NCBI RefSeq assembly: GCF_029910215.1 | Contig: NZ_CP110397.1 | Coordinates: forward strand, 248,001-312,000 | Origin: Paraburkholderia sp. D15 | Lineage (GTDB): Bacteria; Pseudomonadota; Gammaproteobacteria; Burkholderiales; Burkholderiaceae | Length of the DNA: 64,000 nt | Direction of reading: 5' to 3' | Shown: positions 1 through 64,000 of the stretch, piece after piece | How the letters are laid out: the number at the start of each line of letters is the position of its first letter | How positions within the stretch are numbered: position 1 is the stretch's first letter | Made by a program: the position numbers and the translations under genes | Notes under the pieces: generated by a model | What the model was told of the DNA's origin: nothing | Database searches by the model: none | The model's input: the letters and a program-made list of their open reading frames with translations, nothing else

Positions 1-641
1 TAAGTCATTTCCGCATCGCGGGCAGTCTGGTCGTTACGCTCGTTCTCGACAGCGACGAGCTCATTTAGTCGAGAACGCAAGGCGAATGCCTTTTCTGTTA
101 CCTCCTCGGTCAGAACCCTGGTTGCGCCGGCCCTGTCGTTCGAGACCCTAAGCTTAATGGCTTTGTCCCAAAAAGGGCGGGTCGCTGCTTCATCAGCTTG
201 AAGTTGTGCGTAGAGCTCCCGCCGTTTGTTAGAGCCACCGCCTTCGGCAGAAAACAAATGACCGAGTTGCCGATATGTTTCGTCGATCGCAGCGTCTAGG
301 GTCCTGACCCGATCTATCTGGGCGTTCACCGCTTTAGCGTCGTCCAGTAGAACGATGGTTCGCAAAAGAAAAGAACGGTCCACTACCTGTTCTCGTATTT
401 CGTAGGACAACCGGGTCTCTGCATTTGCGACATGAGCAATGTTGTCGAGGCGGCCATAAATTGCAGAAAGGGCGTAATTACCAAGCACCGCGATCAGGAA
501 AAGCAAAAAGAGCAGACCACCAAAGCCAACTCTGAGTCGCGTAGAGATCTTGAGATTCTTCACCATTGGAAACCAATCCGTGGTCCGTGTAGCTTTCTTA
601 TCGTCCGCATCACTAATGCTTAACGTCTCTTTTCGGCTCAT
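1..641 (-). CDS. Methyl-accepting chemotaxis protein, N-terminal part (runs off left edge)
   Basis: I translated this from the reverse complement; it stays open to the window edge. After about 25 polar residues comes a positively charged stretch (MVKNLKISTRLRVGFG) and then a hydrophobic segment (GGLLFLLFLIAVLGNYAL), the usual first membrane helix of a bacterial chemoreceptor. The following ~150 residues are helical and charged, and the visible end (RDAEMT) is where chemoreceptors approach the second membrane helix. This fits the 4HB_MCP ligand-binding four-helix bundle. The HAMP and signalling domains would lie outside the window. The start could be ATG at 641 or the in-frame ATG at 566; neither has a strong ribosome site, and 566 gives the more typical N-terminus. 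Family call is good; ligand unknown. Confidence 0.75.
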   Translation of the reverse strand, partial: MSRKETLSISDADDKKATRTTDWFPMVKNLKISTRLRVGFGGLLFLLFLIAVLGNYALSAIYGRLDNIAHVANAETRLSYEIREQVVDRSFLLRTIVLLDDAKAVNAQIDRVRTLDAAIDETYRQLGHLFSAEGGGSNKRRELYAQLQADEAATRPFWDKAIKLRVSNDRAGATRVLTEEVTEKAFALRSRLNELVAVENERNDQTARDAEMT

Positions 642-826
642 TTCAATTCTGGATAAATATGTTTTGTCAAGGGCGGGCACGAGTACGACGCAGGACTCGT
701 GATCCGCCTTGAATCATGAGCTGTGGCATGGCTTGTTGAGCAGGACGTCGCAATACGCGGACGCGCGACGACATAATGACGAATCAACTCTTTCGGCCGG
801 GGGAGCCGCGGCTCCCCTTCAGTGCT

Positions 827-2164
827 TCACACCTGCGATACTTTGGCGCTAGCTGTCAGTTCACGAGTGCGTTGCTGGCGCGGAACACAGAGGAGCACAC
901 ACGTCGCGGCGACAAACATCAGCGCCGAGATTGCAAAGAGTCCGTTGGCGAGGCTGCCGGTTGCCGACTTAACCAGACCAAGAAGGAAAGGACTTAACAT
1001 GCCCGAGAGATTGGACAGACTCGAAATGACTGCGATGCCAGCAACGCTCGATCGTGTGGAAAGCAGACCGGTCGTCATTGCCCAGAAAACCGGAAGCGAC
1101 GAGACGATTGCGGCGCGCGCGACAGCGAACAATGAGATCGAAAGTCCAAGACTGTGCGCGGTGAGAGAGGTGGCACTAAGTGCGACTGCGGCGATCACGG
1201 CGGCAGTGATAAAGTGCCAGCGGCGCTCGAAGTGCTTGTCCGAATGACGGCTGTAGAGAATGGTCGACATCGCCGCTACCGCCTCGGGAATCATCGCATA
1301 CAGACCAACATGCTGAAGGTTCCGTACGCCCAGTTCCCGGATCACGGTTGGCAGCCAGAAGCTCAGCGCATACGAGCCGCAAAGCATGCAGAACAGGACG
1401 AAACTCAACAGGTAGACCTTCGGATCCGCGAAGGGAGAGCGGGCGCTGGTCGCGGAGGGAGATGTCGCCGCGGCCGCGGCCAGGTCTTCAATCACGAGTG
1501 CCTTTTGCGCATCGGTGAGCCAGGCAGCTTTGCCGGGACTATCCACGAGATACAGATAAGAGACGATGCCTAGCAGACTGGCCGGCAGTCCCTCGATCAT
1601 AAACATCCACTGCCACCCCTGCATGCCATGCACGCCATTCATGTTCTGCAGGATCCAGCCTGAGGTCGGTCCGCCAACGAGCCCGGCCGCCGCAGTGGCG
1701 AGCATGAATAACGCAACCACGCGCGCACGGCGTGCCGGCGGATACCAATAAGTCAGATAGAGCACGATGCCTGGAAAAAGCCCGGCCTCGAACACACCAA
1801 GGAAGAAACGCACGACGTAGAACTGCGTCGGTGTGGAAACGAACATTGTCCCCGCCGATAGCAGGCCCCAACCAACCATGATGCGCAGGAGCGTTTTGCG
1901 CGCCCCGATTCTGTGCAGAAGGAGATTGCTCGGAACCTCGAAGATGAAGTAACCGGCGAAAAAAATGCTGGCGCCGAGGCCGTAGATGGCGTCCGAGAAA
2001 TCGAGCGCATGCTTCATCTGCAACTGTGCATAGCCGATATTGACGCGGTCCATGTAGTTCAGCATGTAGCAGATGAACAACAGCGGCACGATGCGCAGCG
2101 TGATTTTCCGGTAAGCACTGTCGCTCGCGGATCGCGAGGAAATGCCTGAAGCGGGAGTTGACAT
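827..2164 (-). CDS. MFS transporter, anion:cation symporter-like
   Basis: A 445-residue protein with twelve hydrophobic segments and major-facilitator motifs. The first helix ends in NYMDRVNIG, the signature of the anion:cation symporter (phthalate/tartrate/hexuronate permease) subfamily. The loop after helix 2 has LLHRIGARKTLLRI, and the middle loop (about 215-245) is long and hydrophilic. It is expected to import an organic anion across the inner membrane using the proton gradient. The start is backed by AAGGAGAC a few bases upstream. It lies 58 bases downstream of the Ldh2-type dehydrogenase on the same strand, with the acyl-CoA ligase before that, so these three probably form one operon for uptake and activation of a carboxylic acid. 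Substrate not deducible. Confidence 0.9.
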   Translation of the reverse strand: MSTPASGISSRSASDSAYRKITLRIVPLLFICYMLNYMDRVNIGYAQLQMKHALDFSDAIYGLGASIFFAGYFIFEVPSNLLLHRIGARKTLLRIMVGWGLLSAGTMFVSTPTQFYVVRFFLGVFEAGLFPGIVLYLTYWYPPARRARVVALFMLATAAAGLVGGPTSGWILQNMNGVHGMQGWQWMFMIEGLPASLLGIVSYLYLVDSPGKAAWLTDAQKALVIEDLAAAAATSPSATSARSPFADPKVYLLSFVLFCMLCGSYALSFWLPTVIRELGVRNLQHVGLYAMIPEAVAAMSTILYSRHSDKHFERRWHFITAAVIAAVALSATSLTAHSLGLSISLFAVARAAIVSSLPVFWAMTTGLLSTRSSVAGIAVISSLSNLSGMLSPFLLGLVKSATGSLANGLFAISALMFVAATCVLLCVPRQQRTRELTASAKVSQV

Positions 2165-2222
2165 CGTGTCTCCTTGAGTATTTGTTTTACTGCCCGAACG
2201 ATGCTACGCAGACCGCATATAC

Positions 2223-3212
2223 TTAGACTCCTGCAGCGACCGCCTTCAGCGCCTCATAAATCTGGTCCGCGACTTCGATCGCGTCGCCCGCCCGGCGCTT
2301 TTCCCGCTCGACAGCCGACCGCTCGAACGGCACACGAACCGGTTTCGCCGGATCGAGTGGGCGGGTATCGCGCAGGCTGTTGGCGAATGCGCTTACGCGC
2401 CGCGCGTAGTCCTCGCGGTCCGTGAGCAGGTCAGGATCAACGACGAGCATGAAGAAGCCGCAGTCGCGCAGTTTGGGCGGCGCCGCCGATGCACCGCTCA
2501 TCATCCCGAGCAACTGCACGACGAGCGCGAGTCCCGATCCTTTGTGGCCTCCCCAGACCGCGAATGCGCCAGCTAGGGCCGCAGTGGGATCGCGCGTGGG
2601 TTCGCCGTCTGGCGCGAAAGCCAAGCCTTCCGGCAGGAGCTCGCCCATGCGCTCGGCGAGTACGACTTCACCGAGCATGATTGCGGCTGTGCCGATGTCC
2701 CAGATGACAGGTGTGCCGGCGCTGGGGAAGCCAAACGCGATCGGGTTCGTCGAAAAACGCCCCTCGGTACCGCCGTGCGGCGCGACTCTGCGCCCGCCGC
2801 TGCCGGCCACAAAACCCATAAAGCCAGCGGCCGTAATCTTCTCAAGATAGTACGAGAACATCCCGGTGTACCACGTCTGGTTGGCAGTGACGACCGCGAT
2901 GCCGGTCGTGCGAGCCTTCTCGAGGGCGATTTCGGTGGCCCGATGGGCAACGAGGTATCCGACCTGGTCGCCGCCGTCAAGCGCGGCCGACACGGGCGAC
3001 TCCTTGATGATCTCAATGGGCTTGCGAGGCGTGGGCGCCGCATGAATGCGTTCGATGACGGACAGCGCGCGCGGTAATCCGCCAAACGACAGGCCGCGCA
3101 GCTCGCAGTCAATCAGATGATCACTGATGATGTCAGCCTCGGTCGGGGTGTGGCCAGAGGCGGTCATGCACGCCCGAATCAGCTCGCGTGCGTCGTGGAT
3201 GCTCAGAAGCAT
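2223..3212 (-). CDS. Ldh2-family NAD(P)-dependent oxidoreductase (malate/L-lactate dehydrogenase type)
   Basis: A 329-residue cytoplasmic protein of the Ldh2 fold, which is unrelated to classical lactate dehydrogenase. Members oxidise 2-hydroxyacids or reduce 2-oxo/imino acids with NAD(P). Recognisable blocks are the N-terminal helical region with LIDCELRGLSFGG (canonical members have S/D-H-G here), GGRRVAPHGGTEGRFSTNPIAFG, and the late GGHKGSGLALVVQLL block. Length matches the family. Start ATG 3212 follows CGGAGAC. It sits between the MFS gene and the acyl-CoA ligase, all on the minus strand. A hydroxyacid dehydrogenase role in the same pathway is an inference from this position. Confidence 0.85.
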   Translation of the reverse strand: MLLSIHDARELIRACMTASGHTPTEADIISDHLIDCELRGLSFGGLPRALSVIERIHAAPTPRKPIEIIKESPVSAALDGGDQVGYLVAHRATEIALEKARTTGIAVVTANQTWYTGMFSYYLEKITAAGFMGFVAGSGGRRVAPHGGTEGRFSTNPIAFGFPSAGTPVIWDIGTAAIMLGEVVLAERMGELLPEGLAFAPDGEPTRDPTAALAGAFAVWGGHKGSGLALVVQLLGMMSGASAAPPKLRDCGFFMLVVDPDLLTDREDYARRVSAFANSLRDTRPLDPAKPVRVPFERSAVEREKRRAGDAIEVADQIYEALKAVAAGV

Positions 3213-3247
3213 GATTGTCTCCGATAACGGTTGTTGGGGGGGGGCGC

Positions 3248-4843
3248 CTATCCGGCGCTAATGACCGATGGCGCGGACGCGGTCTTATGCGCGCTGTCCC
3301 AGGCTCCTGGCGCCGGGACCGTTTGCTGCAGCGTGTGGCGCTCGATCTTCGCCGAGCCGGTCTTGGGCAATGATTCGCGAAACTCGATGTAACGCGGCAC
3401 CATGAATTTCGGCAGGCGGCTCATAAGCCATTCATGCAGCTGGGTCGCCGTGAGCGACCCGGTATCGCTCGGCACGCCCACGAGGTACACCTCGTCCTCG
3501 TTGTCACCTGCGGGAACGCCCAACACCGCACATTCGACCAGATCAGGATGCTGGATAGCGATGGCCTCGACTTCGTACGCGGAAATGTTTTCACCGCGCC
3601 GGCGAATGCGTTCCTTCTTTCGGCCGGAAAAGTACAGATAACCTTGCTCGTCGGCGCGCATCATGTCACCTGTGTGGAACCACAGATTGCGCCATGCACC
3701 GACTGTTGCGTCGGGCTTGTTCAGGTAGCCTTCCATCACGATACCGGGCTGTTTAGGACGCAGCACGAGTTCGCCGACTGCTCCTGCAGTAACAGGGCGG
3801 TCGTTCTCGTCAACGATCGCGGCTTGCCAGTCGTCGCCCGCCCGGCCCGAAGCGCCGAATTTTCGTTCAGGATAGGGAGTGAATACGGTCATGCCTGTTT
3901 CGGTCATCGCGTGAGCCTCGACAAGACGCACATTGAAACGTTCCTCGAACTCGAGATCGTGATGTGCGTTGAACATGACACGTACATTGTGCGCGCGGTC
4001 GTCGGTTGAAGGGGGTTTGTGCTTGAGAATCGGTGGGATGGTGAAAATGGTCGTGCTGATCGTCGCTTGCGCGCGGCGCACGTCCTGCCAGAAAGTAGTC
4101 GCACTGAAGCGCGGCGCGATATGGACGTGGGCGCCGAGCAGCAGCGCCGGCATAGTCGCCATCGTCCGCGACATACCGTGAAAGAGCGGCAGTGGCGTGA
4201 ACACCGTATCGTCAGCTGTCATGCCCACCGCACTGATGAAGCTCAGCGCGGTCTGGAACGTCAGCGACTGAGGCAGAAGAACTCCCTTCGACGGACCCGT
4301 CGTGCCGGAGGTGTAGCAGATGAACGCAGTGTCGGCGGGTGTCGAGGGAACGCACACCGGATCGCCCGCATCAATGATCAAATCGGTCCACTCAAGCGTT
4401 TGCATGCCGCTCACGCTGTCATGGGCGCCGCAGATCACCATCGTCTCAAGCGCACCCCGCTGGGACGGCGCAAGGTTCGCGAAGGCGGTCGCATGGTTTG
4501 CGCTGGTAATAACAATGCGCGATGTTACATCGCACGTGACGTAGGCGAGCATGTCGCCCGCATAGGCTGTATTGATCGGCACACACACGGCGTTAAGCAG
4601 GCTGAGCGCAAACCATGAAAAAACAAATTCAGCCGAGTTGTCGAGCATCACCATCACTGGCTCGTGTGGCTTTACGCCGATCAAGCGCAATCCGCGTGCG
4701 ACCGCCTGGCTGATCGCGTGAGTTTCGCTGAACGAATACGTTCTTCCGTCGACGCTCAGAAAAGGCTTGTCGCGGTGACGCGCGGCGGACTGTGCGAGCA
4801 GCTTGCCGAGGACGCGTTCTTCGTAGGGGATCTCGAGGATCAT
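3248..4843 (-). CDS. AMP-forming acyl-CoA ligase (ANL superfamily)
   Basis: 531 residues from the chosen start. It should activate a carboxylic acid to its CoA thioester through an acyl-adenylate. Visible motifs are the P-loop ICYTSGTTGPSKGV, the HAMTETG block, WFHTGDMMR with the ribose-binding aspartate, the hinge FSGRKKERIRRRGENISAYEVE, and the C-terminal PKTGSAKIER with the adenylation lysine. The pattern resembles crotonobetaine/carnitine-CoA ligases and fatty/aryl-CoA ligases. An upstream in-frame ATG at 4876 would add 11 residues, but ATG 4843 has CAGGAACT just before it and starts at the usual ANL N-terminus. First gene of the ligase-dehydrogenase-MFS operon. Substrate unknown. Confidence 0.9.
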   Translation of the reverse strand: MILEIPYEERVLGKLLAQSAARHRDKPFLSVDGRTYSFSETHAISQAVARGLRLIGVKPHEPVMVMLDNSAEFVFSWFALSLLNAVCVPINTAYAGDMLAYVTCDVTSRIVITSANHATAFANLAPSQRGALETMVICGAHDSVSGMQTLEWTDLIIDAGDPVCVPSTPADTAFICYTSGTTGPSKGVLLPQSLTFQTALSFISAVGMTADDTVFTPLPLFHGMSRTMATMPALLLGAHVHIAPRFSATTFWQDVRRAQATISTTIFTIPPILKHKPPSTDDRAHNVRVMFNAHHDLEFEERFNVRLVEAHAMTETGMTVFTPYPERKFGASGRAGDDWQAAIVDENDRPVTAGAVGELVLRPKQPGIVMEGYLNKPDATVGAWRNLWFHTGDMMRADEQGYLYFSGRKKERIRRRGENISAYEVEAIAIQHPDLVECAVLGVPAGDNEDEVYLVGVPSDTGSLTATQLHEWLMSRLPKFMVPRYIEFRESLPKTGSAKIERHTLQQTVPAPGAWDSAHKTASAPSVISAG

Positions 4844-5230
4844 AGTTCCTGACTCGGTTTCATGGCCCGAGGCCATGTGGTGGCGACGGCGCTCATGCGT
4901 GGGTAATCGCTAGTTTCGTTAGAACTGTAAGAGCCGTTCAACGTGCCGGCTAGGAGCGCACTCTTATCGCCGCCATGCACGCGCGGCATGGCGGAGGAGT
5001 GCAGGCGCTGGCAGCAGGAAAACTTCGGGTAAGTCCCGATTCCATGGGAATTTCAGGCGATGCGATGCGCCTTGCGCAACGTGGTATTCCCGTTAACCGC
5101 AGCAGCAGGTATGTCATGGTGACATTTCCGCCATGACAGGTCCCTGCTACTGCGGGTTGGTCGTTCTGCCTATAGTGACCGCAAGACGTCCACTGGCGCC
5201 GCATGCGCCTGCTCATCGAGGAGACACCCC
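4844..5230. promoter_or_regulatory. Divergent intergenic region with two inverted repeats
   Basis: About 390 bases separate the leftward ligase operon from the rightward DUF35-thiolase operon and must hold both promoters. Two perfect inverted repeats stand out: CGCCATGC-N7-GCATGGCG at 4971-4993 and GTCATGG-N11-CCATGAC at 5113-5137. Both share the half-site CATGG/CCATG, so one regulator could bind both. No gene is seen here. Confidence 0.4.
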
Positions 5231-5683
5231 ATGCCCTATTTACCCGACGCGATGCCAGCACCACAACCATCGCGCGACGACGCGCCGTTCTGGAACGCCT
5301 GCAATGAAGGCCGGCTGGTCATTCGCCATTGCACGGATTGCGAGCGTTTTTCCCATCCGCCGATGCCGAGCTGCCCGCATTGCGCTTCCACGCGTATGGG
5401 CTGGAAGGAAGTCAGCGGCAACGGGACCGTGTACACCTACACGATCAGCCATCACGCGACGCACCCGGCCCTAAAGGGTCAAGCTCCTTACAACGTCGCG
5501 GTGGTACTGCTTGACGATGCGGGTGACGCGCGGCTCGTGAGCAACGTCGTCGACGTAGCGCCCGAGGAGATGAAGATCGGATTGCCGGTCAGCGTGTATT
5601 GGGAAGCTGTCGGAGGCGGTTTCCAGTTGCCGCGCTTCAGGAAGCGCATCGAATCAGATCAAAGCAAGGGAGAAGAACAATGA
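5231..5683 (+). CDS. Zn-ribbon/OB-fold acyl-CoA-associated protein (DUF35 family)
   Basis: 150 residues. The N-terminal third has a rubredoxin-like zinc ribbon with two Cys pairs (HCTDCERFSHP and PSCPHC) and the typical FWNACNEGRLVIRHC lead-in; the rest is an OB fold (GNGTVYTYTISHH, PYNVAVVLLDD). DUF35 proteins are stable partners of thiolase-like enzymes, where the zinc-ribbon protein shuttles or binds the CoA substrate. The stop overlaps the start of the next gene by four bases (ATGA), which implies coupled translation and a complex with the thiolase-like protein. Ribosome site GAGGAGACA precedes the ATG. Confidence 0.9.
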   Translation: MPYLPDAMPAPQPSRDDAPFWNACNEGRLVIRHCTDCERFSHPPMPSCPHCASTRMGWKEVSGNGTVYTYTISHHATHPALKGQAPYNVAVVLLDDAGDARLVSNVVDVAPEEMKIGLPVSVYWEAVGGGFQLPRFRKRIESDQSKGEEQ

Positions 5684-6870
5684 GCTTTCCGACCGCAGAC
5701 GCGCCCAAGCGCCTTCAGCCGTGCATCGTCGGTGTGGGCGAAACCGCCTACGCCAAACGCGGCGGCCACAATGACCAGTCCGAGTTCGAGCTTTGTCTGC
5801 AAGCGATCCGAAATGCAGCCGCTGATGCCGGCATCGCCGCGAGCAGCATCGACGGCTATGCGTCGTTCGGGTTCGAACGGCACGAGCCGGTCATGGTGCA
5901 GGCCGCGCTAGCCGCGCCGCTCCTGCGCTTTTCGTCGCTCGTGTGGGGCGGCGGCGGCGGTGGCTGTTCGGCCTCCGTGATGCTGGCAGCCACGGCGGTG
6001 GCGACTGGGCAATGCCAGTATGCGGTCGCGTATCGTTCAATTTGCCAGGGGCAGTATGAACGCTATGGCGAATACCGCGCGCGGCCAATGTGGGGCTCCT
6101 ACGTCGCGCCGTTCGGTCTGATGTCACCGGCCATGATGATGGCGCTCGTTTATCGACGCTATCTGGAAGAGTCGGGCATGAACGCCGACCATCTCGCGGA
6201 ACTCGCCGTCACGATTCGCAGCAACGCGCAGAAAAATCCGCGAGCGGTGATGCATGACCGGCCAATGACACACGACGACTACGTCGCCGCGCGGATGGTC
6301 GCCGACCCGTTCCGTTTGTACGACTGTTGCCTAGAAACCGACGGCGCGTGCGCCGTGCTCATTACGTCGGCCGAGCTGGCAGAGAAGCTGCAGCGGCCTG
6401 CCGTACCGATTCTCGCAGCAGCACAGGCGAGCGGCCCGCGCTGGACGCTCGGGCCGATGGGTTCGCACAATATGCCGCTCGACACTTACGCCACCATCAA
6501 TTCCAGGGATGTCGCCGCAGCGCTGTACCAGCAAAGCGGCTTGACACCGGCAGATATCGATGTCGCCCAGTTCTACGACGCGTTCACCGGTTTGATTCCG
6601 ATGGCACTGGAGGACTATGGCTTCTGCGAGCGCGGCAACACCGGTGCGTTCATCGAGGCGGGGGGAATTCGTGCGGGCGGGCGGCTACCGATCAATACAT
6701 CGGGCGGTCTGTTATCGGAAGCGTACCTTCACGGTCTGAATCTCGTGATCGAAGGCGTGCGGCAGATGCGCGGCGAATCGACGGCGCAGGTCGATGGTGC
6801 CCGCCACTGCCTCATCACGAGCGGCGGCGGAGGAGGCCACAAGAGCGGACTGATTCTCGGCCGTCGATAA
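5680..6870 (+). CDS. Thiolase family protein (SCP2/acetyl-CoA acetyltransferase-like)
   Basis: 396 residues from ATG 5680; the frame is open further upstream, but this start overlaps the DUF35 stop by ATGA and has AGGGAGAAG before it. N-terminus CIVGVGETAYAKRGG and the glycine-rich WGGGGGGCSASVMLA block are typical of the SCP2-thiolase branch. The C-terminal blocks INTSGGLLSEAYLHG and HCLITSGGGGGHKSG match the conserved His/Gly regions. Members cleave or condense acyl-CoA thioesters, often in ring or side-chain degradation, together with a DUF35 partner as seen here. Whether it performs a thiolytic or retro-aldol step cannot be decided from sequence. Confidence 0.85.
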   Translation: MSFPTADAPKRLQPCIVGVGETAYAKRGGHNDQSEFELCLQAIRNAAADAGIAASSIDGYASFGFERHEPVMVQAALAAPLLRFSSLVWGGGGGGCSASVMLAATAVATGQCQYAVAYRSICQGQYERYGEYRARPMWGSYVAPFGLMSPAMMMALVYRRYLEESGMNADHLAELAVTIRSNAQKNPRAVMHDRPMTHDDYVAARMVADPFRLYDCCLETDGACAVLITSAELAEKLQRPAVPILAAAQASGPRWTLGPMGSHNMPLDTYATINSRDVAAALYQQSGLTPADIDVAQFYDAFTGLIPMALEDYGFCERGNTGAFIEAGGIRAGGRLPINTSGGLLSEAYLHGLNLVIEGVRQMRGESTAQVDGARHCLITSGGGGGHKSGLILGRR

Positions 6871-6889
6871 CCCCCCACACTCCCACGAA

Positions 6890-7783
6890 ATGGCAATGAC
6901 TGACATGACGAATGGAATTCACGCGGAGCTTGCGTTTCGCTGCGACACGAAGCTTGGGGAGGGCCCCTTATGGAGTCCCCACGATGGCGTGCTCTACTGG
7001 ATCGACCTGATCGGTAAGCGCCTGTACCGGGGTAATGTGCAAACCGGCGACGTCGCCTCAAAGTCGCTGCCCTATCGGTGCGCGCGCGTGACGCTTTGTA
7101 TCGATGGCCGTTTGCTCTTTTCGTTCACGCGTGGGCTGGCGCTTGGAAGCTACGAGAGCGACGACTACACACCGTTCGCGGCGAGTGACCTGATCTCGCC
7201 ACAGGAGAGGTATAACGACGCTGCCTGCGATTCGCGCGGTCGCTTCTGGACTGGCACCTATGACGTGGATCTTGAATCGCCGATCGGCGGGATCTATCGT
7301 TTCGACGGAGATCGCGCGTCGCGTGAAGCGGGCGGCGTCCGTTTGGCCAATGGACTGCGGTGGAGTCCCGATGAGCGCTTGATGTACTTTGCGGATTCAC
7401 GTCCGGGGCAACTATGGGTGTACGACTTCGACTTGAACGATGGGCATGTCGGCGAGCGCAGACTGCTCGTCGACTACACGGACACAGGCGTCAAGCCCGA
7501 TGGTCTCGCCACCGACACCGACGGCTGCGTGTGGATTGCCGAGGTACACCGTTCACGCGTGGCGCGTTACACGCCGGAGGGTGCGCTCGATTGCATTGTC
7601 CATGTACCCACCCGCCGGCCGACGTCAGTTTCGTTCGGCGGCGCCGACCGTAAGACACTCTACATCACGACGCGAAACGACGGCATGTCCGAAGCCGATT
7701 TCGCCACCGAGCCGTACGCGGGATGTGTGTTCGCGGCACCCTCTCCAGTCCCGGGCCTGAGCGAGCACCCGTTCCGGATCTAA
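6890..7783 (+). CDS. SMP-30/gluconolactonase-like lactonase
   Basis: 297 residues of the six-bladed beta-propeller SMP-30/regucalcin family, which hydrolyse lactones using a divalent metal. The metal-ligand blocks are all visible: LGEGPLWSP near residue 22 (Glu), RYNDAACDSRGRFWTGT (Asn), NGLRWSPDERLMYFADS and VKPDGLATDTDGCVWIA (Asp). It lies 20 bases after the thiolase-like gene on the same strand, so it is probably the third gene of that operon and would open a lactone intermediate or substrate. Other in-frame starts exist slightly downstream (ATG 6905). Confidence 0.85.
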   Translation: MAMTDMTNGIHAELAFRCDTKLGEGPLWSPHDGVLYWIDLIGKRLYRGNVQTGDVASKSLPYRCARVTLCIDGRLLFSFTRGLALGSYESDDYTPFAASDLISPQERYNDAACDSRGRFWTGTYDVDLESPIGGIYRFDGDRASREAGGVRLANGLRWSPDERLMYFADSRPGQLWVYDFDLNDGHVGERRLLVDYTDTGVKPDGLATDTDGCVWIAEVHRSRVARYTPEGALDCIVHVPTRRPTSVSFGGADRKTLYITTRNDGMSEADFATEPYAGCVFAAPSPVPGLSEHPFRI

Positions 7784-7801
7784 CCGGGACCGAAGGACAC
7801 T

Positions 7802-7831
7802 GCCCATGGCTATTCTCGAATAGCCATGGGC
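7802..7831. terminator. Perfect palindrome between convergent genes (putative bidirectional terminator)
   Basis: Two perfect 14-base arms (7802-7815 and 7818-7831) separated by two bases lie where the lactonase and the LysR gene converge. The palindrome includes the last codons and stop of the LysR gene. There is no T-run, so it could also be a mobile palindromic sequence. Confidence 0.4.
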
Positions 7832-8781
7832 GTGCCCTGCCACATGCCGCCCTGGACGAGCCGTCGGATCTCGCGCTGAATCAGTTCGCCGACAAAGCGG
7901 ACTGTCTTCAGACGACGGTGCTCGCGCGTGGTGGCAAGTGTCAGGCAGATCGACATGCCCGGCTGGTCGATCGCGCGGGCCGCCAGTTGTCCGGCAGACA
8001 CTTCGGGGGCGATCGTGCCGTAGGTCAGCAGCGTATAGCCAAGCCCTTGCGCAGCGAGCGACTTCAGAAGAGCAGTGCTGTTGGTTTCGTAGATTGGATC
8101 GAGCGATGCGCCCATCTCGGCGAACGCCTCGTCGACGAGCAGTCGTAGCGCCTGGCCACGTGTAGGAAGGATCAATGGCGCGCCGACGAGATCGGCCATG
8201 GTGGGGCGTTCGATATCGAGCAGTTTGGAGTTGGGTTTGCCGGCGAGATAGAGCCGTTCCATCAACAAGGGCACCGCGACCACACGGGAATCCGTCGGCG
8301 GATCGAACACGACGGCGATTGACAGTTCGTCGTTCAACAACTGTGCGCACAGCGCGCGACTGACGTCCTGAACGAGGCTCACGTGCAGCTTCGGCCAGTG
8401 CGATGCGATCGTGGAGACCACGTGCGCCGCGAGATACGAGCTTGCTGTGTGCGTCATGCCGATCGCAATCGACCCCGAGACATCTTCCGCCGAATGCATC
8501 ACCTCTTCGCGCAATTGCGCGAGTTGCGCCAGGATGCCGCCTGCCTTTGCGGAAAGGAGCTTGCCAGAACGGGTGAGCTGACAGCCCCGATTGGTGCGTA
8601 CGAACAGTTCCACGCCGAGTTCCTCTTCGAGCCGCTTCATCTTGCGAGTGACGACCGGTTGTGCGAGGTCAAGCTGCACCGCCGCGCGCGAAAAGTTCTC
8701 CAGTTCGGCAACCTTGCAGAAGATCTTCAGCAGATCACAGTCCATGGACTGTTCGCCAATCGGTGCGGTGCTGGTGGTCAT
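7810..8781 (-). CDS. LysR-family transcriptional regulator
   Basis: 323 residues. The N-terminal winged helix-turn-helix is clear (LLKIFCKVAELENFSRAAVQLDLAQ, then PVVTRKMKRLEEELGVELFVR), followed by the two-lobed effector-binding domain (GSIAIGMTHTASSYLAAHV; GLGYTLLTYG). The first 12 residues may be untranslated, since an in-frame ATG lies at the MDCDLLK position (about 8745). It converges on the lactonase gene and is divergent from the porin, so it probably controls the 0.8-10.3 kb catabolic block. The shared region 8782-9134 is where its operator would be. Confidence 0.9.
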   Translation of the reverse strand: MTTSTAPIGEQSMDCDLLKIFCKVAELENFSRAAVQLDLAQPVVTRKMKRLEEELGVELFVRTNRGCQLTRSGKLLSAKAGGILAQLAQLREEVMHSAEDVSGSIAIGMTHTASSYLAAHVVSTIASHWPKLHVSLVQDVSRALCAQLLNDELSIAVVFDPPTDSRVVAVPLLMERLYLAGKPNSKLLDIERPTMADLVGAPLILPTRGQALRLLVDEAFAEMGASLDPIYETNSTALLKSLAAQGLGYTLLTYGTIAPEVSAGQLAARAIDQPGMSICLTLATTREHRRLKTVRFVGELIQREIRRLVQGGMWQGTPMAIRE

Positions 8782-9134
8782 GTCGCAAATGTATTTCGGA
8801 ATAAGCTGCCATCATAACGATTCATCGTCAGGACGTACATCACGACCGGTCCCGCCAGCGCGTTCTGATGCGCATCGACGCTAGTGAATACCCTGAATCA
8901 GGTCTTTTTAAACTTGGCACGACACCATGTTAAGGAGGCGTGACCGTCTTCCCGCTCTTCTGACTCGTGCCTGGCGCAATGCATTTGATATGCATGATTG
9001 TTATGGCCGGCATGTCATCTTGCTCCTACTGCCGACGAGGCCCACTCCTTATAGTCCTCCTTACCGCGGGCGGGTTTGCACTGCGGGACAACGGGTCAAC
9101 CCGATAAAAGAACACGGTTCAGGAGACAGCGACA
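8782..9134. promoter_or_regulatory. LysR-porin intergenic region
   Basis: About 350 bases without a convincing gene. A short palindrome CCTGA-A-TCAGG at 8892-8902 is followed by T-rich sequence, and AAGGAGG at about 8931-8937 precedes only a seven-codon frame. Promoters for the flanking LysR and porin genes must lie here; no box is clear enough to place exactly. Confidence 0.3.
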
Positions 9135-10301
9135 ATGAAAAAAGCGGTTTGGGTCCTGGCGGCCCTCGGCGCGGTATCGGGCATCGCCAATGCGCAGAGC
9201 AGTGTCACGCTCTACGGCATCATCGACGAAGGATTGATCTTCAACAGCAACGCCAGTGGCTCGCGGCAGTACTATCTCGCCTCGGGCGTGCTGAGCGGCA
9301 GCCGCTTCGGCTTTCGAGGCGCGGAGGATCTGGGCGGCGGCCTGCGCGCCATCTTCACGCTTGAGAACGGCTTCGACGTGAACAGCGGCAAGCTGGGCCA
9401 AGGCGGCCTGATGTTCGGCCGGCAGGCCTATGTCGGTCTTTCGAGCGACCGCCTCGGCACGGTCACCCTCGGCCGCCAGTTCGACTCGACAGTCGACTAT
9501 GTCGGTCCGTTCGGCTTTGCTGGGACCAATGGCGGCTATATCACGGCGAGTCCGGGCGACATGGACAATTTCGCGATCGGCAATCGCGTGAATAACGTCG
9601 TCAAGTATGCGAGCCCGAGCATTGGGGGGCTGACGTTCGGCGGCATGTATTCGCTGGGCGGCGTGGCCGGCGACTTCTCGCGTAACCAGGTCTGGGGCGC
9701 CGGCGCGGGCTATGCGTATGGCCCGTTCAAGCTCGGCGCATCGTACATGAACATCCGCAACCCGAACGTGTCGTTCTACGGTACCAGTGTGTCGGGGGCG
9801 ACCGCCGAGACAAACAACATGTCGTCCGTCGCAACGCGCGGCTTCGCTTCCGCGCAGACGCAACAGGTTGCGGCGGCCGGTACGTCTTACACGATCGGCC
9901 AGTTTACGTTGTCGGGCACGTATTCGAACGTTCAGTTCAAGGACTTGAGCGGCGCCGTCGGCGTACTCAATCCGGGCGGCGTTCGCGGGACCGTGACGTT
10001 CAACAACTACGCGGCCGCGCTCAAATATCAGTGGACCCCGGCGTTTTTCACCGCGGCACAATTCGAGCGCACGACCGGCAGTTCAATCAACGGCAAGAGT
10101 GGAGCGGCCTACAACCAGCTCGACTTTTCGGCGGACTACTTCCTGTCGGCGCGCACCGACATCTATTTCACAGCGGCCTATCAGCGCGCATCGGGAACAC
10201 AGTCTACCGGCGCGTCGGCAGTCGCGGCGATTAATGTGATCACGCCATCGTCGACCAACCATCAGGCCGCCGTCCGCATCGCGATCCGTCACAAGTTCTG
10301 A
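9135..10301 (+). CDS. Outer-membrane porin (Burkholderia OmpC-like, trimeric beta-barrel)
   Basis: 388 residues. A Sec signal peptide (MKKAVWVLAALGAVSGIANA, cleaved before QSSVTLYG) starts a classical Burkholderia porin. Typical blocks are QSSVTLYGIIDEGL, RFGFRGAEDLGGGLRAIFTLENGF, MFGRQAYVGLSS and the loop 3 region, ending in the barrel's terminal Phe (IAIRHKF). It forms a passive channel in the outer membrane. Ribosome site CAGGAGAC. Its place beside the LysR gene suggests substrate-specific co-regulation with the adjacent catabolic genes. Confidence 0.93.
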   Translation: MKKAVWVLAALGAVSGIANAQSSVTLYGIIDEGLIFNSNASGSRQYYLASGVLSGSRFGFRGAEDLGGGLRAIFTLENGFDVNSGKLGQGGLMFGRQAYVGLSSDRLGTVTLGRQFDSTVDYVGPFGFAGTNGGYITASPGDMDNFAIGNRVNNVVKYASPSIGGLTFGGMYSLGGVAGDFSRNQVWGAGAGYAYGPFKLGASYMNIRNPNVSFYGTSVSGATAETNNMSSVATRGFASAQTQQVAAAGTSYTIGQFTLSGTYSNVQFKDLSGAVGVLNPGGVRGTVTFNNYAAALKYQWTPAFFTAAQFERTTGSSINGKSGAAYNQLDFSADYFLSARTDIYFTAAYQRASGTQSTGASAVAAINVITPSSTNHQAAVRIAIRHKF

Positions 10302-10421
10302 GAACGTCATAACAGGGCCGCGGCCATGAATCATCGAGAACCAGAGCTCGGGAGCCAGTAGGGTGGCCGTGGCGCAAGTCCCAAACTCTATCTTTCAGAA
10401 ATCAGCGAAGGGCGAACATCG

Positions 10422-10662
10422 ATGAAAGACTTGTTGCACGATCACCCGCTCCTGCGTCACGACGCATTCATCGACGGCGAATGGCAGGGCGCCGACGGTG
10501 CAACCTTCGAAGTCGTCGATCCGTCGAACGGCGCGTCGCTCGGCACCGTGCCGCACATGGGCGCGACGGAGACGCACCGCGCGATCGATGCCGTCAACGC
10601 CGCATGGCCGGCGTGGCGCAAGATGACGGCGAAGCAACGCGCCGCGATCATGCGCCGCTTCG
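10422..10662 (+). pseudogene. Aldehyde dehydrogenase N-terminal fragment (succinate-semialdehyde dehydrogenase-like)
   Basis: The first 80 residues are a normal aldehyde dehydrogenase N-terminus of the GabD type (HDAFIDGEWQGADGATFEVV, then AWPAWRKMTAKQRAAIMRRF). Intact members have about 480 residues. After base ~10662 the homology stops abruptly and the frame runs on through 50 unrelated residues to a stop at 10817. The NAD-binding and catalytic Cys/Glu regions are missing, so this cannot be active. It lies directly before another broken gene, which points to a deletion joint. Confidence 0.75.
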
Positions 10663-10831
10663 GGTGCACCTCCGTGGATCTGAGCTTCGGAAGCCATGCC
10701 CCTGCTCGAACGTCGCAGCATATCCGGTTATCCGCCACCTTCCAGGGGACGCGGTCGATGGCAACAGGAAATCTAATTCGCGTGACAAAACAGCTTAATT
10801 CTTGTTATGAGCAGTAGGTCCCGGCGAGTCG

Positions 10832-11315
10832 ATGAAATACGACGTCGTGATCATCGGTGCCGGCCCCGCTGGGCTGTCGGCGGCCATCCCGCTCAAGCAG
10901 CTCACACAGGAGACAGGCGTTGAATTCGACGTGTGCGTGCTTGAGAAAAGCTCCGACGTCGGTGCGCATATTCTCTCGGGCGCCGTGATGGACCCGCGTG
11001 CGTTGAACGAACTGCTGCCCGACTGCAAGCAAAATGGCGCGCCGCTGGACGTCGAAGTGACCGAAGACCGTTTCCTCTTTTTGACGCAGGACAGCGCGAG
11101 ACAGGTCCCCAACTGGCTTTTGCCCGACAAGTTCAAAAAATCACGGCAATTGTGTCGTGAGCCTCGCCAACGTCACCCGTTGGATCGGGACAACGGCCGA
11201 AACGCTGGGCGTCGGAATTTTTCCGGGTTTTCCCTCGCCCGAAGTGCTTTATAACGACAACGGCTCGGTGCGCGGGGTCGTCGCGGGCAACGCGGGCGTC
11301 GGCCCTGACGGCCCA
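10832..11315 (+). pseudogene. Electron-transfer flavoprotein-ubiquinone oxidoreductase fragment, frameshifted
   Basis: The first 105 residues match ETF-QO: FAD-binding YDVVIIGAGPAGLSAAI, VLEKSSDVGAHILSGAVMDP, and TEDRFLFLTQDS. At an A-run around 11137-11142 the frame is lost; reading one base differently restores NHGNCVVSLANVTRW, and the next frame continues with IGTTAETLGVGIFPGFPSPE to about 11315. Homology then ends, roughly 160 residues into a family of about 550. The membrane-anchoring, ubiquinone and 4Fe-4S parts are absent. A different C-terminal stretch (TTLTDDRVAWCP) follows to 11426 and was not recognised. ETF-QO passes electrons from ETF to ubiquinone, which fits the etfAB genes nearby. 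Confidence 0.8.
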
Positions 11316-11667
11316 CCTCAGTCTCGCTACCGGCGAAAGCATGCATACCTCAACTACCTGATCCGACGCGGTGAGGCGTTTACGACTCTTACAGACGACC
11401 GCGTCGCGTGGTGCCCGGCCGCGTGAGGCCAGCCGCCTTCGGTTGAGGAAGAACCACGTTATCGGCCAGATACGGTATTCGTCACTTCGCTTGATGAAAC
11501 GGTGCGAAAACGCCGTGAGGCAATGCCGTTTCAGCATGGCAACGATACCTGAGAGCCGCTACCGAACTAACTCGAGAAGCGGCAATAATGGGTCGTAGAT
11601 CCTGACCGGCAGTCGGCAAGGCCGGTCCGACAATTATAGGAAGACACACCCGCATAGGACTCACCTT

Positions 11668-12510
11668 ATGTCCGACTCAAATGTTCCACTGGCTGATTGG
11701 GTCTCAACGCAGGAAGTGACTAGGGAGGTGGTGACGGCTTTTCCGCTGTCCGCCCTCGCCGCAACGCTCGATCGTACGGAGGCACGCGACTGCGTGCCGC
11801 CTTTGTGGCATTGGCTCTACTTTCTGCCGGTCGCCCCACAGGCGGAAGTCGACTCTGACGGCCATCCCAAACGCGGTGGCTTCTTGCCACCTGTGCGGCT
11901 TCCGCGGCGCATGTGGGCCGGCGGACGGCTCACGTTCCATACTGCCCTGCAAGTCGGCGAGCAAATGACTCGCACGTCTACGATCTTGCGCGTGGAGGAC
12001 AAGATCGGGCGATCTGGGCGGCTTGTGTTCGTTACCGTTCGACACGCCATCGAAGCAGAAGGCAAGCTGAAAATTGAGGAAGAACAGGACATCGTCTATC
12101 GAGATGCGCCCGGCACCGACGCTGTTGCACCACCGCCTGAGCGCGCCCCGGTTGATGAAGTCTGGCGACGCGTAGTGGATACCGGACCGGTCATGCTGTT
12201 TCGCTATTCGGCACTGACCTTCAACGGACATCGAATTCACTATGATCGGCCGTACGCGACGGGGGTCGAAGGATATCCCGATCTGGTGGTGCACGGCCCT
12301 CTTGTCGCGACACTGTTGATCGACTTGGTCGCTCGCGAATCGCCCGAAGCGACGATACGCCGTTTCACGTTTAAGGCCGTGCGTCCTGCTTTCGCGAATC
12401 GGCCATTGACGCTTTGCGGAAGGCTTTCCAACGACGGTAACACAGTTGAGTTGTGGGCGATGGACCACGAAGGCTACTTGACAATGCGCGCGAGCGCTGA
12501 GCTCGCCTGA
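11668..12510 (+). CDS. MaoC-like CoA-thioester hydratase (mesaconyl-C4-CoA / itaconyl-CoA hydratase type)
   Basis: 280 residues with two hot-dog halves. The N-terminal FAS1-like dehydratase half has WHWLYFLPVAPQ and the GGFLPPVRLPRRMWAGGRL block typical of 3-methylfumaryl-CoA (mesaconyl-C4-CoA) hydratase (Meh) and itaconyl-CoA hydratase. The C-terminal half has the hydratase motif TFNGHRIHYDRPYA followed by VVHGPLVATLLIDL. Family members hydrate a branched C5 enoyl-CoA to (S)-citramalyl-CoA. The next gene encodes a citramalyl-CoA-lyase-like protein, which would take that product, and a mesaconyl-CoA C1-C4 transferase lies in the same cluster. No strong ribosome site; itaconyl-CoA is the main alternative substrate. 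Confidence 0.8.
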   Translation: MSDSNVPLADWVSTQEVTREVVTAFPLSALAATLDRTEARDCVPPLWHWLYFLPVAPQAEVDSDGHPKRGGFLPPVRLPRRMWAGGRLTFHTALQVGEQMTRTSTILRVEDKIGRSGRLVFVTVRHAIEAEGKLKIEEEQDIVYRDAPGTDAVAPPPERAPVDEVWRRVVDTGPVMLFRYSALTFNGHRIHYDRPYATGVEGYPDLVVHGPLVATLLIDLVARESPEATIRRFTFKAVRPAFANRPLTLCGRLSNDGNTVELWAMDHEGYLTMRASAELA

Positions 12511-12582
12511 GCGTCCATACGAGCGATGTTGAGGTGAAGTTTTTCTTATCTTTGCGCGCCACCCATTTTTGATCAGGCTGAC

Positions 12583-13443
12583 ATGACCACAGATAGCGCA
12601 GTTCAATTGGACGAAACGGATATCCCGGCCTCGCGCTCGTATCTGTTCGTGCCGGGAAACCGTCCAGAACGATTCGAGAAGGCCCGTGCGGCCGGTGCCG
12701 ACCAGGCGATCTTTGATCTCGAAGACGCCGTGCAAGCAGACGCGAAAGCTGAAGCCCGCGCTGCGGTGCTAGCTGGCGTAGACACTCTTCGGCCAGCCCT
12801 TGTGCGCATTAATGGCTTCGAAACACCATGGTTCGAAGATGATTTGGCGGCGCTTGCGTCGTGTCGCGGTGTTGCCGGTATTCTGCTGCCAAAAGCGGAA
12901 AGACGAGAACAGTTAAGCGCGGTACTGAAAAGGGCGCATCGCGATCTCGTGCTTTTCCCGATGATCGAAACCGCTAGAGGTATCGCGAATCTTTCGGCAC
13001 TTTGCGCGGCCCCGCGGGTCGAACGGCTGGTTTTCGGAACGCTCGATTTTCAGATTGACTTGGGCATTGAAGGCGATGCAGACGAACTGAATTTATTTCG
13101 CTCGCAAATCGTGCTGGCCTCGCGGCTTGCGGAAATAGGCACGCCGGTGGACGGCATATCCACGGTGATCGCGGATTCTTCCGTCATCGAAGCTGAGGCG
13201 CGGCGTGGTAGGCGCTTCGGCTTCGGCGGCAAGCTATGCATTCATCCGGCTCAGATCGATGCCGTTCATCGTGCCTTCGCATGGAGTGATGCGCAGACGG
13301 ATTGGGCGCGTCGGGTACTCCTCGCCATCGAAGCGAGTAACGGCGCAGCCGTGGCGGTCGACGGAAAAATGGTCGATCTCCCGGTGATTCTGAAAGCGCG
13401 CCGGATTGCCGCTCAGGTCACAACAAATCGCGTGGCTCGATGA
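12583..13443 (+). CDS. CitE-like CoA-ester lyase, probable (S)-citramalyl-CoA lyase
   Basis: 286 residues of the HpcH/HpaI-CitE superfamily (TIM barrel, Mg-dependent). Motifs: RSYLFVPGNRPERFEKA at the N-terminus, FDLEDAV, LPKAERREQL, FPMIETARGI with a metal-binding Glu, LVFGTLDFQIDLG with a metal-binding Asp, and GFGGKLCIHPAQI near the end. Relatives cleave malyl-, beta-methylmalyl- or citramalyl-CoA. Because it follows a C5 hydratase gene by 72 bases on the same strand, cleavage of citramalyl-CoA to pyruvate and acetyl-CoA is the best guess. It lacks the tail of true malate synthases and is too short for them. Confidence 0.82.
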   Translation: MTTDSAVQLDETDIPASRSYLFVPGNRPERFEKARAAGADQAIFDLEDAVQADAKAEARAAVLAGVDTLRPALVRINGFETPWFEDDLAALASCRGVAGILLPKAERREQLSAVLKRAHRDLVLFPMIETARGIANLSALCAAPRVERLVFGTLDFQIDLGIEGDADELNLFRSQIVLASRLAEIGTPVDGISTVIADSSVIEAEARRGRRFGFGGKLCIHPAQIDAVHRAFAWSDAQTDWARRVLLAIEASNGAAVAVDGKMVDLPVILKARRIAAQVTTNRVAR

Positions 13444-13548
13444 TTTGAGGTTGCGGCGCTTACGCTTGCCAGGCAGCGCCGATTGCGCGTCACGCGTCGA
13501 AGGAAAACCGGGGACGCGCACACTATGGTTGCGGCCAGCGGTTCCACA

Positions 13549-14496
13549 TCAGGGGAGGGCGCTTACCAGTTCCGGCACGAGATCGAAAAGGTCGCCGACG
13601 AGGCCGTAATCGGCGACACTGAAGATTGGAGCTTCCGCGTCCTTGTTGATCGCGACGATGACTTTGCTGTCCTTCATCCCTGCCAAGTGCTGGATTGCGC
13701 CCGAGATGCCGACGGCCACATACAACTGCGGCGCGACGATCTTGCCGGTTTGGCCGACCTGGTAGTCGTTGGGAACGAAGCCCGCATCGACCGCCGCACG
13801 CGATGCGCCGAGCGCCGCACCAAGCGTGTCCGCCAACGGGTCCAGCACCTTCGTGTAGTTCTCGCCGCTACCGAGACCACGGCCACCCGACACGATAATC
13901 GACGCCGACGTCAGTTCTGGCCGATTCAGCTCAGTTATTTCGCGGCTTACGAACTGCGAAATGCCTGCGTCGTTTGCCGCATCGATCCTCTCGACCGATG
14001 CGCTGCCGCCCGTGCGCGCGACCGGATCGAAGCCGGTCGCGCGCACGGTGATGACCTTGATCGGATCGCTCGATTGCACAGTCGCGATGGCGTTGCCGGC
14101 ATAGATTGGACGCTCGAAAGTGTCCGGTGCGTCGACCGCGGTGATATCGCTGATCTGTGCTACATCCAGAAGCGCCGCAATGCGCGGTGCGATGTTCTTG
14201 CCGTGGGCCGTTGCGGGCGCAAGGATGTGCGAATAATCCTTTGCCGGATTTCGCACGATCGTCAGTACTGTGCCTTCGACGTTCTCAGCCAGTCCTTCGG
14301 CGAGTTGCGGCGCATCGGCAAGCAGCACCTTGGAAACGCCTGCTATCTTTGACGCAGCATCCGCTGCGCGTTGCGCGTTCGAACCCGCCACAAGCACGTG
14401 AACATCGCCGCCGATCTTCGAAGCCGCCGCCACAGTATTTAGCGTCGCTGCCTTGATTGATGCGTTGTCGTGTTCTGCAATTACCAAAATCGTCAT
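13549..14496 (-). CDS. etfA: Electron transfer flavoprotein alpha subunit
   Basis: 315 residues, the normal length. The N-terminal half ([38 protein letters not shown]) and the C-terminal FAD domain are clear: [20 protein letters not shown], then [39 protein letters not shown] and [20 protein letters not shown]. It carries electrons from acyl-CoA dehydrogenases to ETF-quinone oxidoreductase in the cytoplasm. It follows etfB by 23 bases and converges on the lyase gene. In this cluster it is likely the partner of the acyl-CoA dehydrogenase at 17.4-19.1 kb. Burkholderia genomes usually have other etf copies, so this is probably a dedicated set. Confidence 0.95.
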
Positions 14497-14519
14497 TTCT
14501 GTCCGGCTCCGCGTTGTAA

Positions 14520-15269
14520 TTAAAGCACTTTCGCTTCGGTCTTGAGCTTCTCGACCAGCGTCTTAACGTCCGGCACCAACACTCCGGCGCAGCGCTTGTG
14601 CGGCTCGGCGACTTTGAGCGTCTTCAGGCGCGGTGCGACATCGACGACAAGGTCCGCTGGCGTCAGCGTTTCCAACGGCTTCTTCTTGGCCTTCATGATG
14701 TTGGGCAACGTCACATAGCGCGGCTCGTTCAGGCGCAGGTCGGTGGTGACGACGGCGGGCAGTTTCAATGACAGCGTTTCCGCACCGCCATCGACTTCGC
14801 GCCAGACCGTGGCGCTGCCGTCGGCCACGAGGACTTTCGATGCAAATGTCGCTTGCGGCAGGCCAGCCAGCGCGGCGAGCATCTGACCGGTTTGGTTGGA
14901 ATCGTCGTCGATGGCTTGCTTGCCGAGGAGCACCAGTTGAGGCCGTTCCTTATCAACCAGCGCCTTGAGAATCTTCGCGACGGCGAGCGGCTGCAATTCA
15001 TTAGCCGATTCGACCAGAATTCCGCGATCAGCGCCGATCGCCATCGCCGCGCGCAGCGTCTCCTGACATTTCGTCACGCCGCAGGAGACCGCAATGACCT
15101 CTGTCGCCAACCCCGCCTCGCGCAAGCGCACCGCTTCCTCCACGGCAATCTCGTCAAACGGATTCATCGACATCTTCACGTTCGCGATATCGACTCCCGT
15201 ACCGTCCGATTTCACGCGTACCTTCACGTTGTAGTCAACGACGCGTTTCACTGAGACGAGTATCTTCAC
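14520..15269 (-). CDS. etfB: Electron transfer flavoprotein beta subunit
   Basis: 249 residues from the GTG start at 15269, which gives the standard N-terminus [20 protein letters not shown] and has AAGGGAGCAG before it; the open frame extends upstream but those residues do not fit the family. Signature blocks: [41 protein letters not shown] and [20 protein letters not shown], followed by [10 protein letters not shown]. It binds AMP and forms the heterodimer with EtfA, encoded 23 bases downstream. Confidence 0.95.
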
Positions 15270-15454
15270 TATCCTGCTCCCTTGCGTTGAAAGGCCGCAT
15301 GCGCGCCGTGAGGCACTCACGCCGCGGCGACCGGATCAACGATAAGGCATCGCGCGTATTCGCGGCAGTTCTCCCGTCACATGACCGTCATGACGAACCG
15401 ATATGTCAGCAACGCCGTTAGCGACGCAATCGGCGAGCCATCGCACGCGCTTGA

Positions 15455-16114
15455 TTAGCGCCGCCACGACCCGTGCGGCAGTTCGATGTCGCGTTCTGCC
15501 ATTGCGAGCTTCGTCTTCAGGGTTTCCCTATCGAGCGGAATGCAGTAAGCGGGTTTTGCGCGTTCGAAGCGCCAGCTATCGGCAAGCGCGCCCGTATCGA
15601 GCGGGTCGTAGCCGCACTCGTGGAGCCATGCGGCGACCACGCTCTTCGAGTCGGTATCATCGCCCGCGATCGGCAATGCGCGTCGATTCGGAGTACCGGC
15701 CGCCTTGCCTGCCGTCTCGATATCCTTGGCCAGAATTGCATTGAAGGCCTTGACGACACGCGCTGCCGGGAAGTGCGCCGCGACGATTTGCGACGTCGTC
15801 GTCTCGTGGCGGTCGAGCGCGTCGATCCTGCCGTCGCGTGCGGGATAATAGTTGCAGGTGTCAATGAGTACTTTGCCGGCGAATGGCCCTGGAGACATAT
15901 CGCCAATCTTACCGAATGGAACGGCCAACACGACGATGTCGCCGAAGGCCGCCGCCTGTTCAGCTGTGCCGGCTTTACAGCCGATAGCAGACATGGTGCT
16001 GCCAAGCGTCGCCGGTCCGCGCGAGTTGCTTACCATCACGTCGTGCCCCTGGCGCATGCCAAGGGTAGCCAGGGACCGGCCAATATACCCCGCTCCGATA
16101 ATGCCGATCTTCAT
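15455..16114 (-). CDS. F420-type NADP oxidoreductase-like Rossmann protein
   Basis: 219 residues. The N-terminal Rossmann motif is MKIGIIGAGYIGRSLATLG, followed by VMVSNSRGP (NADP-type second strand), DIVVLAVPFGKIGDM and KVLIDTCNYYPARDG; later VVKAFNAILAKDIE and LPIAGDDTDSKSVV. This is the family of NADPH-dependent reductases related to archaeal F420:NADP oxidoreductase, which in these bacteria reduce unknown small molecules. The start has AAGGAGTCACTGCA before it. It is divergent from the broken LysR gene, so that regulator may have controlled it. No evident role in the C5-CoA route. Confidence 0.8.
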   Translation of the reverse strand: MKIGIIGAGYIGRSLATLGMRQGHDVMVSNSRGPATLGSTMSAIGCKAGTAEQAAAFGDIVVLAVPFGKIGDMSPGPFAGKVLIDTCNYYPARDGRIDALDRHETTTSQIVAAHFPAARVVKAFNAILAKDIETAGKAAGTPNRRALPIAGDDTDSKSVVAAWLHECGYDPLDTGALADSWRFERAKPAYCIPLDRETLKTKLAMAERDIELPHGSWRR

Positions 16115-16244
16115 TGCAGTGACTCCTTCCGTCAGTGGGTTGGATGCAACGCGTCGAATGGCGCTGTCCTGTTAACACTATGATCTGAACCTCGTGTGTG
16201 ATAAAGCCGGGTTCAGTGAAGGCTGACGAAACGGAGAGTTTGCA

Positions 16245-17134
16245 ATGATGGATCGCTTGACCAGCATGGCGGTGTTCGTGAAGACCGCCGACACCGGCTC
16301 GTTCGCTGCGGCCGCGCAAGCATTCGACATCTCCGCGCGGATGGCAGGGCGGCATGTGGCCGAGCTCGAAGCGCGTGTCGGCGGCCAGCTACTCAACCGA
16401 ACCACGCGTCGTCAGAACCTGACCGAGATCGGGTCCGAATTCTATAGGCGCTGCAAGCAGCTACTCGCGGACGCCGAAGAGGCGGAGGCCGTCGCGAGCA
16501 ATCTTTCGACTACGCCGCGCGGGCGGCTGCGGCTCACTGCGCCGGTCACTTTCGGGCTTTTCGCTCTCGCGCCGCTCGTCGCGCCATACCTGCTGCATCG
16601 TCCGGAAGTCGAGATCGATCTCACACTGACGGACCGCTATGTCGATCTGATCGGCGAAGGTTTCGATGCCGCGATCCGGCTGGGGCCGCTCGTCGATTCG
16701 TCGCTGGTAGCTCGGCCACTCGTGCCGTATCGGCTGGTTGCGTGCGCCGCGCCCGCTTACCTCAGCCGAATGGCACGCCATCCGATCCTTCCGACCTTGC
16801 GCGTCACGAGTGTCTCAGCTTCGCTTACAGCGCATCCCCACCGGCGTCGGAATGGCACTTTGTGCACGGCACTCGATCCTGCGCAGCACCGATTCGATCC
16901 CGGTTTCGAACCAACGACACCCGGGCCCTCATTACCGCGGCGAAAGACGGACTTGGTATCGTGATGGCCCCGGAAATCGCGGTCCTGGACGATCTGGCAA
17001 GCGGCGCCCTCGTGCGCGTGCTAAAAGCATTTGCCGTGCAGGCCCGTCCGATGCACATCGTGTTTCCATCGGGGCGTATGACACTCAAGCTGCGCCAGTT
17101 TGTCGATCAGGTGTTGGCGGACTACGGCGCCTAA
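16245..17134 (+). pseudogene. LysR-family regulator with a frameshift
   Basis: The first frame encodes a normal LysR N-terminus (MMDRLTSMAVFVKTADTGSF, HTH through RMAGRHVAELEARVGGQLLN) and the first effector lobe up to CAAPAYLSR at about 16766. The correct protein then continues one frame over as NGTPSDPSDLARHECLSFAY to TKDG-like DGLGIVMAPEIAVLDD and ends at 17134, together about 296 residues. A single missing base near 16766 explains it. Either the gene is dead or this is an assembly error; the rest of the coding sequence is undamaged. It is divergent from the F420-type reductase gene. Confidence 0.8.
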
Positions 17135-17376
17135 GCACCGCCAACTCTCGGGCGCACCGTCGCTACGCACGACAGTGCACGAGGCACGCTCGTCCCACGT
17201 TCCTAGGCCATTTTCCCAGCCATACCGTCATCACATGCCGGCCATGCGCGGCTGCCGCTACCGGCGCCCACGCTGCTTGCCTATCCTGCATGTAACAAGT
17301 CGGGCACGACACCAGCCATGGTTTAAGGCGCAGCCGCCCGATCCAGCCAGTCCGGCCTACCTTCCGACACCCAAAA

Positions 17377-19086
17377 ATGCTCTATCAATCTGTTCCAGAA
17401 AGTTTTTCTGCCGCTATTACTGTGCTGAGTCGTGTTCGCTGGTTGCTCGACGAGGCGGTGCTGGCAGTCGTCCGTTCATGCGTGATCGATGGCAGGCTCG
17501 ATGCAGCACGGCTAGACGAATTTCAGTTCGCCAGTTATGAAATCGCACTGGCGAGTGCTGAACTGCTTGCTGCCGAAACGGCCTGCGACCGCACCGACCC
17601 GGAGGACTGCGCCACCGACCTCGACATGGGCCTCTCGCTCGCCTTTGCCACTGATGCCATGACGAGCGTCCTGCAACGTCTCGACGCGTTATATGTCGAC
17701 CTTGCCATTCCTGCCGCGGGGCTGCATGAGGTCATGCAAAGCGCGGAGTTTGCGCGCTTGCGCCAAGCGACATGCAGCAGCGAAGTGCTCGCGCACCTTG
17801 GTGAGGCGCTCGCCTCGGCCGGGTCGATTGCCGACACGAAGCATCCGGATGACGTCGCGATGGCGCAAGACGCGTTCCGGCGCTTCGCAAAGGAGGTCGT
17901 CGCGCCGCTTGCCGAACGCATACATCGTCACGATCTGACGGTACCTTCCGAAATCCTCGATGGCATGCGCGAGATGGGGGCCTTCGGACTCTCGATACCG
18001 GAGTCGCTCGGCGGCAGCGCATCGGAGACCGGTAACGACGCGCTGATGATGGTGGCCGTCACCGAAGCGCTGTCCGAGGCGTCACTTGCCGCGGCGGGCA
18101 GTCTCATCACGCGTCCAGAGATTCTCTCTCGCGCGCTGCTCACGGGCGGTACGGATGCTCAAAAGCAGCACTGGCTGCCGGCGATCGCATCGGGCGAAGC
18201 GCTCTGCGGCATTGCAATCACTGAGCCAGACTTTGGTTCCGATGTTGCGAGCCTGAGCCTTAAAGGCACACGTGCGGACGGCGGTTGGCTGCTTGACGGT
18301 GCGAAGACATGGTGCACCTTTGCCGGCATGGCGAACTTGTTGATGGTGGTTACCCGTACGGACCCCGACCGCTCGGCCGGACACCTCGGGTTGTCGATCA
18401 TGCTTGTCGAGAAGCCGTCGAGCGACGCGCACGAATTTGATTTCGCGCAACCTGGCGGCGGGCGTCTTACCGGGCGGGCGATTCCGACCATCGGCTATCG
18501 CGGCATGCACTCGTTCGACCTGCATTTCGAGCGCTTCTTCGTTCCGGACACCCACGTCCTCGGCGGCGAAGCAGGTCTCGGCAAGGGCTTCTATTACACG
18601 ATGCAAGGCATGACGGGTGGACGCATGCAGACCGCCGCGCGGGCCTCCGGCGTCATGCGCGCCGCGCTCGATGCGGCGATTCGCTATGCCGGCGACCGAA
18701 AGGTGTTCGGCAGAGCGCTGTCAAGCTACCCCCTCACGCGGGTGAAGATCGCGCGCATGGCCGCGCGCTACGCTGCATGCCGCAAGCTGACCTATGCAAT
18801 TGCGCGTCAGCTCGAAAACGACGGCGCGCAAATGGAAGCAAGCCTCGTCAAGCTGCTGGCGTGCCGTTCGGCCGAGATCGTCACGCGTGAAGCGTTGCAG
18901 ATCCACGGCGGCATGGGCTACGCGGAAGAGAGCGCCGTGAGCCGATATTTCGTCGATGCCCGCGTACTGTCGATCTTCGAAGGCGCTGAGGAGACACTTG
19001 CGCTCAAGGTCGTCGCGCGCGCGCTCTACGACCGCGCGTTGACGCGCCTTGCAGCAAGAAAAAGCGAGGCGCCCCATGCTGCCTGA
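17377..19086 (+). CDS. Acyl-CoA dehydrogenase with N-terminal extension, methylsuccinyl-CoA dehydrogenase-like
   Basis: 569 residues, about 180 longer than ordinary acyl-CoA dehydrogenases. The helical extension (1-~160) and length match (2S)-methylsuccinyl-CoA dehydrogenase (Mcd) of the ethylmalonyl-CoA pathway. The catalytic part has ALCGIAITEPDFGSDVASL (flavin/substrate block), GWLLDGAKTWCTFAG, QIHGGMGYAEE and the late FEGAEETLALKVV. It should oxidise a branched acyl-CoA and hand electrons to ETF. It overlaps the next gene, a mesaconyl-CoA C1-C4 transferase, by 11 bases, so methylsuccinyl-CoA to mesaconyl-C1-CoA is a coherent reaction. The start is not backed by a clear ribosome site; isovaleryl- or other branched substrates are not excluded. 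Confidence 0.85.
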   Translation: MLYQSVPESFSAAITVLSRVRWLLDEAVLAVVRSCVIDGRLDAARLDEFQFASYEIALASAELLAAETACDRTDPEDCATDLDMGLSLAFATDAMTSVLQRLDALYVDLAIPAAGLHEVMQSAEFARLRQATCSSEVLAHLGEALASAGSIADTKHPDDVAMAQDAFRRFAKEVVAPLAERIHRHDLTVPSEILDGMREMGAFGLSIPESLGGSASETGNDALMMVAVTEALSEASLAAAGSLITRPEILSRALLTGGTDAQKQHWLPAIASGEALCGIAITEPDFGSDVASLSLKGTRADGGWLLDGAKTWCTFAGMANLLMVVTRTDPDRSAGHLGLSIMLVEKPSSDAHEFDFAQPGGGRLTGRAIPTIGYRGMHSFDLHFERFFVPDTHVLGGEAGLGKGFYYTMQGMTGGRMQTAARASGVMRAALDAAIRYAGDRKVFGRALSSYPLTRVKIARMAARYAACRKLTYAIARQLENDGAQMEASLVKLLACRSAEIVTREALQIHGGMGYAEESAVSRYFVDARVLSIFEGAEETLALKVVARALYDRALTRLAARKSEAPHAA

Positions 19087-20299
19087 TGCGATTCTGAAAG
19101 GCATGCGGATTGTTGAGGCGTCGGCGTTCGTCGCGGCGCCGCTCGGCGGCATGACGCTCGCGCAATTGGGCGCCGAAGTGATCCGCATCGACCCGCTCGC
19201 GGGCGGCCTCGATTATCGGCGCTGGCCGGTCACGGCGGACAACACAAGCCTCTTCTGGTGCGGGCTCAACAAGTCGAAGAAGTCCGTCACGCTCGACCTC
19301 GCGAGTGAGGAGGGGCGCGAACTTGCTGCCGCGCTCGTTACTGCGCCCGGTCCGGATGCGGGCATCCTGCTCACCAACTTTCCGCCGCGCGCCTTTCTCG
19401 ACTATGACGCCTTGAAGGCACGTCGTGCCGACCTGATCCAGTTGACCATCACCGGTGACCGGCATGGCCGTTCGGCCGTCGATTACACGGTCAATCCGAG
19501 GATCGGCATTCCTTACCTCACCGGCAGTGGCACCCCCGACGAAGTGTGCAATCACGTGCTGCCGGCCTGGGACCTCGTTACAGGCAACCTCGCCGCACTT
19601 GGCATTCTCGCGGCCGAGCGCAGCCGCCGGCAAACCGGTGCGGGCCAGCACGTGAAACTTGCGCTTGAGGACGCGGCGCTTGCCGTGATGGGCCATCTCG
19701 GCTTTCTCGCCGAAGCGCAACTCGGCAACCAACGCGAGCGTGCGGGCAACGATCTGTTCGGCGCGTTCGGCCGTGACTTTCTCACCGCCGACGGCCAGCG
19801 CGTCATGATCGTCGGGCTTACCGCGAAGCAATGGAGATCACTCTGCGCGGCCACAGGCCTCGCCGACAATATCGATGGGCTCGGCAAGTCACTCAATCTC
19901 GATCTGCAGCAAGAGGGTGACCGTTTTATCGCACGTGCTCATCTTGCCGCGCTTTTTGCGCCGTGGTTCGAAGCACGAACGCTGGCTGATGTCGCCTCGG
20001 CGTTTGATGCCCATGCAGTCTGCTGGAGCCGATATCAGACCGTGCGCGAACTGGTGGCGACCGATCCGGAATGTTCGCTGGCGAATCCCCTGTTCTCAGC
20101 GGTCGTTCAGCCGGGAGTGGGCGAGCTGCTTGCGCCAGGGAGTCCGCTTGCATTCTCCGCATTCCCACGCGCGGCGGTCCAGCCCGCGCCGCGTCTTGGT
20201 GAACACACAGAACAGGTGCTCACAGACGTGCTGGGCCTGTCGAGCGCGCAACTGGGCGGATTGATCGATCGCAAAATCGCGGGCCACTCGCCGGCTTAA
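19076..20299 (+). CDS. CaiB/BaiF CoA-transferase, mesaconyl-CoA C1-C4 CoA transferase-like
   Basis: 407 residues from ATG 19076 (frame open upstream inside the dehydrogenase). Class III CoA-transferase fold with LKGMRIVEASAFVAAPLGG, GAEVIRIDPLAGGLDYRRWP, and SLFWCGLNKSKKSVTLDL. It lacks the usual formyl/succinyl-transferase signatures. GIPYLTGSGTPDEVCNHVLP and the ~409-residue size resemble the 2-methylfumaryl-CoA isomerase (Mct) of the 3-hydroxypropionate bi-cycle. Mct moves CoA within mesaconyl-CoA from C1 to C4, preparing it for the C4 hydratase. Its 11-base overlap with the methylsuccinyl-CoA-dehydrogenase-like gene supports that role. Ordinary intermolecular transfer is the alternative. 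Confidence 0.82.
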   Translation: MLPDAILKGMRIVEASAFVAAPLGGMTLAQLGAEVIRIDPLAGGLDYRRWPVTADNTSLFWCGLNKSKKSVTLDLASEEGRELAAALVTAPGPDAGILLTNFPPRAFLDYDALKARRADLIQLTITGDRHGRSAVDYTVNPRIGIPYLTGSGTPDEVCNHVLPAWDLVTGNLAALGILAAERSRRQTGAGQHVKLALEDAALAVMGHLGFLAEAQLGNQRERAGNDLFGAFGRDFLTADGQRVMIVGLTAKQWRSLCAATGLADNIDGLGKSLNLDLQQEGDRFIARAHLAALFAPWFEARTLADVASAFDAHAVCWSRYQTVRELVATDPECSLANPLFSAVVQPGVGELLAPGSPLAFSAFPRAAVQPAPRLGEHTEQVLTDVLGLSSAQLGGLIDRKIAGHSPA

Positions 20300-20338
20300 A
20301 GCGAACCCTACCTCCATTTTCGTACACGCGCCTCGCGG

Positions 20339-21622
20339 ATGCAAACCGCGGCGCAAGGAGTCTTCTTGCTTACCGATTCATTGCCCGACCTCACGCCCTA
20401 CCTGCGCGGAGGCGATACCGTCATGTGGGGACAGGCGACTGCCGAACCGCTGACCCTCACGCGCGCGCTAGTCGCACAGCGGGCGCATTTCGGGTGCCTT
20501 GACCTCTTTCTTGGAATTGACCTGAGCGGCACAATCCGAACGGAACACACCGACCATTTCCGCTTCATGAGCTATTGTGGCGCGGGGGGCAATCGGGCGC
20601 TCGCCAAGGCGGGGCTGCTCGACATCATCCCGGCGCCTTATTCGCTGCTGCTGCGCGAGCTTGCACGCGCGGGCATGGGTATCGACGTCGTTCTTGTGCA
20701 GGTCGCCGAGGCCGATGAAGACGGCATGCACAGCCTCGGTCTGGCAAACGATTTGCTGATCGCGGCCATCGAGCAGGCGCGAGTGGTAATCGCCGAGGTG
20801 AACCCGAATGTGCCGCGCACCTACGGCGAGCGTCGGTTACGCCCGGACGAGATTGACGCGTTCGTTCCTGCCGCCTTTGCGCCGCTCGAAACAGCGTCTA
20901 GCGTTCCGTCGCCTCAAGAAGAACGCATAGCGGAGCACGTTGCTTCACTTGTCGAAGATGGCGCAACGCTGCAGGTCGGGCTTGGGGGCGTCGCAGAAGC
21001 GACCCTCAGGCGATTGACCGACCGTAAGGATTTGGGCATTCACTCGGGCATTGTTGGCGATGCGCTGGTCGATCTGGCGGAGTCCGGTGCGCTCACGAAC
21101 GCGCGCAAAGGGCGCAATACCGGCAGAAGCGTCGCGGGTATCCTGATGGGGACGAAGCGGCTCTATGCCTACGCCAACCGCAACCCCGATATCCAGCTGC
21201 GTGGCACCGACGAAACGCACGGTGCAGAAGCGTTGAGTTCGATCGAGCGCTTTGTCGCGATCAATTCCGCGATCGAAGTCGACCTGACGGGCCAGGCGAA
21301 CTCTGAAGTCGCAAACGGCGACTATATTGGGGCGGTGGGGGGCGCGCCCGATTTTCTGCGCGCGGCGCATCGGAGCCGCGGGGGCATCCCGGTGATCGCG
21401 CTGCGTTCGACGGCGGGCGAACGATCACGTATTGTCGCATCGTTGTCCGGGCCCGCAAGCACGGCGCGCTGCGACGCCGGTGTGATCGTGACCGAGAACG
21501 GTATTGCGGACCTGCGTGGCTGCTCACTGACGGAACGCATGCGGCGCATGATCGCGATAGCGGCACCGCAACATCGCGAGCAGCTTGAATGCCGGTCGCA
21601 GTTAATGGGCAACAGCCCATGA
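20339..21622 (+). CDS. Class I CoA-transferase (acetyl-CoA hydrolase/4-hydroxybutyrate CoA-transferase family)
   Basis: 427 residues, normal for the family. Blocks: GGDTVMWGQATAEPLTLTRA, LDLFLGIDLSGTIRTEHTDH, RMSY-like FMSYCGAGGNRALAKAG, VLVQVAEADEDGMHSLGLAN, and the catalytic region RFVAINSAIEVDLTGQANSE with the nucleophilic Glu that carries the CoA. Late block GVIVTENGIADLRGCSLTER. It should exchange CoA between acetyl- or succinyl-CoA and a free acid. As third gene after the dehydrogenase and the C1-C4 transferase, it is a good candidate for activating methylsuccinate, mesaconate or itaconate. The start could also lie slightly downstream (TTG at LLTDSLPDL). Confidence 0.85.
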   Translation: MQTAAQGVFLLTDSLPDLTPYLRGGDTVMWGQATAEPLTLTRALVAQRAHFGCLDLFLGIDLSGTIRTEHTDHFRFMSYCGAGGNRALAKAGLLDIIPAPYSLLLRELARAGMGIDVVLVQVAEADEDGMHSLGLANDLLIAAIEQARVVIAEVNPNVPRTYGERRLRPDEIDAFVPAAFAPLETASSVPSPQEERIAEHVASLVEDGATLQVGLGGVAEATLRRLTDRKDLGIHSGIVGDALVDLAESGALTNARKGRNTGRSVAGILMGTKRLYAYANRNPDIQLRGTDETHGAEALSSIERFVAINSAIEVDLTGQANSEVANGDYIGAVGGAPDFLRAAHRSRGGIPVIALRSTAGERSRIVASLSGPASTARCDAGVIVTENGIADLRGCSLTERMRRMIAIAAPQHREQLECRSQLMGNSP

Positions 21623-21859
21623 GCGGATAGCGCCTATTTCTTGACGCAGAGCGCGATGGGCTGCGTGCCTAGGGCCGGTGCGCCTTCACTCGCGATTCAA
21701 TTTGGCAACACCACGGCAGAAATTCTGTTACGCCCTTCAACAGTTGACAACTTTATTTCGCTGTCCACAAGCGATTGTTTCCACTGTGCTTTTCGTTAAG
21801 GAGCCGCACTGGCTGCTGCGGTTGACAGTTTTATTGGCGAAGTTGTGACATCTTTATTG
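21623..21859. repeat. Three short repeats (core GACA-N2-TTTATT), possible transposon end
   Basis: Within a gene-free gap, three copies occur in the same direction: TTGACAACTTTATTTCGC (from 21744), TTGACAGTTTTATTGGCG (from 21822) and TGTGACATCTTTATTGCGG (from 21845). They share GACA, two variable bases and TTTATT. The last copy ends right where a truncated LysR gene begins. Clustered repeats of this kind are found at the ends of Tn7/Tn552-like transposons, where they bind the transposase; a regulator's operator array is the alternative. No partner end was found in the window. Confidence 0.35.
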
Positions 21860-22377
21860 CGGTCTACGCTATCCGCCACACTACGACCGCGCCGCAAACG
21901 CACGTCGCGTGGAAGCTTTGCGAAACGCGCTCGCTGCTCGTCGCAAGCCGTAACTATCTGGAACAGCGCGGCACGCCCGAGCATCCTGACGCGCTCGTCG
22001 ATCACGACTGCCTGTGCTATCTGCGCGGCAGCGAGCCGACCGCATGGAGCTTCGAATCGTATGACCGGCGTCGCGCACGCGTGAGCGTGCCGGTGCGCGG
22101 CTGTTTCGCGGCGAACAATAGTGAAGCAATGCGGGAGGCGGCACTAGGCGGGCTCGGCATCGCGCTGCTGCCCGACTTCAGTGCCCAACGCGACATCGAC
22201 GCGGGCCGCCTCGTTCCACTGCTCAGTGGATGGCGACCGTCGGGCGCATTCGGTCACTCGATCTTCGCGATTCGGCCCTACAGCCCGATCGTGCCGAGCG
22301 CGGTACGCGCGCTCGTGCAGTTTCTGAGGCAGGCGCTGAGCTGCGGATTTTCGTCAGCATCACCGGCCATCCGTTAG
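21860..22377 (+). pseudogene. LysR-family regulator, effector-domain fragment only
   Basis: The frame reads YAIRHTTTAPQTHVAWKLCE, then TRSLLVASRNYLEQRGTPEH, DHDCLCYLRG and MREAALGGLGIALLPDFSAQ, ending at 22377. This is the C-terminal half of a LysR effector-binding domain. The helix-turn-helix and the first lobe are missing, and the fragment starts immediately after the repeat cluster, which suggests truncation by a past insertion or deletion. It has no plausible start codon. Confidence 0.7.
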
Positions 22378-22476
22378 ACCAAGTGTCGTTTCTACGACGT
22401 CAAAATATAGCGGGGATGCTTACTGCAGAGCTTAGCAAGCATTGCAGGGCCAGTCAGTGCGTGAGAGCCTCAGCCG

Positions 22477-22910
22477 GTGCTCGCCCGCGCCGGTAGAACA
22501 ACAACGCCAGACCAGCTGAGCCACTTACGGCGCGTACGGCCGGCGCATCGCAGCGGCGGATATATTCCAGCCATGGCGGTGCGTGGGGTCTGGTCTTCGG
22601 CCAACATCGGTTCATCTATCCGGACTTCCAGTTCAATCGCTTGGGCGCCCTCCAAAAAAATGTCGCTGAACTTCTCGCCGCCCTACCGACGGCCGACGAC
22701 GATCTCGGAGGATGGCGACGTGCTTTCCGGCTCTACTCTCCCCATGCATTGCTCGACGGGCAGACGCCGGCAGACGTATTTGCGAATGACCCCGTTCGCG
22801 TGATCCGCATCGCAAGGGCGGAATTTCTGAGCGATCCAGGGACGGCCTGGGGAACCTGCAACCAGAGGAGAGCGACGCTGGCCCCGGTTCGAACGGGGCA
22901 TCCCCTATGA
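22477..22910 (+). pseudogene. Antitoxin-like protein (MbcA/ParS/Xre type), frameshifted
   Basis: Two adjacent frames together give one protein. The first (from 22477) reads LARAGRTTTPDQLSHLRRV, like the helix-turn-helix lead of such antitoxins. From about 22590 another frame gives VFGQHRFIYPDFQFNRLG, VAELLAALPTADDD, GWRRAFRLYSPHALLDGQ and TPADVFANDPVRVIRIARAE. That is the toxin-binding end typical of MbcA/ParS-like antitoxins. It ends at 22910 and overlaps the next gene by ATGA. One small indel separates the two frames. Toxin partners usually follow directly, but the next gene was not recognised as a RES toxin. Confidence 0.5.
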
Positions 22911-23193
22911 CCCGGGACGACCGGCAGGCTCTGCAGCGAGGCCTGCGTGTGGTGCAAGACGCTGGCGAGCCATACGCTGTGCGGATCGCCGACGTGCCCC
23001 GGCGCTTGCAGGGCGTACTTGGGGAGTGGTGGCGCATGTTGCGCCCGCCATCGTTGGGCCCGGATGGGGCCACGACTGAATTTACGTCTGGGACCGGTCC
23101 GACTGGCTCTACGGGCGGGTGCCGGATCTCTCCTATAACGCGACCGCGGCAGGACATTACATTGGCAGCACCTGTCCCGAAGGCAAGCCATGA
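22907..23193 (+). pseudogene. Unrecognised ~95-residue protein, probable frameshift
   Basis: Starts at ATG 22907 (overlapping the previous stop by ATGA) as MTRDDRQALQRGLRVVQDAG, then EPYAVRIADVPRRLQGVLGE and WWRMLRPPSLGPDG. Near 23092 a shift into another frame yields SDWLYGRVPDLSYNATAAGH and ends at 23193, where it overlaps the next small gene by ATGA. The coupling on both sides supports the shifted reading. No family recognised; it occupies the position of a toxin after an antitoxin-like gene, which is suggestive only. Read unshifted, the frame runs to 23203. Confidence 0.4.
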
Positions 23194-23348
23194 GCATGCA
23201 TAGCATCGAAAGCGACAAGCGGTACTGCCACGCGCTCGAAGCCGTATCGATGCAGAGTGAGCTTTGTCGGGCGCGCGGCTGTTCAACTGATCAAGCGGTT
23301 CGGGCCAAGATTCATGCAGAACCTCGTCCCCTCAAAATGACTCGTTGA
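23190..23348 (+). CDS. Small 52-residue protein, coupled to the preceding gene
   Basis: Reading from ATG 23190 gives MSMHSIESDKRYCHALEAVS, MQSELCRARGCSTDQAVRAK and a short basic tail ending at the TGA of 23346-23348. The start overlaps the stop of the preceding frame (ATGA). The sequence is hydrophilic, predicted mostly helical, with two cysteines. I do not recognise it. The arrangement makes a three-gene translationally coupled cassette whose first two members are damaged. Confidence 0.4.
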   Translation: MSMHSIESDKRYCHALEAVSMQSELCRARGCSTDQAVRAKIHAEPRPLKMTR

Positions 23349-23764
23349 CGCGGGACGACGAAATCAGGAAGGCAGAGAATGAGCACCTTAGTCGCTAGGA
23401 AGTGGTCAAGACGATCGAGAACGCACTCGAATCCCGGTCGACGCCTGCTGCGTTCACTATCCCGAGCCTCGGTTGCCATCTGCAGGATAGTTTTGCTTCG
23501 CAGCGGTAGCCCCAACGTGCATCTACCGCATGGGATCCATTCCGCTTGATCGTGCCGACGCGAATCTCGCCAGTTACCGCTCGAACACTGGCTGTGTTTG
23601 TTAGGCGCCAATTGTTGCGAGTTCGGCACCGTGCCTGCTTGCGGCCACTGACAGAATCGAGGGTTTGAGCGCACTGGGTTGCTGGAAGGGTGACGCGCAC
23701 ATTTCCGCAAAATGGAATTATGATGGCGTTCAATCGAGAATGAAGAACAGCACGGAGAGACCGC
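23349..23764. other. Gene-free stretch before the LysR gene
   Basis: About 415 bases with only short overlapping frames on both strands and none with a recognisable product. The end (from about 23700) must hold the promoter of the following LysR gene. Confidence 0.4.
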
Positions 23765-24706
23765 GTGGATCGATGGAGAGAGGTTGAGGTATTCGTTCAG
23801 ACTGCGGAGCTTGGGAGCCTTTCAAAAGCGGCCGAAGCGTTGGGTATGTCGAACGCGGCGGCCAGTCGGCATCTTTCGGCTCTTGAGGAACGGCTTGGCG
23901 CCCGCTTGATCCATCGAAGTACCCGACGGCTGACGCTTTCCGAAGTAGGCGAGAGTTATTACCGTAACTGTAAGACCGTCCTGGTTGACATGCGTGACGC
24001 CGACACCGCGGTTAGCGCCACGAGCCTGAATCCTACCGGGGTCCTTCGAATATCGGCATCGCTGTTTTTCTCAGTTCATATCGCGCCGCTTCTCGATCAA
24101 TACACGGCGCGGTATCCGAACGTCACTGTTCATGTCGAGGTGGCGAACCGCTACTACGATCTGGTGGACAACAATATCGACGTGGCGATCCGAGCGCGGG
24201 AGTACGAGAACGATTCCGCCATTACAATCCGCCGGCTGGCCCAAACCCGCCGAGTCCTTACCGTTTCACCCGATTATCGGAACAAGCACGGGGTGCCGGA
24301 TTCGGTCGAAGCGCTCTCAAGCCGACCGATGCTCATCTACACCTATGACAACACTCCAAATGATCTCGTCTTTCGCCGCGGCGAAGAAACGGCGCAGGTG
24401 CGAGTGAAAGGTTTGCTTGAGTCCAATGACGGCCATGTGCTGCGAGCCGCCGCCCTCAAAGGCATGGGTATCCTAGTGCAGCCGAAATGCTTAGTCTACG
24501 ACGATTTGACTGCAGGACGCTTGATTTCTGTTCTCGACGAATGGGACCTACCACGTTTGCAGATCAACTTAGCCTTCCAAAGTCGCCGGCACATGTCAGC
24601 GAAGGTCCGAACCTTCATTGATTTCCTGGTAGAGCACTTCCGCCAGATGGACTACGAAGGAAAATGGACGAGCTTCGATCAAAAGCCGTCTAGGGCCTCG
24701 AAATAG
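23765..24706 (+). CDS. LysR-family transcriptional regulator of the hydroxyquinol island
   Basis: 313 residues from a GTG start with CGGAGAGA upstream. N-terminal HTH: VFVQTAELGSLSKAAEALGM, SNAAASRHLSALEERLG; effector domain from about residue 90 (GVLRISASLFFSVHIAPLLD) to the end, with LKGMGILVQPKCLVYDDL. The layout is that of the DsdC/CrgA-like branch common in Burkholderia. It is intact and oriented toward the SnoaL, SMP-30, MFS, porin and dioxygenase genes downstream, so it likely regulates that island. Effector unknown. Confidence 0.9.
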   Translation: MDRWREVEVFVQTAELGSLSKAAEALGMSNAAASRHLSALEERLGARLIHRSTRRLTLSEVGESYYRNCKTVLVDMRDADTAVSATSLNPTGVLRISASLFFSVHIAPLLDQYTARYPNVTVHVEVANRYYDLVDNNIDVAIRAREYENDSAITIRRLAQTRRVLTVSPDYRNKHGVPDSVEALSSRPMLIYTYDNTPNDLVFRRGEETAQVRVKGLLESNDGHVLRAAALKGMGILVQPKCLVYDDLTAGRLISVLDEWDLPRLQINLAFQSRRHMSAKVRTFIDFLVEHFRQMDYEGKWTSFDQKPSRASK

Positions 24707-24984
24707 GTCAGCCAACACGTTGGTCGGTGGAAACGTCTGACGCACATATCCTCAACCCTGTCTTTTGACTAGTTCGGGTTGCACCGCGCTCCAAGTCACC
24801 GCTGCTTTTTCCGCGTAGCGCAAATGACATTTTACACTATCGGCTTTATCCGGACGCAATGTCCAAAGTAAAGTACGGACATGCCAATTGACATCTAGGC
24901 TCATCCCCAATTGGTATGTAGTGCACTACTGCGTTTAGCGGCTGGTAAAAAGGCCCACCGTGGTCATTGAAATTGGAGAAAACC

Positions 24985-25485
24985 ATGACGGAAAGGGATA
25001 TCGAGGACCTGAAGGTTCGCCTCCAGGCTCTCGAGGATCGCAACGCGATAGTCGATACGCTAAACCAGTATGGCCAGGCGCTCGACTACGGCGACTTCGA
25101 TCGTTTGGTCGACGTCTTCACTAAGGACGCGATCCGCGAGACGAAGCGGCTCGATGGTTCCGTCAATCGCTGGGAGGGCGAAGCCGGGACGATCGATTTT
25201 GCGAGGCGCCATTCGCATGCACCGGATCTATACCACAAGCATTTGGCCTTTAATCCGCAGGTCGCGATTGACGGTAATACCGCTAAAGTGGTGAGCTATA
25301 TGTTCCGCTTCGACCCCCGAGAAGGCGAGCCATCGTTTATCTGGGGGATGGGCCGGTATCTCGACAAGATGCGCCGTGAGCCGGACGGCAAGTGGCGCAT
25401 CTCGCATCGCGTGTCGGAAATTGAAGATCAATGGCCGGGTCGCTTCGCCTTGATCGGCGGTCCGGGTTCCAAACCGGCGGACTAG
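24985..25485 (+). CDS. SnoaL/NTF2-like small enzyme
   Basis: 166 residues from ATG 24985, which follows TTGGAGAAAACC; an upstream in-frame ATG at 24967 has no ribosome site. NTF2-like cone fold features: LEDRNAIVDTLNQYGQALDY, GDFDRLVDVFTKDA, PQVAIDGNTAKVVSYMFRFD and DGKWRISHRVSEIEDQW. Bacterial SnoaL-like proteins act as dehydratases, isomerases or accessory subunits for ring-modifying enzymes. It is followed 13 bases later by an SMP-30 lactonase gene. No active-site assignment possible. Confidence 0.75.
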   Translation: MTERDIEDLKVRLQALEDRNAIVDTLNQYGQALDYGDFDRLVDVFTKDAIRETKRLDGSVNRWEGEAGTIDFARRHSHAPDLYHKHLAFNPQVAIDGNTAKVVSYMFRFDPREGEPSFIWGMGRYLDKMRREPDGKWRISHRVSEIEDQWPGRFALIGGPGSKPAD

Positions 25486-25498
25486 TGGAGCTTAGAGA

Positions 25499-26419
25499 AT
25501 GCGACACGTGGCGCTTCATTCCGGCTTTGAGCAACTGATCGATCTAGACAGCGCTCCTCGGCAAATCGGAACTGGCTACATCTGGGTCGAGGGGCCGGTG
25601 TGGCATCCAACCGATCATTATCTTCTTTTCTCGGATATTCCTGGCGACGTGCGTCGCCGCTGGGATAAGAACGGGGTCGTTGAAGTGAAGCGGCCAAGCC
25701 GAAATGGCAACGGTATGACCTACGATCGCGCTTTGAATCTTTTGGTGTGCGAGCAAGCCGACTTCGCTGTCACGCGCTATTCGCCGGATGGAACGCGCGT
25801 CAAGCTGGCGACTCATTTCGAGGGGCGCGCACTGAACAGCCCGAATGACATTGTAGTTCACCTCGATGGATCGATTTACTTCACCGACCCGCTCTACGGC
25901 CGTATGCCTGAATTCGGTGGCCTGCCCATTCCGGCCGAGCTTGATTTCCAAGGTGTTTACCGAATTGAACCGGGCGGCGGTGAGCCGCAGCTTCTCGTAG
26001 ATCGAGAAACCTTTGATCAGCCCAACGGACTCTGTTTCTCGCCCGACGAAAAGCTACTCTATGTCAACGACACTGAGCAGACGAATATCCGTGTCTACGA
26101 TGTCCGGCCAGACGGTTCTCTGGCCAATGGTCGCATTTTCGCGGAGAGCATCGTGCAAGAAGATGTCCCCGGCTTACCGGACGGTATGAAATGCGATGAG
26201 GCGGGCAATGTCTGGGTGACCGCACCTGGCGGCCTTTGGGTTTATTCAGCAATGGGCCGATTGATTGGAAAGATCCAAATACCTGAGCGCGTTGGCAACA
26301 TCCATTGGGGCGGACCGGACTGGCGGACGCTGTTCGTCGCCGCGTCTTCGTCTATCTACATGCTCGAGACAAAGATCCGACCGCGGAGAGAGCCTTTCAT
26401 GCTTGAGTCCGTGACTTGA
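25499..26419 (+). CDS. SMP-30/gluconolactonase-like lactonase
   Basis: 306 residues of the six-bladed propeller lactonase family, closer to gluconolactonase than the copy at 6.9 kb. Metal-site blocks: YIWVEGPVWHP near residue 24 (Glu), LNSPNDIVVHLDGSIYFTDP (Asn), QPNGLCFSPDEKLLYVND and GLPDGMKCDEAGNVWVTAP (Asp). The cytoplasmic or secreted location is undefined; there is no signal peptide. It probably opens a lactone in the pathway fed by the neighbouring MFS importer. The ATG follows CTTAGAGA. Confidence 0.85.
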   Translation: MRHVALHSGFEQLIDLDSAPRQIGTGYIWVEGPVWHPTDHYLLFSDIPGDVRRRWDKNGVVEVKRPSRNGNGMTYDRALNLLVCEQADFAVTRYSPDGTRVKLATHFEGRALNSPNDIVVHLDGSIYFTDPLYGRMPEFGGLPIPAELDFQGVYRIEPGGGEPQLLVDRETFDQPNGLCFSPDEKLLYVNDTEQTNIRVYDVRPDGSLANGRIFAESIVQEDVPGLPDGMKCDEAGNVWVTAPGGLWVYSAMGRLIGKIQIPERVGNIHWGGPDWRTLFVAASSSIYMLETKIRPRREPFMLESVT

Positions 26420-26783
26420 AGAAGACGCACAGGTGACGCCAATCGTGGCCACAAGTGGTCTACAAGATCGAAGCGAAGTCTGCTTCCTTCTTGACCAGTC
26501 GTGGCGCAGTCATCCAGAAGGGTAATTGGAGTTGCGCTGTCTGAGTTGTCTGCCGGGTCTGCTGCGGCGTCCGGTAACCCGAAGGTGAGACACAGTATCA
26601 GTTAGGACAACGGATGACAAATGCGAAGTTTTCGATTTATGTCGGCTTAGCCCAGCCGAAAAATAGTGCCACCAAGGTGATTCGTGGCCTGCAAAAAGAT
26701 GCAACGAGCTTATTACGGCAATGGAGCGGCGCATCAATAAAGCTTCGCCTGTACATAATGCATATATACATACCAGGAGACAC
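26420..26783. promoter_or_regulatory. Intergenic region before the MFS gene
   Basis: About 360 bases with no convincing gene on either strand. It is more AT-rich near its end (CATATATACATACC just before the MFS ribosome site) and is the likely promoter region of the MFS and porin genes. Confidence 0.3.
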
Positions 26784-28136
26784 ATGAGAAACGTGAGAAA
26801 AATCAGCGCTGCCGCAGATGCGGCTATGGTGCCGGAGCACGCGCGCTACTCGAATCCGGATTATCGAGAGGTCAGGCGTGTCATCATCTCCGGTTATCTT
26901 GGATGTGCGATCGAGTTCTACGACTTCCTCCTGTACACCACCGCTGCAGCGCTGGTATTCGGGCCCGTTTTTTTCGGCAACCTCCCGCCGCTAATGGGCA
27001 CGATTGCCGCATACACGACCTTTGCTGCCGGGTATGTAGCGCGCCCCTTGGGCGGAGTGGTTTTCGGCCACTTCGGGGATCGACTAGGGCGCAAGCACAT
27101 GCTGGTCATCACAATGACGGTGATGGGTGTCGCTTCGACGTTGATCGGACTGCTGCCGACGCCCCAGACTGTTGGCTGGATGGCTCCGGCGCTATTGCTG
27201 TTCCTGCGTGTGGTGCAAGGCATCGCAGCGGGCGGTGAGTACGGCGGAGCATTGATGATGGCCATCGAACACTGTGACCAGAAGCGCCGGGGGCTCTTCG
27301 CATCGCTCATCGCGATCGGCGCGCCGTCGGGGACTGTGCTCGCCTCGCTTGCGTTCGGTCTTTTCAGACTGTTGCCGGACAGTCAGTTTCTGCAATGGGG
27401 ATGGCGTGTCCCCTTCCTGTTCAGCGCTCTCCTGCTTGTCATCGGCCTCTATATTCTTAGTAGGGTCAGCGAGTCACCGCTCTTTCTCCAGGCGTTGAAG
27501 CGGGAAGGAGAGATGAGTCGGTTTCCTCTTGCCGATCTGCTACGCCATGAATGGAAGGCGGTCATTCTCGCCGTAGTCACGTCAGCAGGGCCGCTTGCCG
27601 TCTATATTGTCGGCGTTACTTTCACCCAGACCTATATCCGGCATCTTGGCTTCGACTCGAGCATTGCGCTTTTCGCACTCGCGATCGCAAACGGCGTCAA
27701 TCTCGTCTGGTTCCCCGTCTGCGCCCATCTTAGCGACAAGTACGGACGTAGGCCGATGCTACTGATCGGCTTTCTGCTGTCCATTCTGCTGATTGGCCCC
27801 AACTTCCTGCTCGTTTCGAAGGGCAGTCCGTTGTTGACGACGCTCGCCTTCTGGCTCCTCGGTTCGTTCGCCGCAGGGCCGATCTACGGGCCACTGGGTG
27901 CGTTCCTGAGCGAGAAATTCAGTACGAGGACCCGCTACACGGGCGCTTCCATTGGTTATCAGTTGGGCTCTACGCTGGGCGCGGGCCTCACGCCGCTGAT
28001 CGTGACATCAATTTTTGCTTCTACGGGCGGAACCAGCGTCATCGGAGTCTGTGTGTTTCTAGCCATCTTCTGCAGCGTCTCGATGCTCTGCGTCGTGCTG
28101 TCGCGAGAGACACGCCGGGCCGACATAGCGTATTGA
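26784..28136 (+). CDS. MFS transporter, metabolite:H+ symporter (MHS) family
   Basis: 450 residues from ATG 26784, which has CCAGGAGACAC before it; the frame extends 21 codons upstream without support. MHS-type signature: SGYLGCAIEFYDFLLYTTAA in helix 1, RPLGGVVFGHFGDRLGRKHM between helices 2 and 3, and LRVVQGIAAGGEYGGALMMA in helices 4-5. Relatives (ShiA, KgtP, PcaT-like) import aromatic or dicarboxylic acids with protons. Twelve membrane segments. It lies between the lactonase and the porin, giving an outer- plus inner-membrane uptake pair for the hydroxyquinol-forming compound. Confidence 0.9.
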   Translation: MRNVRKISAAADAAMVPEHARYSNPDYREVRRVIISGYLGCAIEFYDFLLYTTAAALVFGPVFFGNLPPLMGTIAAYTTFAAGYVARPLGGVVFGHFGDRLGRKHMLVITMTVMGVASTLIGLLPTPQTVGWMAPALLLFLRVVQGIAAGGEYGGALMMAIEHCDQKRRGLFASLIAIGAPSGTVLASLAFGLFRLLPDSQFLQWGWRVPFLFSALLLVIGLYILSRVSESPLFLQALKREGEMSRFPLADLLRHEWKAVILAVVTSAGPLAVYIVGVTFTQTYIRHLGFDSSIALFALAIANGVNLVWFPVCAHLSDKYGRRPMLLIGFLLSILLIGPNFLLVSKGSPLLTTLAFWLLGSFAAGPIYGPLGAFLSEKFSTRTRYTGASIGYQLGSTLGAGLTPLIVTSIFASTGGTSVIGVCVFLAIFCSVSMLCVVLSRETRRADIAY

Positions 28137-28423
28137 CACTTGGGGAGTCTAGCGCCGCGATCACGGCTCACATCAAACGCTCGACTTCAAATAACGCGAT
28201 CGCATTGCGAGCCCGACGCACATCCCGAAGATATCGCGCGAAACGGATCAAACGGTTTTGTAGATTCCGGTGAGCAATTGAACGAAGCAGGGCTTCGGCG
28301 CATTACGTCAGCGTCGACTTCAAATTGCTATAACTGGCAACCACGTGGTAAATAGGCCCCGAAGTAAATACGGATTGTTCGTATGCTTGAGATTACAAAA
28401 AAACGAATTAAAGGAGACAGGTG

Positions 28424-29641
28424 ATGGATGGACGTTTTGCATTAAAAGGCGTTGTGATAGGAGTGGGTGGTGTGGTTGCAATGTCTGCGGTTGCTCAATC
28501 CAATGTGACGCTATACGGAAGCGTAGATACAGGGCTCGCGTATTCGAGTAGTCAGACGTCTTTAGGTTCGACGAGTGGAGGGAAGTCCGCGGTCCGGATG
28601 TCTCAGGGCGTTTGGAATGCAAGCAAGTTTGGTCTTCTCGGCACAGAGGATCTAGGTCACGGCATCAAGACAATTTTTCGCCTTGAAAGCGGATTTAACA
28701 GCGCTAACGGAGGGCAACAATACGCCAATGCCATGTTCGGACGCGCAGCATACGTGGGTTTGATTCATCCCGTGTACGGTACGCTCACGGCCGGCCGCAC
28801 ATATGCTGCCTACTATCAGGCACTATCTCGTTATAGTCCCACAAACGTTCTGTCCGGATATTTCGGAGCTCACCCCGGAGATCTAGATGGCCTCGATACG
28901 GGATATCGTGCGGACAACACGATTGCGTATCAGTCGCTGACCTTTCGAGGGGTAACGGTCTATGGTTCATATTCGCTTGGGGGCGTGCCAGGAAGCCTCA
29001 ATACTGGTTCGACCTTGGCTGGCGCGCTCCAATACGAATTGGGACCGATTGGCGCAGCTGCGGCATTCCAGAGAACCAACAACTCGACCCCGAACGGCGG
29101 CCCATGGGGGTCAAACTCGACCATGTCGAATAATGGGGCGCAGCAGGGCGTATCTGCGGTGACCAATGGTTATCAGACAGCACAAGCGCAGCAACGCTTT
29201 GCTGTCGACGGTATGTACAAGTTCAACAACAACCTAGATGTATCGCTGGTCTATTCGAACGTCCAGTATATTCCCGGCATACGGTCGGCTTTTACCGATA
29301 CCGCTATATTCAACACGGGTGGCATCGTGCTCCACTGGAAGCCGGCTGTAGCGTTCGATCTAGGGTTTGGATATAGCTACACGCGTGCGACGCGAGCTAA
29401 CGGCATCGCAAGCTCGGCCCGTTACCAGCAGTTCAACTTGGCTCAATACTATGGTCTTTCAAAGCGCACCGGACTTTACGCGCTGGAGGCGTATCAGCGC
29501 GCAGGCGGACAGACTTTAGGCACAGGCGGAAAAGCACAAATTATCAATGCTACGGCGACTATCGGGGACGGGTTCAACGGCACACCATCGTCGTCGAAAA
29601 GCCAGTTTGCGGCGGGCTTGGGGATTGTTCATCGATTTTGA
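28424..29641 (+). CDS. Outer-membrane porin (Burkholderia OmpC-like)
   Basis: 405 residues from ATG 28424 (AAGGAGACAG upstream). The signal peptide is slightly unusual (FALKGVVIGVGGVVAMSAVA, then QSNVTLYGSVDTGLAYS). Barrel blocks: ASKFGLLGTEDLGHGIKTIF, MFGRAAYVGLIHPVYGTLTA, and the C-terminal Phe (GLGIVHRF). It is less GC-rich and only distantly similar to the porin at 9.1 kb, so it is not a recent duplicate. It lies directly after the MFS importer and before the ring-cleaving dioxygenase. Confidence 0.92.
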   Translation: MDGRFALKGVVIGVGGVVAMSAVAQSNVTLYGSVDTGLAYSSSQTSLGSTSGGKSAVRMSQGVWNASKFGLLGTEDLGHGIKTIFRLESGFNSANGGQQYANAMFGRAAYVGLIHPVYGTLTAGRTYAAYYQALSRYSPTNVLSGYFGAHPGDLDGLDTGYRADNTIAYQSLTFRGVTVYGSYSLGGVPGSLNTGSTLAGALQYELGPIGAAAAFQRTNNSTPNGGPWGSNSTMSNNGAQQGVSAVTNGYQTAQAQQRFAVDGMYKFNNNLDVSLVYSNVQYIPGIRSAFTDTAIFNTGGIVLHWKPAVAFDLGFGYSYTRATRANGIASSARYQQFNLAQYYGLSKRTGLYALEAYQRAGGQTLGTGGKAQIINATATIGDGFNGTPSSSKSQFAAGLGIVHRF

Positions 29642-29942
29642 AAGACCTTTGGTCCGGATCGACATCGCGGCCGGTTTCGGGGCGGTACGTTCCGAGAGAG
29701 TTTTTAGGAATGAGCGAGGTGGTACTGATGCATAGAAATAAGAGTTAGAACTCAACTAGTACGTTTCTAGGTTTGGAGAAGCTGAGAAAGTGGCATTCCT
29801 CGTTTTCACAGAATCTCTACTCAATTGTCCGCTGATGTACACCGTATCCCACCGAGAGAAATTGTGGACCCGGTTGCAAGGCTTGTTCGTTAGCCGCTGG
29901 TGGCCTTTTACTTGTACCACAGCTTCCCGCATTGGAGACGTT
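29642..29942. promoter_or_regulatory. Porin-dioxygenase intergenic region
   Basis: About 300 bases. A frame open from 29790 would extend the dioxygenase N-terminus by 51 residues, but these do not fit the family. The stretch is AT-rich around 29720-29780 and probably holds the dioxygenase operon promoter. No gene seen. Confidence 0.3.
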
Positions 29943-30827
29943 ATGCAGAATGTTGACGAGGACACGATTACGCAAATCGTGCTGGCCCGCCACGCGGACG
30001 CCGAAAATCCCCGCCTTAAGCAGATAATTACGAGCGTAGTGGAACACCTGCACGGGTTCGCACGCGACATCCAGCTATCTGAAGAGGAATGGTTCGACGG
30101 TATTCAGTTCCTGACTGAAGTGGGACACATTACTGACGACAAGCGACAGGAATTCATCCTTCTTTCGGACACGCTCGGGCTGTCCATGCTTGTCACTGCG
30201 CTGAACAACCGGAAGCCACGTGGTTGTACTGAGTCCACGGTATTCGGCCCGTTTTTCGTCGAAGGCGCACCGGTTTATGAAAACGGTGCTGATGTGGGTA
30301 ACGGCGCCAAAGGCGAGCCGTGCTTCGTGACTGGAAGGGTGATGGGGCTCGGTGGCGAGCCAGTGCCCGATGCTCGCGTCGACGTATGGCAAGCCGATTC
30401 TGACGGCTTCTACGATGTTCAGTATAAGGACACTGAACAGGCTCACGGCCGCGGTACTTTGAGAACGCTCCCCGATGGCACTTTCCATTTCCGTTCGATT
30501 ACCGCAGAGTCGTATCCGATACCGCACGATGGACCGGTTGGTCGCATGCTGACCGCGTTAGGCCGTCATCCATGGCGGCCTGCACATCTGCATTTCATGA
30601 TTGATGCGCCTCGCTACGAACGGCTCATTACACACGTCTTCAGGTCTGGCGATGAATACCTTGATTCTGATTCCGTTTTCGGGGTGCGCTCATCACTTAT
30701 CGCAAATTGGGAGCGGCACAACGCGGGGAGTGCTCCCGATGGCACTATTCTGGACGGCCCTTTCGGCACGCTCGATTTCACGTTCGTCCTGAACCGCATT
30801 GACTCTGTCAGCGGACGAACCAAATAA
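29943..30827 (+). CDS. Hydroxyquinol 1,2-dioxygenase (intradiol ring-cleavage)
   Basis: 294 residues from ATG 29943 (TTGGAGACGTT upstream), the usual size. The N-terminal helical dimerisation region is followed by the catalytic domain: RGCTESTVFGPFFVEGAPVY, RVDVWQADSDGFYDVQY with the first Fe-binding Tyr, SYPIPHDGPVGRML with the second Tyr, and RPAHLHFMI with the two Fe-binding His. The DGFYDVQY and YPIPHDGPVG blocks and the neighbouring maleylacetate reductase gene favour hydroxyquinol over catechol as substrate. It opens 1,2,4-trihydroxybenzene to maleylacetate in the cytoplasm. Confidence 0.9.
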   Translation: MQNVDEDTITQIVLARHADAENPRLKQIITSVVEHLHGFARDIQLSEEEWFDGIQFLTEVGHITDDKRQEFILLSDTLGLSMLVTALNNRKPRGCTESTVFGPFFVEGAPVYENGADVGNGAKGEPCFVTGRVMGLGGEPVPDARVDVWQADSDGFYDVQYKDTEQAHGRGTLRTLPDGTFHFRSITAESYPIPHDGPVGRMLTALGRHPWRPAHLHFMIDAPRYERLITHVFRSGDEYLDSDSVFGVRSSLIANWERHNAGSAPDGTILDGPFGTLDFTFVLNRIDSVSGRTK

Positions 30828-30903
30828 ACCAGTCGGGCGGGGCGCATTCGACCTTCATCACGCGTGTTCGCTGCTTACATATGTACAAGGTGTGAGGAGT
30901 CCG

Positions 30904-31215
30904 ATGATTAAGCAGCAGATCGTATTGTGGAATCTCAAAGGCGAATCCCAAGAGGATAGTGCGAGTGCCGTCGTTGGCCTCAGAGCAGCTTTCGAGCGCA
31001 TGGTTGCGAAGGTCCCGGGCCTGTTGAATATGGAGATCGGTAATAACGTCAGTGGGATCGATTACGCATGCGACGTCGTCATAAATTAAAAAATCGGCTT
31101 ACACCAATCGCTCGCGGCGTATGCGCAGCACGGAAAACATCGCAGGGTGGAATAGGAACTGGGCGACTTAGGAATCGAGATGCATCACGTTAACTACACC
31201 GTTACACCCGCGTAG
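30904..31215 (+). pseudogene. Dabb (stress-responsive A/B barrel) protein with two in-frame stops
   Basis: Starts MIKQQIVLWNLKGESQ and continues VPGLLNMEIGNNVSGIDYAC to DVVIN, then TAA at 31087. Without shifting frame the coding sequence resumes KIGLHQSLAAYAQHGKHRRV, meets TAG at 31153, and resumes ELGDLGIEMHHVNYTVTPA to a TAG at 31213. The three pieces together are a complete ~103-residue Dabb domain, including the late His found in family members. Two nonsense changes with the frame preserved indicate a recent pseudogene. Dabb proteins often accompany aromatic and polyketide pathways. Confidence 0.8.
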
Positions 31216-31268
31216 CAATTCGAGCAGTAGCATGAAATAGATGTGCGCAATATTAGAGGAGACGCTGG

Positions 31269-32627
31269 ATGCAGCGAAAACTAATCAAGGGCGGTCATGT
31301 AATCTCCATGGACCCTCGTATCGGAACCGGTGGACTTGATGTGCTCGTCAACGGAACCCGGATTGAAGAGATTGGAGCAGGGTTGAGCGCAGACGATGCG
31401 GAGATTGTCGATGCATCGGACTGCATAGTCATTCCCGGGCTGGTTAACGCTCACATGCATACCTGGCTAACCGCGCTGCGTGGGCTTGCATCAAACTGGA
31501 CGTTGCCGCAGTACTTCCGCAGCGTGCACGCCGGTTTGGCGACCCTTTTCACCCCGGACGATATCTATATCGGTACGTTGGTCGGTGCCTTGAATCAACT
31601 CAATAGCGGGACCACCACTCTGGGAGACTGGTGCCACAACAATCCCACGCCGGCTCACACTGACCGCGCCGTTGACGGTCTTCTTGAATCCGGTATTCGC
31701 AGCGTCTTCTTCCATGGTTCTCCGAAGCCGGACCCGAAGCCCGGTCAAAAAAATTTCAGCGAAATACCGCATTCACACTCGGAAGTGGAGCGACTTCTGA
31801 AGGAGCGGTTCGGTAGGCGCGACGGGCTCGTAACCCTGGGTATGGCGATCCTCGGGCCTCACTACTCGACCTATGAGGTGTCGGCTCACGATTTCAAGCT
31901 TGCTCGGGAACTGGGCCTCGTCGCCAGTATGCATTGCGCTGGGCTGGATGCGAAAACGCCTGATGGATGGGAGCGTCTTGCGCAGGCCGGATTGTTGGAC
32001 TCGCGAACGAATGTTGTCCACGGAAACAACCTGAGCGACACGCAATTGCAGATGATGCTCGGATGCGGCGTGACGTTCTCGCTGGCTCCCGAAACGGAAA
32101 TGCAGCAAGGTCATGGTCACCCTATCACGGGGCGGCTGCGCGATGCTGGCTATGGACCTTCGCTCGGCGCTGACCTTGAATCCTGCATTGCGGGCGATAT
32201 GTTCACTGTCGCCCGCGTGGCACTCGCATCGCAAAGGGCGCTTGACAACGCGGATTCGAAGGCGTGGCAGGGGAGCTTGCCCGCAACTTCGACCTTATCG
32301 TGCGACGACGCCCTTGCTTGGGTCACCCTGCGCGGCGCTGAGGCTCTCGGTCTGGCCGAAGAGATTGGTTCGCTGACTCCGGGAAAACAGGCCGACATAG
32401 TTTTGGTTCGCGCTGACGCCATGAACATGCGCCCATTACACGACCCTGCGGCTGCACTCATCATGCAGGCAAACACGTCGAACATCGACACGGTGCTAGT
32501 TGCGGGCGAGTACCGCAAGCGTGCCGGCGAGTTGAATTACGGTGTGCTCGCGAGGCGCCTTCACGAACTCGAAGCGTCCGGTGCGCGTATCGGGAGTGGT
32601 CTGAATCGATTGCTGGCTCCTCAATGA
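31269..32627 (+). CDS. Amidohydrolase, ATZ/TRZ (deaminase/chlorohydrolase) type
   Basis: 452 residues, ribosome site GAGGAGACGC. Metal-dependent amidohydrolase fold: N-terminal beta sandwich (KLIKGGHVISMDP), then CIVIPGLVNAHMHTWLTALR with the HxH pair, SMHCAGL and NVVHGNNLSD with the later His residues, and the metal-binding Asp in GPSLGADLESCIAGDMF. C-terminal LGLAEEIGSLTPGKQADIVL is characteristic of guanine/cytosine-deaminase-like and TrzA/AtzA enzymes, which remove amino or chloro groups from heteroaromatic rings. In this island a hydrolytic deamination or dehalogenation feeding the hydroxyquinol step is an inference. Confidence 0.85.
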   Translation: MQRKLIKGGHVISMDPRIGTGGLDVLVNGTRIEEIGAGLSADDAEIVDASDCIVIPGLVNAHMHTWLTALRGLASNWTLPQYFRSVHAGLATLFTPDDIYIGTLVGALNQLNSGTTTLGDWCHNNPTPAHTDRAVDGLLESGIRSVFFHGSPKPDPKPGQKNFSEIPHSHSEVERLLKERFGRRDGLVTLGMAILGPHYSTYEVSAHDFKLARELGLVASMHCAGLDAKTPDGWERLAQAGLLDSRTNVVHGNNLSDTQLQMMLGCGVTFSLAPETEMQQGHGHPITGRLRDAGYGPSLGADLESCIAGDMFTVARVALASQRALDNADSKAWQGSLPATSTLSCDDALAWVTLRGAEALGLAEEIGSLTPGKQADIVLVRADAMNMRPLHDPAAALIMQANTSNIDTVLVAGEYRKRAGELNYGVLARRLHELEASGARIGSGLNRLLAPQ

Positions 32628-32682
32628 AAGACTTCCAATACCCACTGCCTGTCCATGAGCACGTCATGAGTCAAACAAGCTG

Positions 32683-32960
32683 ACGCCCCGCATCGCATTC
32701 ATCGGCATTGGCAGCATGGGATTGCCCACGTGTACGAACCTGCTGAAGCGGGATCTCGTGTCCTTCCTCGCAGCGTATTCCAGTGAGGATGAACTGCGGG
32801 ATTCGCAGTGTGAAGTCGACTGTCACGTGCGCGATGATTGGCGCTCGGCTCGAGGAAGCCCCTGTCCCGCAGTAGCTCGGAAGGCGTGGTGCTGACCTTG
32901 ACCGGGCTCACGCATCAGATATTTGCGGGCGCTTTGCGCGTGGCGTTGATGCATGCGGCG
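32683..32960 (+). pseudogene. Remnant of a 3-hydroxyisobutyrate-dehydrogenase-like gene
   Basis: The DNA from 32683 reads TPRIAFIGIGSMGLPTCTNL and LKRDLVSF, the GxGxMG Rossmann start of the 3-hydroxyisobutyrate dehydrogenase family. It has no start codon in frame and becomes unrecognisable after about 30 residues. A later frame ([20 protein letters not shown], ending near 32962) may be another scrap. The gap from 32628 to 33091 contains nothing else recognised. Confidence 0.5.
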
Positions 32961-33091
32961 TGACATTTGTTATTCCATGGTGGGGAGCGACAGCACGATG
33001 CGTCCCGAAGTTAGCTCGAAAAATTACTGCGGAAAGTCATTTCATTTTCACAACAAAAAGTCTCGAAAACCGATCGTCACATGGGAAAACT

Positions 33092-33685
33092 ATGGAAAAG
33101 GCTTTGAAGGCAATCGCACTCGACGTGGTCTTTCGCTCAGCCAGAACTCAGAACGGCTGGCTTGACAAGGCCGTCAGCGATGCGCAACTGAAGGAACTGT
33201 ACGAACTGTTGAAACACGGTCCGACGAGTATGAATACGTGCCCGGCACGGTTCGTCTTTTTGCGTACTGCGGAGGCTAAAGCTCGCTTGTTGCCTGCGTT
33301 GTTGCCGGGCAATGTCGACAAGACGGCGGCGGCACCGGTTTGCGTCATCGTCGGCTATGACCGGCGCTTCCATGACAAATTGCCGATACTTTTCCCGCAC
33401 CGGCCGGAGGCTCGCGCCATCTTTGAAGGCAAGCAGGAACTCATCGAGAGTACTGCTTTTCGCAATGGCAGCTTGCAGGGCGCCTACCTGATTATTGCCG
33501 CTCGGGCCTTGGGCCTCGACTGTGGGCCGATGTCCGGATTCGATACCGCGAAGGTCAACGCCGAGTTTTTTCCAGAGGGTGACGTTGCTGTCAATTTTCT
33601 TTGCAACCTCGGTTACGGAGATCCGAGCAAGGTTCTCGACCGCCTGCCGCGGCCGTCGTTTGAAGAGGCGTGCACGCTTCTTTAA
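33092..33685 (+). CDS. Nitroreductase-family protein, RutE-like (malonic semialdehyde reductase type)
   Basis: 197 residues from ATG 33092, the size of RutE/HadB-type members; the frame is open upstream but those residues do not fit. Blocks: [40 protein letters not shown] (FMN site), [20 protein letters not shown], and [20 protein letters not shown]. This flavin-dependent branch reduces small semialdehydes or quinones with NAD(P)H rather than nitro groups. It sits just before maleylacetate reductase in the same operon; a role in reducing a quinone intermediate is possible but unproven. Confidence 0.8.
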
Positions 33686-33718
33686 CCGAATCAACCTGAA
33701 GTTTTTACTCGCGGTGGT

Positions 33719-34783
33719 ATGCCGATGCTCGACCCATTCATTTACCAGGGACTACCTGCCCGTGTCCTTTTTGGACGCGGAACCATCACCAAACTCTCCG
33801 ATGAGGTAGATCGCCTCGGCCTAACGCGCATTTTAGTGCTCTCGACGCCTGAGCAGGTTGCGCTCGCTGAGCGCGCGTGCGAACTGCTCGGGGCGCGGGC
33901 GGTGGGCACGTTTCCCGGAGCAACCATGCATACCCCCATTGAGGTCACCGTGCGTGCCTTGGCGGCTGCAAAGGCGTGCATGGCTGACGGCGTGGTCGCC
34001 CTTGGTGGTGGTTCCACAATCGGGCTCGGGAAGGCGATAGCATTGCGGACCGATTTGCCGCAAATTGTCATCCCGACAACGTACGCCGGGTCGGAGATGA
34101 CGCCAATTCTTGGCGAAACGCAGGATGACCGGAAGACGACCCAGCGCGGACCCAAAATTCAGCCCGAGGTAGTCATCTACGACGTGGACCTCACTATGAC
34201 GCTGCCACCGGTTATGTCAGCACTGTCGGGATTCAATGCTATGGCTCACGCAGCTGAAGCACTGTACGCATCCGACCGGAATCCGGTAGTTTCGCTAATG
34301 GCGGAGGAAGGGGTGCGCGCCATCTACGAAGCGCTTCCTGAAGTGCTGTTGAATCCGGCCGACCCCAATGCGCGGACAACGTTGCTCTATGGCGCCTGGC
34401 TGAGCGCATGCTGTCTCGGCTCAACTTCGATGGGATTGCATCACAAGCTCTGTCATACGCTTGGAGGCCTCTTTGACCTTCCTCATGCGCAGACTCACGC
34501 GATTTTGCTCCCGTACGCGCTGACCTACAATGCGCCCGCGATTCCAGAAGCCTTGACAAGGCTGGGCCGCGCGATGGATGCGCAGTGCGCAATAGGAGCT
34601 CTCATACATCTGGAGGGGGCTTGCGGAATCCCGCTAGCGTTACGCGATATCGGAATGCCTGAAGAAGGGGTCGAGCGTGCGGTCGAGGAAGCCCTTGCAA
34701 ACCCGTATAACAACCCGAGACCCATTGAGCCCGCGCCTCTTCGCGAGATTCTGGCTCGCGCGTGGGCCGGGTCTGGAGTGTGA
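33719..34783 (+). CDS. Maleylacetate reductase (iron-containing alcohol dehydrogenase fold)
   Basis: 354 residues, the standard size. N-terminus PFIYQGLPARVLFGRGTITK, the nucleotide motif VVALGGGSTIGLGKAIALRT, PTTYAGSEMTPILGETQDDR, and metal/active-site histidines in GFNAMAHAAEALYA and STSMGLHHKLCHTLGGLFDL with PHAQTHAILLPYA. These are the exact blocks of maleylacetate reductases. It reduces maleylacetate, the hydroxyquinol cleavage product, to 3-oxoadipate with NAD(P)H, leading into the TCA cycle. ATG at 33725 is an alternative start two codons later. The stop lies 3 bases before the next gene. Confidence 0.93.
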   Translation: MPMLDPFIYQGLPARVLFGRGTITKLSDEVDRLGLTRILVLSTPEQVALAERACELLGARAVGTFPGATMHTPIEVTVRALAAAKACMADGVVALGGGSTIGLGKAIALRTDLPQIVIPTTYAGSEMTPILGETQDDRKTTQRGPKIQPEVVIYDVDLTMTLPPVMSALSGFNAMAHAAEALYASDRNPVVSLMAEEGVRAIYEALPEVLLNPADPNARTTLLYGAWLSACCLGSTSMGLHHKLCHTLGGLFDLPHAQTHAILLPYALTYNAPAIPEALTRLGRAMDAQCAIGALIHLEGACGIPLALRDIGMPEEGVERAVEEALANPYNNPRPIEPAPLREILARAWAGSGV

Positions 34784-34786
34784 TAA

Positions 34787-36526
34787 ATGATATCTTCAAT
34801 CAAGGCGGCGACATCTGCGCCGATACGAACCGCTGAAGGCGATGGTCAAGCCGACTTTGTTGTTGTCGGCGCAGGCACCGCGGGAGCTGTGTTGGCCGCG
34901 CGTCTCTCGGAAGACGCCCGGCATCGCGTGGTGCTCATCGAGGCGGGCATTGATACACCTCCCGGAGCGGTCCCTGCCGATATCCGGGACACATTCCCCA
35001 GTTCCACGCTCAACCCCGCCTATTTTTGGCCAGGGCTTGAGGCTACGATTGTCAAGGGCGGAGCCTCAAGGCCTTTCCCGCAGGCAAAGGTGATGGGCGG
35101 CGGTTCCAGCATCATGGGCATGTTCGCGCTTCGCGGTGTACCCTCGGATTTCTCACGGTGGGCAGCTTGCGGCGCGGAGGGATGGTCTTGGGAGGAGGCG
35201 GTACGGTTATATCGCAAAGTTGAAAGTGACCCCGCACGCCCAGGAAGCGTTTCTGGCAGCAGTCCGATACGCCGCATGGATTCCACCGAATGGCCACCAT
35301 TCGTTTCCGCGATGAAAACCGCCGCGGAAGGGTTGGGATTGGCTCATATTGACGACATAAACGAAGGTCCGCAGGACGGTTTCTTTGCGATGCCGGTTAG
35401 CCGTGACGCAAACACGCGGTCGACGAGCGCCGGATGCTATCTCACTACCGCTGTGAGAAGTCGAAAGAATTTGACCATTCTGACAGGAGCGCGTGCGACC
35501 CGGTTACTGTTCAATGGGCGCAAAGCGGTAGGGGTTGAGGTGGAGCAGGGCGGGGCGGTCAGAAACCTCTCTGCCCGTCGCGTTATTGTATCGGCCGGCG
35601 CCATACATTCACCCACTCTACTGATGCGCTCGGGCGTTGGCGCAGCTAAAGAACTGGGCGCACTTGGAATAAAGCCGGTCGTTGACTTGCCGGGTGTCGG
35701 CAAGAATCTTCAGAATCACTCTTATCTCTTCTTCGCGCTGACCTTGCCGCGCGGTAAGCGTCTCGCCCAGCATTTACGCAGATTTGTCATCACCGGCGTG
35801 CGGGCGTCATCGGGAATGCCCGACTGTCCACAAAGTGACCTCCTTCTTTTCACCTTAGGCCGGGTAAGCCCTCGAAGCTTTGGCACGACGGTAGCGATGG
35901 CAGGGTCCGCGCTGTATTCGCCGTTCTCAAAGGGCTCGATATCGCTTAACTCCACCAATCTTGACGCAAATCCGAAAATTGACTTCAGGATGCTTGACGA
36001 CCCCCGCGATGCTCCTCGTGTAGTGAAGGGCGCCCGGTTGCTTGAGACATTATTGCGCGAACCCAGCGTAATGGATTGCTACTGCGAAGCGTTCTTGCTA
36101 CCTGCAGCGATGGCCGTCAATCAGTTTAACAAAGGAGGGCTTGCGGGGGCGGCCATGGCGATCGGTGCGCAGTTTGTGCTGAACTCGCCCGGCCCCGTTC
36201 GGCGAATGGCAGTCAGAAAAGCCTTGAACGTGCGGGAACCTCTGTCGAAACGAAGCGGCGCAACGCGAATCAGTGACGAAGAAATCCTGGCTTCAATTGC
36301 GCCGATGGGCCACCCGGTCGGTACCTGTGCAATGGGCGCGCAGGAAGACCCGCGAACAGTCGTGGACAGCGGTTATCGCGTTGTGGGGCTAGAGAATGTG
36401 TATGTGGTAGATGCATCCGTTATGCCGGTCATCCCAAGCGCGAACACTAATCTCCCGACCTTGATGGTCGCGGAGCATGCTGCGGAAAAGCTACTGTTAA
36501 CGACGCTGGACGGTACAGCTCGATAA
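34787..36526 (+). CDS. GMC-family FAD oxidoreductase (choline dehydrogenase-like)
   Basis: 579 residues. FAD-binding ADFVVVGAGTAGAVLAARLS near residue 23, the second FAD block KVMGGGSSIMGMFALRGVPS, and the signature ARRVIVSAGAIHSPTLLMRS at about 265-285. The C-terminal catalytic block GHPVGTCAMGAQEDPRTVVD and the final VMPVIPSANTNLPTLMVAEH contain the usual active-site His and Asn. No signal peptide. GMC enzymes oxidise primary alcohols or polyethoxylates. It is translationally close to maleylacetate reductase (3-base gap) and is the last gene of the island; its reaction is unknown. Confidence 0.88.
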   Translation: MISSIKAATSAPIRTAEGDGQADFVVVGAGTAGAVLAARLSEDARHRVVLIEAGIDTPPGAVPADIRDTFPSSTLNPAYFWPGLEATIVKGGASRPFPQAKVMGGGSSIMGMFALRGVPSDFSRWAACGAEGWSWEEAVRLYRKVESDPARPGSVSGSSPIRRMDSTEWPPFVSAMKTAAEGLGLAHIDDINEGPQDGFFAMPVSRDANTRSTSAGCYLTTAVRSRKNLTILTGARATRLLFNGRKAVGVEVEQGGAVRNLSARRVIVSAGAIHSPTLLMRSGVGAAKELGALGIKPVVDLPGVGKNLQNHSYLFFALTLPRGKRLAQHLRRFVITGVRASSGMPDCPQSDLLLFTLGRVSPRSFGTTVAMAGSALYSPFSKGSISLNSTNLDANPKIDFRMLDDPRDAPRVVKGARLLETLLREPSVMDCYCEAFLLPAAMAVNQFNKGGLAGAAMAIGAQFVLNSPGPVRRMAVRKALNVREPLSKRSGATRISDEEILASIAPMGHPVGTCAMGAQEDPRTVVDSGYRVVGLENVYVVDASVMPVIPSANTNLPTLMVAEHAAEKLLLTTLDGTAR

Positions 36527-37307
36527 GCCATCGTTTGAGCGTGTCGCTCAGCTAATTCGAGCGTCAGCGCAGACGCGAGGAAGGCCAAAACCGGCGCCGC
36601 TGCCGGTGACGGCCGGTCCGCCGATTGACGAGAAACGGTGACTGTAACGGTCAGAGCTCGCGGGGCGTGAGCGTGGCGCCGAGCACGAAGCTATCGGCTG
36701 GCGGACCTGCCGCGCCAACGCAGCCGGAATCAACATGATTCCCCCATCCATAAGGGCAGCGGCGGCCACGCGGTCGGCGTCGGCCGTCAACGGCCTCGGA
36801 ACGACATTGACCATAACCGGACGGGCATTCCCATGAAATCGCCAGACCGGTGCTATCGAACTGGTGGTCAGCGTTGTATGCGACTGCGCATCACGGGGAT
36901 ACGTCGGGCGCCCATTCATCTTGAGGTAGCGCGGCGTTGCGCATAGCACCGTAAGCGCTGCACGAGCGCCGTCTTGACAGGCGCGCGGGATCGTCATGCG
37001 TTTGCGCGAAGCTGGTCCGCAACGACCCACGGCATGAGTTCGTCAAGGCGGTTGATCGCGTGGTCTGTGCGACGACTAAAGCGGCTGAACCATGGCCGAC
37101 CAGCTACGATCGTGCGGTATTCCATCGTGACGCCCGTTGCTGCAGTGCGGGGCGTATCGCCCACGGCCTGAGCGGCGAAATGACGGCAAGGTTGCTGTAT
37201 CGAACTGGATCCAGCATTGGTGCCCCGACGGATTCGAGTTTCGTTGCGACAACAACGAGCCGCTGCGCTGGAATGCTGCGACCGGGGGGGGGCGCCTATG
37301 TGATTCG
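36527..37307 (-). pseudogene. Decayed region with a LysR effector-domain relic and a possible IS66 scrap
   Basis: No intact gene. On the minus strand, from 36970 down to about 36676, the frame reads ALTVLCATPRYLKMNGRPTY, VWRFHGNARPVMVNVVPRPL and ALMDGGIMLIPAALARQVRQ, which is the later half of a LysR effector domain with no N-terminus. Between about 37060 and 36994 the minus strand gives NRLDELMPWVVADQLRANA, like the C-terminus of IS66-type transposases; that identification is weak. A run of nine G bases lies at about 37283-37292 close to the IS110 element. Confidence 0.5.
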
Positions 37308-38513
37308 TCAAGCATTAGGGGCGGATTTAGGTTGATATAGGGTGCCGTCCCGCAGCATGGCGAACAGCACGTCACAGCGTCGTCGGGCCAGAGCGATGAG
37401 CGCCTGATTGTGGCGCTTACCCTGCTGGACCTTGCGCGAGTAATAGTCTCTTGAGATTGGATCGCGCAGGGCTGCGAAGGCGGAGAGGAAGAGCGCTCTC
37501 TTGAGCACCTTGTTGCCCCGCCGGGATGGATGTTCGCCCCGGATCGACGAGCCCGAGCGCCGGGTGACCGGGGCGAGGCCGGCGTACGCGGCCAGATGCG
37601 CGGCTGAGGCAAACGCCTTGTGAGCGACTTCAGTGAGGAATCTGGCGGCAGTCCTGACGCCGACTCCCGGCATGCTGGTCAGCACCGGCCAAAGAGGGTG
37701 TGCTTGTACCAGACGCTCGACTTCGCTGGCAACCTCATCGCGCTGCTTGCGCAAGGACGCGAGTTGCTGGGCAAGACGCGGCATGACGATGGTTGCTGCC
37801 TGAGTACCGGGCACGATCACAGCCTGTTCGCGGAGCGCCTGAACGATTTCGGCCGCGAGGCTCTTGCCCATGCGAGGCGCGAGTTTGGTGAGGCGGTTGG
37901 CAAGCGTTTTCTCGCTAGCCGAGGCAAGCTCGGCAGGTGACGGGTATCGCTCAAGCAGATCAAGCACGGCCGGATGGTCGAGGCGCGGCCCCAGAACGCG
38001 TTCCAGCGCTGGATGGATCTGGGTAAGCAAACCTCGAATGCGGTTGCTGGTCTGGGTGATCTGGGCCGCGAGATCGTCGTCGAAGCCGCACAGCATGGTG
38101 AGTTCGGCGAGCGGTTCGTCAACCAGTCGAAGTGAGCGCAGCGCATGTGGCATCGAGCGCGCGGCTTCAGCAATGATGGCGGCATCGCGAGCATCGGCCT
38201 TGGCTTCCCCTGCGTCCAGTTCAGCGATGCGGCGCATAGCCAGACCCGGTAGATACGCGACCAGGACTCCTTCGTCACGGGCGACTGCCAAGGGCAACGC
38301 GCCGACGGTGGCGGGCTGATCGACGACGAACAGGAGCTGGCCGTGCGTCTTGAGTTCGGTGATGAGGGCGCGCAGCTTGGCCTCATCGTTGGGCAGCGCC
38401 TTGTTGTAAAGGCGCTTTCCGGTCCGATCGAGGGCGACGGCGTGATGGTGGCCTTTGCCGACATCGACGCCGACGAATACATCGACAGAGCTATGTTGTT
38501 GGTTTTCTTGCAT
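37308..38513 (-). CDS. IS110-family transposase (DEDD recombinase)
   Basis: 401 residues from ATG 38513, the usual IS110 size; an upstream in-frame ATG at 38591 would add 26 unlikely residues. N-terminal RuvC-like DEDD domain: VDVFVGVDVGKGHHHAVALD with the first Asp, FVVDQPATVGALPLAV, and AGEAKADARDAAIIAEAARS. C-terminal Tnp20 domain with SMPGVGVRTAARFLTEVAHK and AAYAGLAPVTRRSGSSI ending in the serine region. IS110 elements insert by an RNA-guided mechanism using a bridge RNA from a non-coding end. The gene appears intact and could be active. Confidence 0.93.
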   Translation of the reverse strand: MQENQQHSSVDVFVGVDVGKGHHHAVALDRTGKRLYNKALPNDEAKLRALITELKTHGQLLFVVDQPATVGALPLAVARDEGVLVAYLPGLAMRRIAELDAGEAKADARDAAIIAEAARSMPHALRSLRLVDEPLAELTMLCGFDDDLAAQITQTSNRIRGLLTQIHPALERVLGPRLDHPAVLDLLERYPSPAELASASEKTLANRLTKLAPRMGKSLAAEIVQALREQAVIVPGTQAATIVMPRLAQQLASLRKQRDEVASEVERLVQAHPLWPVLTSMPGVGVRTAARFLTEVAHKAFASAAHLAAYAGLAPVTRRSGSSIRGEHPSRRGNKVLKRALFLSAFAALRDPISRDYYSRKVQQGKRHNQALIALARRRCDVLFAMLRDGTLYQPKSAPNA

Positions 38514-39302
38514 CGAAGGCTTTGCAGGTTGAACGGTTTGGCCTGCAACATCGGTGGCAAGTCTCGGCATCCACGTTACGGACGGCCTCAAGATATCCTG
38601 GCCGAGCCCCTATTAGCGATCACCAGCCACCCACCAGGCCCGGTGACAACACCCCCCGGATCATGACTGCGACTGGGGGCGAGAATCATGCCGGGCCTAT
38701 CTGGCCAAATCCTCAATTATCGAGGAGTGAAGATAGTAACGGGGCGACGAGCTGGGTGGCTACGACAGGCGGCCGTAGCGGCGGCGTGGTGCGTGATGTC
38801 ATGCTTTCAGCCGTCGAGAATCGCTTTGGAAATGCCTTGGAGCCGCCGGCTAACATCGATTCTCGGACAGCCAACGGCTTGGGTCGGGAGATCGAGAATA
38901 CTCGAAGGTCTGCTTGATGCTCCTCGCGGCGTCGATACCCATGTATCTGGCTCAACGACGTGCGGAAGTGTCAGCGGCTGCCATTGAGTGTGTGTGGGCT
39001 GCGGGAAGATCATGTAGTCGCTTTCCATATGCGGGACCAGCGCGAAGCGTTCCATTGCTTACGGTCACTATCTATAAATTAAGGCGACATCGTGAGCGGC
39101 AACAAGCAACTTCCGAAGTTGAAGCGAGGCGAGGCCTAAGAACCGTAATCGCACCACGAACGACATTGCATGATGCAAGCGCTCTCACCACGACGCACAT
39201 GGCGTGACGCTTAGCCCCAGTGTCATCGTGGGCGAGCCGACGTAATCGCTGTGCGGGTGCCAAGGGCGCGTCCTCCCGTATCCCATGAGCGCCGGGTTTT
39301 TG
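38514..39302. other. IS110 non-coding end plus unrecognised sequence
   Basis: The ~190 bases next to the transposase start are GC-rich with several short self-complementary stretches (for example GCCGGGCC near 38690) and are where an IS110-group element would encode its bridge RNA; the exact element end is not determined. The rest, 38.7-39.3 kb, has only short overlapping frames. One minus-strand frame (MERFALVPHMESDYMIFPQP, from 39055) looks protein-like but matches nothing I know. Confidence 0.35.
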
Positions 39303-40049
39303 CTACGCTCCGGCGTTTTTTACAACGCCGCGCTGATGCGCGCGCCACACGAGTAAAACAACGCTAAGCGCCACCGCGGTCGCCGCTATACTGGCCACCA
39401 GCGACAGAAGATACGCAGAAATATCGCCCACGGTAGTGCCCCACCAGCGAACCGACACTAAGGCCGTCCAATAGCTTGCGACACCGGTAGCGCCGACGCG
39501 CGAGTGGACTGCCAACACTGCGAGCACGACGAGCGTCGCCATCGCCGCGGAAACTGGCACGCCGGTCTGAACCGGCCCAAATGCGTGGCCTAGGCCGTCC
39601 GCTATGACCGTACCAAGCGTGCCTGCTGCGAGCATTGTAAACCAGTAGAGGGCGCCGGTAGATGGTAGCGAGCCGCTCTGCGATCGTGGTTCCGAGTCGC
39701 GATCGAGTGCCACCGCCGCGACCAGGATCAGCGCCAATATCACTGTCGTGCAGGTATAGGTGAGATGTGCAACACCCACCGCGATATCGGCCATGTTAGT
39801 TGCAGTGGCGCGGACGATCAGTACCGCTGCCCAGTAGAACAGTTCGAGGCCCGCGGACATCGCGCGTTCCGCGACGAGCAGCAAGACAAACAGCACCGCC
39901 AGTATTGCCAAGCTCGCACCTGCCTCCAGCCTCAGAACATCCATGAAGATGTCGCCAAGATTTGCACCGCACATGCTTGCTATGGCCATGGCCAGCCAAT
40001 ATCGCGGCCCGACAAAAGGAATTGCTTTGAACAGCACTGGAGCCTCCAA
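39303..40049 (-). CDS. COG4705-type membrane protein built from four repeats
   Basis: 248 residues, nearly all hydrophobic. Four related units are visible, each with YW near the start of a helix and a small-residue GTN/GxD end: YWLAMAIASMCGANLGD, FYWAAVLIVRATATNMAD, YWFTMLAAGTLGTVIAD and YWTALVSVRWWGTTVGD. Each unit is about 45-60 residues with two helices, so about eight membrane segments. This matches the uncharacterised COG4705 membrane-anchored family. It is the last gene after the sensor kinase and a small membrane gene on the same strand, so it may be a target or partner of that two-component system. Confidence 0.75.
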   Translation of the reverse strand: MEAPVLFKAIPFVGPRYWLAMAIASMCGANLGDIFMDVLRLEAGASLAILAVLFVLLLVAERAMSAGLELFYWAAVLIVRATATNMADIAVGVAHLTYTCTTVILALILVAAVALDRDSEPRSQSGSLPSTGALYWFTMLAAGTLGTVIADGLGHAFGPVQTGVPVSAAMATLVVLAVLAVHSRVGATGVASYWTALVSVRWWGTTVGDISAYLLSLVASIAATAVALSVVLLVWRAHQRGVVKNAGA

Positions 40050-40086
40050 TCAATGAGAAAATCAAGCGGCCCGAGAAAAAAGCGCT

Positions 40087-40428
40087 TTAATCTACGCAGC
40101 GCATTCCCCGCAGTTCGAGATGTAGCTGGACCAGCCACGCCAGTCGGCAGTCGCCGGCAATTTGGACGGCATGTTCAGGCGAACGTCGGCGCTCGAGCTT
40201 GCCGGCGCGGAACGCGCGGCGGAACGCCGTATGCGCGAGCGCTCTTATCAGCATCATCACGACCATAGCGGTGGCACACGTTACTGCCTGCCACGGCCAC
40301 TGCGATCCGGTGTCCGCAAGCGCGCCGGATGCTTCGGAAATTGCCAAGCAGGGAACCGACACGATGCAAATCGAGACGGAAAGAAGCACAACATGCGCGC
40401 GGACGGCAATCAGGGTGGAGGCATTCAT
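40087..40428 (-). CDS. Possible small membrane protein
   Basis: 113 residues with two hydrophobic stretches (VVLLSVSICIVSVPCLAISE and AVTCATAMVVMMLIRALAHT) and a basic second half. It lies between the sensor kinase and the COG4705 gene on the same strand. No ribosome site is evident and there is no recognised family, so this could be a chance frame, but nothing better occupies the space. Confidence 0.4.
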   Translation of the reverse strand: MNASTLIAVRAHVVLLSVSICIVSVPCLAISEASGALADTGSQWPWQAVTCATAMVVMMLIRALAHTAFRRAFRAGKLERRRSPEHAVQIAGDCRLAWLVQLHLELRGMRCVD

Positions 40429-40569
40429 GTTTTTGTCGCTGCGGAAGCAATTGGCGGGTGCCGGCAGTGCCGCCTCCCCGCCCGGCTCGGGAAGGCAGAC
40501 GTCGAACAGAGAAAATGATGAGACGGGAGGGCTTGCCCGGCACTTACCGCGACGCCATAATGGCGCTGG

Positions 40570-41925
40570 TCAAAAACGCAACATGAACGAGGTGCCGGAG
40601 GCCAGCGAACTGACTGTAAGGTGCCACTCGTGCGCGACCGCGATTTCCTTGCAGATGGCGAGTCCGAGACCGGCGCCGTCATGCTTCGCATCCGGCGCGC
40701 GCCAGAAGCGTTTGAATAGGAACGGAAGGTATTCTTTCTTGATTCCGGGCCCCTCGTCGCGCACGTCGATAGATACGCTGTCGACCAGCACGGACACGGT
40801 GCTGTGTGCAGGCGTGACGTTGATCGCGTTTTCCATGATGTTCTTTAACAGCACGAAAAGCGCGCTGCGGTCTGCCCAGATCGGCGGGACGGCGTTCCCC
40901 GAGTAGAGTCGCAACCTGACCTGCCGCGCATCCGCTTTGCGTGAAAGATAATCGATCACATCCTGCGCAACATCCACTGTGTTCACCTCGCCGAAGGTGA
41001 AGTTCTGCGATTCGCTCACTTCGGCGAGGTGCAGAAGCTGTCGAACCTGACGCGCCATCTGGTCAATGTCACGCAACAGCCGGTCTTTTGCCAGGATGTC
41101 GGGCTGCATTTCGATTTCGCCGCGAATCAGCGTCAGGGGTGTCTGCAATTCATGCGCTGCCGAAGCGAGGAATTGCTGCTGGACGGCGAAGCCGTTTTCG
41201 AGCCGCTCCAATGCCGCGTTGAAGGCGTCAATCAGAGGTGCAATTTCGCTTGGAATGCCATCGATCGACAAGCGGGTTTTCAGATTGCGCGGCGAAATCA
41301 ACGCGGCCGCACGCGAAGCTTCTCGCAGTGGCCTCATCACGCGGTACACGGTGACCGTTAGGGTCAGCGCGAAGGTCACCATCGCGATGAAGATTGTGAT
41401 CTTGACGATAGCTGGTATTGGTTTGATTTTGTCGCCGATGATGGCGGCAATAAAACGCGCGCTCGTCGCGGTCTGCACGTAATAGTTCTGCGAGCCGTGG
41501 GAAACCTGCAGCGTCATCACGTCGAACGGCTCCCCGCCAAGCACGACTCGTTGAGCCCTGCCGGAACACTTCGGCATATCGAGGTCGCCCCACGCAACGT
41601 CTTGCTGGCCGTTCTGCGACCAGAGCAGCGGCGTGCCGGCGCTGTCCAGAACGCGATAGCGTAATTCGGAAGTTACGACGTGGAAAAGCCACGCGGTCTC
41701 GCCCGTCAGGCGTACGGATTCGGGTCTTCCTGCCGCGTCGAAGATCAGACCGTTCGCGACTTCCGAAATGTGCTCCATCTGCTCATGGCGTCCGAGCAGC
41801 GCTTCGGGATAGTCATTGAATGCAACCATCGCGACCGTTGCCACCAGGCTCAGCGTGACGGCCAGCGCGGCGACGGCGGTAATCCATAAACGAGCGGACA
41901 TACTACGAACAATGTGATTGAACAT
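40570..41925 (-). CDS. Sensor histidine kinase
   Basis: 451 residues. Membrane segment at about 13-33, a ~140-residue periplasmic sensor domain, second segment at about 172-193 (PAIVKITIFIAMVTFALTLT), HAMP, then the H-box SAAHELQTPLTLIRGEIEMQ with the phosphorylated His. The ATP-binding domain has NIMENAINVTPAH (N box), VRDEGPGIKKEY and GAGLGLAICKEIA. It is on the same strand as the two response-regulator genes and MipA upstream and probably phosphorylates the intact regulator at 42.7-43.4 kb. The signal sensed is unknown. Confidence 0.92.
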   Translation of the reverse strand: MFNHIVRSMSARLWITAVAALAVTLSLVATVAMVAFNDYPEALLGRHEQMEHISEVANGLIFDAAGRPESVRLTGETAWLFHVVTSELRYRVLDSAGTPLLWSQNGQQDVAWGDLDMPKCSGRAQRVVLGGEPFDVMTLQVSHGSQNYYVQTATSARFIAAIIGDKIKPIPAIVKITIFIAMVTFALTLTVTVYRVMRPLREASRAAALISPRNLKTRLSIDGIPSEIAPLIDAFNAALERLENGFAVQQQFLASAAHELQTPLTLIRGEIEMQPDILAKDRLLRDIDQMARQVRQLLHLAEVSESQNFTFGEVNTVDVAQDVIDYLSRKADARQVRLRLYSGNAVPPIWADRSALFVLLKNIMENAINVTPAHSTVSVLVDSVSIDVRDEGPGIKKEYLPFLFKRFWRAPDAKHDGAGLGLAICKEIAVAHEWHLTVSSLASGTSFMLRF

Positions 41926-42016
41926 AGGTCAAACGCCTAGTCGAAGCACGGGGGACATGGACCGGACAGCTGATTGTGACGGCAACGTGCGTTGGGCCAT
42001 CACGTCCCTGTCCGAA

Positions 42017-42729
42017 TTAAGCAGTGCCGTTTCCCGAAGGGAAGAAGGCGTAACCTTCCGAACGGATGGTTCGAATCATTTTTGGCTGCGCGGCGTCGAC
42101 CTCCATGCGGCGGCGGAGCCGATGCACCCAGAGGTCCCCACGGAGGTAGGGGAGAGCGGCCTGTCGGGACGTATGCGTTGTGCAATGAATTCGCGCGACA
42201 TAACGCGCTCCGAAGCGCTCGCGAACAGGTTCAGCATCGCGTATTCGGCTTCAAGAAGTGAAACCTGCTGGCCCGAAAAGGTAAGGCTGCGGGATACAAA
42301 ACACAGTTCGAACCTGCCGAAGTGAAACGGCGGGCGGTTCCCGGGATTCTGCAGCGGATCAGGATAGGCCCGCGCAATCACCCGGCGTATCTTCACTAGC
42401 AGCTCCAACGGGTTGTGGGGAAATGAAACGATGTCGTCGGCACCTGATGCGAGCGCGCGCACACGTTGGGGCCCGTCGTCTTGACCGCCGAGCATGACCA
42501 CCGGGACGTCATAGTTCGCCTCGCGCAGTGCTCTGAGCGCGGCGAGTTCACCGCCGACGAAATCCCCCGCCTTCATTACGATTGTTGCGGGAAGCTCAAC
42601 GCCAAGCCGCTCCAGAAGCTTCGACGGTCCGTAAAGAACCGCGACATCGAAACCGTTCGGTTGCAGGCAGGCTCGCAATGCGTCACGGCAATCTGGGTCA
42701 TCATGCACAACCAAGATATGAGGTTTCAT
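42017..42729 (-). pseudogene. OmpR-type response regulator with degenerate receiver and a frameshift
   Basis: The receiver keeps the acidic pair (VVHDDPDCRDALRA) but the strand that should hold the phosphorylated Asp reads ATIVMKAGDFVGG, with Lys in its place. The conserved Thr and Lys are also changed (VVMLGGQDD; DDIVSFPHNP). The DNA-binding domain runs until SPTSVG near 42137; one frame over, the DNA continues DLWVHRLRRRMEVDAAQPKM and TIRSEGYAFFPSGNG to a stop at 42017. Unshifted, the frame ends at 42076. It overlaps the intact regulator by ATGA. It is either a phosphorylation-independent regulator with a sequencing error or a decaying paralogue. Confidence 0.7.
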
Positions 42730-43427
42730 CGCTCGCCTTCGTTTATCGCTGTCGTGTCGTTCTGAAGGTTGAAACCCATGCCGCGGATATTAACGATTCG
42801 CGTTCGTGCGCCGGCGGCGGCGAGTTTCTTGCGCAGACGATGCACGGTGACCTCTAGCGCATTGGGTGTGACCGCTTCCCCGAGTCCCCATGCCGCATGT
42901 TCGAGCGCCGCGTGGCGGACGGTGTTGCCGTTGGACCGAACCAGCGTCAGGACGATCTGGAACTCTGCAGGCGCCAGCTGCAACGATCGCTCGCCGCACC
43001 GAAGCATGCGATGCTGTGGATCAACGGTGATGTCGCCGAAGGATGCGCTCAGGTCGGTCAGCGCGCGAGGGCGCCGCATAAGTGTTCGCACGCGTGCAAC
43101 CAGCTCGCTCATCGCGAACGGCTTGGTCACGTAGTCGTCGGCGCCGCTCTCGAGACCGTCTACCCGGTCGTGCAGCGCGTCGCGCGCTGTCAACATAAGA
43201 CAAGGCGTGGTTTGCCCGGCCGCGCGCAGATTGCGCAGAAAGGTCAGTCCGTCGCCGTCGGGCAAGCCGCGATCGACGACCAGCACCGAATACTCGGCCC
43301 GACCGACACCGTACCATGCTCCAGAAATGTTGTTGAATACGTCGGTTGCGATTCCTGACGACGACAACGCCTGCCGGATCATCTCCGCCAGACGTCCGTT
43401 ATCTTCTATAAGTGCGACCCGCGACAT
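42726..43427 (-). CDS. OmpR/PhoB-family response regulator
   Basis: 233 residues. The receiver is complete: acidic pair in ALIEDNGRLAEM, phosphorylated Asp in VLVVDRGLPDGDG, Thr in CLMLTARDALHDR and Lys in DDYVTKPFAMSEL. The winged-helix domain includes LQLAPAEFQIVLTLVRSNGN and NALEVTVHRLRKKLAAAGAR, ending with VNIRGMGFNL. It should bind DNA when phosphorylated by the kinase at 40.6-41.9 kb. It follows mipA by a few bases and overlaps the next regulator gene by ATGA, so the whole set is likely one operon. Confidence 0.93.
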   Translation of the reverse strand: MSRVALIEDNGRLAEMIRQALSSSGIATDVFNNISGAWYGVGRAEYSVLVVDRGLPDGDGLTFLRNLRAAGQTTPCLMLTARDALHDRVDGLESGADDYVTKPFAMSELVARVRTLMRRPRALTDLSASFGDITVDPQHRMLRCGERSLQLAPAEFQIVLTLVRSNGNTVRHAALEHAAWGLGEAVTPNALEVTVHRLRKKLAAAGARTRIVNIRGMGFNLQNDTTAINEGER

Positions 43428-43434
43428 AACGTGA

Positions 43435-44265
43435 TTACCGGAATTGGTACAAGTAGCCGACCTTTACTTGCGGAACATAGCGTTTCCCGACTAGCGGACT
43501 GTCGGTCGTGCCGGTGCCCAGATGGGAAACACCAATGTCAAATAGCAAGCCTTGATGAGCGGTCAAACGGTAGTCGACGCGCGCGCCCATCGATTCGTTC
43601 CAGGTAGACTTTCCATTGTAAGCGGGACGCCCAGCGCGTACCTCGGAGGGTCGCACGCCATAATAGTAATCGACGTACTTGCTGCTGAGCCATTGGATCC
43701 CGGCATGAGGCGCGAACGTGAATTCGCCGTATTCGAATTCCTTGAAGAAGCCAATTTCGGCCTGCTGCCCTTTATTCCCGCCTGCAAGGAAGTCGCTCGA
43801 TAAGGTGCCGTACGCCGTGTGCCACGACAGCGACGGGCCATACCAGAACGCTCCGTTGCGGTCCTGCATCCCGTTCAAAATCGGGGCATCGGAGCCCTTA
43901 TAGCCGTCGCCCACCGCGTAGCTCGCGCGCAGCGCTACATTAACGCCAGCCCATTTGCCGACTTTTAGATCCAGCGCGGTGCCGAAGGCGTGCACCCATT
44001 TGTTGTCAAAGTAGAAGAGGGGAATCGGGGTGAATTTGGTTCCATAGTTCTTGTAAGGCGCGGCTTCAAATCCGGCTCCGGCGCCGAGCCCCCAGTGCGT
44101 GACGTTAGTCGCGTTATTGAGGATTGTCACTCCCGAATCGTCCGCATCAGGCAGCTCCGGACGATCTACACCGGCCCACACCGTTCCCGAGTACAGAACG
44201 GCCGACGCGACGGTCAGGAGGAACGGATGCTTGCACAGGGTTCTCGTGTTCACTTTTGGTCCCAA
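43435..44265 (-). CDS. MipA/OmpV-family outer-membrane protein
   Basis: 276 residues with a signal peptide (FLLTVASAVLYSGTVWA). The barrel family signature is present: HWGLGAGAGFEAAPYKNYGT, KFTPIPLFYFDNKWVHAFGT, GPSLSWHTAYGTLSSDFL, and the C-terminal aromatic strand VPQVKVGYLYQFR. In Enterobacteria MipA is a scaffold for murein hydrolases; other members sit in operons with two-component systems and change the envelope in response to stress. It is first in the operon, 7 bases before the response regulator. Start has a weak ribosome site. Confidence 0.88.
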   Translation of the reverse strand: MGPKVNTRTLCKHPFLLTVASAVLYSGTVWAGVDRPELPDADDSGVTILNNATNVTHWGLGAGAGFEAAPYKNYGTKFTPIPLFYFDNKWVHAFGTALDLKVGKWAGVNVALRASYAVGDGYKGSDAPILNGMQDRNGAFWYGPSLSWHTAYGTLSSDFLAGGNKGQQAEIGFFKEFEYGEFTFAPHAGIQWLSSKYVDYYYGVRPSEVRAGRPAYNGKSTWNESMGARVDYRLTAHQGLLFDIGVSHLGTGTTDSPLVGKRYVPQVKVGYLYQFR

Positions 44266-45366
44266 AAATAGAGAGTTGAAGCGGACTCGACTTTAGGGCT
44301 GACAGACTTACCGCGTACTTACCGCAAACAGTCATGCAGACTGCGCGGCGCAGTTTCTCCTGCTACATGATGCGCGCCAGTTAAACCAGATGCCTTGATG
44401 CGGAACGCTCGACATGGGGGTACACGACGGAAACGACAAAGAGACCTCACGAGGCACAGGTTAGCGATTGTTGGTTCACGGCAAAAGCGGTGGGTCGGCG
44501 TAAGCTTGCGTCGGCGGCGAAGCAGGGCGGCACCGGCCGCAGGCGCAGTAGTGGCCACGGTCGTCATCACGATTCCACATGGATCGCACAGCGCCTGCAG
44601 AAAAGCGCCATTCCCGAATTCCGCCGGAGTGGGATCGACCAGATCAACTTTGCCAATCTTCGCGTATTCGTGTCATTCCTCAACGAAGCCGCCATTCCGA
44701 TCACGCGATGCCGTGTCGCGATCAGTCCGGCAACGAGCGCCGGCCCGATCAAACCGGTTGCGCACGTCGCAAAGACAAATATCGTGATTGCGGCCGTCCT
44801 TCTGACGGTGCTCGCGGGCATCTTTCGTAATGTTCACGGCGCTCACGCGCGTGCCGGCACCTTCCTTGAAAGGCGTCGAAGCGGTCGACCTCATTGCGTT
44901 GCTGAGGCACGCGCACCGCGCCCGGTCTGCCGTAATTATCGATGTGGGAAGCGGGTGGGGCGGTGGTCGTTGCGGTCGCACGCGCATTTCGCCAAGCGAC
45001 GGTAAAATCGATCGAGATATCGCTCTCTCGGAATCCGTTTTACCATCTGCGGAAGTCTGGACTGCGGAACATGTTGATCCTATGGGACAACTCCCATTGC
45101 GGTAAACTTCGCAGCGCCTATGCGATCGTTTGCTATCCGATGCCGTCGGGCTCGGCGGGGTTTGCGATGGCTCGACTGGGACTTGAAGCCGAGCGCTGCC
45201 GTCGTCTCCCGATACATCGCTGTTTCAGGAACGGGACGCGCGGCGGTGTTTGTCGGAAGCAGGTCCCGTTTGTTTCGCGCCGTACTTCTAGCCCGCCTAC
45301 CATTGGGTGGTCGGCAAGTATGAGTGTCTGGCGGCGCATCACCGCGGCACCGACGCCTTTATCCGC
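44266..45366. other. Gene-poor, decayed sequence
   Basis: About 1.1 kb with only short, overlapping frames on both strands. A minus-strand frame near 44821-44567 contains one hydrophobic segment, and a plus-strand frame near 44830-45105 has a vague similarity to rhodanese-like proteins; neither is convincing. Low-quality coding signals on both strands suggest old decay. Confidence 0.4.
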
Positions 45367-45880
45367 TTAGGCGGGCCATCCGCTTTTCTGTGCATGACGA
45401 AGCGAGCGTCGCACGACCATGCGGTGGAACGGCCCGATCAACGCGATAGAAGCGCGACCGAGCAGGCGATTGTAGAAAACGAGCGTTTACGATCACCAGG
45501 TGAGGGCGTCCATCTGATGGTGGCTGTACGAGCACTGACACGCGGAAATTCAGATGCGTATCGTCCTCCCCTAGCACAATTTCATTCGGATATCGCCCAA
45601 ATACCCGGAAAATGTTTATCCTGTCGTCGCCTTCGGCCCTGAGATCCGCGGCGCGCTTCAGACCAAACGGCCGTACCAGGAAATCACGTAATACCAGTAG
45701 TGCCGCAATCCATTCGGGCTGATGGTCGAAGATGTGTCGCGCGATAAACTCCGCGTCGTGGGACGCGGCCTCTTGCAGATCGACCGAAAATGCGTCGGCA
45801 AATTCGGCTCGGCCGTAAGACGGCATCAGTTGTGAGGCCGGAGGCAAGCCAGCCTGTTCGATCTTCGCGTCTGTGTGCAT
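45367..45880 (-). pseudogene. DUF2867-family protein with a one-base frameshift
   Basis: From ATG 45880 the frame reads YGRAEFADAFSVDLQEAASH, WIAALLVLRDFLVRPFGLKR and INIFRVFGRYPNEIVLGEDD to LNFRVSVLVQPPSDGRP. At about 45481-45486 one base is missing; one frame over the DNA continues LVFYNRLLGRASIALIGPFH, RMVVRRSLRHAQKSGWPA and stops at 45367. Together this is a full DUF2867 domain of about 170 residues. The intact family often neighbours NAD-dependent epimerases; here the gene stands alone in decayed DNA. Confidence 0.75.
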
Positions 45881-46127
45881 ATTCAATCACCGAGATGACA
45901 TTCCGCCAACTCACTGCGGTTTGGTCAGGGAGATTTCGCCATGGCCTGTTCGCCAAGCAACCAATATCTCCCCTGACGCTCTTTTACACCCAATGATGCA
46001 CGAGTGTAGACTCTGCCGGAAGCCCGTTGGGCGGGCGAACGACACTTGCGTCACCGGGCATCCTCAGCCGAATCGTCATTGCGGTAGACGCACACTGTTA
46101 GATGACCTATCTCTGCTGTGTTGGCCT

Positions 46128-46511
46128 TTAGGCGTGGCGCAGTGGCGGCAGCACCGTGCCGATAAAAAGCACCGCCGTGATTGCCATGATCACCGAGATG
46201 ACCGTGTCGACGGCGGTTTGAAAGTTGAAGCGGGACTGTCGGCCACGGGCTGCCTGAATGAAAATGCAAAGCAACTCGACGGCGGCTCCGATCAGCGATA
46301 AGCAAGTTGTGCCGCCCACGAGCGGCGACGACGGTCGATCCGGACGCGCATAGCCGAGCATCCACGATGCAGTCTACAGGTAGATGCCGATCGAGACTGC
46401 GAACCTGGTCGGTTTCAATGCGACTGATTCTCCCTGTAGCAGTCGATGGTCTTGCAGGCTCCAAGCAACGCCCAACTGCACTAGGGCAAGTAAAAAGAGC
46501 CCGGCCGTCAT
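46128..46511 (-). pseudogene. Small membrane protein interrupted by an in-frame TAG
   Basis: From ATG 46511 the frame gives MTAGLFLLALVQLGVAWSLQ, then KPTRFAVSIGIYL, an amber stop at 46374-46376, and without a shift TASWMLGYARP, CLSLIGAAVELLCIFIQAAR and VISVIMAITAVLFIGTVLPP to a TAA at 46128. That is about 127 residues with three or four membrane helices. No family recognised. It lies about 400 bases before the Tn3 element end. Confidence 0.5.
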
Positions 46512-46920
46512 CCAAGGTCGGTTGGTTAAGCGGCCCAACTGTCAGGATCCACAGTGTCACCACGATCTTGCGCACAGACACGGCTATCGCCTGTGCGGTG
46601 AAGGCGTCGCCTATCGCGTCGAGCCCGTGGCCGGTTAAGCGTGCTGGTCGTGCTACGGTGTATCGCCCTTCGGCAAGCGCGCAAGGCAAGCAGTCAGCTT
46701 GGTGACCTGACGATGCCATTGAGATTGGCGAGAATATCGGTTTTGGGAGGAAATATGCTGTATGAACTGGCAACCCTATCCTGCTCACTTTTGGAGCAGG
46801 ACGTCGTTTCCGCTGCTGCACATCGCTGGTCGTCTGATCCTGACGCGGAGGGCCAAATCCTCGGGGCGTGGCGCACTGAGATCGGTGAACTTGCAAAAAT
46901 TGTGGTGTTGCGCGGCTTGA

Positions 46921-46965
46921 GGGGCGGCCGGGATTCGTAAAAAATCCGCCACATCTCGATCTAAG
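46921..46965 (+). repeat. Left terminal inverted repeat of the Tn3-family transposon
   Basis: Begins GGGGCGGCCGGGATTCGTAA and runs about 45 bases to just inside the tnpA stop. Matches the right end at 42 of 45 positions (differences at positions 18, 40 and 45). Confidence 0.85.
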
Positions 46966-49942
46966 CTGCTGATTTAAATGCGAAATCAATGGTTGGATCG
47001 AGTGGCGGAACGGATCGCTGGAGATCCAGCAGATAGTCGCCGAGCCGATTGATGTGCTCCCGCCGGTACGGCGACAGCACTTTGAGCACCTCGGCGTCGA
47101 TCGGATGCCCCTTCTGCTGCAACTCCTTCAGTTTGCGCGACATCCACTGCACGTTGTACAGGATCACCATGTTCGCGACGAGGTGGTTGTACTTGATCAC
47201 TTTGCGCTGCTCGTGCCGGACGTTTTCGGCGATGACGCCTTCGCCGCCGAACATCAACCACTGCGCGAAGTCATTGAACTGCTCGCTCTTGTTGGTCGCC
47301 GCGTGAATCGTGCGGCGCAACTCCGGGTCATTGAGATATTTCAGCAGGAACAGTGTCCGGATCACACGCCCGAGTTCCCGAAACGCAAAGTACAGCTTGT
47401 TCTTCGTGCTCTCCGAGCCGAGGCGACGCAGTATTGTCGACGGCGTCATCTTGCCCGCCTTGATCGATACCGCGACGCGCATCATGTCAGGATAGTGTCG
47501 CTCGATCAGCGTCCAGTCGATGGTCTGGCGACAAAGGCTGTCGATGTGCTCATACTTGCGACGCTTGTCGGCCTTGTACAGCACGAGGTCCTTGATGTTG
47601 CGCATGCGCGGCATCAGGTTGATGCCCGTCACGTAGGACAGGCCGAACACCGGACCGCTCTGCGCCTGCGTATCGCCGTGGATCGTGTCGGGCTTGATGT
47701 CGGCACCGTTCTGGATCAGTCCGTCAAGGATATAGACGGCTTCGTGAACGCCACACGGGATGAAGTGGCTGAACAGCGCGATGTACATGTCGGACACGTG
47801 GTAGTAGCCGATCCCGCCGTATCCGCCATAGCGGACGTGATACTCGGACAGCAGGTTCTGCTCGTACAGGCTCCATTTGGTGCCGTCCGCCGGCGCACGC
47901 TTGCCACTGCCCCAGTATTTCGGCAACGCGAACTGGTTGTACGCGTTGATCACTTTCACGTTCGCCTTGTCGAGCCGCTCCTCGGTGACATGTTTCAGGT
48001 TCAGCCAGGCGACCTGCTTGCGGCTGAGCCCTTTCACCGAGCGCGCCGTCTGGCTTGGGCCGAGATTGCAGCCGTAGCAGAACAGCGTGGTGATGAAGCG
48101 CTTGCGCGGATCGTCGACCTTCGCGTCGAACCCGGACAGCGGGCCGAACAGTTTATGCAGGTCCAGCCACTGCTCGGTTTCGGTGAGGAGATCCAGGATG
48201 CTGATCTGCGGCATCGATGCCGTGATCGCCTGATCGATCAGCGTCCGGTTCGGTGGTTCGGGCTCCTTGTCCGGTTTGTGAATGACGAGTTCCTGATCGA
48301 CGAACTCGATGCTGTCGTTCGCCGGGAAGTTCGCATCGGTCTCGTCGAGCGCCGCGTTCAGACGGTCCCGCAGATCCTTCGTGAAGCTCTTGCCGTTCGT
48401 GGGCAGCCCCACGATCTCGCAATAGCGCGGCAGCTCACGCCTGAATTCCTCGTCGGAGACCTGGTGCATGCGGTAGTCGTCGAAGCGATCGCTGCCCTCG
48501 ACGTAGAGATCGCCGGAATTCAGCTCGCGCATGATCTGGCTGAAGACGCCCAGTTCAAAGAACCGACGATGCAGCATACGGCTGTCCCGACCGTGCGGGA
48601 ATACCGCACGCATCCACTTATCCGGTAGCCAGTCCAGCGGCAGGTTTGCGAGGTCGTTCTCCGTGAGCAGCAGGTATTCGCGGTGGGCGTTCCGGGAGCC
48701 CTGCAGCCAGGCGAGTGCGACCAGTACCGCGCGGTCCTGCGAACTCGATCGCAACGGCAGCACGTCCAGGCACTGGAACAGCAGTGAGCGCTGGTTCCGG
48801 TACGGCACGAGCATGAACGGCAGGTCGAACTGGCCGGCATAGGCGATGTGCTCGTTGCATTGTGCAAGCGCTGCGGATGGGTCGCCGAGCGCCTCGCGGA
48901 TTTTCGGCAACCGTTGGCGTTCTGATACCCCTTCATCCTGAAGGATCTGCAGGACGTCCCGGAACTGTCCGACCAGTCCCTCCAGCACGCCGGTGTGTTC
49001 GAGTTGATATTTTTGAAGCCGGACCTTCGCGTAGGTCTCGAACTTGCGCATGACCTTGATGAAGATCTCGGCGACATCGTCAAGTGCCTTCTGCAACTGC
49101 GCCTGGATGAAGAGTACCGCGAGCGCATGACGCTTCGCTACCTTGAGCGAACGCAGTTCCGCGACATTGAGCGCCCGTGCTTCAGTGACTAGCTGTGCCC
49201 GCTTGCTGACGGACAGGATCGCGGGCGGTGCCGGCAAGCCTTCCGCCAGTTTCCTGATCCCGTTGATATGTTTGAGGAAGCTCGCGATCGCCCGCGCAGC
49301 TGGCCTCTTCGGCTCCTGCTTCAGATCGTCCCAGCACGACTTGCCGGCCTTGATGACGAGGACCCCATCGATCCTTTCGATCATGGCCGCGTCCAGTGCA
49401 CCGGAGATCGTCGTCCAGATCGTTTCATTGAGGTCGTTGCGCGCCTGCGTGGCGATGCGCTGAAGCGTCGACAGTGGCGGTAGTTCGTAACGGCGGCGGA
49501 CCAGTTCCTCGACCAGCACGTTGATGATGTCGGGCAGCTCGACTTTGGTCCTTGCCTCCCCCGACGCGAGATCGGCGAGCCACACCGTCTCGTCCGCGTC
49601 GAACGGCTGGATGTCGAGCCAGGCGCGCAGCAGCTTCTGGTGCCGGATGCGAGTTCCGGATATGTCGTACCGCGCGATCGCCGTCCGGGGCAACGCCCGG
49701 GCTCGCATCGCGGTCCGGATGTGATCGATGATGACCGGCGGCACGTCCGAGAGCATCGGGAAGTAGCCGAGACGCTGCAGCAGTTTCAACTGGACCATGA
49801 TCAGCATGGCGGTAGCTTCCTGCCGGGATTGCCGGCGCACAAAGCGGATTTCCGCGGTGCTCGGCGTGAACGCAGCTTTCAGCTCCGCCGCGCCCGGCTC
49901 GGCAGGCAGCACCGGATAGATGGTCTCGTGGACGGTGCTCAT
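46961..49942 (-). CDS. tnpA: Tn3-family transposase (DDE)
   Basis: 993 residues, full length for the family. N-terminal DNA-binding domain (FVRRQSRQEATAMLIMVQLK), a long helical middle, then the catalytic core: YYHVSDMYIALFSHFIPCGV with the first Asp, KPDTIHGDTQAQSGPVFGLS with the second, and the last acidic residue around SEQFNDFAQWLMFGGEGV. It cuts and joins both transposon ends to form a cointegrate. Its ATG overlaps the recombinase stop by four bases, so the two are made together. The stop lies inside the left inverted repeat region. The gene looks intact. Confidence 0.95.
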   Translation of the reverse strand: MSTVHETIYPVLPAEPGAAELKAAFTPSTAEIRFVRRQSRQEATAMLIMVQLKLLQRLGYFPMLSDVPPVIIDHIRTAMRARALPRTAIARYDISGTRIRHQKLLRAWLDIQPFDADETVWLADLASGEARTKVELPDIINVLVEELVRRRYELPPLSTLQRIATQARNDLNETIWTTISGALDAAMIERIDGVLVIKAGKSCWDDLKQEPKRPAARAIASFLKHINGIRKLAEGLPAPPAILSVSKRAQLVTEARALNVAELRSLKVAKRHALAVLFIQAQLQKALDDVAEIFIKVMRKFETYAKVRLQKYQLEHTGVLEGLVGQFRDVLQILQDEGVSERQRLPKIREALGDPSAALAQCNEHIAYAGQFDLPFMLVPYRNQRSLLFQCLDVLPLRSSSQDRAVLVALAWLQGSRNAHREYLLLTENDLANLPLDWLPDKWMRAVFPHGRDSRMLHRRFFELGVFSQIMRELNSGDLYVEGSDRFDDYRMHQVSDEEFRRELPRYCEIVGLPTNGKSFTKDLRDRLNAALDETDANFPANDSIEFVDQELVIHKPDKEPEPPNRTLIDQAITASMPQISILDLLTETEQWLDLHKLFGPLSGFDAKVDDPRKRFITTLFCYGCNLGPSQTARSVKGLSRKQVAWLNLKHVTEERLDKANVKVINAYNQFALPKYWGSGKRAPADGTKWSLYEQNLLSEYHVRYGGYGGIGYYHVSDMYIALFSHFIPCGVHEAVYILDGLIQNGADIKPDTIHGDTQAQSGPVFGLSYVTGINLMPRMRNIKDLVLYKADKRRKYEHIDSLCRQTIDWTLIERHYPDMMRVAVSIKAGKMTPSTILRRLGSESTKNKLYFAFRELGRVIRTLFLLKYLNDPELRRTIHAATNKSEQFNDFAQWLMFGGEGVIAENVRHEQRKVIKYNHLVANMVILYNVQWMSRKLKELQQKGHPIDAEVLKVLSPYRREHINRLGDYLLDLQRSVPPLDPTIDFAFKSAA

Positions 49943-51618
49943 GCCGGCGGCCGTCGCGCAAAAATCCGCTCGATCTGCCGGGTCCGCTGGACTTCGTCGT
50001 CGTCCAGGTAGATCGAGGTGGTCGTGATTGACGCGTGACGCAGGTTATCGCGCACGGTGGTAAGCGTCGCGCCGTTGGCAAGTGCGTGTGTCGCGTGCGT
50101 ATGGCGCATCCAGTGCGGGGTCGCGCGCCGCAGCTTGCCGGCGAGCGCCGGGTGGTCCGCCTCGATGGCGTCGGCGGCGGCATGGAAGAACCGGCGCAGC
50201 ACCTCCCTCAGGCGCGGCGTGGTGATGCCGCCGGGCGCATCGAGATGGCCAAGCAGCGACGTGTCCGGCTGCCAGCGGGCTGAGGTTACCGGTAGTCCAC
50301 GCTGAACGAGATATTGGTCCAGCGCGTGCGTTGCCAGCGGCGGCAACACCACCTTGCCGGCCTTCGCGCCCTTGCCGGTGAGATGCAGCCAACGCTCGCC
50401 GCGCGCGCCGGTTTCGATGCCGCCGAGCGTGACGCCGACCAGCTCGCCCGCGCGCAGGCCGGTCGCGTATCCAAAGTCGAGCACGAAGCGCAGACGCTGC
50501 GCGGCCGGTACCGTCCAGCCGTGCGACCATTCGAGCCCGTCGGCAATGGTCCGGATCAGTTCCCACTCGCCCGCCGTAAAGGCCCGCGAGATGTCCAGTT
50601 CACCGTTGCGCTGCGCCCCGCGCACCTTGAGACCCGCGAACGAATTCGCCAGGACGTAGCGCTGCTCGATCAGCCAGCGGAACATCGCACCGAGCACAGA
50701 CAGTGCGTAGGCGATTGAATCTGGCGACAGCGCGCCCGTGAACGGACGCCACTCGGGCGATGATCGCGGCCGCGCCGGCGCGACCCAGCGGGCACGCGGC
50801 GTTGGATGGCGTAGGAAGGCGCGATAGGCGGTCGCATCCTCGCTCGTGAGCGAGGACAACGCCTTGCCGCGCTCGACGATGGCCCAGAGCATCAGGCGCT
50901 CGGCCTCCCTGCGATAGGCGCGTCGTGTTTCAGCGGCTTCGTGCCGTTCGAGCCAGGCGCTGATCGCCTGATAGTCATTATCGGCCTCGAGCGCGCACAT
51001 TCGCTTCGGCGCGCGGAAAGTGCCGCGCGACCCATCGACTTCATGTGGTACGTGAATGCTTTCCCACGGCACCACGGGGTCTGGCGTCGCCACCACGACC
51101 AGTGCGCGAGCCCGCTCGGTGAGCGCCGGATGAGCGGCAAAGAAGCCTTCGATCCGGCGAGCGCTTCGTTCACCGAGTCCGGGAATCGCAAGCCACCACT
51201 GCCGGCGACGGGGAATGCGCATGGTCAGATCGGCCAGCGTCCGGATGCCGTGCCGATGCAGCACCGGGACAACGCGAGGCGGCAGCCAGGCATCGACTGG
51301 ATCGCTCACCTGCGGGTGCGGGACCGGCAGCGACGGCAGCATGTCCAACGCCCGGGTCGCCGCCTTGCGGTTACGGCTCCGTTCGCCGGCCGCACACTGG
51401 AACGGCCGGGCCAGATCGGCGCGGTGACGGTTGAGGGCGAAATCGGCGATCTGCCGGCGAATGCAGCCAATCACGCCACGCGCCGAATGGCCCCCTTCGA
51501 GCGCCTGCGGGCAATAGCGCTCGACTGCCTCGCGCGAGTCGACGCCCGCGTACCACGCGCGCAGCGCGGACAGGGACGGGGTGTCGGGAAGGGAGGGTGG
51601 TGGCGGAACGTTCGGCAT
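49939..51618 (-). CDS. Long tyrosine recombinase of the Tn3 element (TnpI-like resolvase)
   Basis: 559 residues from ATG 51618. The N-terminal ~200 residues are unusual and contain a helix-hairpin-helix-like stretch (WLAIPGLGERSARRIEGFF). A SAM-like core-binding domain follows, then the catalytic domain with ATGLRAGELVGVTLGG (Arg), LTGKGAKAGKVVLPPLA (Lys), HWMRHTHATHALANGATLTT (His-x-x-Arg), DNLRHASITTTSIYL (His) and the nucleophilic Tyr. It should resolve cointegrates in place of a serine resolvase. TATAAT lies 6 bases before the ATG, so the transcript may be leaderless. Much longer than Tn4430 TnpI (about 280 residues). Confidence 0.85.
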   Translation of the reverse strand: MPNVPPPPSLPDTPSLSALRAWYAGVDSREAVERYCPQALEGGHSARGVIGCIRRQIADFALNRHRADLARPFQCAAGERSRNRKAATRALDMLPSLPVPHPQVSDPVDAWLPPRVVPVLHRHGIRTLADLTMRIPRRRQWWLAIPGLGERSARRIEGFFAAHPALTERARALVVVATPDPVVPWESIHVPHEVDGSRGTFRAPKRMCALEADNDYQAISAWLERHEAAETRRAYRREAERLMLWAIVERGKALSSLTSEDATAYRAFLRHPTPRARWVAPARPRSSPEWRPFTGALSPDSIAYALSVLGAMFRWLIEQRYVLANSFAGLKVRGAQRNGELDISRAFTAGEWELIRTIADGLEWSHGWTVPAAQRLRFVLDFGYATGLRAGELVGVTLGGIETGARGERWLHLTGKGAKAGKVVLPPLATHALDQYLVQRGLPVTSARWQPDTSLLGHLDAPGGITTPRLREVLRRFFHAAADAIEADHPALAGKLRRATPHWMRHTHATHALANGATLTTVRDNLRHASITTTSIYLDDDEVQRTRQIERIFARRPPA

Positions 51619-51703
51619 CGAAAGATTATAGGCAGCGGGATGAAGGTAGCGTGACGACTGGGTGAGACGCGTTTCGTAAAACACCAGTTTTGTCGAAAAA
51701 TAC

Positions 51704-51735
51704 AACCCTATCGATAATAGGGGTTAGCGATAGGG
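51704..51735. other. Candidate recombination site for the transposon's tyrosine recombinase
   Basis: CCCTATCG at 51706-51713 and CGATAGGG at 51728-51735 are perfect inverted arms around a 14-base spacer that itself contains a second, overlapping inverted pair (AACCCTAT / ATAGGGGTT). Position is just upstream of the recombinase gene, where internal resolution sites of TnpI-type Tn3 elements lie. Arms and spacing resemble a tyrosine-recombinase core site. Confidence 0.45.
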
Positions 51736-51760
51736 CCACATCTTTCTCACGTACCACCCC

Positions 51761-52498
51761 CTAGTACTTCGCGGATTGGCTTATGATCGCGCCGTCAATC
51801 TCCGTATGCGTGAGGCCGTACCTTTCCATGCGGGCACGGTGGTCGGCTGAACCGAGATACTCGATAAGTCGCTTGTTCACAGCCTTAATAAGGTCGTGAT
51901 TGGACTTATTGAACGAGAATGCGCCGATAGGAACACGTCCGTCTCCGCCGTTGTTGTGCGCGACCGCTTCCAAGGCTGCGTTATCCGCACTTTCTGCAAG
52001 GACACGATTGCCGACAGCGGTGCTGGCGTATGCATCGATCATTCCAGCGCGAAGGGCGCTTATTGCATCCGGCTGGTCTTTGAACAGGACGATCTGGCGA
52101 TCGAGCACGCCCGCCGACTTCGCGGATTCAAACTGCACTTGCCCCGCAATGATTCCAAGCCGCGCATCGCTCCGCGCCGCTACTGCCTCGTAACTCGTAA
52201 GCACTTTCGGATTACCGCAATGCAGCAGGAATCCATCGCCTATCGACCAGACCGGTACACTGAACGCAACACGTTGTGCACGTTCAGGGGTCACGAACAA
52301 GGGCACGTTCATGTCCCAGCGGCCTTCCTGTATACCGGGCAAAAGTTCGTCGAACGAGGTCAGGTGATGATGTATGGTGGATACACCGATAGCCCGAAGC
52401 ACTACGTCAGCTAATTCGATGTCCGCACCCATCGCAGCTTGATCTCGGCCGGTCCAGCCGAAAGGTGGTTCCTCGATGTATGCGATTGTGATTTTCAT
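51761..52498 (-). CDS. Solute-binding-like protein without a signal peptide
   Basis: 245 residues from ATG 52498. The fold is the type II periplasmic binding protein of amino-acid ABC transporters: ITIAYIEEPPFGWTGRD, AMGADIELADVVLRAIGV, SFDELLPGIQEGRWDMNVPL, and a late DAYASTAVGNRVLAESAD. It begins directly at the first strand of the fold, so no export signal is seen; an upstream ATG at 52561 adds polar residues only. No permease or ATPase gene is nearby. It follows the MFS gene by 49 bases. It may be a cytoplasmic ligand-binding protein or a cyclohexadienyl-dehydratase-like enzyme. Confidence 0.75.
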   Translation of the reverse strand: MKITIAYIEEPPFGWTGRDQAAMGADIELADVVLRAIGVSTIHHHLTSFDELLPGIQEGRWDMNVPLFVTPERAQRVAFSVPVWSIGDGFLLHCGNPKVLTSYEAVAARSDARLGIIAGQVQFESAKSAGVLDRQIVLFKDQPDAISALRAGMIDAYASTAVGNRVLAESADNAALEAVAHNNGGDGRVPIGAFSFNKSNHDLIKAVNKRLIEYLGSADHRARMERYGLTHTEIDGAIISQSAKY

Positions 52499-52547
52499 CG
52501 TTGCGCCCAAGGTTTTGGGGCGGCCATCTCGGCCACCCGCTTGAAAG

Positions 52548-53987
52548 TTAACTAGATGCATCTTCCAGCGATCGCCCTTTCGTCGACGGCCCGACGATCG
52601 CGACGACCATTGCTGCGATCAGCAGGACCACATCGCTGATCACGAACACGAACAGCTTGCCTTTCAGTACAGCGAACACGCCAAAGACGAGCAGCAGGAT
52701 AATGGCGCCCGCTCGCCCCCATGCCGAGGCGAGCCCCATTCCGGTTGCGCGGATCTCGGTCGGATAGAGCTCTGGCGTATAGCTGTAGATCGCGGTGGAA
52801 CCTAACGCCAGACAGAAAGCCATTAGCCCGCCAAAGGTCATCAACGCGGTCGAGGTTGTTGAGAGTCCGAACAGCGTTCCAAAGATCGCGGTGCCGATGA
52901 ACGCGATTACCGCCGTCGGCTTGCGGTCGAGCCAATCGACGATATAGCCGCCCAGCACGTAGCCGGGAATGACTGACGCGTAAATCGCGATCGAAAACTG
53001 GAAAGATTTGACGATAGTGAAGCCTTCCATCGCAAGCAGCGTCGGCACAAACGTCATGAACGTATAGAGCACGCCATATTCCGCGAACCACGCGAGCCAC
53101 ATTATCAAGGTCAGCTTCAGGTAACGCGGGCCCAGCAGATCGCGAGCCGTGTAGGTGCGGGCTGGCGTAGCCTGCGCGGCCGGCTTCGCGGCCGCAACGT
53201 TCGTCGTGCCGGCGTTCAGCTTTCGCCCGACGCGCTGCTCGATCGACGCAAGCGCCGCTTCGGCTTCGGGCGCACGTCCGTTGCGAAGCAGCCAGCGCGG
53301 CGATTCCGGCAAGCCGGAACGCATCAAACCGACGACAATCGCAAAAGGCAGCGTCAAAAACAATGCGGCGCGCCATCCCAAGCTCGGAATGATGTTAAGC
53401 GCCCAAATGGGGGAGAACGCGATGCCGAGCGCAAAAAAGCCCATCATCAAGCCGCCAAGCTTGCCGCGCACGCGCGTCGGCCACAGTTCCGCCAGATAAG
53501 GCGGAACGATCGAGCTTTCCGCGCCGACGAACAGCCAGGTGAAGAAGTTCAGCGCAGCGAAATTCCATATGTTGTCGACCAAACCGCGCGATGCGGAGAA
53601 CAGCGAATACAGCACGAGTGTCAGTATGATCATGCGCTTGCGGCCGTATCGGTCCGCCGCGAATCCAGCCACTGCCGAGCCGACCAGGTACCCGGCCAGC
53701 CCGATTGCGGAGACGACACCGATCGTCGCGGCGCTGAAGCCCCACAACGGACGCAAAGTTGCGAGCACGAAGCCCGTGATCACCGTGTCGAGCGTATCGA
53801 AGAACAGCGACAACGCCGCGACGATCAGCACGGTGAAGTGGAATCGCGATACAGGCAACTGGTCAAGACGGGCCGCGATCTGCTGCTGCGTGAGCAGCGA
53901 CGGATGCTTCACCGCCGTATCGGTGGCAAACGTTGCGGCGGGTGACGGCTGCGTCGGCTGGGCCGACGAAGAAGGTGTGGTCATCAT
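52548..53987 (-). CDS. MFS transporter (sugar/aromatic-acid porter type)
   Basis: 479 residues from ATG 53987 (GAGAGGCC before it); the open frame extends 32 codons upstream without support. Twelve membrane helices; motifs SAVAGFAADRYGRKRMIILT between helices 2 and 3, VGAESSIVPPYLAELWPTRV, and LPESPRWLLRNGRAPEAEAA before the central loop, then YIVDWLDRKPTAVIAFIG in the second half. Typical of the general sugar/AAHS-like porter group. It lies 61 bases after the amidohydrolase gene and is expected to import that enzyme's substrate. Confidence 0.88.
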   Translation of the reverse strand: MMTTPSSSAQPTQPSPAATFATDTAVKHPSLLTQQQIAARLDQLPVSRFHFTVLIVAALSLFFDTLDTVITGFVLATLRPLWGFSAATIGVVSAIGLAGYLVGSAVAGFAADRYGRKRMIILTLVLYSLFSASRGLVDNIWNFAALNFFTWLFVGAESSIVPPYLAELWPTRVRGKLGGLMMGFFALGIAFSPIWALNIIPSLGWRAALFLTLPFAIVVGLMRSGLPESPRWLLRNGRAPEAEAALASIEQRVGRKLNAGTTNVAAAKPAAQATPARTYTARDLLGPRYLKLTLIMWLAWFAEYGVLYTFMTFVPTLLAMEGFTIVKSFQFSIAIYASVIPGYVLGGYIVDWLDRKPTAVIAFIGTAIFGTLFGLSTTSTALMTFGGLMAFCLALGSTAIYSYTPELYPTEIRATGMGLASAWGRAGAIILLLVFGVFAVLKGKLFVFVISDVVLLIAAMVVAIVGPSTKGRSLEDASS

Positions 53988-54048
53988 GCTGGCCTCTCGA
54001 GCGCCGGCTTCGCGCCTGCGCATAGGACTGTTTATCGGTTCACTGCGC

Positions 54049-55440
54049 TCAGGCGGCACCAATGCCAGGATGGAATTGCCCATATCCAGGCTTGCCGACG
54101 ATCTCGCCGTGGTCCATCACCGTGCTGCCGCGCACGATGGTGTAGACCGGCATGCCTTTGGTTGTCACGCCTTCCCACGCGGTATAGCCCGCTCGGGTGT
54201 GCATATCGGCGGCCCGGAAGGTGTTTTCCGCTTTCATATCGACGATGGTGAAGTCGGCGTCCGCCCCCACCTGAATGCGTCCTTTCTTCGGGTACTGCCC
54301 GAAGCGTTTCGCAGGCGCTTCGGCACAGAGCTTCGCCACGTCCCGCAGATCCAGCTTTCCTTGATTGACGGCGTTGAGCACGAGCGGAATGAATTCCTGC
54401 GCGCCCGTCACGCCGAGCGGAACGGAAAAGGCGTCTTGCCATCCCGGTGTGATTTCTTCGAGCGTATGAGGCGCGTGCTCGCCGACCAGCATGTCCGCCG
54501 TGCCGTCGCGCACGGCCTGCCAGTTTTCTTCGGGCGCATAGGCCCATGCATAGGTGCCGGGCCCGACTTTCTCGGCCTGCTCGCGTGTCATGAACAGCGT
54601 CGCGGATTCCATCTCGCCCGAGATATCGACGCCCTGGCTTTTCGCAAAGCGCACGAGATCGTTCGCGGCCGGCGGCATCACTCCCATGTGCAGTACATGC
54701 AGGCGCACGCCTGTCAGGCGTGCGTAGTACGTCGAGGCCGCGAGTCCGGCCGCCATGCCGTGGCCATACATGTAGCCGCGCTCGTAGGCTTCCATGTAGT
54801 CGCGATTGCTCGTTTTGCCTGCGTTGATGTAGTCGCGAAACGTCAGGCGTTTGCACCATTCGCTGTCGTCGTGATGCACCGCGCAAAGCAGGCCGGTATC
54901 GGCAACGGCTTCATAAAGCTCGTGCAGGATGCCGTGATCGACCACGCCCAGCTCCGAGATGTACGGGTACACCTCCTTCACGTGGCGCGTATTGAACACC
55001 TTGATTCCGATCGCGCCGGCCTTCGCGAGCGCGTCTATCGTCTTCGGATACAGGCCCCCGCCGTACAACGCGTAGTCCACCAGCGCTTTCGGCGCGATCG
55101 TCGAGCGCTTCAGCTCGAATGATTCGAGCGTCGTCGGATGCGGATCGTTATTCGTCATGTCGATGCAGAACGTGATTCCACCGGCCGCCGCCGCTGTGGT
55201 GCCTGATCTGAAGTCTTCCTTGTATGTGTGTCCGGGCTCGCGGAAATGGCAGTGGACATGCCAGAGCCCCGGCAGCACATCGAGCCCCTTCGCATCGATC
55301 ACCTTCGCGGTATCGGGCGGGCTGCCCGCAACGGTTAGCCCCACTATCTTTCCGTTCGCCACGCACACGTTCTGCTGTGTGCTGCCTTCCGGCGTATGCA
55401 CCGTCCCATTTGCGATCACCAGATCGACCTGTTGACTCAT
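54049..55440 (-). CDS. Divergent dihydroorotase/allantoinase-family cyclic amidohydrolase
   Basis: 463 residues from ATG 55440 (CGGAGAGCG upstream). The fold is clear: LVIANGTVHTPEGSTQQNVC, VLPGLWHVHCHFREPG, GAIGIKVFNT with the likely carboxylated Lys, AVHHDDSEW, and HVLHMGVMPPAANDLVRFAK. Two catalytic positions differ from the family: the usual D-x-H-x-H reads H-V-H-C-H, and the catalytic Asp of DHAPH is Glu (VGEHAPHTLEEI). So this is probably not a housekeeping dihydroorotase but an enzyme opening a related ring such as a hydantoin or ureide. First gene of the cargo operon, divergent from a GntR regulator. Confidence 0.82.
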   Translation of the reverse strand: MSQQVDLVIANGTVHTPEGSTQQNVCVANGKIVGLTVAGSPPDTAKVIDAKGLDVLPGLWHVHCHFREPGHTYKEDFRSGTTAAAAGGITFCIDMTNNDPHPTTLESFELKRSTIAPKALVDYALYGGGLYPKTIDALAKAGAIGIKVFNTRHVKEVYPYISELGVVDHGILHELYEAVADTGLLCAVHHDDSEWCKRLTFRDYINAGKTSNRDYMEAYERGYMYGHGMAAGLAASTYYARLTGVRLHVLHMGVMPPAANDLVRFAKSQGVDISGEMESATLFMTREQAEKVGPGTYAWAYAPEENWQAVRDGTADMLVGEHAPHTLEEITPGWQDAFSVPLGVTGAQEFIPLVLNAVNQGKLDLRDVAKLCAEAPAKRFGQYPKKGRIQVGADADFTIVDMKAENTFRAADMHTRAGYTAWEGVTTKGMPVYTIVRGSTVMDHGEIVGKPGYGQFHPGIGAA

Positions 55441-55460
55441 TCCGCTCTCCGCATTAAAAA

Positions 55461-55493
55461 TACACAATAAATACACATAGGATTTTTGGTGTA
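55461..55493. promoter_or_regulatory. Candidate GntR operator in the cargo's divergent promoter
   Basis: Between the amidohydrolase and the GntR gene, TACAC occurs at 55461-55465 and 55472-55476 and its reverse GTGTA at 55489-55493, in a strongly AT-rich stretch. Short GT/AC half-sites are typical of FadR-subfamily operators. The divergent promoters of both cargo operons should overlap it. Confidence 0.5.
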
Positions 55494-55559
55494 TAAAATG
55501 TTTGTGTCAAGCGGGGGCTTTCGCTAAACTCATGGGCAGACAGTCATGGTCTTTCACTG

Positions 55560-56336
55560 ATGAACAGAAAGAAGTCGCCTGCCGTCGAGCAGGCCAAAGC
55601 AGTCAAGGGATCGGGCGCGAGCAAGGCGTATCACCTGCTGCGCAGTCGTATCGTGTCTCTGGAGATGCCGCCTGGTGAGGACATCGACGAGCAGGCGCTG
55701 GTGGAGGAATTCGGGATTTCCCGCACCCCGCTCAGGGAGGCAATGATCCGGCTCGCGGCCGAGGGGCTGATCTCGCTGCTGCCCAATCGCGGCGCACGGG
55801 TCGCGTCTATGGACATCCCGCAGTTGCGGGAACACCTGGAGGCGTTCGAACTGGCGCAGCGCGCCACGACGCGTCTCGCCGCGCTAAGGCGTTCCACGGC
55901 TGATCTAAAGCGTATCGAGGATCTAGTCGCGGCGTTCGAGGAGGCCCACGCGAACAACGATGTGAACGGCATGATCGACGGAAACTGGGAGCTGCATCTC
56001 GCAATCGGCAATGCGTGCGGCAATCGCGTCCTCGCCAAGATCTACGCGAATTTGCTGACAGAAAATCTTCGCGTCGCCCGTCTCGCGATGAGCTACGAGA
56101 CTTTCCCGACCGCCGAAGCCAGGCGTTCGCATCTGGACAACATACTGAGAGAACACCGGGACATTCTCGACGCGATCAGAAATCAGGATGCGGATCGTGC
56201 CGAAGACCTTGCGTGCTCGCATACCGGCCTTGCACGCAAACGGGTGACCGAATACATCTCGCAGAGCGCGGTGGGCGGCCTCTCAATCAGTCCTCGTTCA
56301 ACGCACGCTCTCAACGGAACGCTCAACGATGTGTGA
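55560..56336 (+). CDS. GntR-family regulator (FadR/VanR type)
   Basis: 258 residues. N-terminal winged helix: AYHLLRSRIVSLEMPPGEDI, EQALVEEFGISRTPLREAMI, RLAAEGLISLLPNRGARV. The C-terminal helical FCD domain has the metal-binding His residues in NWELHLAIGNACGNRVLAKI and HLDNILREHRDILDAIRNQD. It likely represses the divergent amidohydrolase-MFS operon until a pathway acid binds. Its end overlaps the next gene by 8 bases, tying it to the CxxC and CobW proteins. Confidence 0.9.
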   Translation: MNRKKSPAVEQAKAVKGSGASKAYHLLRSRIVSLEMPPGEDIDEQALVEEFGISRTPLREAMIRLAAEGLISLLPNRGARVASMDIPQLREHLEAFELAQRATTRLAALRRSTADLKRIEDLVAAFEEAHANNDVNGMIDGNWELHLAIGNACGNRVLAKIYANLLTENLRVARLAMSYETFPTAEARRSHLDNILREHRDILDAIRNQDADRAEDLACSHTGLARKRVTEYISQSAVGGLSISPRSTHALNGTLNDV

Positions 56337-56670
56337 AGTGTGTGCAGTTTTTGGAGTCGGCCAGCACTGGGCCGACTCGGCTGACCCGATGGGTTTGCAC
56401 AACGTAGCGGCTGGCATTCTTGAAAACCGCGCTGAACGCGCGAAGCGATTGCAACTGATCAACCGCATCCTGCGGCCGGCCGGCCTCGCCGCGAGCGACT
56501 GGGATGGCGAGTCTTTCAGCGTTGAAGACACACAAGGGCGCCGCCAGATCGCACCCGATCTCTCTGCGCTCTGGCGCGTCGCTGAAAAGCTCGGCAAGGT
56601 TCACATCGACCCTCTTGACGCGGGCTTCTTGCCTGCCACTTCACCATGGTCAGACTCGTACCGCGCCTAG
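56329..56670 (+). CDS. Conserved small CxxC protein of unknown function
   Basis: 113 residues starting MCEVCAVFGVGQHWADSADP, with a CxxC at the very N-terminus and nearby His that could bind a metal. The middle is helical (AERAKRLQLINRILRPAGLA) and is followed by DWDGESFSVEDTQGRRQIAP and LSALWRVAEKLGKVHIDPLD. It overlaps the GntR gene by 8 bases and the CobW gene by 25, so the three are translated together. I do not know a function; the pairing with a CobW metallochaperone suggests zinc handling for the amidohydrolase. Confidence 0.7.
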   Translation: MCEVCAVFGVGQHWADSADPMGLHNVAAGILENRAERAKRLQLINRILRPAGLAASDWDGESFSVEDTQGRRQIAPDLSALWRVAEKLGKVHIDPLDAGFLPATSPWSDSYRA

Positions 56671-57647
56671 AACTGAATGTCGTGACCGGCTTCCTCGGCA
56701 GCGGCAAGACGACACTGCTGAAGCGCTATCTGCAGCAGCAGGCTGTCGGTTCAACGCTCGTCATCATCAACGAATTCGGCCGCGAATCCATTGACGACCG
56801 CATCACGCTTCATCTGAAGTCCGAGATCGAAACAATCGCCGACGGGTGTCTATGCTGCACGGTGCTCGGTCAGTTGCAGCAGACGCTGCTGCACATCCTG
56901 ACGCGGCGCGCGCGCGGGGAGCTGCCTGAACTGCAGCGGATCATCGTCGAGACCAGCGGACTGGCCGATCCTACGCCTATCCTGGGCACGGTTCTGTCGG
57001 ACGAGAATCTCCACGAGTACATCAAGGTCGGCCCGTGCGTGACAGCATTCGACGCGCTCGAAGGCCTCCAGACGCTCAAAGAGTTCGCCGAAGCCGCTCC
57101 GCAACTCGCTGCCGCAGATCGAGTGATCGTGACCAAGACCGACCTTGCAGATAGCGCGGACATCGAAACAGTGATAACGGCGATCCGCGACGTCAATCCA
57201 GCATGCGATGTCACGCTGAACGACGTGCCGGACACAATCTTCGCACCCATCGAAAGTGTCGAAATCGTCAACAGCCCGCTTCGTGCGGCGAACACATCCG
57301 TGCATTTGCACACTGGCTCGGTGCGCAGCTTTTCCACCGTGCTCGACCGATCAGTCGATTGGGCGACGTTTTCCGTGTGGCTCACCGCGCTGCTCAATCG
57401 ACACGGTGACCATATCCTGCGATTCAAGTCTGTACTGGCCGTGCGTTCCGCAGGTAAGCTGGTGGTTCAGGGCGTGCGGCATCGTGTGTATCCGCCGTCC
57501 CACTTGCCTGCCGAAGACAATGAAGACAACGTTTCGCGGCTCGTCTTCATTTCCAACGGCATCAACGACCAAATAATTCTCGACTCCCTCAAGCGCTTTA
57601 CTGCAGCAACGTCCACGTTCAACGGGCTTTCCTGGCCAGCTTTGTAG
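56646..57647 (+). CDS. CobW-family GTPase (COG0523, metallochaperone-like)
   Basis: 333 residues. GTP-binding Walker A NVVTGFLGSGKTTLLKRYLQ, the metal motif DGCLCCTVLG (CxCC), ETSGLADPTPILGTVLSDEN, and the NKxD-like VTKTDLADSADI. The C-terminal CobW_C domain has SVRSFSTVLDRSVDWATFSV and VQGVRHRVYPPSHLPAED. Members deliver zinc or cobalt to partner enzymes. Being in the cargo with a metal-dependent amidohydrolase suggests it loads that enzyme. Last gene before the right inverted repeat; a small hairpin (GGACC-AAAA-GGTCC at 57686-57699) follows and may terminate transcription. Confidence 0.88.
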   Translation: MVRLVPRLELNVVTGFLGSGKTTLLKRYLQQQAVGSTLVIINEFGRESIDDRITLHLKSEIETIADGCLCCTVLGQLQQTLLHILTRRARGELPELQRIIVETSGLADPTPILGTVLSDENLHEYIKVGPCVTAFDALEGLQTLKEFAEAAPQLAAADRVIVTKTDLADSADIETVITAIRDVNPACDVTLNDVPDTIFAPIESVEIVNSPLRAANTSVHLHTGSVRSFSTVLDRSVDWATFSVWLTALLNRHGDHILRFKSVLAVRSAGKLVVQGVRHRVYPPSHLPAEDNEDNVSRLVFISNGINDQIILDSLKRFTAATSTFNGLSWPAL

Positions 57648-57720
57648 CCGTATCAACGGCCACATCTTAGTAAGCTAATCATTCGGACCAAAAGGTCCAA
57701 TTTGATAATTAAATCATTAG

Positions 57721-57765
57721 GTTAGGTCGAGATGTGGCGGATTTTTTGCGAATCCCGGCCGCCCC
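57721..57765 (-). repeat. Right terminal inverted repeat of the Tn3-family transposon
   Basis: Reverse complement begins GGGGCGGCCGGGATTCGCAA at 57765 and reads inward to 57721. Together with the left copy it marks the element. Confidence 0.85.
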
Positions 57766-58044
57766 TCCAGACGGCTCTGGCGCGTGCTGCGACGGTTCTT
57801 CGTGCTGGTGGCCGATGCAATCCAGGATGATCGGCCGGCGATCGCCGAAAAGCTGCGCCGCGCGAGCCCGCACTGGATGCGCCACACGCATGCGTCGCAC
57901 GCGCTGGCCCGAGGCGCCGAATTGATCATGGTGCGCGATAATCTGCGCCATTCGTCGATCTCGACAACGTCGACCTATCTGCATAGCGACGAAGTACAGC
58001 GAGCACGGCAGTTCGATCAGGCATTCGGGGTGCGTAAGACCTGA
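57766..58044 (+). pseudogene. C-terminal fragment of a second tyrosine recombinase
   Basis: Immediately outside the right inverted repeat the frame reads SRRLWRVLRRFFVLVADAIQ, KLRRASPHWMRHTHASHALA, VRDNLRHSSISTTSTYLHSD and EVQRARQFDQAFGVRKT to a TGA at 58044. This is the catalytic end (His-x-x-Arg, His, Tyr) of a recombinase clearly related to the one in the transposon but not identical. The N-terminal ~80% is missing and is not found at the left flank. The transposon probably inserted into, or recombined with, this gene. Confidence 0.75.
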
Positions 58045-58103
58045 AGCATAAGCGCACCGACCGTGAACCGGCCAAATGAGACAGGCTTGGGAACGAACGA
58101 AAA

Positions 58104-58544
58104 ATGGGCTACGCGATTCGAACGTTTCTGATCACGCCGGACGACGGCATCCGAAAGATCGGAGTGACGCGTTACTGGAACATGCTCGGTGCTCCGGACA
58201 GTCATCGCCTGCCGGAGTTTGCAGATCAGCGTGTACACCTCGCAAACCTGACCATTGAACTGGTGGACCGCAAGCCTGTGCAAGTAATCAATCGAGATTT
58301 TGTGATTGTCACTTTTGATGCGCAGGGCCGTCTCAATGTCGATCAGATCAAGCAGCGCGGTAGCTCGCTGTTTGAAGTCTTCATGGCCTCCAACCTGGGC
58401 CGTAACGACAAGGAGGGCACTGCGAAGGTTGTCGATGCGACGGCCCGCTGTACCGTACAAGGCAGTCGATGGACGCCAACACCCGCCTTGATCCAGGCCC
58501 TTGACGAGGCAGCACTGGGATTGCGACGGTGTCCTGGCATTTAG
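58104..58544 (+). CDS. Hypothetical protein
   Basis: 146 residues: MGYAIRTFLITPDDGIRKIG, then VTRYWNMLGAPDSHRLPEFA, DFVIVTFDAQGRLNVDQIKQ and RGSSLFEVFMASNLGRNDKE. It is soluble, of mixed alpha/beta character, with good codon quality and no signal peptide or membrane segment. I do not recognise the family. It stands between the recombinase relic and the truncated efflux adaptor, in DNA shaped by past insertions. Confidence 0.55.
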   Translation: MGYAIRTFLITPDDGIRKIGVTRYWNMLGAPDSHRLPEFADQRVHLANLTIELVDRKPVQVINRDFVIVTFDAQGRLNVDQIKQRGSSLFEVFMASNLGRNDKEGTAKVVDATARCTVQGSRWTPTPALIQALDEAALGLRRCPGI

Positions 58545-58603
58545 GCGGCCAGGCAATTATGGCGATCTAAATATAAGCCGAGCGCATTTCATAACTTCAA
58601 GGC

Positions 58604-58789
58604 TTATGATAGAAAATTGCGCTTACCTTGTTCATCCCCCGATACGACCGGTTTGTCCGTGCTGCCTGCGTTGTCGGTGGAAGCTGCGGAGTCCGCTGGG
58701 TGGCAACCGGCCGTCAGCGCCATGCAGGCGGCGACCAGCGCGAGGCCGGCGAGGCTTTTGGGTCGTATAGGGGAAGCGTTAATTTGCAT
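58604..58789 (-). pseudogene. Truncated efflux adaptor (RND/HlyD family), N-terminus only
   Basis: From ATG 58789 the frame gives a lipoprotein signal (KSLAGLALVAACMALTAGCH) and the start of a periplasmic adaptor (PADSAASTDNAG), then meets a stop after 61 residues. Intact adaptors have about 400. The ATG overlaps the stop of the upstream outer-membrane factor, the classical czcC-czcB order. The DNA further left is unrelated, so the adaptor and the inner-membrane pump were lost through a rearrangement near 58600. Confidence 0.65.
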
Positions 58790-60209
58790 GGGTATCGTTC
58801 GGGGTCCGGGCGGCGATGAAGGCATCGTGGATCACGCTGCCGAGCAACGCCTGCATGGCGACATGTTGCTCGGCAAGCGACTCGCGTAGCGTGGCAATGT
58901 CGATCTGTCTGGATAGCGCGGCAGTCTGCGCGTCCGTGTAGGCGGTAAGTGTGATGTCGTGTTCAGCGTAGGCTTGGGCGGCGTGCGTGGCGGCGGCATC
59001 CGTATCGGGCAAAGTCGCCTCGGTTTGTTTCAGTTGACGCGCGAGGATTGCGCTGTCGGCGCGCAGGCGCGCTACGTCCGCATAGGCCTGATTGAGCCGC
59101 ATCTGATATTCGTCGCGTAAGCGCTGCCGCGTCGCTTTTTCGATTGCGACGTTGCCCTGGTTACGGTTGAAAATCGGCAAACTCAGATTGATCTGGAAGC
59201 CGCTGGTGTAGATATTGGATGTGTCGCGCGCGCGCACGAAACCGACCGAAAGACTGGGAAACTGGCTCAGAATCGCCGCGCGATATTTCTGCTCCTGTGC
59301 CTCATAGCCAGCCTGCAAGGCGATCAGGTCGGGACGCCGGTGCGCAAGCCCGCTCAAGGCCGCATCGATCGCCGCATCGGTTGCCTCGGGAAGAGCATCG
59401 CTGTCGCCGGGTTGCATCTGAAGCTGGACTTCTACCTCCTGCGCCAGACCGAGAAGTGCGTTCAGGTCATGATGGGTCTGCCCGGCCGCGCGCTGAGCAT
59501 CGAACAACTGCCTGCGCGCGTCGATGTAAGCAAGCTGCGCGGCGCCAAGCGTATCGTCACCCAGATTGCCGTCGCGGCGAGCCTCGGTCATTCGCTCGTA
59601 GCGCGTTCGCGTGAGTTCGAGTTGCTGCTGTAACAGCGGCAATGTGTGCTGCTGAAAGCGTGTCTTGATGAATAGTTGCCGAGCCTGCGCGACAGTTTGC
59701 CACTCCTGCCACAACAGACCTAAATCGGTTTTGGCGGCCGTTGCGTCGGCGGATTGCTTGTTCGCGCTGCGCAGGACGATCGCCATTACATCGATGCTCA
59801 AACCGTAATTGAACGCGCGTGTAGTACCGGCGGCGCCGGGATAGTCGCTCGATATGCTCACCTGCGGGTCGGGCAACAGACCCGCGGAATAGGCCTGCGC
59901 GCGCGCAATGCCGAGGTCGTCGCGAATCAGTTTGAGATCGGGATTGTTGGCGACGGCAAGCATCGCGACTTCGTCGATGTCGAGTCCATCACGTGGATCG
60001 AAACGGTGCGAGGCCAGCTCGGGTAGCGGCATCGCCGATGAATCTATACAGATGCGCCCAAGCGAGCGGGTAGAGGTCGACGTATCGGCCGGTGTGAGTG
60101 GATCACGGTGATACCAGCTGCAGCCGGTCATCAGCATCGCGACTACTATTGCCAGGACACGCAGGCGAAAAACCGTCGCGGTCAGTGAAACAGGAAAAGA
60201 AACTAACAA
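58779..60209 (-). CDS. TolC-family outer-membrane efflux factor (CzcC/CusC-like)
   Basis: 476 residues. Lipoprotein-type signal (VAMLMTGCSWYHRDPLTPAD) followed by two long helical OEP repeats: DEVAMLAVANNPDLKLIRDD, QAYSAGLLPDPQVSISSDYP, RPDLIALQAGYEAQEQKYRA and LPIFNRNQGNVAIEKATRQR. The family forms the outer-membrane channel of tripartite metal or drug pumps. It is divergent from the two-component genes at 60.4 kb, and the adaptor gene behind it is truncated, so the tripartite pump cannot be assembled from this locus alone. Confidence 0.88.
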   Translation of the reverse strand: MLVSFPVSLTATVFRLRVLAIVVAMLMTGCSWYHRDPLTPADTSTSTRSLGRICIDSSAMPLPELASHRFDPRDGLDIDEVAMLAVANNPDLKLIRDDLGIARAQAYSAGLLPDPQVSISSDYPGAAGTTRAFNYGLSIDVMAIVLRSANKQSADATAAKTDLGLLWQEWQTVAQARQLFIKTRFQQHTLPLLQQQLELTRTRYERMTEARRDGNLGDDTLGAAQLAYIDARRQLFDAQRAAGQTHHDLNALLGLAQEVEVQLQMQPGDSDALPEATDAAIDAALSGLAHRRPDLIALQAGYEAQEQKYRAAILSQFPSLSVGFVRARDTSNIYTSGFQINLSLPIFNRNQGNVAIEKATRQRLRDEYQMRLNQAYADVARLRADSAILARQLKQTEATLPDTDAAATHAAQAYAEHDITLTAYTDAQTAALSRQIDIATLRESLAEQHVAMQALLGSVIHDAFIAARTPNDTHAN

Positions 60210-60424
60210 AGTCCGGCTCCCCAGCGGAAAGGCGCGATAGCCATCGGTAACTGCAAAAATAGCGACCGATTCTGCTGCGGGGATGCTTAGCTAACGCTTA
60301 ACCTGCGCCGGGTGCCGTATTGAACGTTTGCAGGAGTCTTCTCGGAGTCGCATAAGGAATCGTTAAGCTAACGAACAGGAGAATGCGCGTCTAAAGGGTT
60401 GCCGCGCAACAGGAAGGAGGAGCC

Positions 60425-61102
60425 GTGCGTCTGCTAGTTGTCGAAGACGAACCGAAAACAGCGGCTTATTTGAAAAAAGGGCTGGAGGAATCCGGCTATT
60501 CGGTCGACGTCGCCAACGATGGGCTACAAGGCCTGGTCCTCGCTCAGGAAAAAGAGTATGACGTCATCGTACTCGACGTCATGTTGCCGGGACTGGACGG
60601 CTGGTCCGTCGTCAAGGCGCTTCGCCGTACGCGCGCAACGCCGGTCCTGTTCCTGACTGCGCGCGACGACGTAGACGACCGTGTTCGAGGGCTGGAATCA
60701 GGCGCGGACGATTATCTGGTCAAACCGTTTGCATTCGTCGAGATGCTGGCGCGAGTGAGAACGCTCGCACGGCGCGGGCCGCCTCGCGAAAGTGAACTGA
60801 TCAAAATCGGCGATCTGGAAATGGACGTCAATCGCCGGCGAGTCAAGCGCGGAGGAGCCCGCGTCGACCTCACACCGCGCGAGTTTTCTCTGCTTCAGCT
60901 ATTGGCGCGCCGTCACGGCGAAGTGCTAAGCCGCACGCAGATCGCTTCCTACGTCTGGGACATGAATTTCGATAGCGACACGAATGTTGTCGAGGTCGCG
61001 ATTCGCCGGCTGCGCACCAAGATAGACGACGAATACTCCAGCAAGCTGATTCATACGGTACGGGGTGTCGGCTACGTGCTTGAATTGAAGGAAACGGTTT
61101 GA
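60425..61102 (+). CDS. Response regulator of a heavy-metal two-component system (CzcR/CusR-like)
   Basis: 225 residues from GTG 60425 (GGAAGGAGGAGCC upstream). The receiver is complete: [37 protein letters not shown] with the phosphorylated Asp, [12 protein letters not shown] and [12 protein letters not shown]. The winged helix has [20 protein letters not shown] and [20 protein letters not shown]. The [18 protein letters not shown] start is characteristic of copper/zinc/silver regulators. It would activate the divergent efflux operon. The stop overlaps the kinase start. Confidence 0.93.
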
Positions 61103-62562
61103 TGCAACGCCGTTCGCTCGCTGTAACCCTCGCCATCGCGTTCGGTTTTACGACATTGACAGTTTTCGTCCTCGTCGGCACTTATCTTTATCTGGCGCTC
61201 GACCGGCAGATAAAACTGCAGGATAACCTCGATATCGTACTTGCCGCACGGCATGCGCGGCGGCTCGGCGAAGAGCTGGACGCGGCGAGAAATATTCCTG
61301 AACATCGCGACCGGCTCGACAGCACCGTGCTTGGCAACGATGTGATGTCGTTGCAGGTGTTTGGCCCCGACGGAATGCGGTTATTCGAGCACAACGCAAC
61401 GGGAACATTGTCTGCACAGACGGGTAATTCCGTTGCGACGCTTCCGCCGCTGCCTCACGTAGCGGCCGCGGCGCGTATCGACGAATCTGATATCGGAGAG
61501 TGGAAGGGGCGCGGTGGCGCCCCAGTCCGCGGGGTACTGACGGATTTCCGGTTGCGGAATGGGGAGGTCGCCACCGTGCTGGTCGCGCGAAACATGAACG
61601 ACCGCGAGGTGTTGTTCGATAGCTATCGTGACAAGCTGCAAGTGGCCGGCATGGCCGGGGTTTTACTCGCGATTCTTTTGAGTTACCTGCTGATTCGGGC
61701 GGCGTTGCGGCCACTGCGCGACATCGCGGCGAGCGCGAGCCTCGTAACGGTTAACCGGCTGAATACGCGGATTGTGACCAATCGCGTACCGAGCGAGCTG
61801 GAGGCGCTGGTGTTGGCATTGAATGCCATGTTCGACCGCGTCGAACTGGGTTTCCAACGACTGTCACGCTTTAGCGCCGACCTTGCGCACGATATGCGCA
61901 CACCACTGAGCAACATGCGTGGTGCAGCCGAAGTTGCGCTCGCTAGGGCGCGCTCGGTCGAGGAATATGAAACTGTGCTCGCCTCGAATCTGGAAGAATG
62001 CGACCGGTTGTCGAACATGATCGAAAACGTGTTGTTCCTCGCGCGTGCCGAGCATCCTCAGTTCATTAAACATATGCGCGAGTTCGACGCTGGGCAGGAA
62101 TTGAGCCGCATCGCCGACTATTTCGAAGGCGTCGCCGGAGAGGCTGATGTTGCAATACGTGTGAACGGCAACGCGTGCCTCATGGCCGATCGCGAATTAT
62201 TCCAGCGAGCCGTCAGCAATCTACTGGTCAATGCAATCCGCTACACCCCTCGAGGTGGAGAGATTGCGCTGGAAGTCGTGGAAACCGGCGCCGAAGTGCA
62301 GGTCATCGTGTCGAATGAGGGAACGCCTATCAGCAGTGAACATCTCGAACGGATTTTCGACCGGTTTTATCGTGTCGATCCGTCACGAAGCGCGCTCCCA
62401 TCAATGGGATTGATGGCCGGATCGACGGGGGCGACTGGGCTAGGTCTCGCCATTGTGAAGACGATCATGGAATTGCATGGCGGGTCCGTGTGCGCCGAAA
62501 GCGACGCACACGCCACGCGTTTTACGTTGGCGTTCCAGCCGGTTTGCCGTTCGGTCCGGTAG
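61102..62562 (+). CDS. Heavy-metal sensor histidine kinase (CusS/CzcS-like)
   Basis: 486 residues from ATG 61102, overlapping the regulator stop. Membrane segment 8-32, a ~155-residue periplasmic domain, second segment (MAGVLLAILLSYLLIRAALR), HAMP, the H-box FSADLAHDMRTPLSNMRGAA with the phosphorylated His, and the ATPase part with NLLVNAIRYTPRGGEIALEV, RIFDRFYRVDPSR and GLGLAIVKTIMELHGGSV. It senses metal in the periplasm in relatives. It remains intact although the pump has been lost. Confidence 0.92.
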   Translation: MQRRSLAVTLAIAFGFTTLTVFVLVGTYLYLALDRQIKLQDNLDIVLAARHARRLGEELDAARNIPEHRDRLDSTVLGNDVMSLQVFGPDGMRLFEHNATGTLSAQTGNSVATLPPLPHVAAAARIDESDIGEWKGRGGAPVRGVLTDFRLRNGEVATVLVARNMNDREVLFDSYRDKLQVAGMAGVLLAILLSYLLIRAALRPLRDIAASASLVTVNRLNTRIVTNRVPSELEALVLALNAMFDRVELGFQRLSRFSADLAHDMRTPLSNMRGAAEVALARARSVEEYETVLASNLEECDRLSNMIENVLFLARAEHPQFIKHMREFDAGQELSRIADYFEGVAGEADVAIRVNGNACLMADRELFQRAVSNLLVNAIRYTPRGGEIALEVVETGAEVQVIVSNEGTPISSEHLERIFDRFYRVDPSRSALPSMGLMAGSTGATGLGLAIVKTIMELHGGSVCAESDAHATRFTLAFQPVCRSVR

Positions 62563-62588
62563 TGGTTCGCGATCCGCGCTGTTCGCAA

Positions 62589-62876
62589 TCAATTTGACGC
62601 GGAATCCGGATGCGAGGCCGGCGAGCCTTTCACCTGTGCGAATCGCACATCGTCCGTACCGTGCTGGATCGCATAGATCTCGCGATTGCGGGCGATAGCC
62701 GATGCGGTTGGCGGATAGTCGCCCTTTGGCGTCGGTAAATAGCCTGAAGCTTCGGCCTGAACAAGTTGCGCGCGAACTTCGGCGCGTGTTGTTCCGGCAT
62801 ATCTGGACTGCGCAAATGCATTTGCGCCAAACGACAGACTCAGTACAGCGATGGAAAAGGCTGTGAGCAGTTTCAT
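62589..62876 (-). CDS. DUF4148 domain periplasmic protein
   Basis: 95 residues from ATG 62876 (CGGAGAGAAGTC upstream; a longer frame from 62900 is unlikely). Signal peptide MKLLTAFSIAVLSLSFGANA, then YAGTTRAEVRAQLVQAEASG, YLPTPKGDYPPTASAIARNR. The R-A-E-V-x-x-x-L...E-A-x-G-Y-x-P pattern defines DUF4148, a family largely restricted to Burkholderiales. Function unknown. It converges on the sensor kinase gene and may respond to metal, but there is no direct sign of that. Confidence 0.85.
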   Translation of the reverse strand: MKLLTAFSIAVLSLSFGANAFAQSRYAGTTRAEVRAQLVQAEASGYLPTPKGDYPPTASAIARNREIYAIQHGTDDVRFAQVKGSPASHPDSASN

Positions 62877-63179
62877 GACTTCTCTCCGATTGATTGACAA
62901 CAGGTGGTTCGAACAATTCGAACTACAGCGTCTATTGTCGACATCCGAACTGTCGAGTCACTGACCTGCTGATTACCGTTTTGTTATCTGGTCCAATAGG
63001 AAAAAATAATCTGGATCAGCAACATTCTTCTTCAGCTTCTCCTAAGCCGGCTGCGTTCAATATCACCTGCTGCACGGCAACGTGCTCAAGACAAGCGCCA
63101 TAGGCTGACGCACGAGGGTGGTCGACTTCGCTGACCTTTCGGCGTACAGCATTATTCGATCCGGAACGAGTCACTAAAA
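62877..63179. promoter_or_regulatory. Intergenic region with a perfect inverted repeat
   Basis: About 300 bases between divergent genes. GTTCGAA-CAA-TTCGAAC at 62907-62923 is a perfect inverted repeat about 30 bases before the DUF4148 start and is a good operator candidate. The rest is AT-rich and shows no gene. Confidence 0.4.
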
Positions 63180-64000
63180 ATGAATCAATGCAATCCACAA
63201 GCGCAATCCGATATCTGGTCGGATTGGCTGCTGCATACCCGGCATGCCGACGATCCGCTGCAGGAGCAGAATCTGCGGGCAAGACTCCAGCAATACGCTG
63301 ACCGTGTGCTGGACGGCGCGGAGCTTTTCACGGGTATGACGCTCGCCGACATCGGCACAGGAGATGGATTGATCGGCTTCAGAGCCATCGAGCGTTTCGG
63401 TCCGTTTCTGCGCGTACTGATGACCGACATTTCCGCGCCTTTGCTTGGACACACCGAAGCAGTTGCCAGGCTTAACGGGATTGTGGAGCAGTGCACATTT
63501 CTTCAACGTTCCGCCGAATCGCTGGACGGTGTCGAAGGTGCCTCTGTCGACGCAGTCGCAACGCGCGCGGTACTCGCCTACGTCGCCGACAAGGCGGCTG
63601 CACTGCGGGAATTTCATCGCATTCTCAAGCCGGGGGGACGGTTGTCGATCGCTGAACCGATAATGCGCGACGATGCAATCGAAGCGTGTTCGCTGAGGAA
63701 AATGGTGGAAGGAATGCCCGACAAGGCTGGCGACAATTTCTTCCATCTTCTGCATCGCTGGAAGGCCGCACAGTTTCCCGACACGGAGGAGAAGATGTCG
63801 ACAAACCCGATTGCCAACTACGGAGAACGCGATCTGGTTCGTTTCGCTCTGGAGGCGGGTTTCACCGATGTCCATATGGAATTTCACATCGACGTGCGGC
63901 CGACGGAGTTCAATTCATGGCCGGTACTGCTCGACACGTCACCTCATCCGCTGGCCCCGACCCTTGGCGAGATACTCGCGGAAAAATTCACTGAAGACGA
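63180..64000 (+). CDS. Class I SAM-dependent methyltransferase (runs off right edge)
   Basis: 273 visible residues. The SAM-binding block GMTLADIGTGDGLIGFRAIE, VLMTDISAPLLGHTEAV, CTFLQRSAESLDGVEGASVD and FHRILKPGGRLSIAEPIMRD show a class I methyltransferase of the UbiE/arsenite/phytanate-like group; late FALEAGFTDVHMEFHID. The start (ATG 63180) has a weak GGAACGAG upstream. The end and substrate are outside the window. Confidence 0.85.
   Translation, partial: MNQCNPQAQSDIWSDWLLHTRHADDPLQEQNLRARLQQYADRVLDGAELFTGMTLADIGTGDGLIGFRAIERFGPFLRVLMTDISAPLLGHTEAVARLNGIVEQCTFLQRSAESLDGVEGASVDAVATRAVLAYVADKAAALREFHRILKPGGRLSIAEPIMRDDAIEACSLRKMVEGMPDKAGDNFFHLLHRWKAAQFPDTEEKMSTNPIANYGERDLVRFALEAGFTDVHMEFHIDVRPTEFNSWPVLLDTSPHPLAPTLGEILAEKFTED

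What the first reader, a model, noticed from the sequence alone, without database searches (positions are those of the whole stretch)
46921..57765. Tn3-family catabolic transposon with a ring-opening amidohydrolase cargo
Near-perfect 45-base inverted repeats enclose tnpA, a long tyrosine recombinase and a coherent accessory set: divergent cyclic amidohydrolase, MFS importer, solute-binding-like protein, GntR regulator, CxxC protein and CobW GTPase. It reads as a self-contained mobile unit for uptake and hydrolysis of a cyclic amide or ureide. I know of no described Tn3 element with this cargo, though I cannot search.
Basis: partly seen in the sequence, partly recalled or inferred. Interest (0 to 1): 0.8.

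Follow-up and report, generated by a model that had tools for sequence, protein, structure and literature searches.

The report
Tn3-type transposon carrying ring-hydrolase module
A jumping gene of a well-known family carries a ready-made, conserved set of genes that probably imports and splits an unidentified ring-shaped nitrogen compound, including an enzyme with altered active-site residues and a likely helper pair that loads its metal.

Summary
The element runs 46919-57767 (10,849 bp); its inverted repeats match at 44 of 46 positions (next best in the window 26). TnpA is a full Tn3-family transposase. Upstream lies a 559-aa DUF3701 tyrosine recombinase with a palindromic core site (51706-51735), where DNA shared with sister elements stops. 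The whole element, at 91% DNA identity with other flanks, also sits on a public Paraburkholderia plasmid. It is a mosaic: the tnpA block is ~99% identical between the copies, the rest 78-97%.

The cargo is not peculiar to the transposon. Amidohydrolase, GntR, CxxC protein and CobW GTPase form a conserved module in Beta- and Alphaproteobacteria, with an MFS or a branched-chain-type ABC transporter. The hydrolase is an unusual subfamily: the metal-ligand Asp of cyclic amidohydrolases is Glu (121 of 121 aligned), and DxHxH is HxHxH. The CxxC-CobW pair also lies near an unrelated PuuE-like hydrolase (9 of 9 other genomes with CxxC among 398), suggesting a metallocentre-maturation pair for ring-opening hydrolases. 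Substrate, metal and activity are untested. This copy has no target duplication; its flanks look rearranged.

The parts
46919..46964 (+). left terminal inverted repeat (IRL)
   Evidence: 44/46 match to right end; aligned with ends of sister elements
46961..49942 (-). tnpA, Tn3-family DDE transposase, 993 aa; its stop lies inside IRL
   Evidence: NF033527 686.4 bits (cut-off 500), PF01526 positions 1-389 of 389
49939..51618 (-). DUF3701 tyrosine recombinase, 559 aa from the ATG at 51618 (open frame reaches 51705); overlaps tnpA by 4 bp; probable cointegrate resolvase (inferred)
   Evidence: PF12482 + PF00589; start chosen as in the annotated copy L003
51669..51692 (-). conserved GAAAC/GTTTC block between core site and recombinase start; possible accessory binding sites
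   Evidence: alignments; coordinates; function inferred
51706..51735 (-). recombinase core site CCCTATCGCTAA-N6-TTATCGATAGGG; cargo/backbone junction
51761..52498 (-). substrate-binding-protein-like protein without signal peptide, 245 aa from the ATG at 52498 (read)
   Evidence: PF00497; EhuB model 163.7 bits, below its cut-off 190.9; 13 relatives' N-termini printed begin at the mature fold
52548..54083 (-). MFS transporter (best NCBIfam: aromatic acid/H+ symport family, 215 bits, below cut-off 418.55); a start downstream of the AH stop is likely, as annotated in L003
54049..55440 (-). cyclic amidohydrolase (AH), 463 aa from ATG 55438-55440, variant active site H61xH63xH65, K147, H189, H251, E321
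55456..55510 (-). divergent control region: TTGACACAAACATTTTATACACC and repeated GTGTAT half-sites, conserved in Achromobacter and Pandoraea modules (the TTGACA-TATACA spacing of 9 is not sigma-70-like)
   Evidence: 7-sequence alignment, coordinates; operator function inferred
55560..56336 (+). GntR/FCD transcriptional regulator, 258 aa
   Evidence: PF00392, PF07729
56329..56670 (+). CxxC protein, 113 aa, Cys2 and Cys5 invariant in 31 aligned rows, no known family
   Evidence: no Pfam/NCBIfam hit; alignments; no PDB fold match at E<=0.001 for a model of pLDDT 75.5
56646..57647 (+). CobW/COG0523 GTPase, 333 aa, with CXCC (CLCC) motif
   Evidence: PF02492, PF07683; motif read from the translation
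57722..57767 (-). right terminal inverted repeat (IRR)
57772..58041 (+). outside the element: C-terminal 90 codons of another DUF3701 recombinase, cut off at the IRR
   Evidence: 67% aa to own recombinase residues 498-586; PF00589; relative G789 matches nt 5-533 of the 533-nt flank at 80% and continues into a recombinase aligned over 558 residues

Best explanation
A Tn3-family transposon (IRL-tnpA-DUF3701 recombinase-core site) that has picked up a pre-existing catabolic module. Shown: intact ends and open frames; a second copy of the whole unit elsewhere; cargo joined to the backbone at the recombinase core site; the cargo existing as a module without the transposon. Inferred: TnpA makes cointegrates and the tyrosine recombinase resolves them at 51706-51735, in the manner of TnpI of Tn4430. 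Inferred cargo function: the MFS protein imports a cyclic amide, imide or ureide; the GntR protein senses it or a product and controls both arms of the divergent operon; the amidohydrolase opens the ring with a binuclear metal centre whose usual Asp ligand is Glu; CxxC and CobW load or guard that metal centre.
Against: No target-site duplication here or in L003 and L004, and the two flanks of this copy do not match each other, so no insertion event is visible. The tnpA block and the rest have different histories. No enzyme activity, substrate, metal or resolution was tested. Of 55 core pairs 8 were dropped as sharing upstream DNA, and that criterion itself lowers identity in the nearest 60 bp (the -120 to -60 stretch, not used for selection, is 0.22-0.29). 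Four of the 18 AH loci are one genus (Pandoraea) and four of the nine other CxxC genomes are one genus, so counts are not independent. The CobW could serve general metal supply.
Confidence: 0.7

Rival explanations
1. CxxC and CobW are not enzyme maturases but general metal-starvation genes that travel with the operon, or CxxC is a further catabolic enzyme acting on the ring-opened product.
For: A subset of COG0523 proteins is tied to zinc homeostasis (PMC2770081, passages). CxxC has invariant Trp, Arg, Gly and Asp beyond the two Cys and a confidently modelled alpha/beta part.
Against: They keep company with AH while the transporter type changes (MFS or branched-chain-type ABC), and with a second hydrolase fold, next to a GntR/FCD regulator; no Zur site was looked for.
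Confidence: 0.3
2. The AH subfamily is not a ring-opening hydrolase: with Asp replaced by Glu and DxHxH by HxHxH it may do another reaction, or act on a linear amide.
For: Both changes are fixed in 121 of 121 subfamily members aligned, while seven of seven distant relatives aligned have Asp at both places; none of the 25 NCBIfam families shown (of 53 matched) reaches its cut-off.
Against: The other ligands (His63, His65, Lys147, His189, His251) are kept; fold and closest structures are L-hydantoinase and allantoinases.
Confidence: 0.2
3. The long recombinase is not the transposon's resolvase but an independent integrase-like element sitting next to tnpA, and the core palindrome is its own attachment site.
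For: DUF3701 recombinases are common (164 of 398 family genomes hold a relative at E<=1e-150, with or without tnpA), and in 20 of the 30 loci fetched no tnpA is detected within the roughly 1.5 kb held on either side, 19 of these 20 with a palindrome 75-130 bp upstream.
Against: It overlaps tnpA by 4 bp, and recombinase and tnpA stay linked in 13 other loci (two of them, L004 and L006, hold the same element); recombinase collinear with tnpA and core site upstream is the TnpI/irs layout (PMC7157771, passages).
Confidence: 0.15
4. The IR-bounded unit is a dead remnant: a chance sandwich of an old tnpA end and an unrelated IR.
For: No target duplication, mosaic identity, truncated recombinase at the right end.
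Against: Same gene order between equivalent IRs in L003 with unrelated flanks; all ORFs open.
Confidence: 0.08

Closest known systems
Tn4430/Tn5401-type Tn3 elements (TnpI + irs)
   Same: Tyrosine recombinase gene collinear with tnpA, inverted-repeat core site just upstream of it
   Different: Recombinase has 559 aa with a DUF3701 domain; carries catabolic cargo; found here in Burkholderiaceae
Unnamed Tn3 element on Paraburkholderia largidicola plasmid AP028203.1
   Same: Whole element and cargo in the same order, 91.1% DNA identity
   Different: Different insertion site; recombinase and cargo 78-97% against ~99% for tnpA; I found no paper that describes it
Catabolic Tn3 elements such as Tn4651 (toluene)
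   Same: Tn3 backbone carrying a catabolic operon
   Different: TnpS/TnpT resolution there (PMC7157771 passages); other substrate class here
Cyclic amidohydrolases (L-hydantoinase 1gkr, allantoinases 3e74/8hfd/3hm7, dihydroorotase)
   Same: Fold, the His and Lys of the metal site
   Different: Asp ligand replaced by Glu321; DxHxH is HxHxH; below the cut-offs of all 25 NCBIfam families shown
COG0523/CobW G3E GTPases, e.g. nitrile hydratase activator Nha3
   Same: CobW domains and CXCC motif; gene sits with the presumed client enzyme
   Different: Partnered with an orphan CxxC protein; presumed client is a ring hydrolase
HP0310/PuuE-like NodB-fold hydrolases
   Same: Share the CxxC-CobW neighbours in other genomes
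   Different: Unrelated fold; not in this element

Membership tests
Tn3 family | ~1000-aa DDE transposase TnpA | tested here: met
   993 aa; NF033527 686.4 bits against 500; PF01526 positions 1-389 of 389
Tn3 family | related terminal inverted repeats of 38-40 bp or longer | tested here: met
   44 of 46; same ends in L003-L006
Tn3 family | site-specific resolvase with a resolution site | tested here: inconclusive
   Tyrosine recombinase and palindromic core present; activity not testable here
Tn3 family | short target-site duplication (5 bp, recalled) | tested here: inconclusive
   None at this copy, whose flanks look rearranged, nor in L003 or L004; of five copies read two show repeats, ATCCC (L005) and AAGGTATC (L006)
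TnpI/irs resolution type | tnpI collinear with tnpA, IR1-IR2 core upstream of tnpI | tested here: met
   layout as in PMC7157771 passages
TnpI/irs resolution type | direct repeats DR1/DR2 beside the core | tested here: inconclusive
   a conserved GAAAC/GTTTC block lies at 51669-51692; no DR pair was established
TnpI/irs resolution type | small TnpI recombinase (about 284 aa, recalled) | tested here: not met
   559 aa with DUF3701; works like TnpI, not filed as TnpI
Cyclic amidohydrolases (DHO/HYD/ALL) | fold of the family | tested here: met
Cyclic amidohydrolases (DHO/HYD/ALL) | metal centre of four His, one carbamylated Lys, one Asp | tested here: not met
   His and Lys kept, Asp is Glu in 121 of 121; PMC9863593 says almost all members have the Asp (passages). 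Works like one; filed only as a divergent relative
allantoinase / dihydroorotase / dihydropyrimidinase equivalogs | NCBIfam curated cut-off | tested here: not met
   231.2 against 357.85; 247.6 against 482; 195.3 against 393.25
COG0523/CobW | GTPase domain, CXCC motif, C-terminal domain | tested here: met
   PF02492, PF07683; CLCC in the translation; motif per PMC2770081 passages
EhuB ectoine-binding protein | NCBIfam cut-off and export signal | tested here: not met
   163.7 against 190.9 bits; the window protein starts MKITIAYIEEPPFGW, without a hydrophobic leader, as do 13 relatives printed

The most novel reading that the evidence does not exclude
CxxC and CobW are a dedicated two-protein metallocentre maturase for ring-opening C-N hydrolases of two unrelated folds (the Glu-type amidohydrolase and PuuE/HP0310-like enzymes), and the Glu/His active-site changes mark use of a metal other than zinc; the transposon spreads enzyme, transporter, sensor and maturase together, so that the pathway works in any recipient.
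Probability: 0.3. Interest if true: 0.75.

Novelty: new variant of a known kind. Interest (0 to 1): 0.52.

Why it matters
It ties a Tn3 element to an uncharacterised but conserved ring-hydrolysis module and gives a short list of testable predictions: a core site for a long tyrosine recombinase, an amidohydrolase subfamily with a changed metal ligand, and an orphan CxxC protein whose neighbours point to metal loading for two unrelated hydrolases. The clients of many COG0523 GTPases are unknown (general knowledge), and this names candidates.

Tried and rejected
Rejected: allantoinase, dihydroorotase or hydantoinase as a firm name for the amidohydrolase (cut-offs not met); EhuB as a firm name for the SBP-like protein; simple insertion into the truncated recombinase (no recombinase piece in 3.9 kb of left flank; the left-flank matches in four other genomes are 71-73% over at most 174 nt); a second copy in the same genome (a 280-nt left-end query finds only the two ends).

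Led nowhere: the CxxC model has low confidence at the CxxC end (pLDDT 75.5 overall) and no PDB match at E<=0.001; the context of an SBP relative on AP023177.1 gave no hint; the amidohydrolase on plasmids (E<=1e-60) finds only AP028203.1 and two haloarchaeal relatives at 34%.

Weak points of single calls: one of the four outgroup rows (L026) was read in a wrong frame and one (L017) lacked its N-terminus; redid the comparison by tblastn. In one search the printed count of 108 of 120 mainly reflects absence of the literal motif PFGW and is no evidence of N-terminal extensions; 13 N-termini were printed. The palindrome scan had no shuffle control, and in 1 of 35 rows (L058) the best palindrome lies 337 bp away and is unlike; the weight rests, for which I chose 12 cores (L006 left out as the same element as L004; more distant rows left out) and lost L037 for lack of upstream DNA. 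Genome searches score few candidates a genome (4 for the amidohydrolase for CxxC, 3 for the recombinase).

Papers: ten searches of an open-access library gave no description of this element, no paper holding both DUF3701 and Tn3 family, and no link of CobW to a cyclic amidohydrolase among the listed titles and the passages I read. The one paper holding hydantoinase, CobW and gene cluster (PMC3676327, passages) lists a CobW-like ORF on a metagenomic fosmid that also holds a hydantoinase B/oxoprolinase among acetophenone carboxylase genes, another enzyme family. Passages only were read of PMC2770081, PMC3084791, PMC9863593, PMC7157771, PMC3414803, PMC2864759 and PMC3676327. Subscription papers and ISfinder were not searchable.
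Full report
WHAT IS THERE. The element spans 46919-57767. The 46-nt ends match at 44 positions; the next best inverted match in the window has 26 and 30 shuffles reach at most 27. Within the same genome a 280-nt left-end query finds only itself and the right end.

BACKBONE. tnpA (46961-49942, minus) is a complete Tn3-family transposase ending inside the IR. It overlaps by 4 bp a recombinase with DUF3701 and Phage_integrase domains (49939-51618, minus; the open frame reaches 51705, but the annotated copy L003 starts at the equivalent of 51618). About 115 bp upstream lies CCCTATCGCTAA-N6-TTATCGATAGGG at 51706-51735. In 35 rows of related recombinases (one of them the window's own gene again) the best 12-bp-arm palindrome within 400 bp upstream scores 8-12 of 12. 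Fourteen loci, own copy included, have tnpA beside the recombinase, and there it lies 113-132 bp upstream with 9-11 of 12 (L004 and L006 hold the same element; no shuffle control). DNA shared between elements with different cargo stops at this site: of 12 cores chosen, 11 had enough upstream DNA, giving 55 pairs; 8 pairs with 50% or more identity over the 60 bp upstream were dropped; in the other 47, mean identity per 10 bp is 0.20-0.36 upstream and 0.86, 0.86, 0.97 across the core. The selection lowers the nearest 60 bp by construction; the -120 to -60 stretch is 0.22-0.29 without it. This layout is that of TnpI-type Tn3 elements: tyrosine recombinase collinear with tnpA, core site upstream (PMC7157771, passages). 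That paper lists TnpR, TnpI and TnpS+TnpT as the known resolvase types. Action as a resolvase is inferred.

MOBILITY. Of 72,556 plasmid records, 85 match some part at megablast sensitivity; one, AP028203.1 (P. largidicola), carries the whole element and cargo at 91.1%, with equivalent IRs and unrelated flanks. Three other plasmid loci read here (L004-L006; L004 and L006 the same element) carry the backbone with other cargo. The two full copies are mosaics: 46919-49918 is 96-100% identical per 250 bp, recombinase and cargo 78-97%. Neither full copy has a target duplication. L005 shows ATCCC and L006 AAGGTATC; L004 shows none. The right flank of the window copy is the C-terminal end of another DUF3701 recombinase; relative G789 matches nt 5-533 of the 533-nt flank at 80% and its recombinase aligns over 558 residues. 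The 3.9 kb of left flank tested has no recombinase piece. The simplest reading is rearrangement next to the element after it arrived (inference).

CARGO. Given the amidohydrolase, a scan of GTDB species genomes returned 18 loci (close relatives only). CxxC and CobW lie beside it in 16 of 18 and GntR too in 15 of 18; the two others are 10.4- and 3.5-kb contigs. The transporter is MFS in 6, a branched-chain-type (Liv) ABC set in 10; in 5 of these an Amidohydro_2 gene follows (L016 served as query, and its genes match BPD_transp_2, ABC_tran, Peripla_BP_6 and Amidohydro_2). None of the 18 shows tnpA, recombinase or IR hits in the held flanks. Four of the 18 are Pandoraea. So the module is wider than the transposon. 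In 398 genomes drawn from the family the amidohydrolase (E<=1e-120) is found in the own genome and five others of one genus. The AH-GntR intergenic region keeps TTGACACA...TATACA and GTGTAT repeats in 7 of 7 sequences aligned: the two transposon copies, Achromobacter and four Pandoraea; so the control region moved too. The SBP-like gene is in both transposon copies and in none of the 18 loci; it lacks a signal peptide, as do the 13 relatives whose N-termini were printed, so it may be an intracellular binding protein or enzyme.

CxxC AND CobW. A profile of the CxxC protein finds it in 10 of 398 phylum genomes at E<=1e-5; the Glu-type amidohydrolase is in 1 of 398 at E<=1e-90, the own genome (apparently the same draw, by the handles listed). 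In the nine others CobW follows CxxC in 9 of 9 (gap up to about 740 bp) and a polysaccharide-deacetylase-family hydrolase (64-100% to that in L079, itself one of the nine) lies within about 3.2 kb in 9 of 9. Four of the nine are one genus. L076 has in addition an Asp/Glu/hydantoin racemase and a hydantoinase-like gene. The protein in L079 matches PuuE allantoinase models weakly (88 bits, cut-off 424.6) and PDB 3qbu at 538 bits; that 3qbu is H. pylori HP0310 is recalled. The HP0310 authors think a small-molecule substrate more likely and note closeness to PuuE allantoinase, though their enzyme did not act on allantoin (PMC3084791, passages). That CxxC-CobW serves the hydrolases is inference from neighbourhood.

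VERDICT. A real Tn3-family transposon of a TnpI-like layout with an unusual recombinase, carrying a conserved but uncharacterised ring-hydrolysis module. New variant of a known kind; the most novel part is the module and not the transposon.

Noticed in passing
window 57772-58041 (+): C-terminal remnant of a second DUF3701 recombinase abutting the right IR; in relative G789 (L085) the flank continues into a recombinase aligned over 558 residues.
   Followed up: partly
L041-L063, upstream of each recombinase: DUF3701 recombinases without a detected tnpA (20 of 30 loci fetched, about 1.5 kb of flank) have palindromes such as CTATTxxxATAA-N6-TTATxxxAATAG 75-130 bp upstream in 19 of 20; what they move is unclear.
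   Followed up: partly
L075-L083: CxxC-CobW pairs near polysaccharide-deacetylase-family (PuuE/HP0310-like) hydrolases; neighbours seen include an amidase (L075), SDR genes (L079) and SBP_bac_8 proteins (L075, L079).
   Followed up: partly
L017:291-2718: CobW next to an Asp-type amidohydrolase (32%) without a CxxC hit, near the Glu-type module of the same genome.
   Followed up: no
L016:12666-18561: Downstream of the Xanthobacter module: Amidohydro_2, an RNase Z-like MBL hydrolase and a second ABC transporter with an NMT1-like binding protein, possible hints to the pathway.
   Followed up: no
window 58779-60209 (-) and 60425-61102 (+): Outer-membrane efflux protein (OEP) and a response regulator just right of the element.
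   Followed up: no
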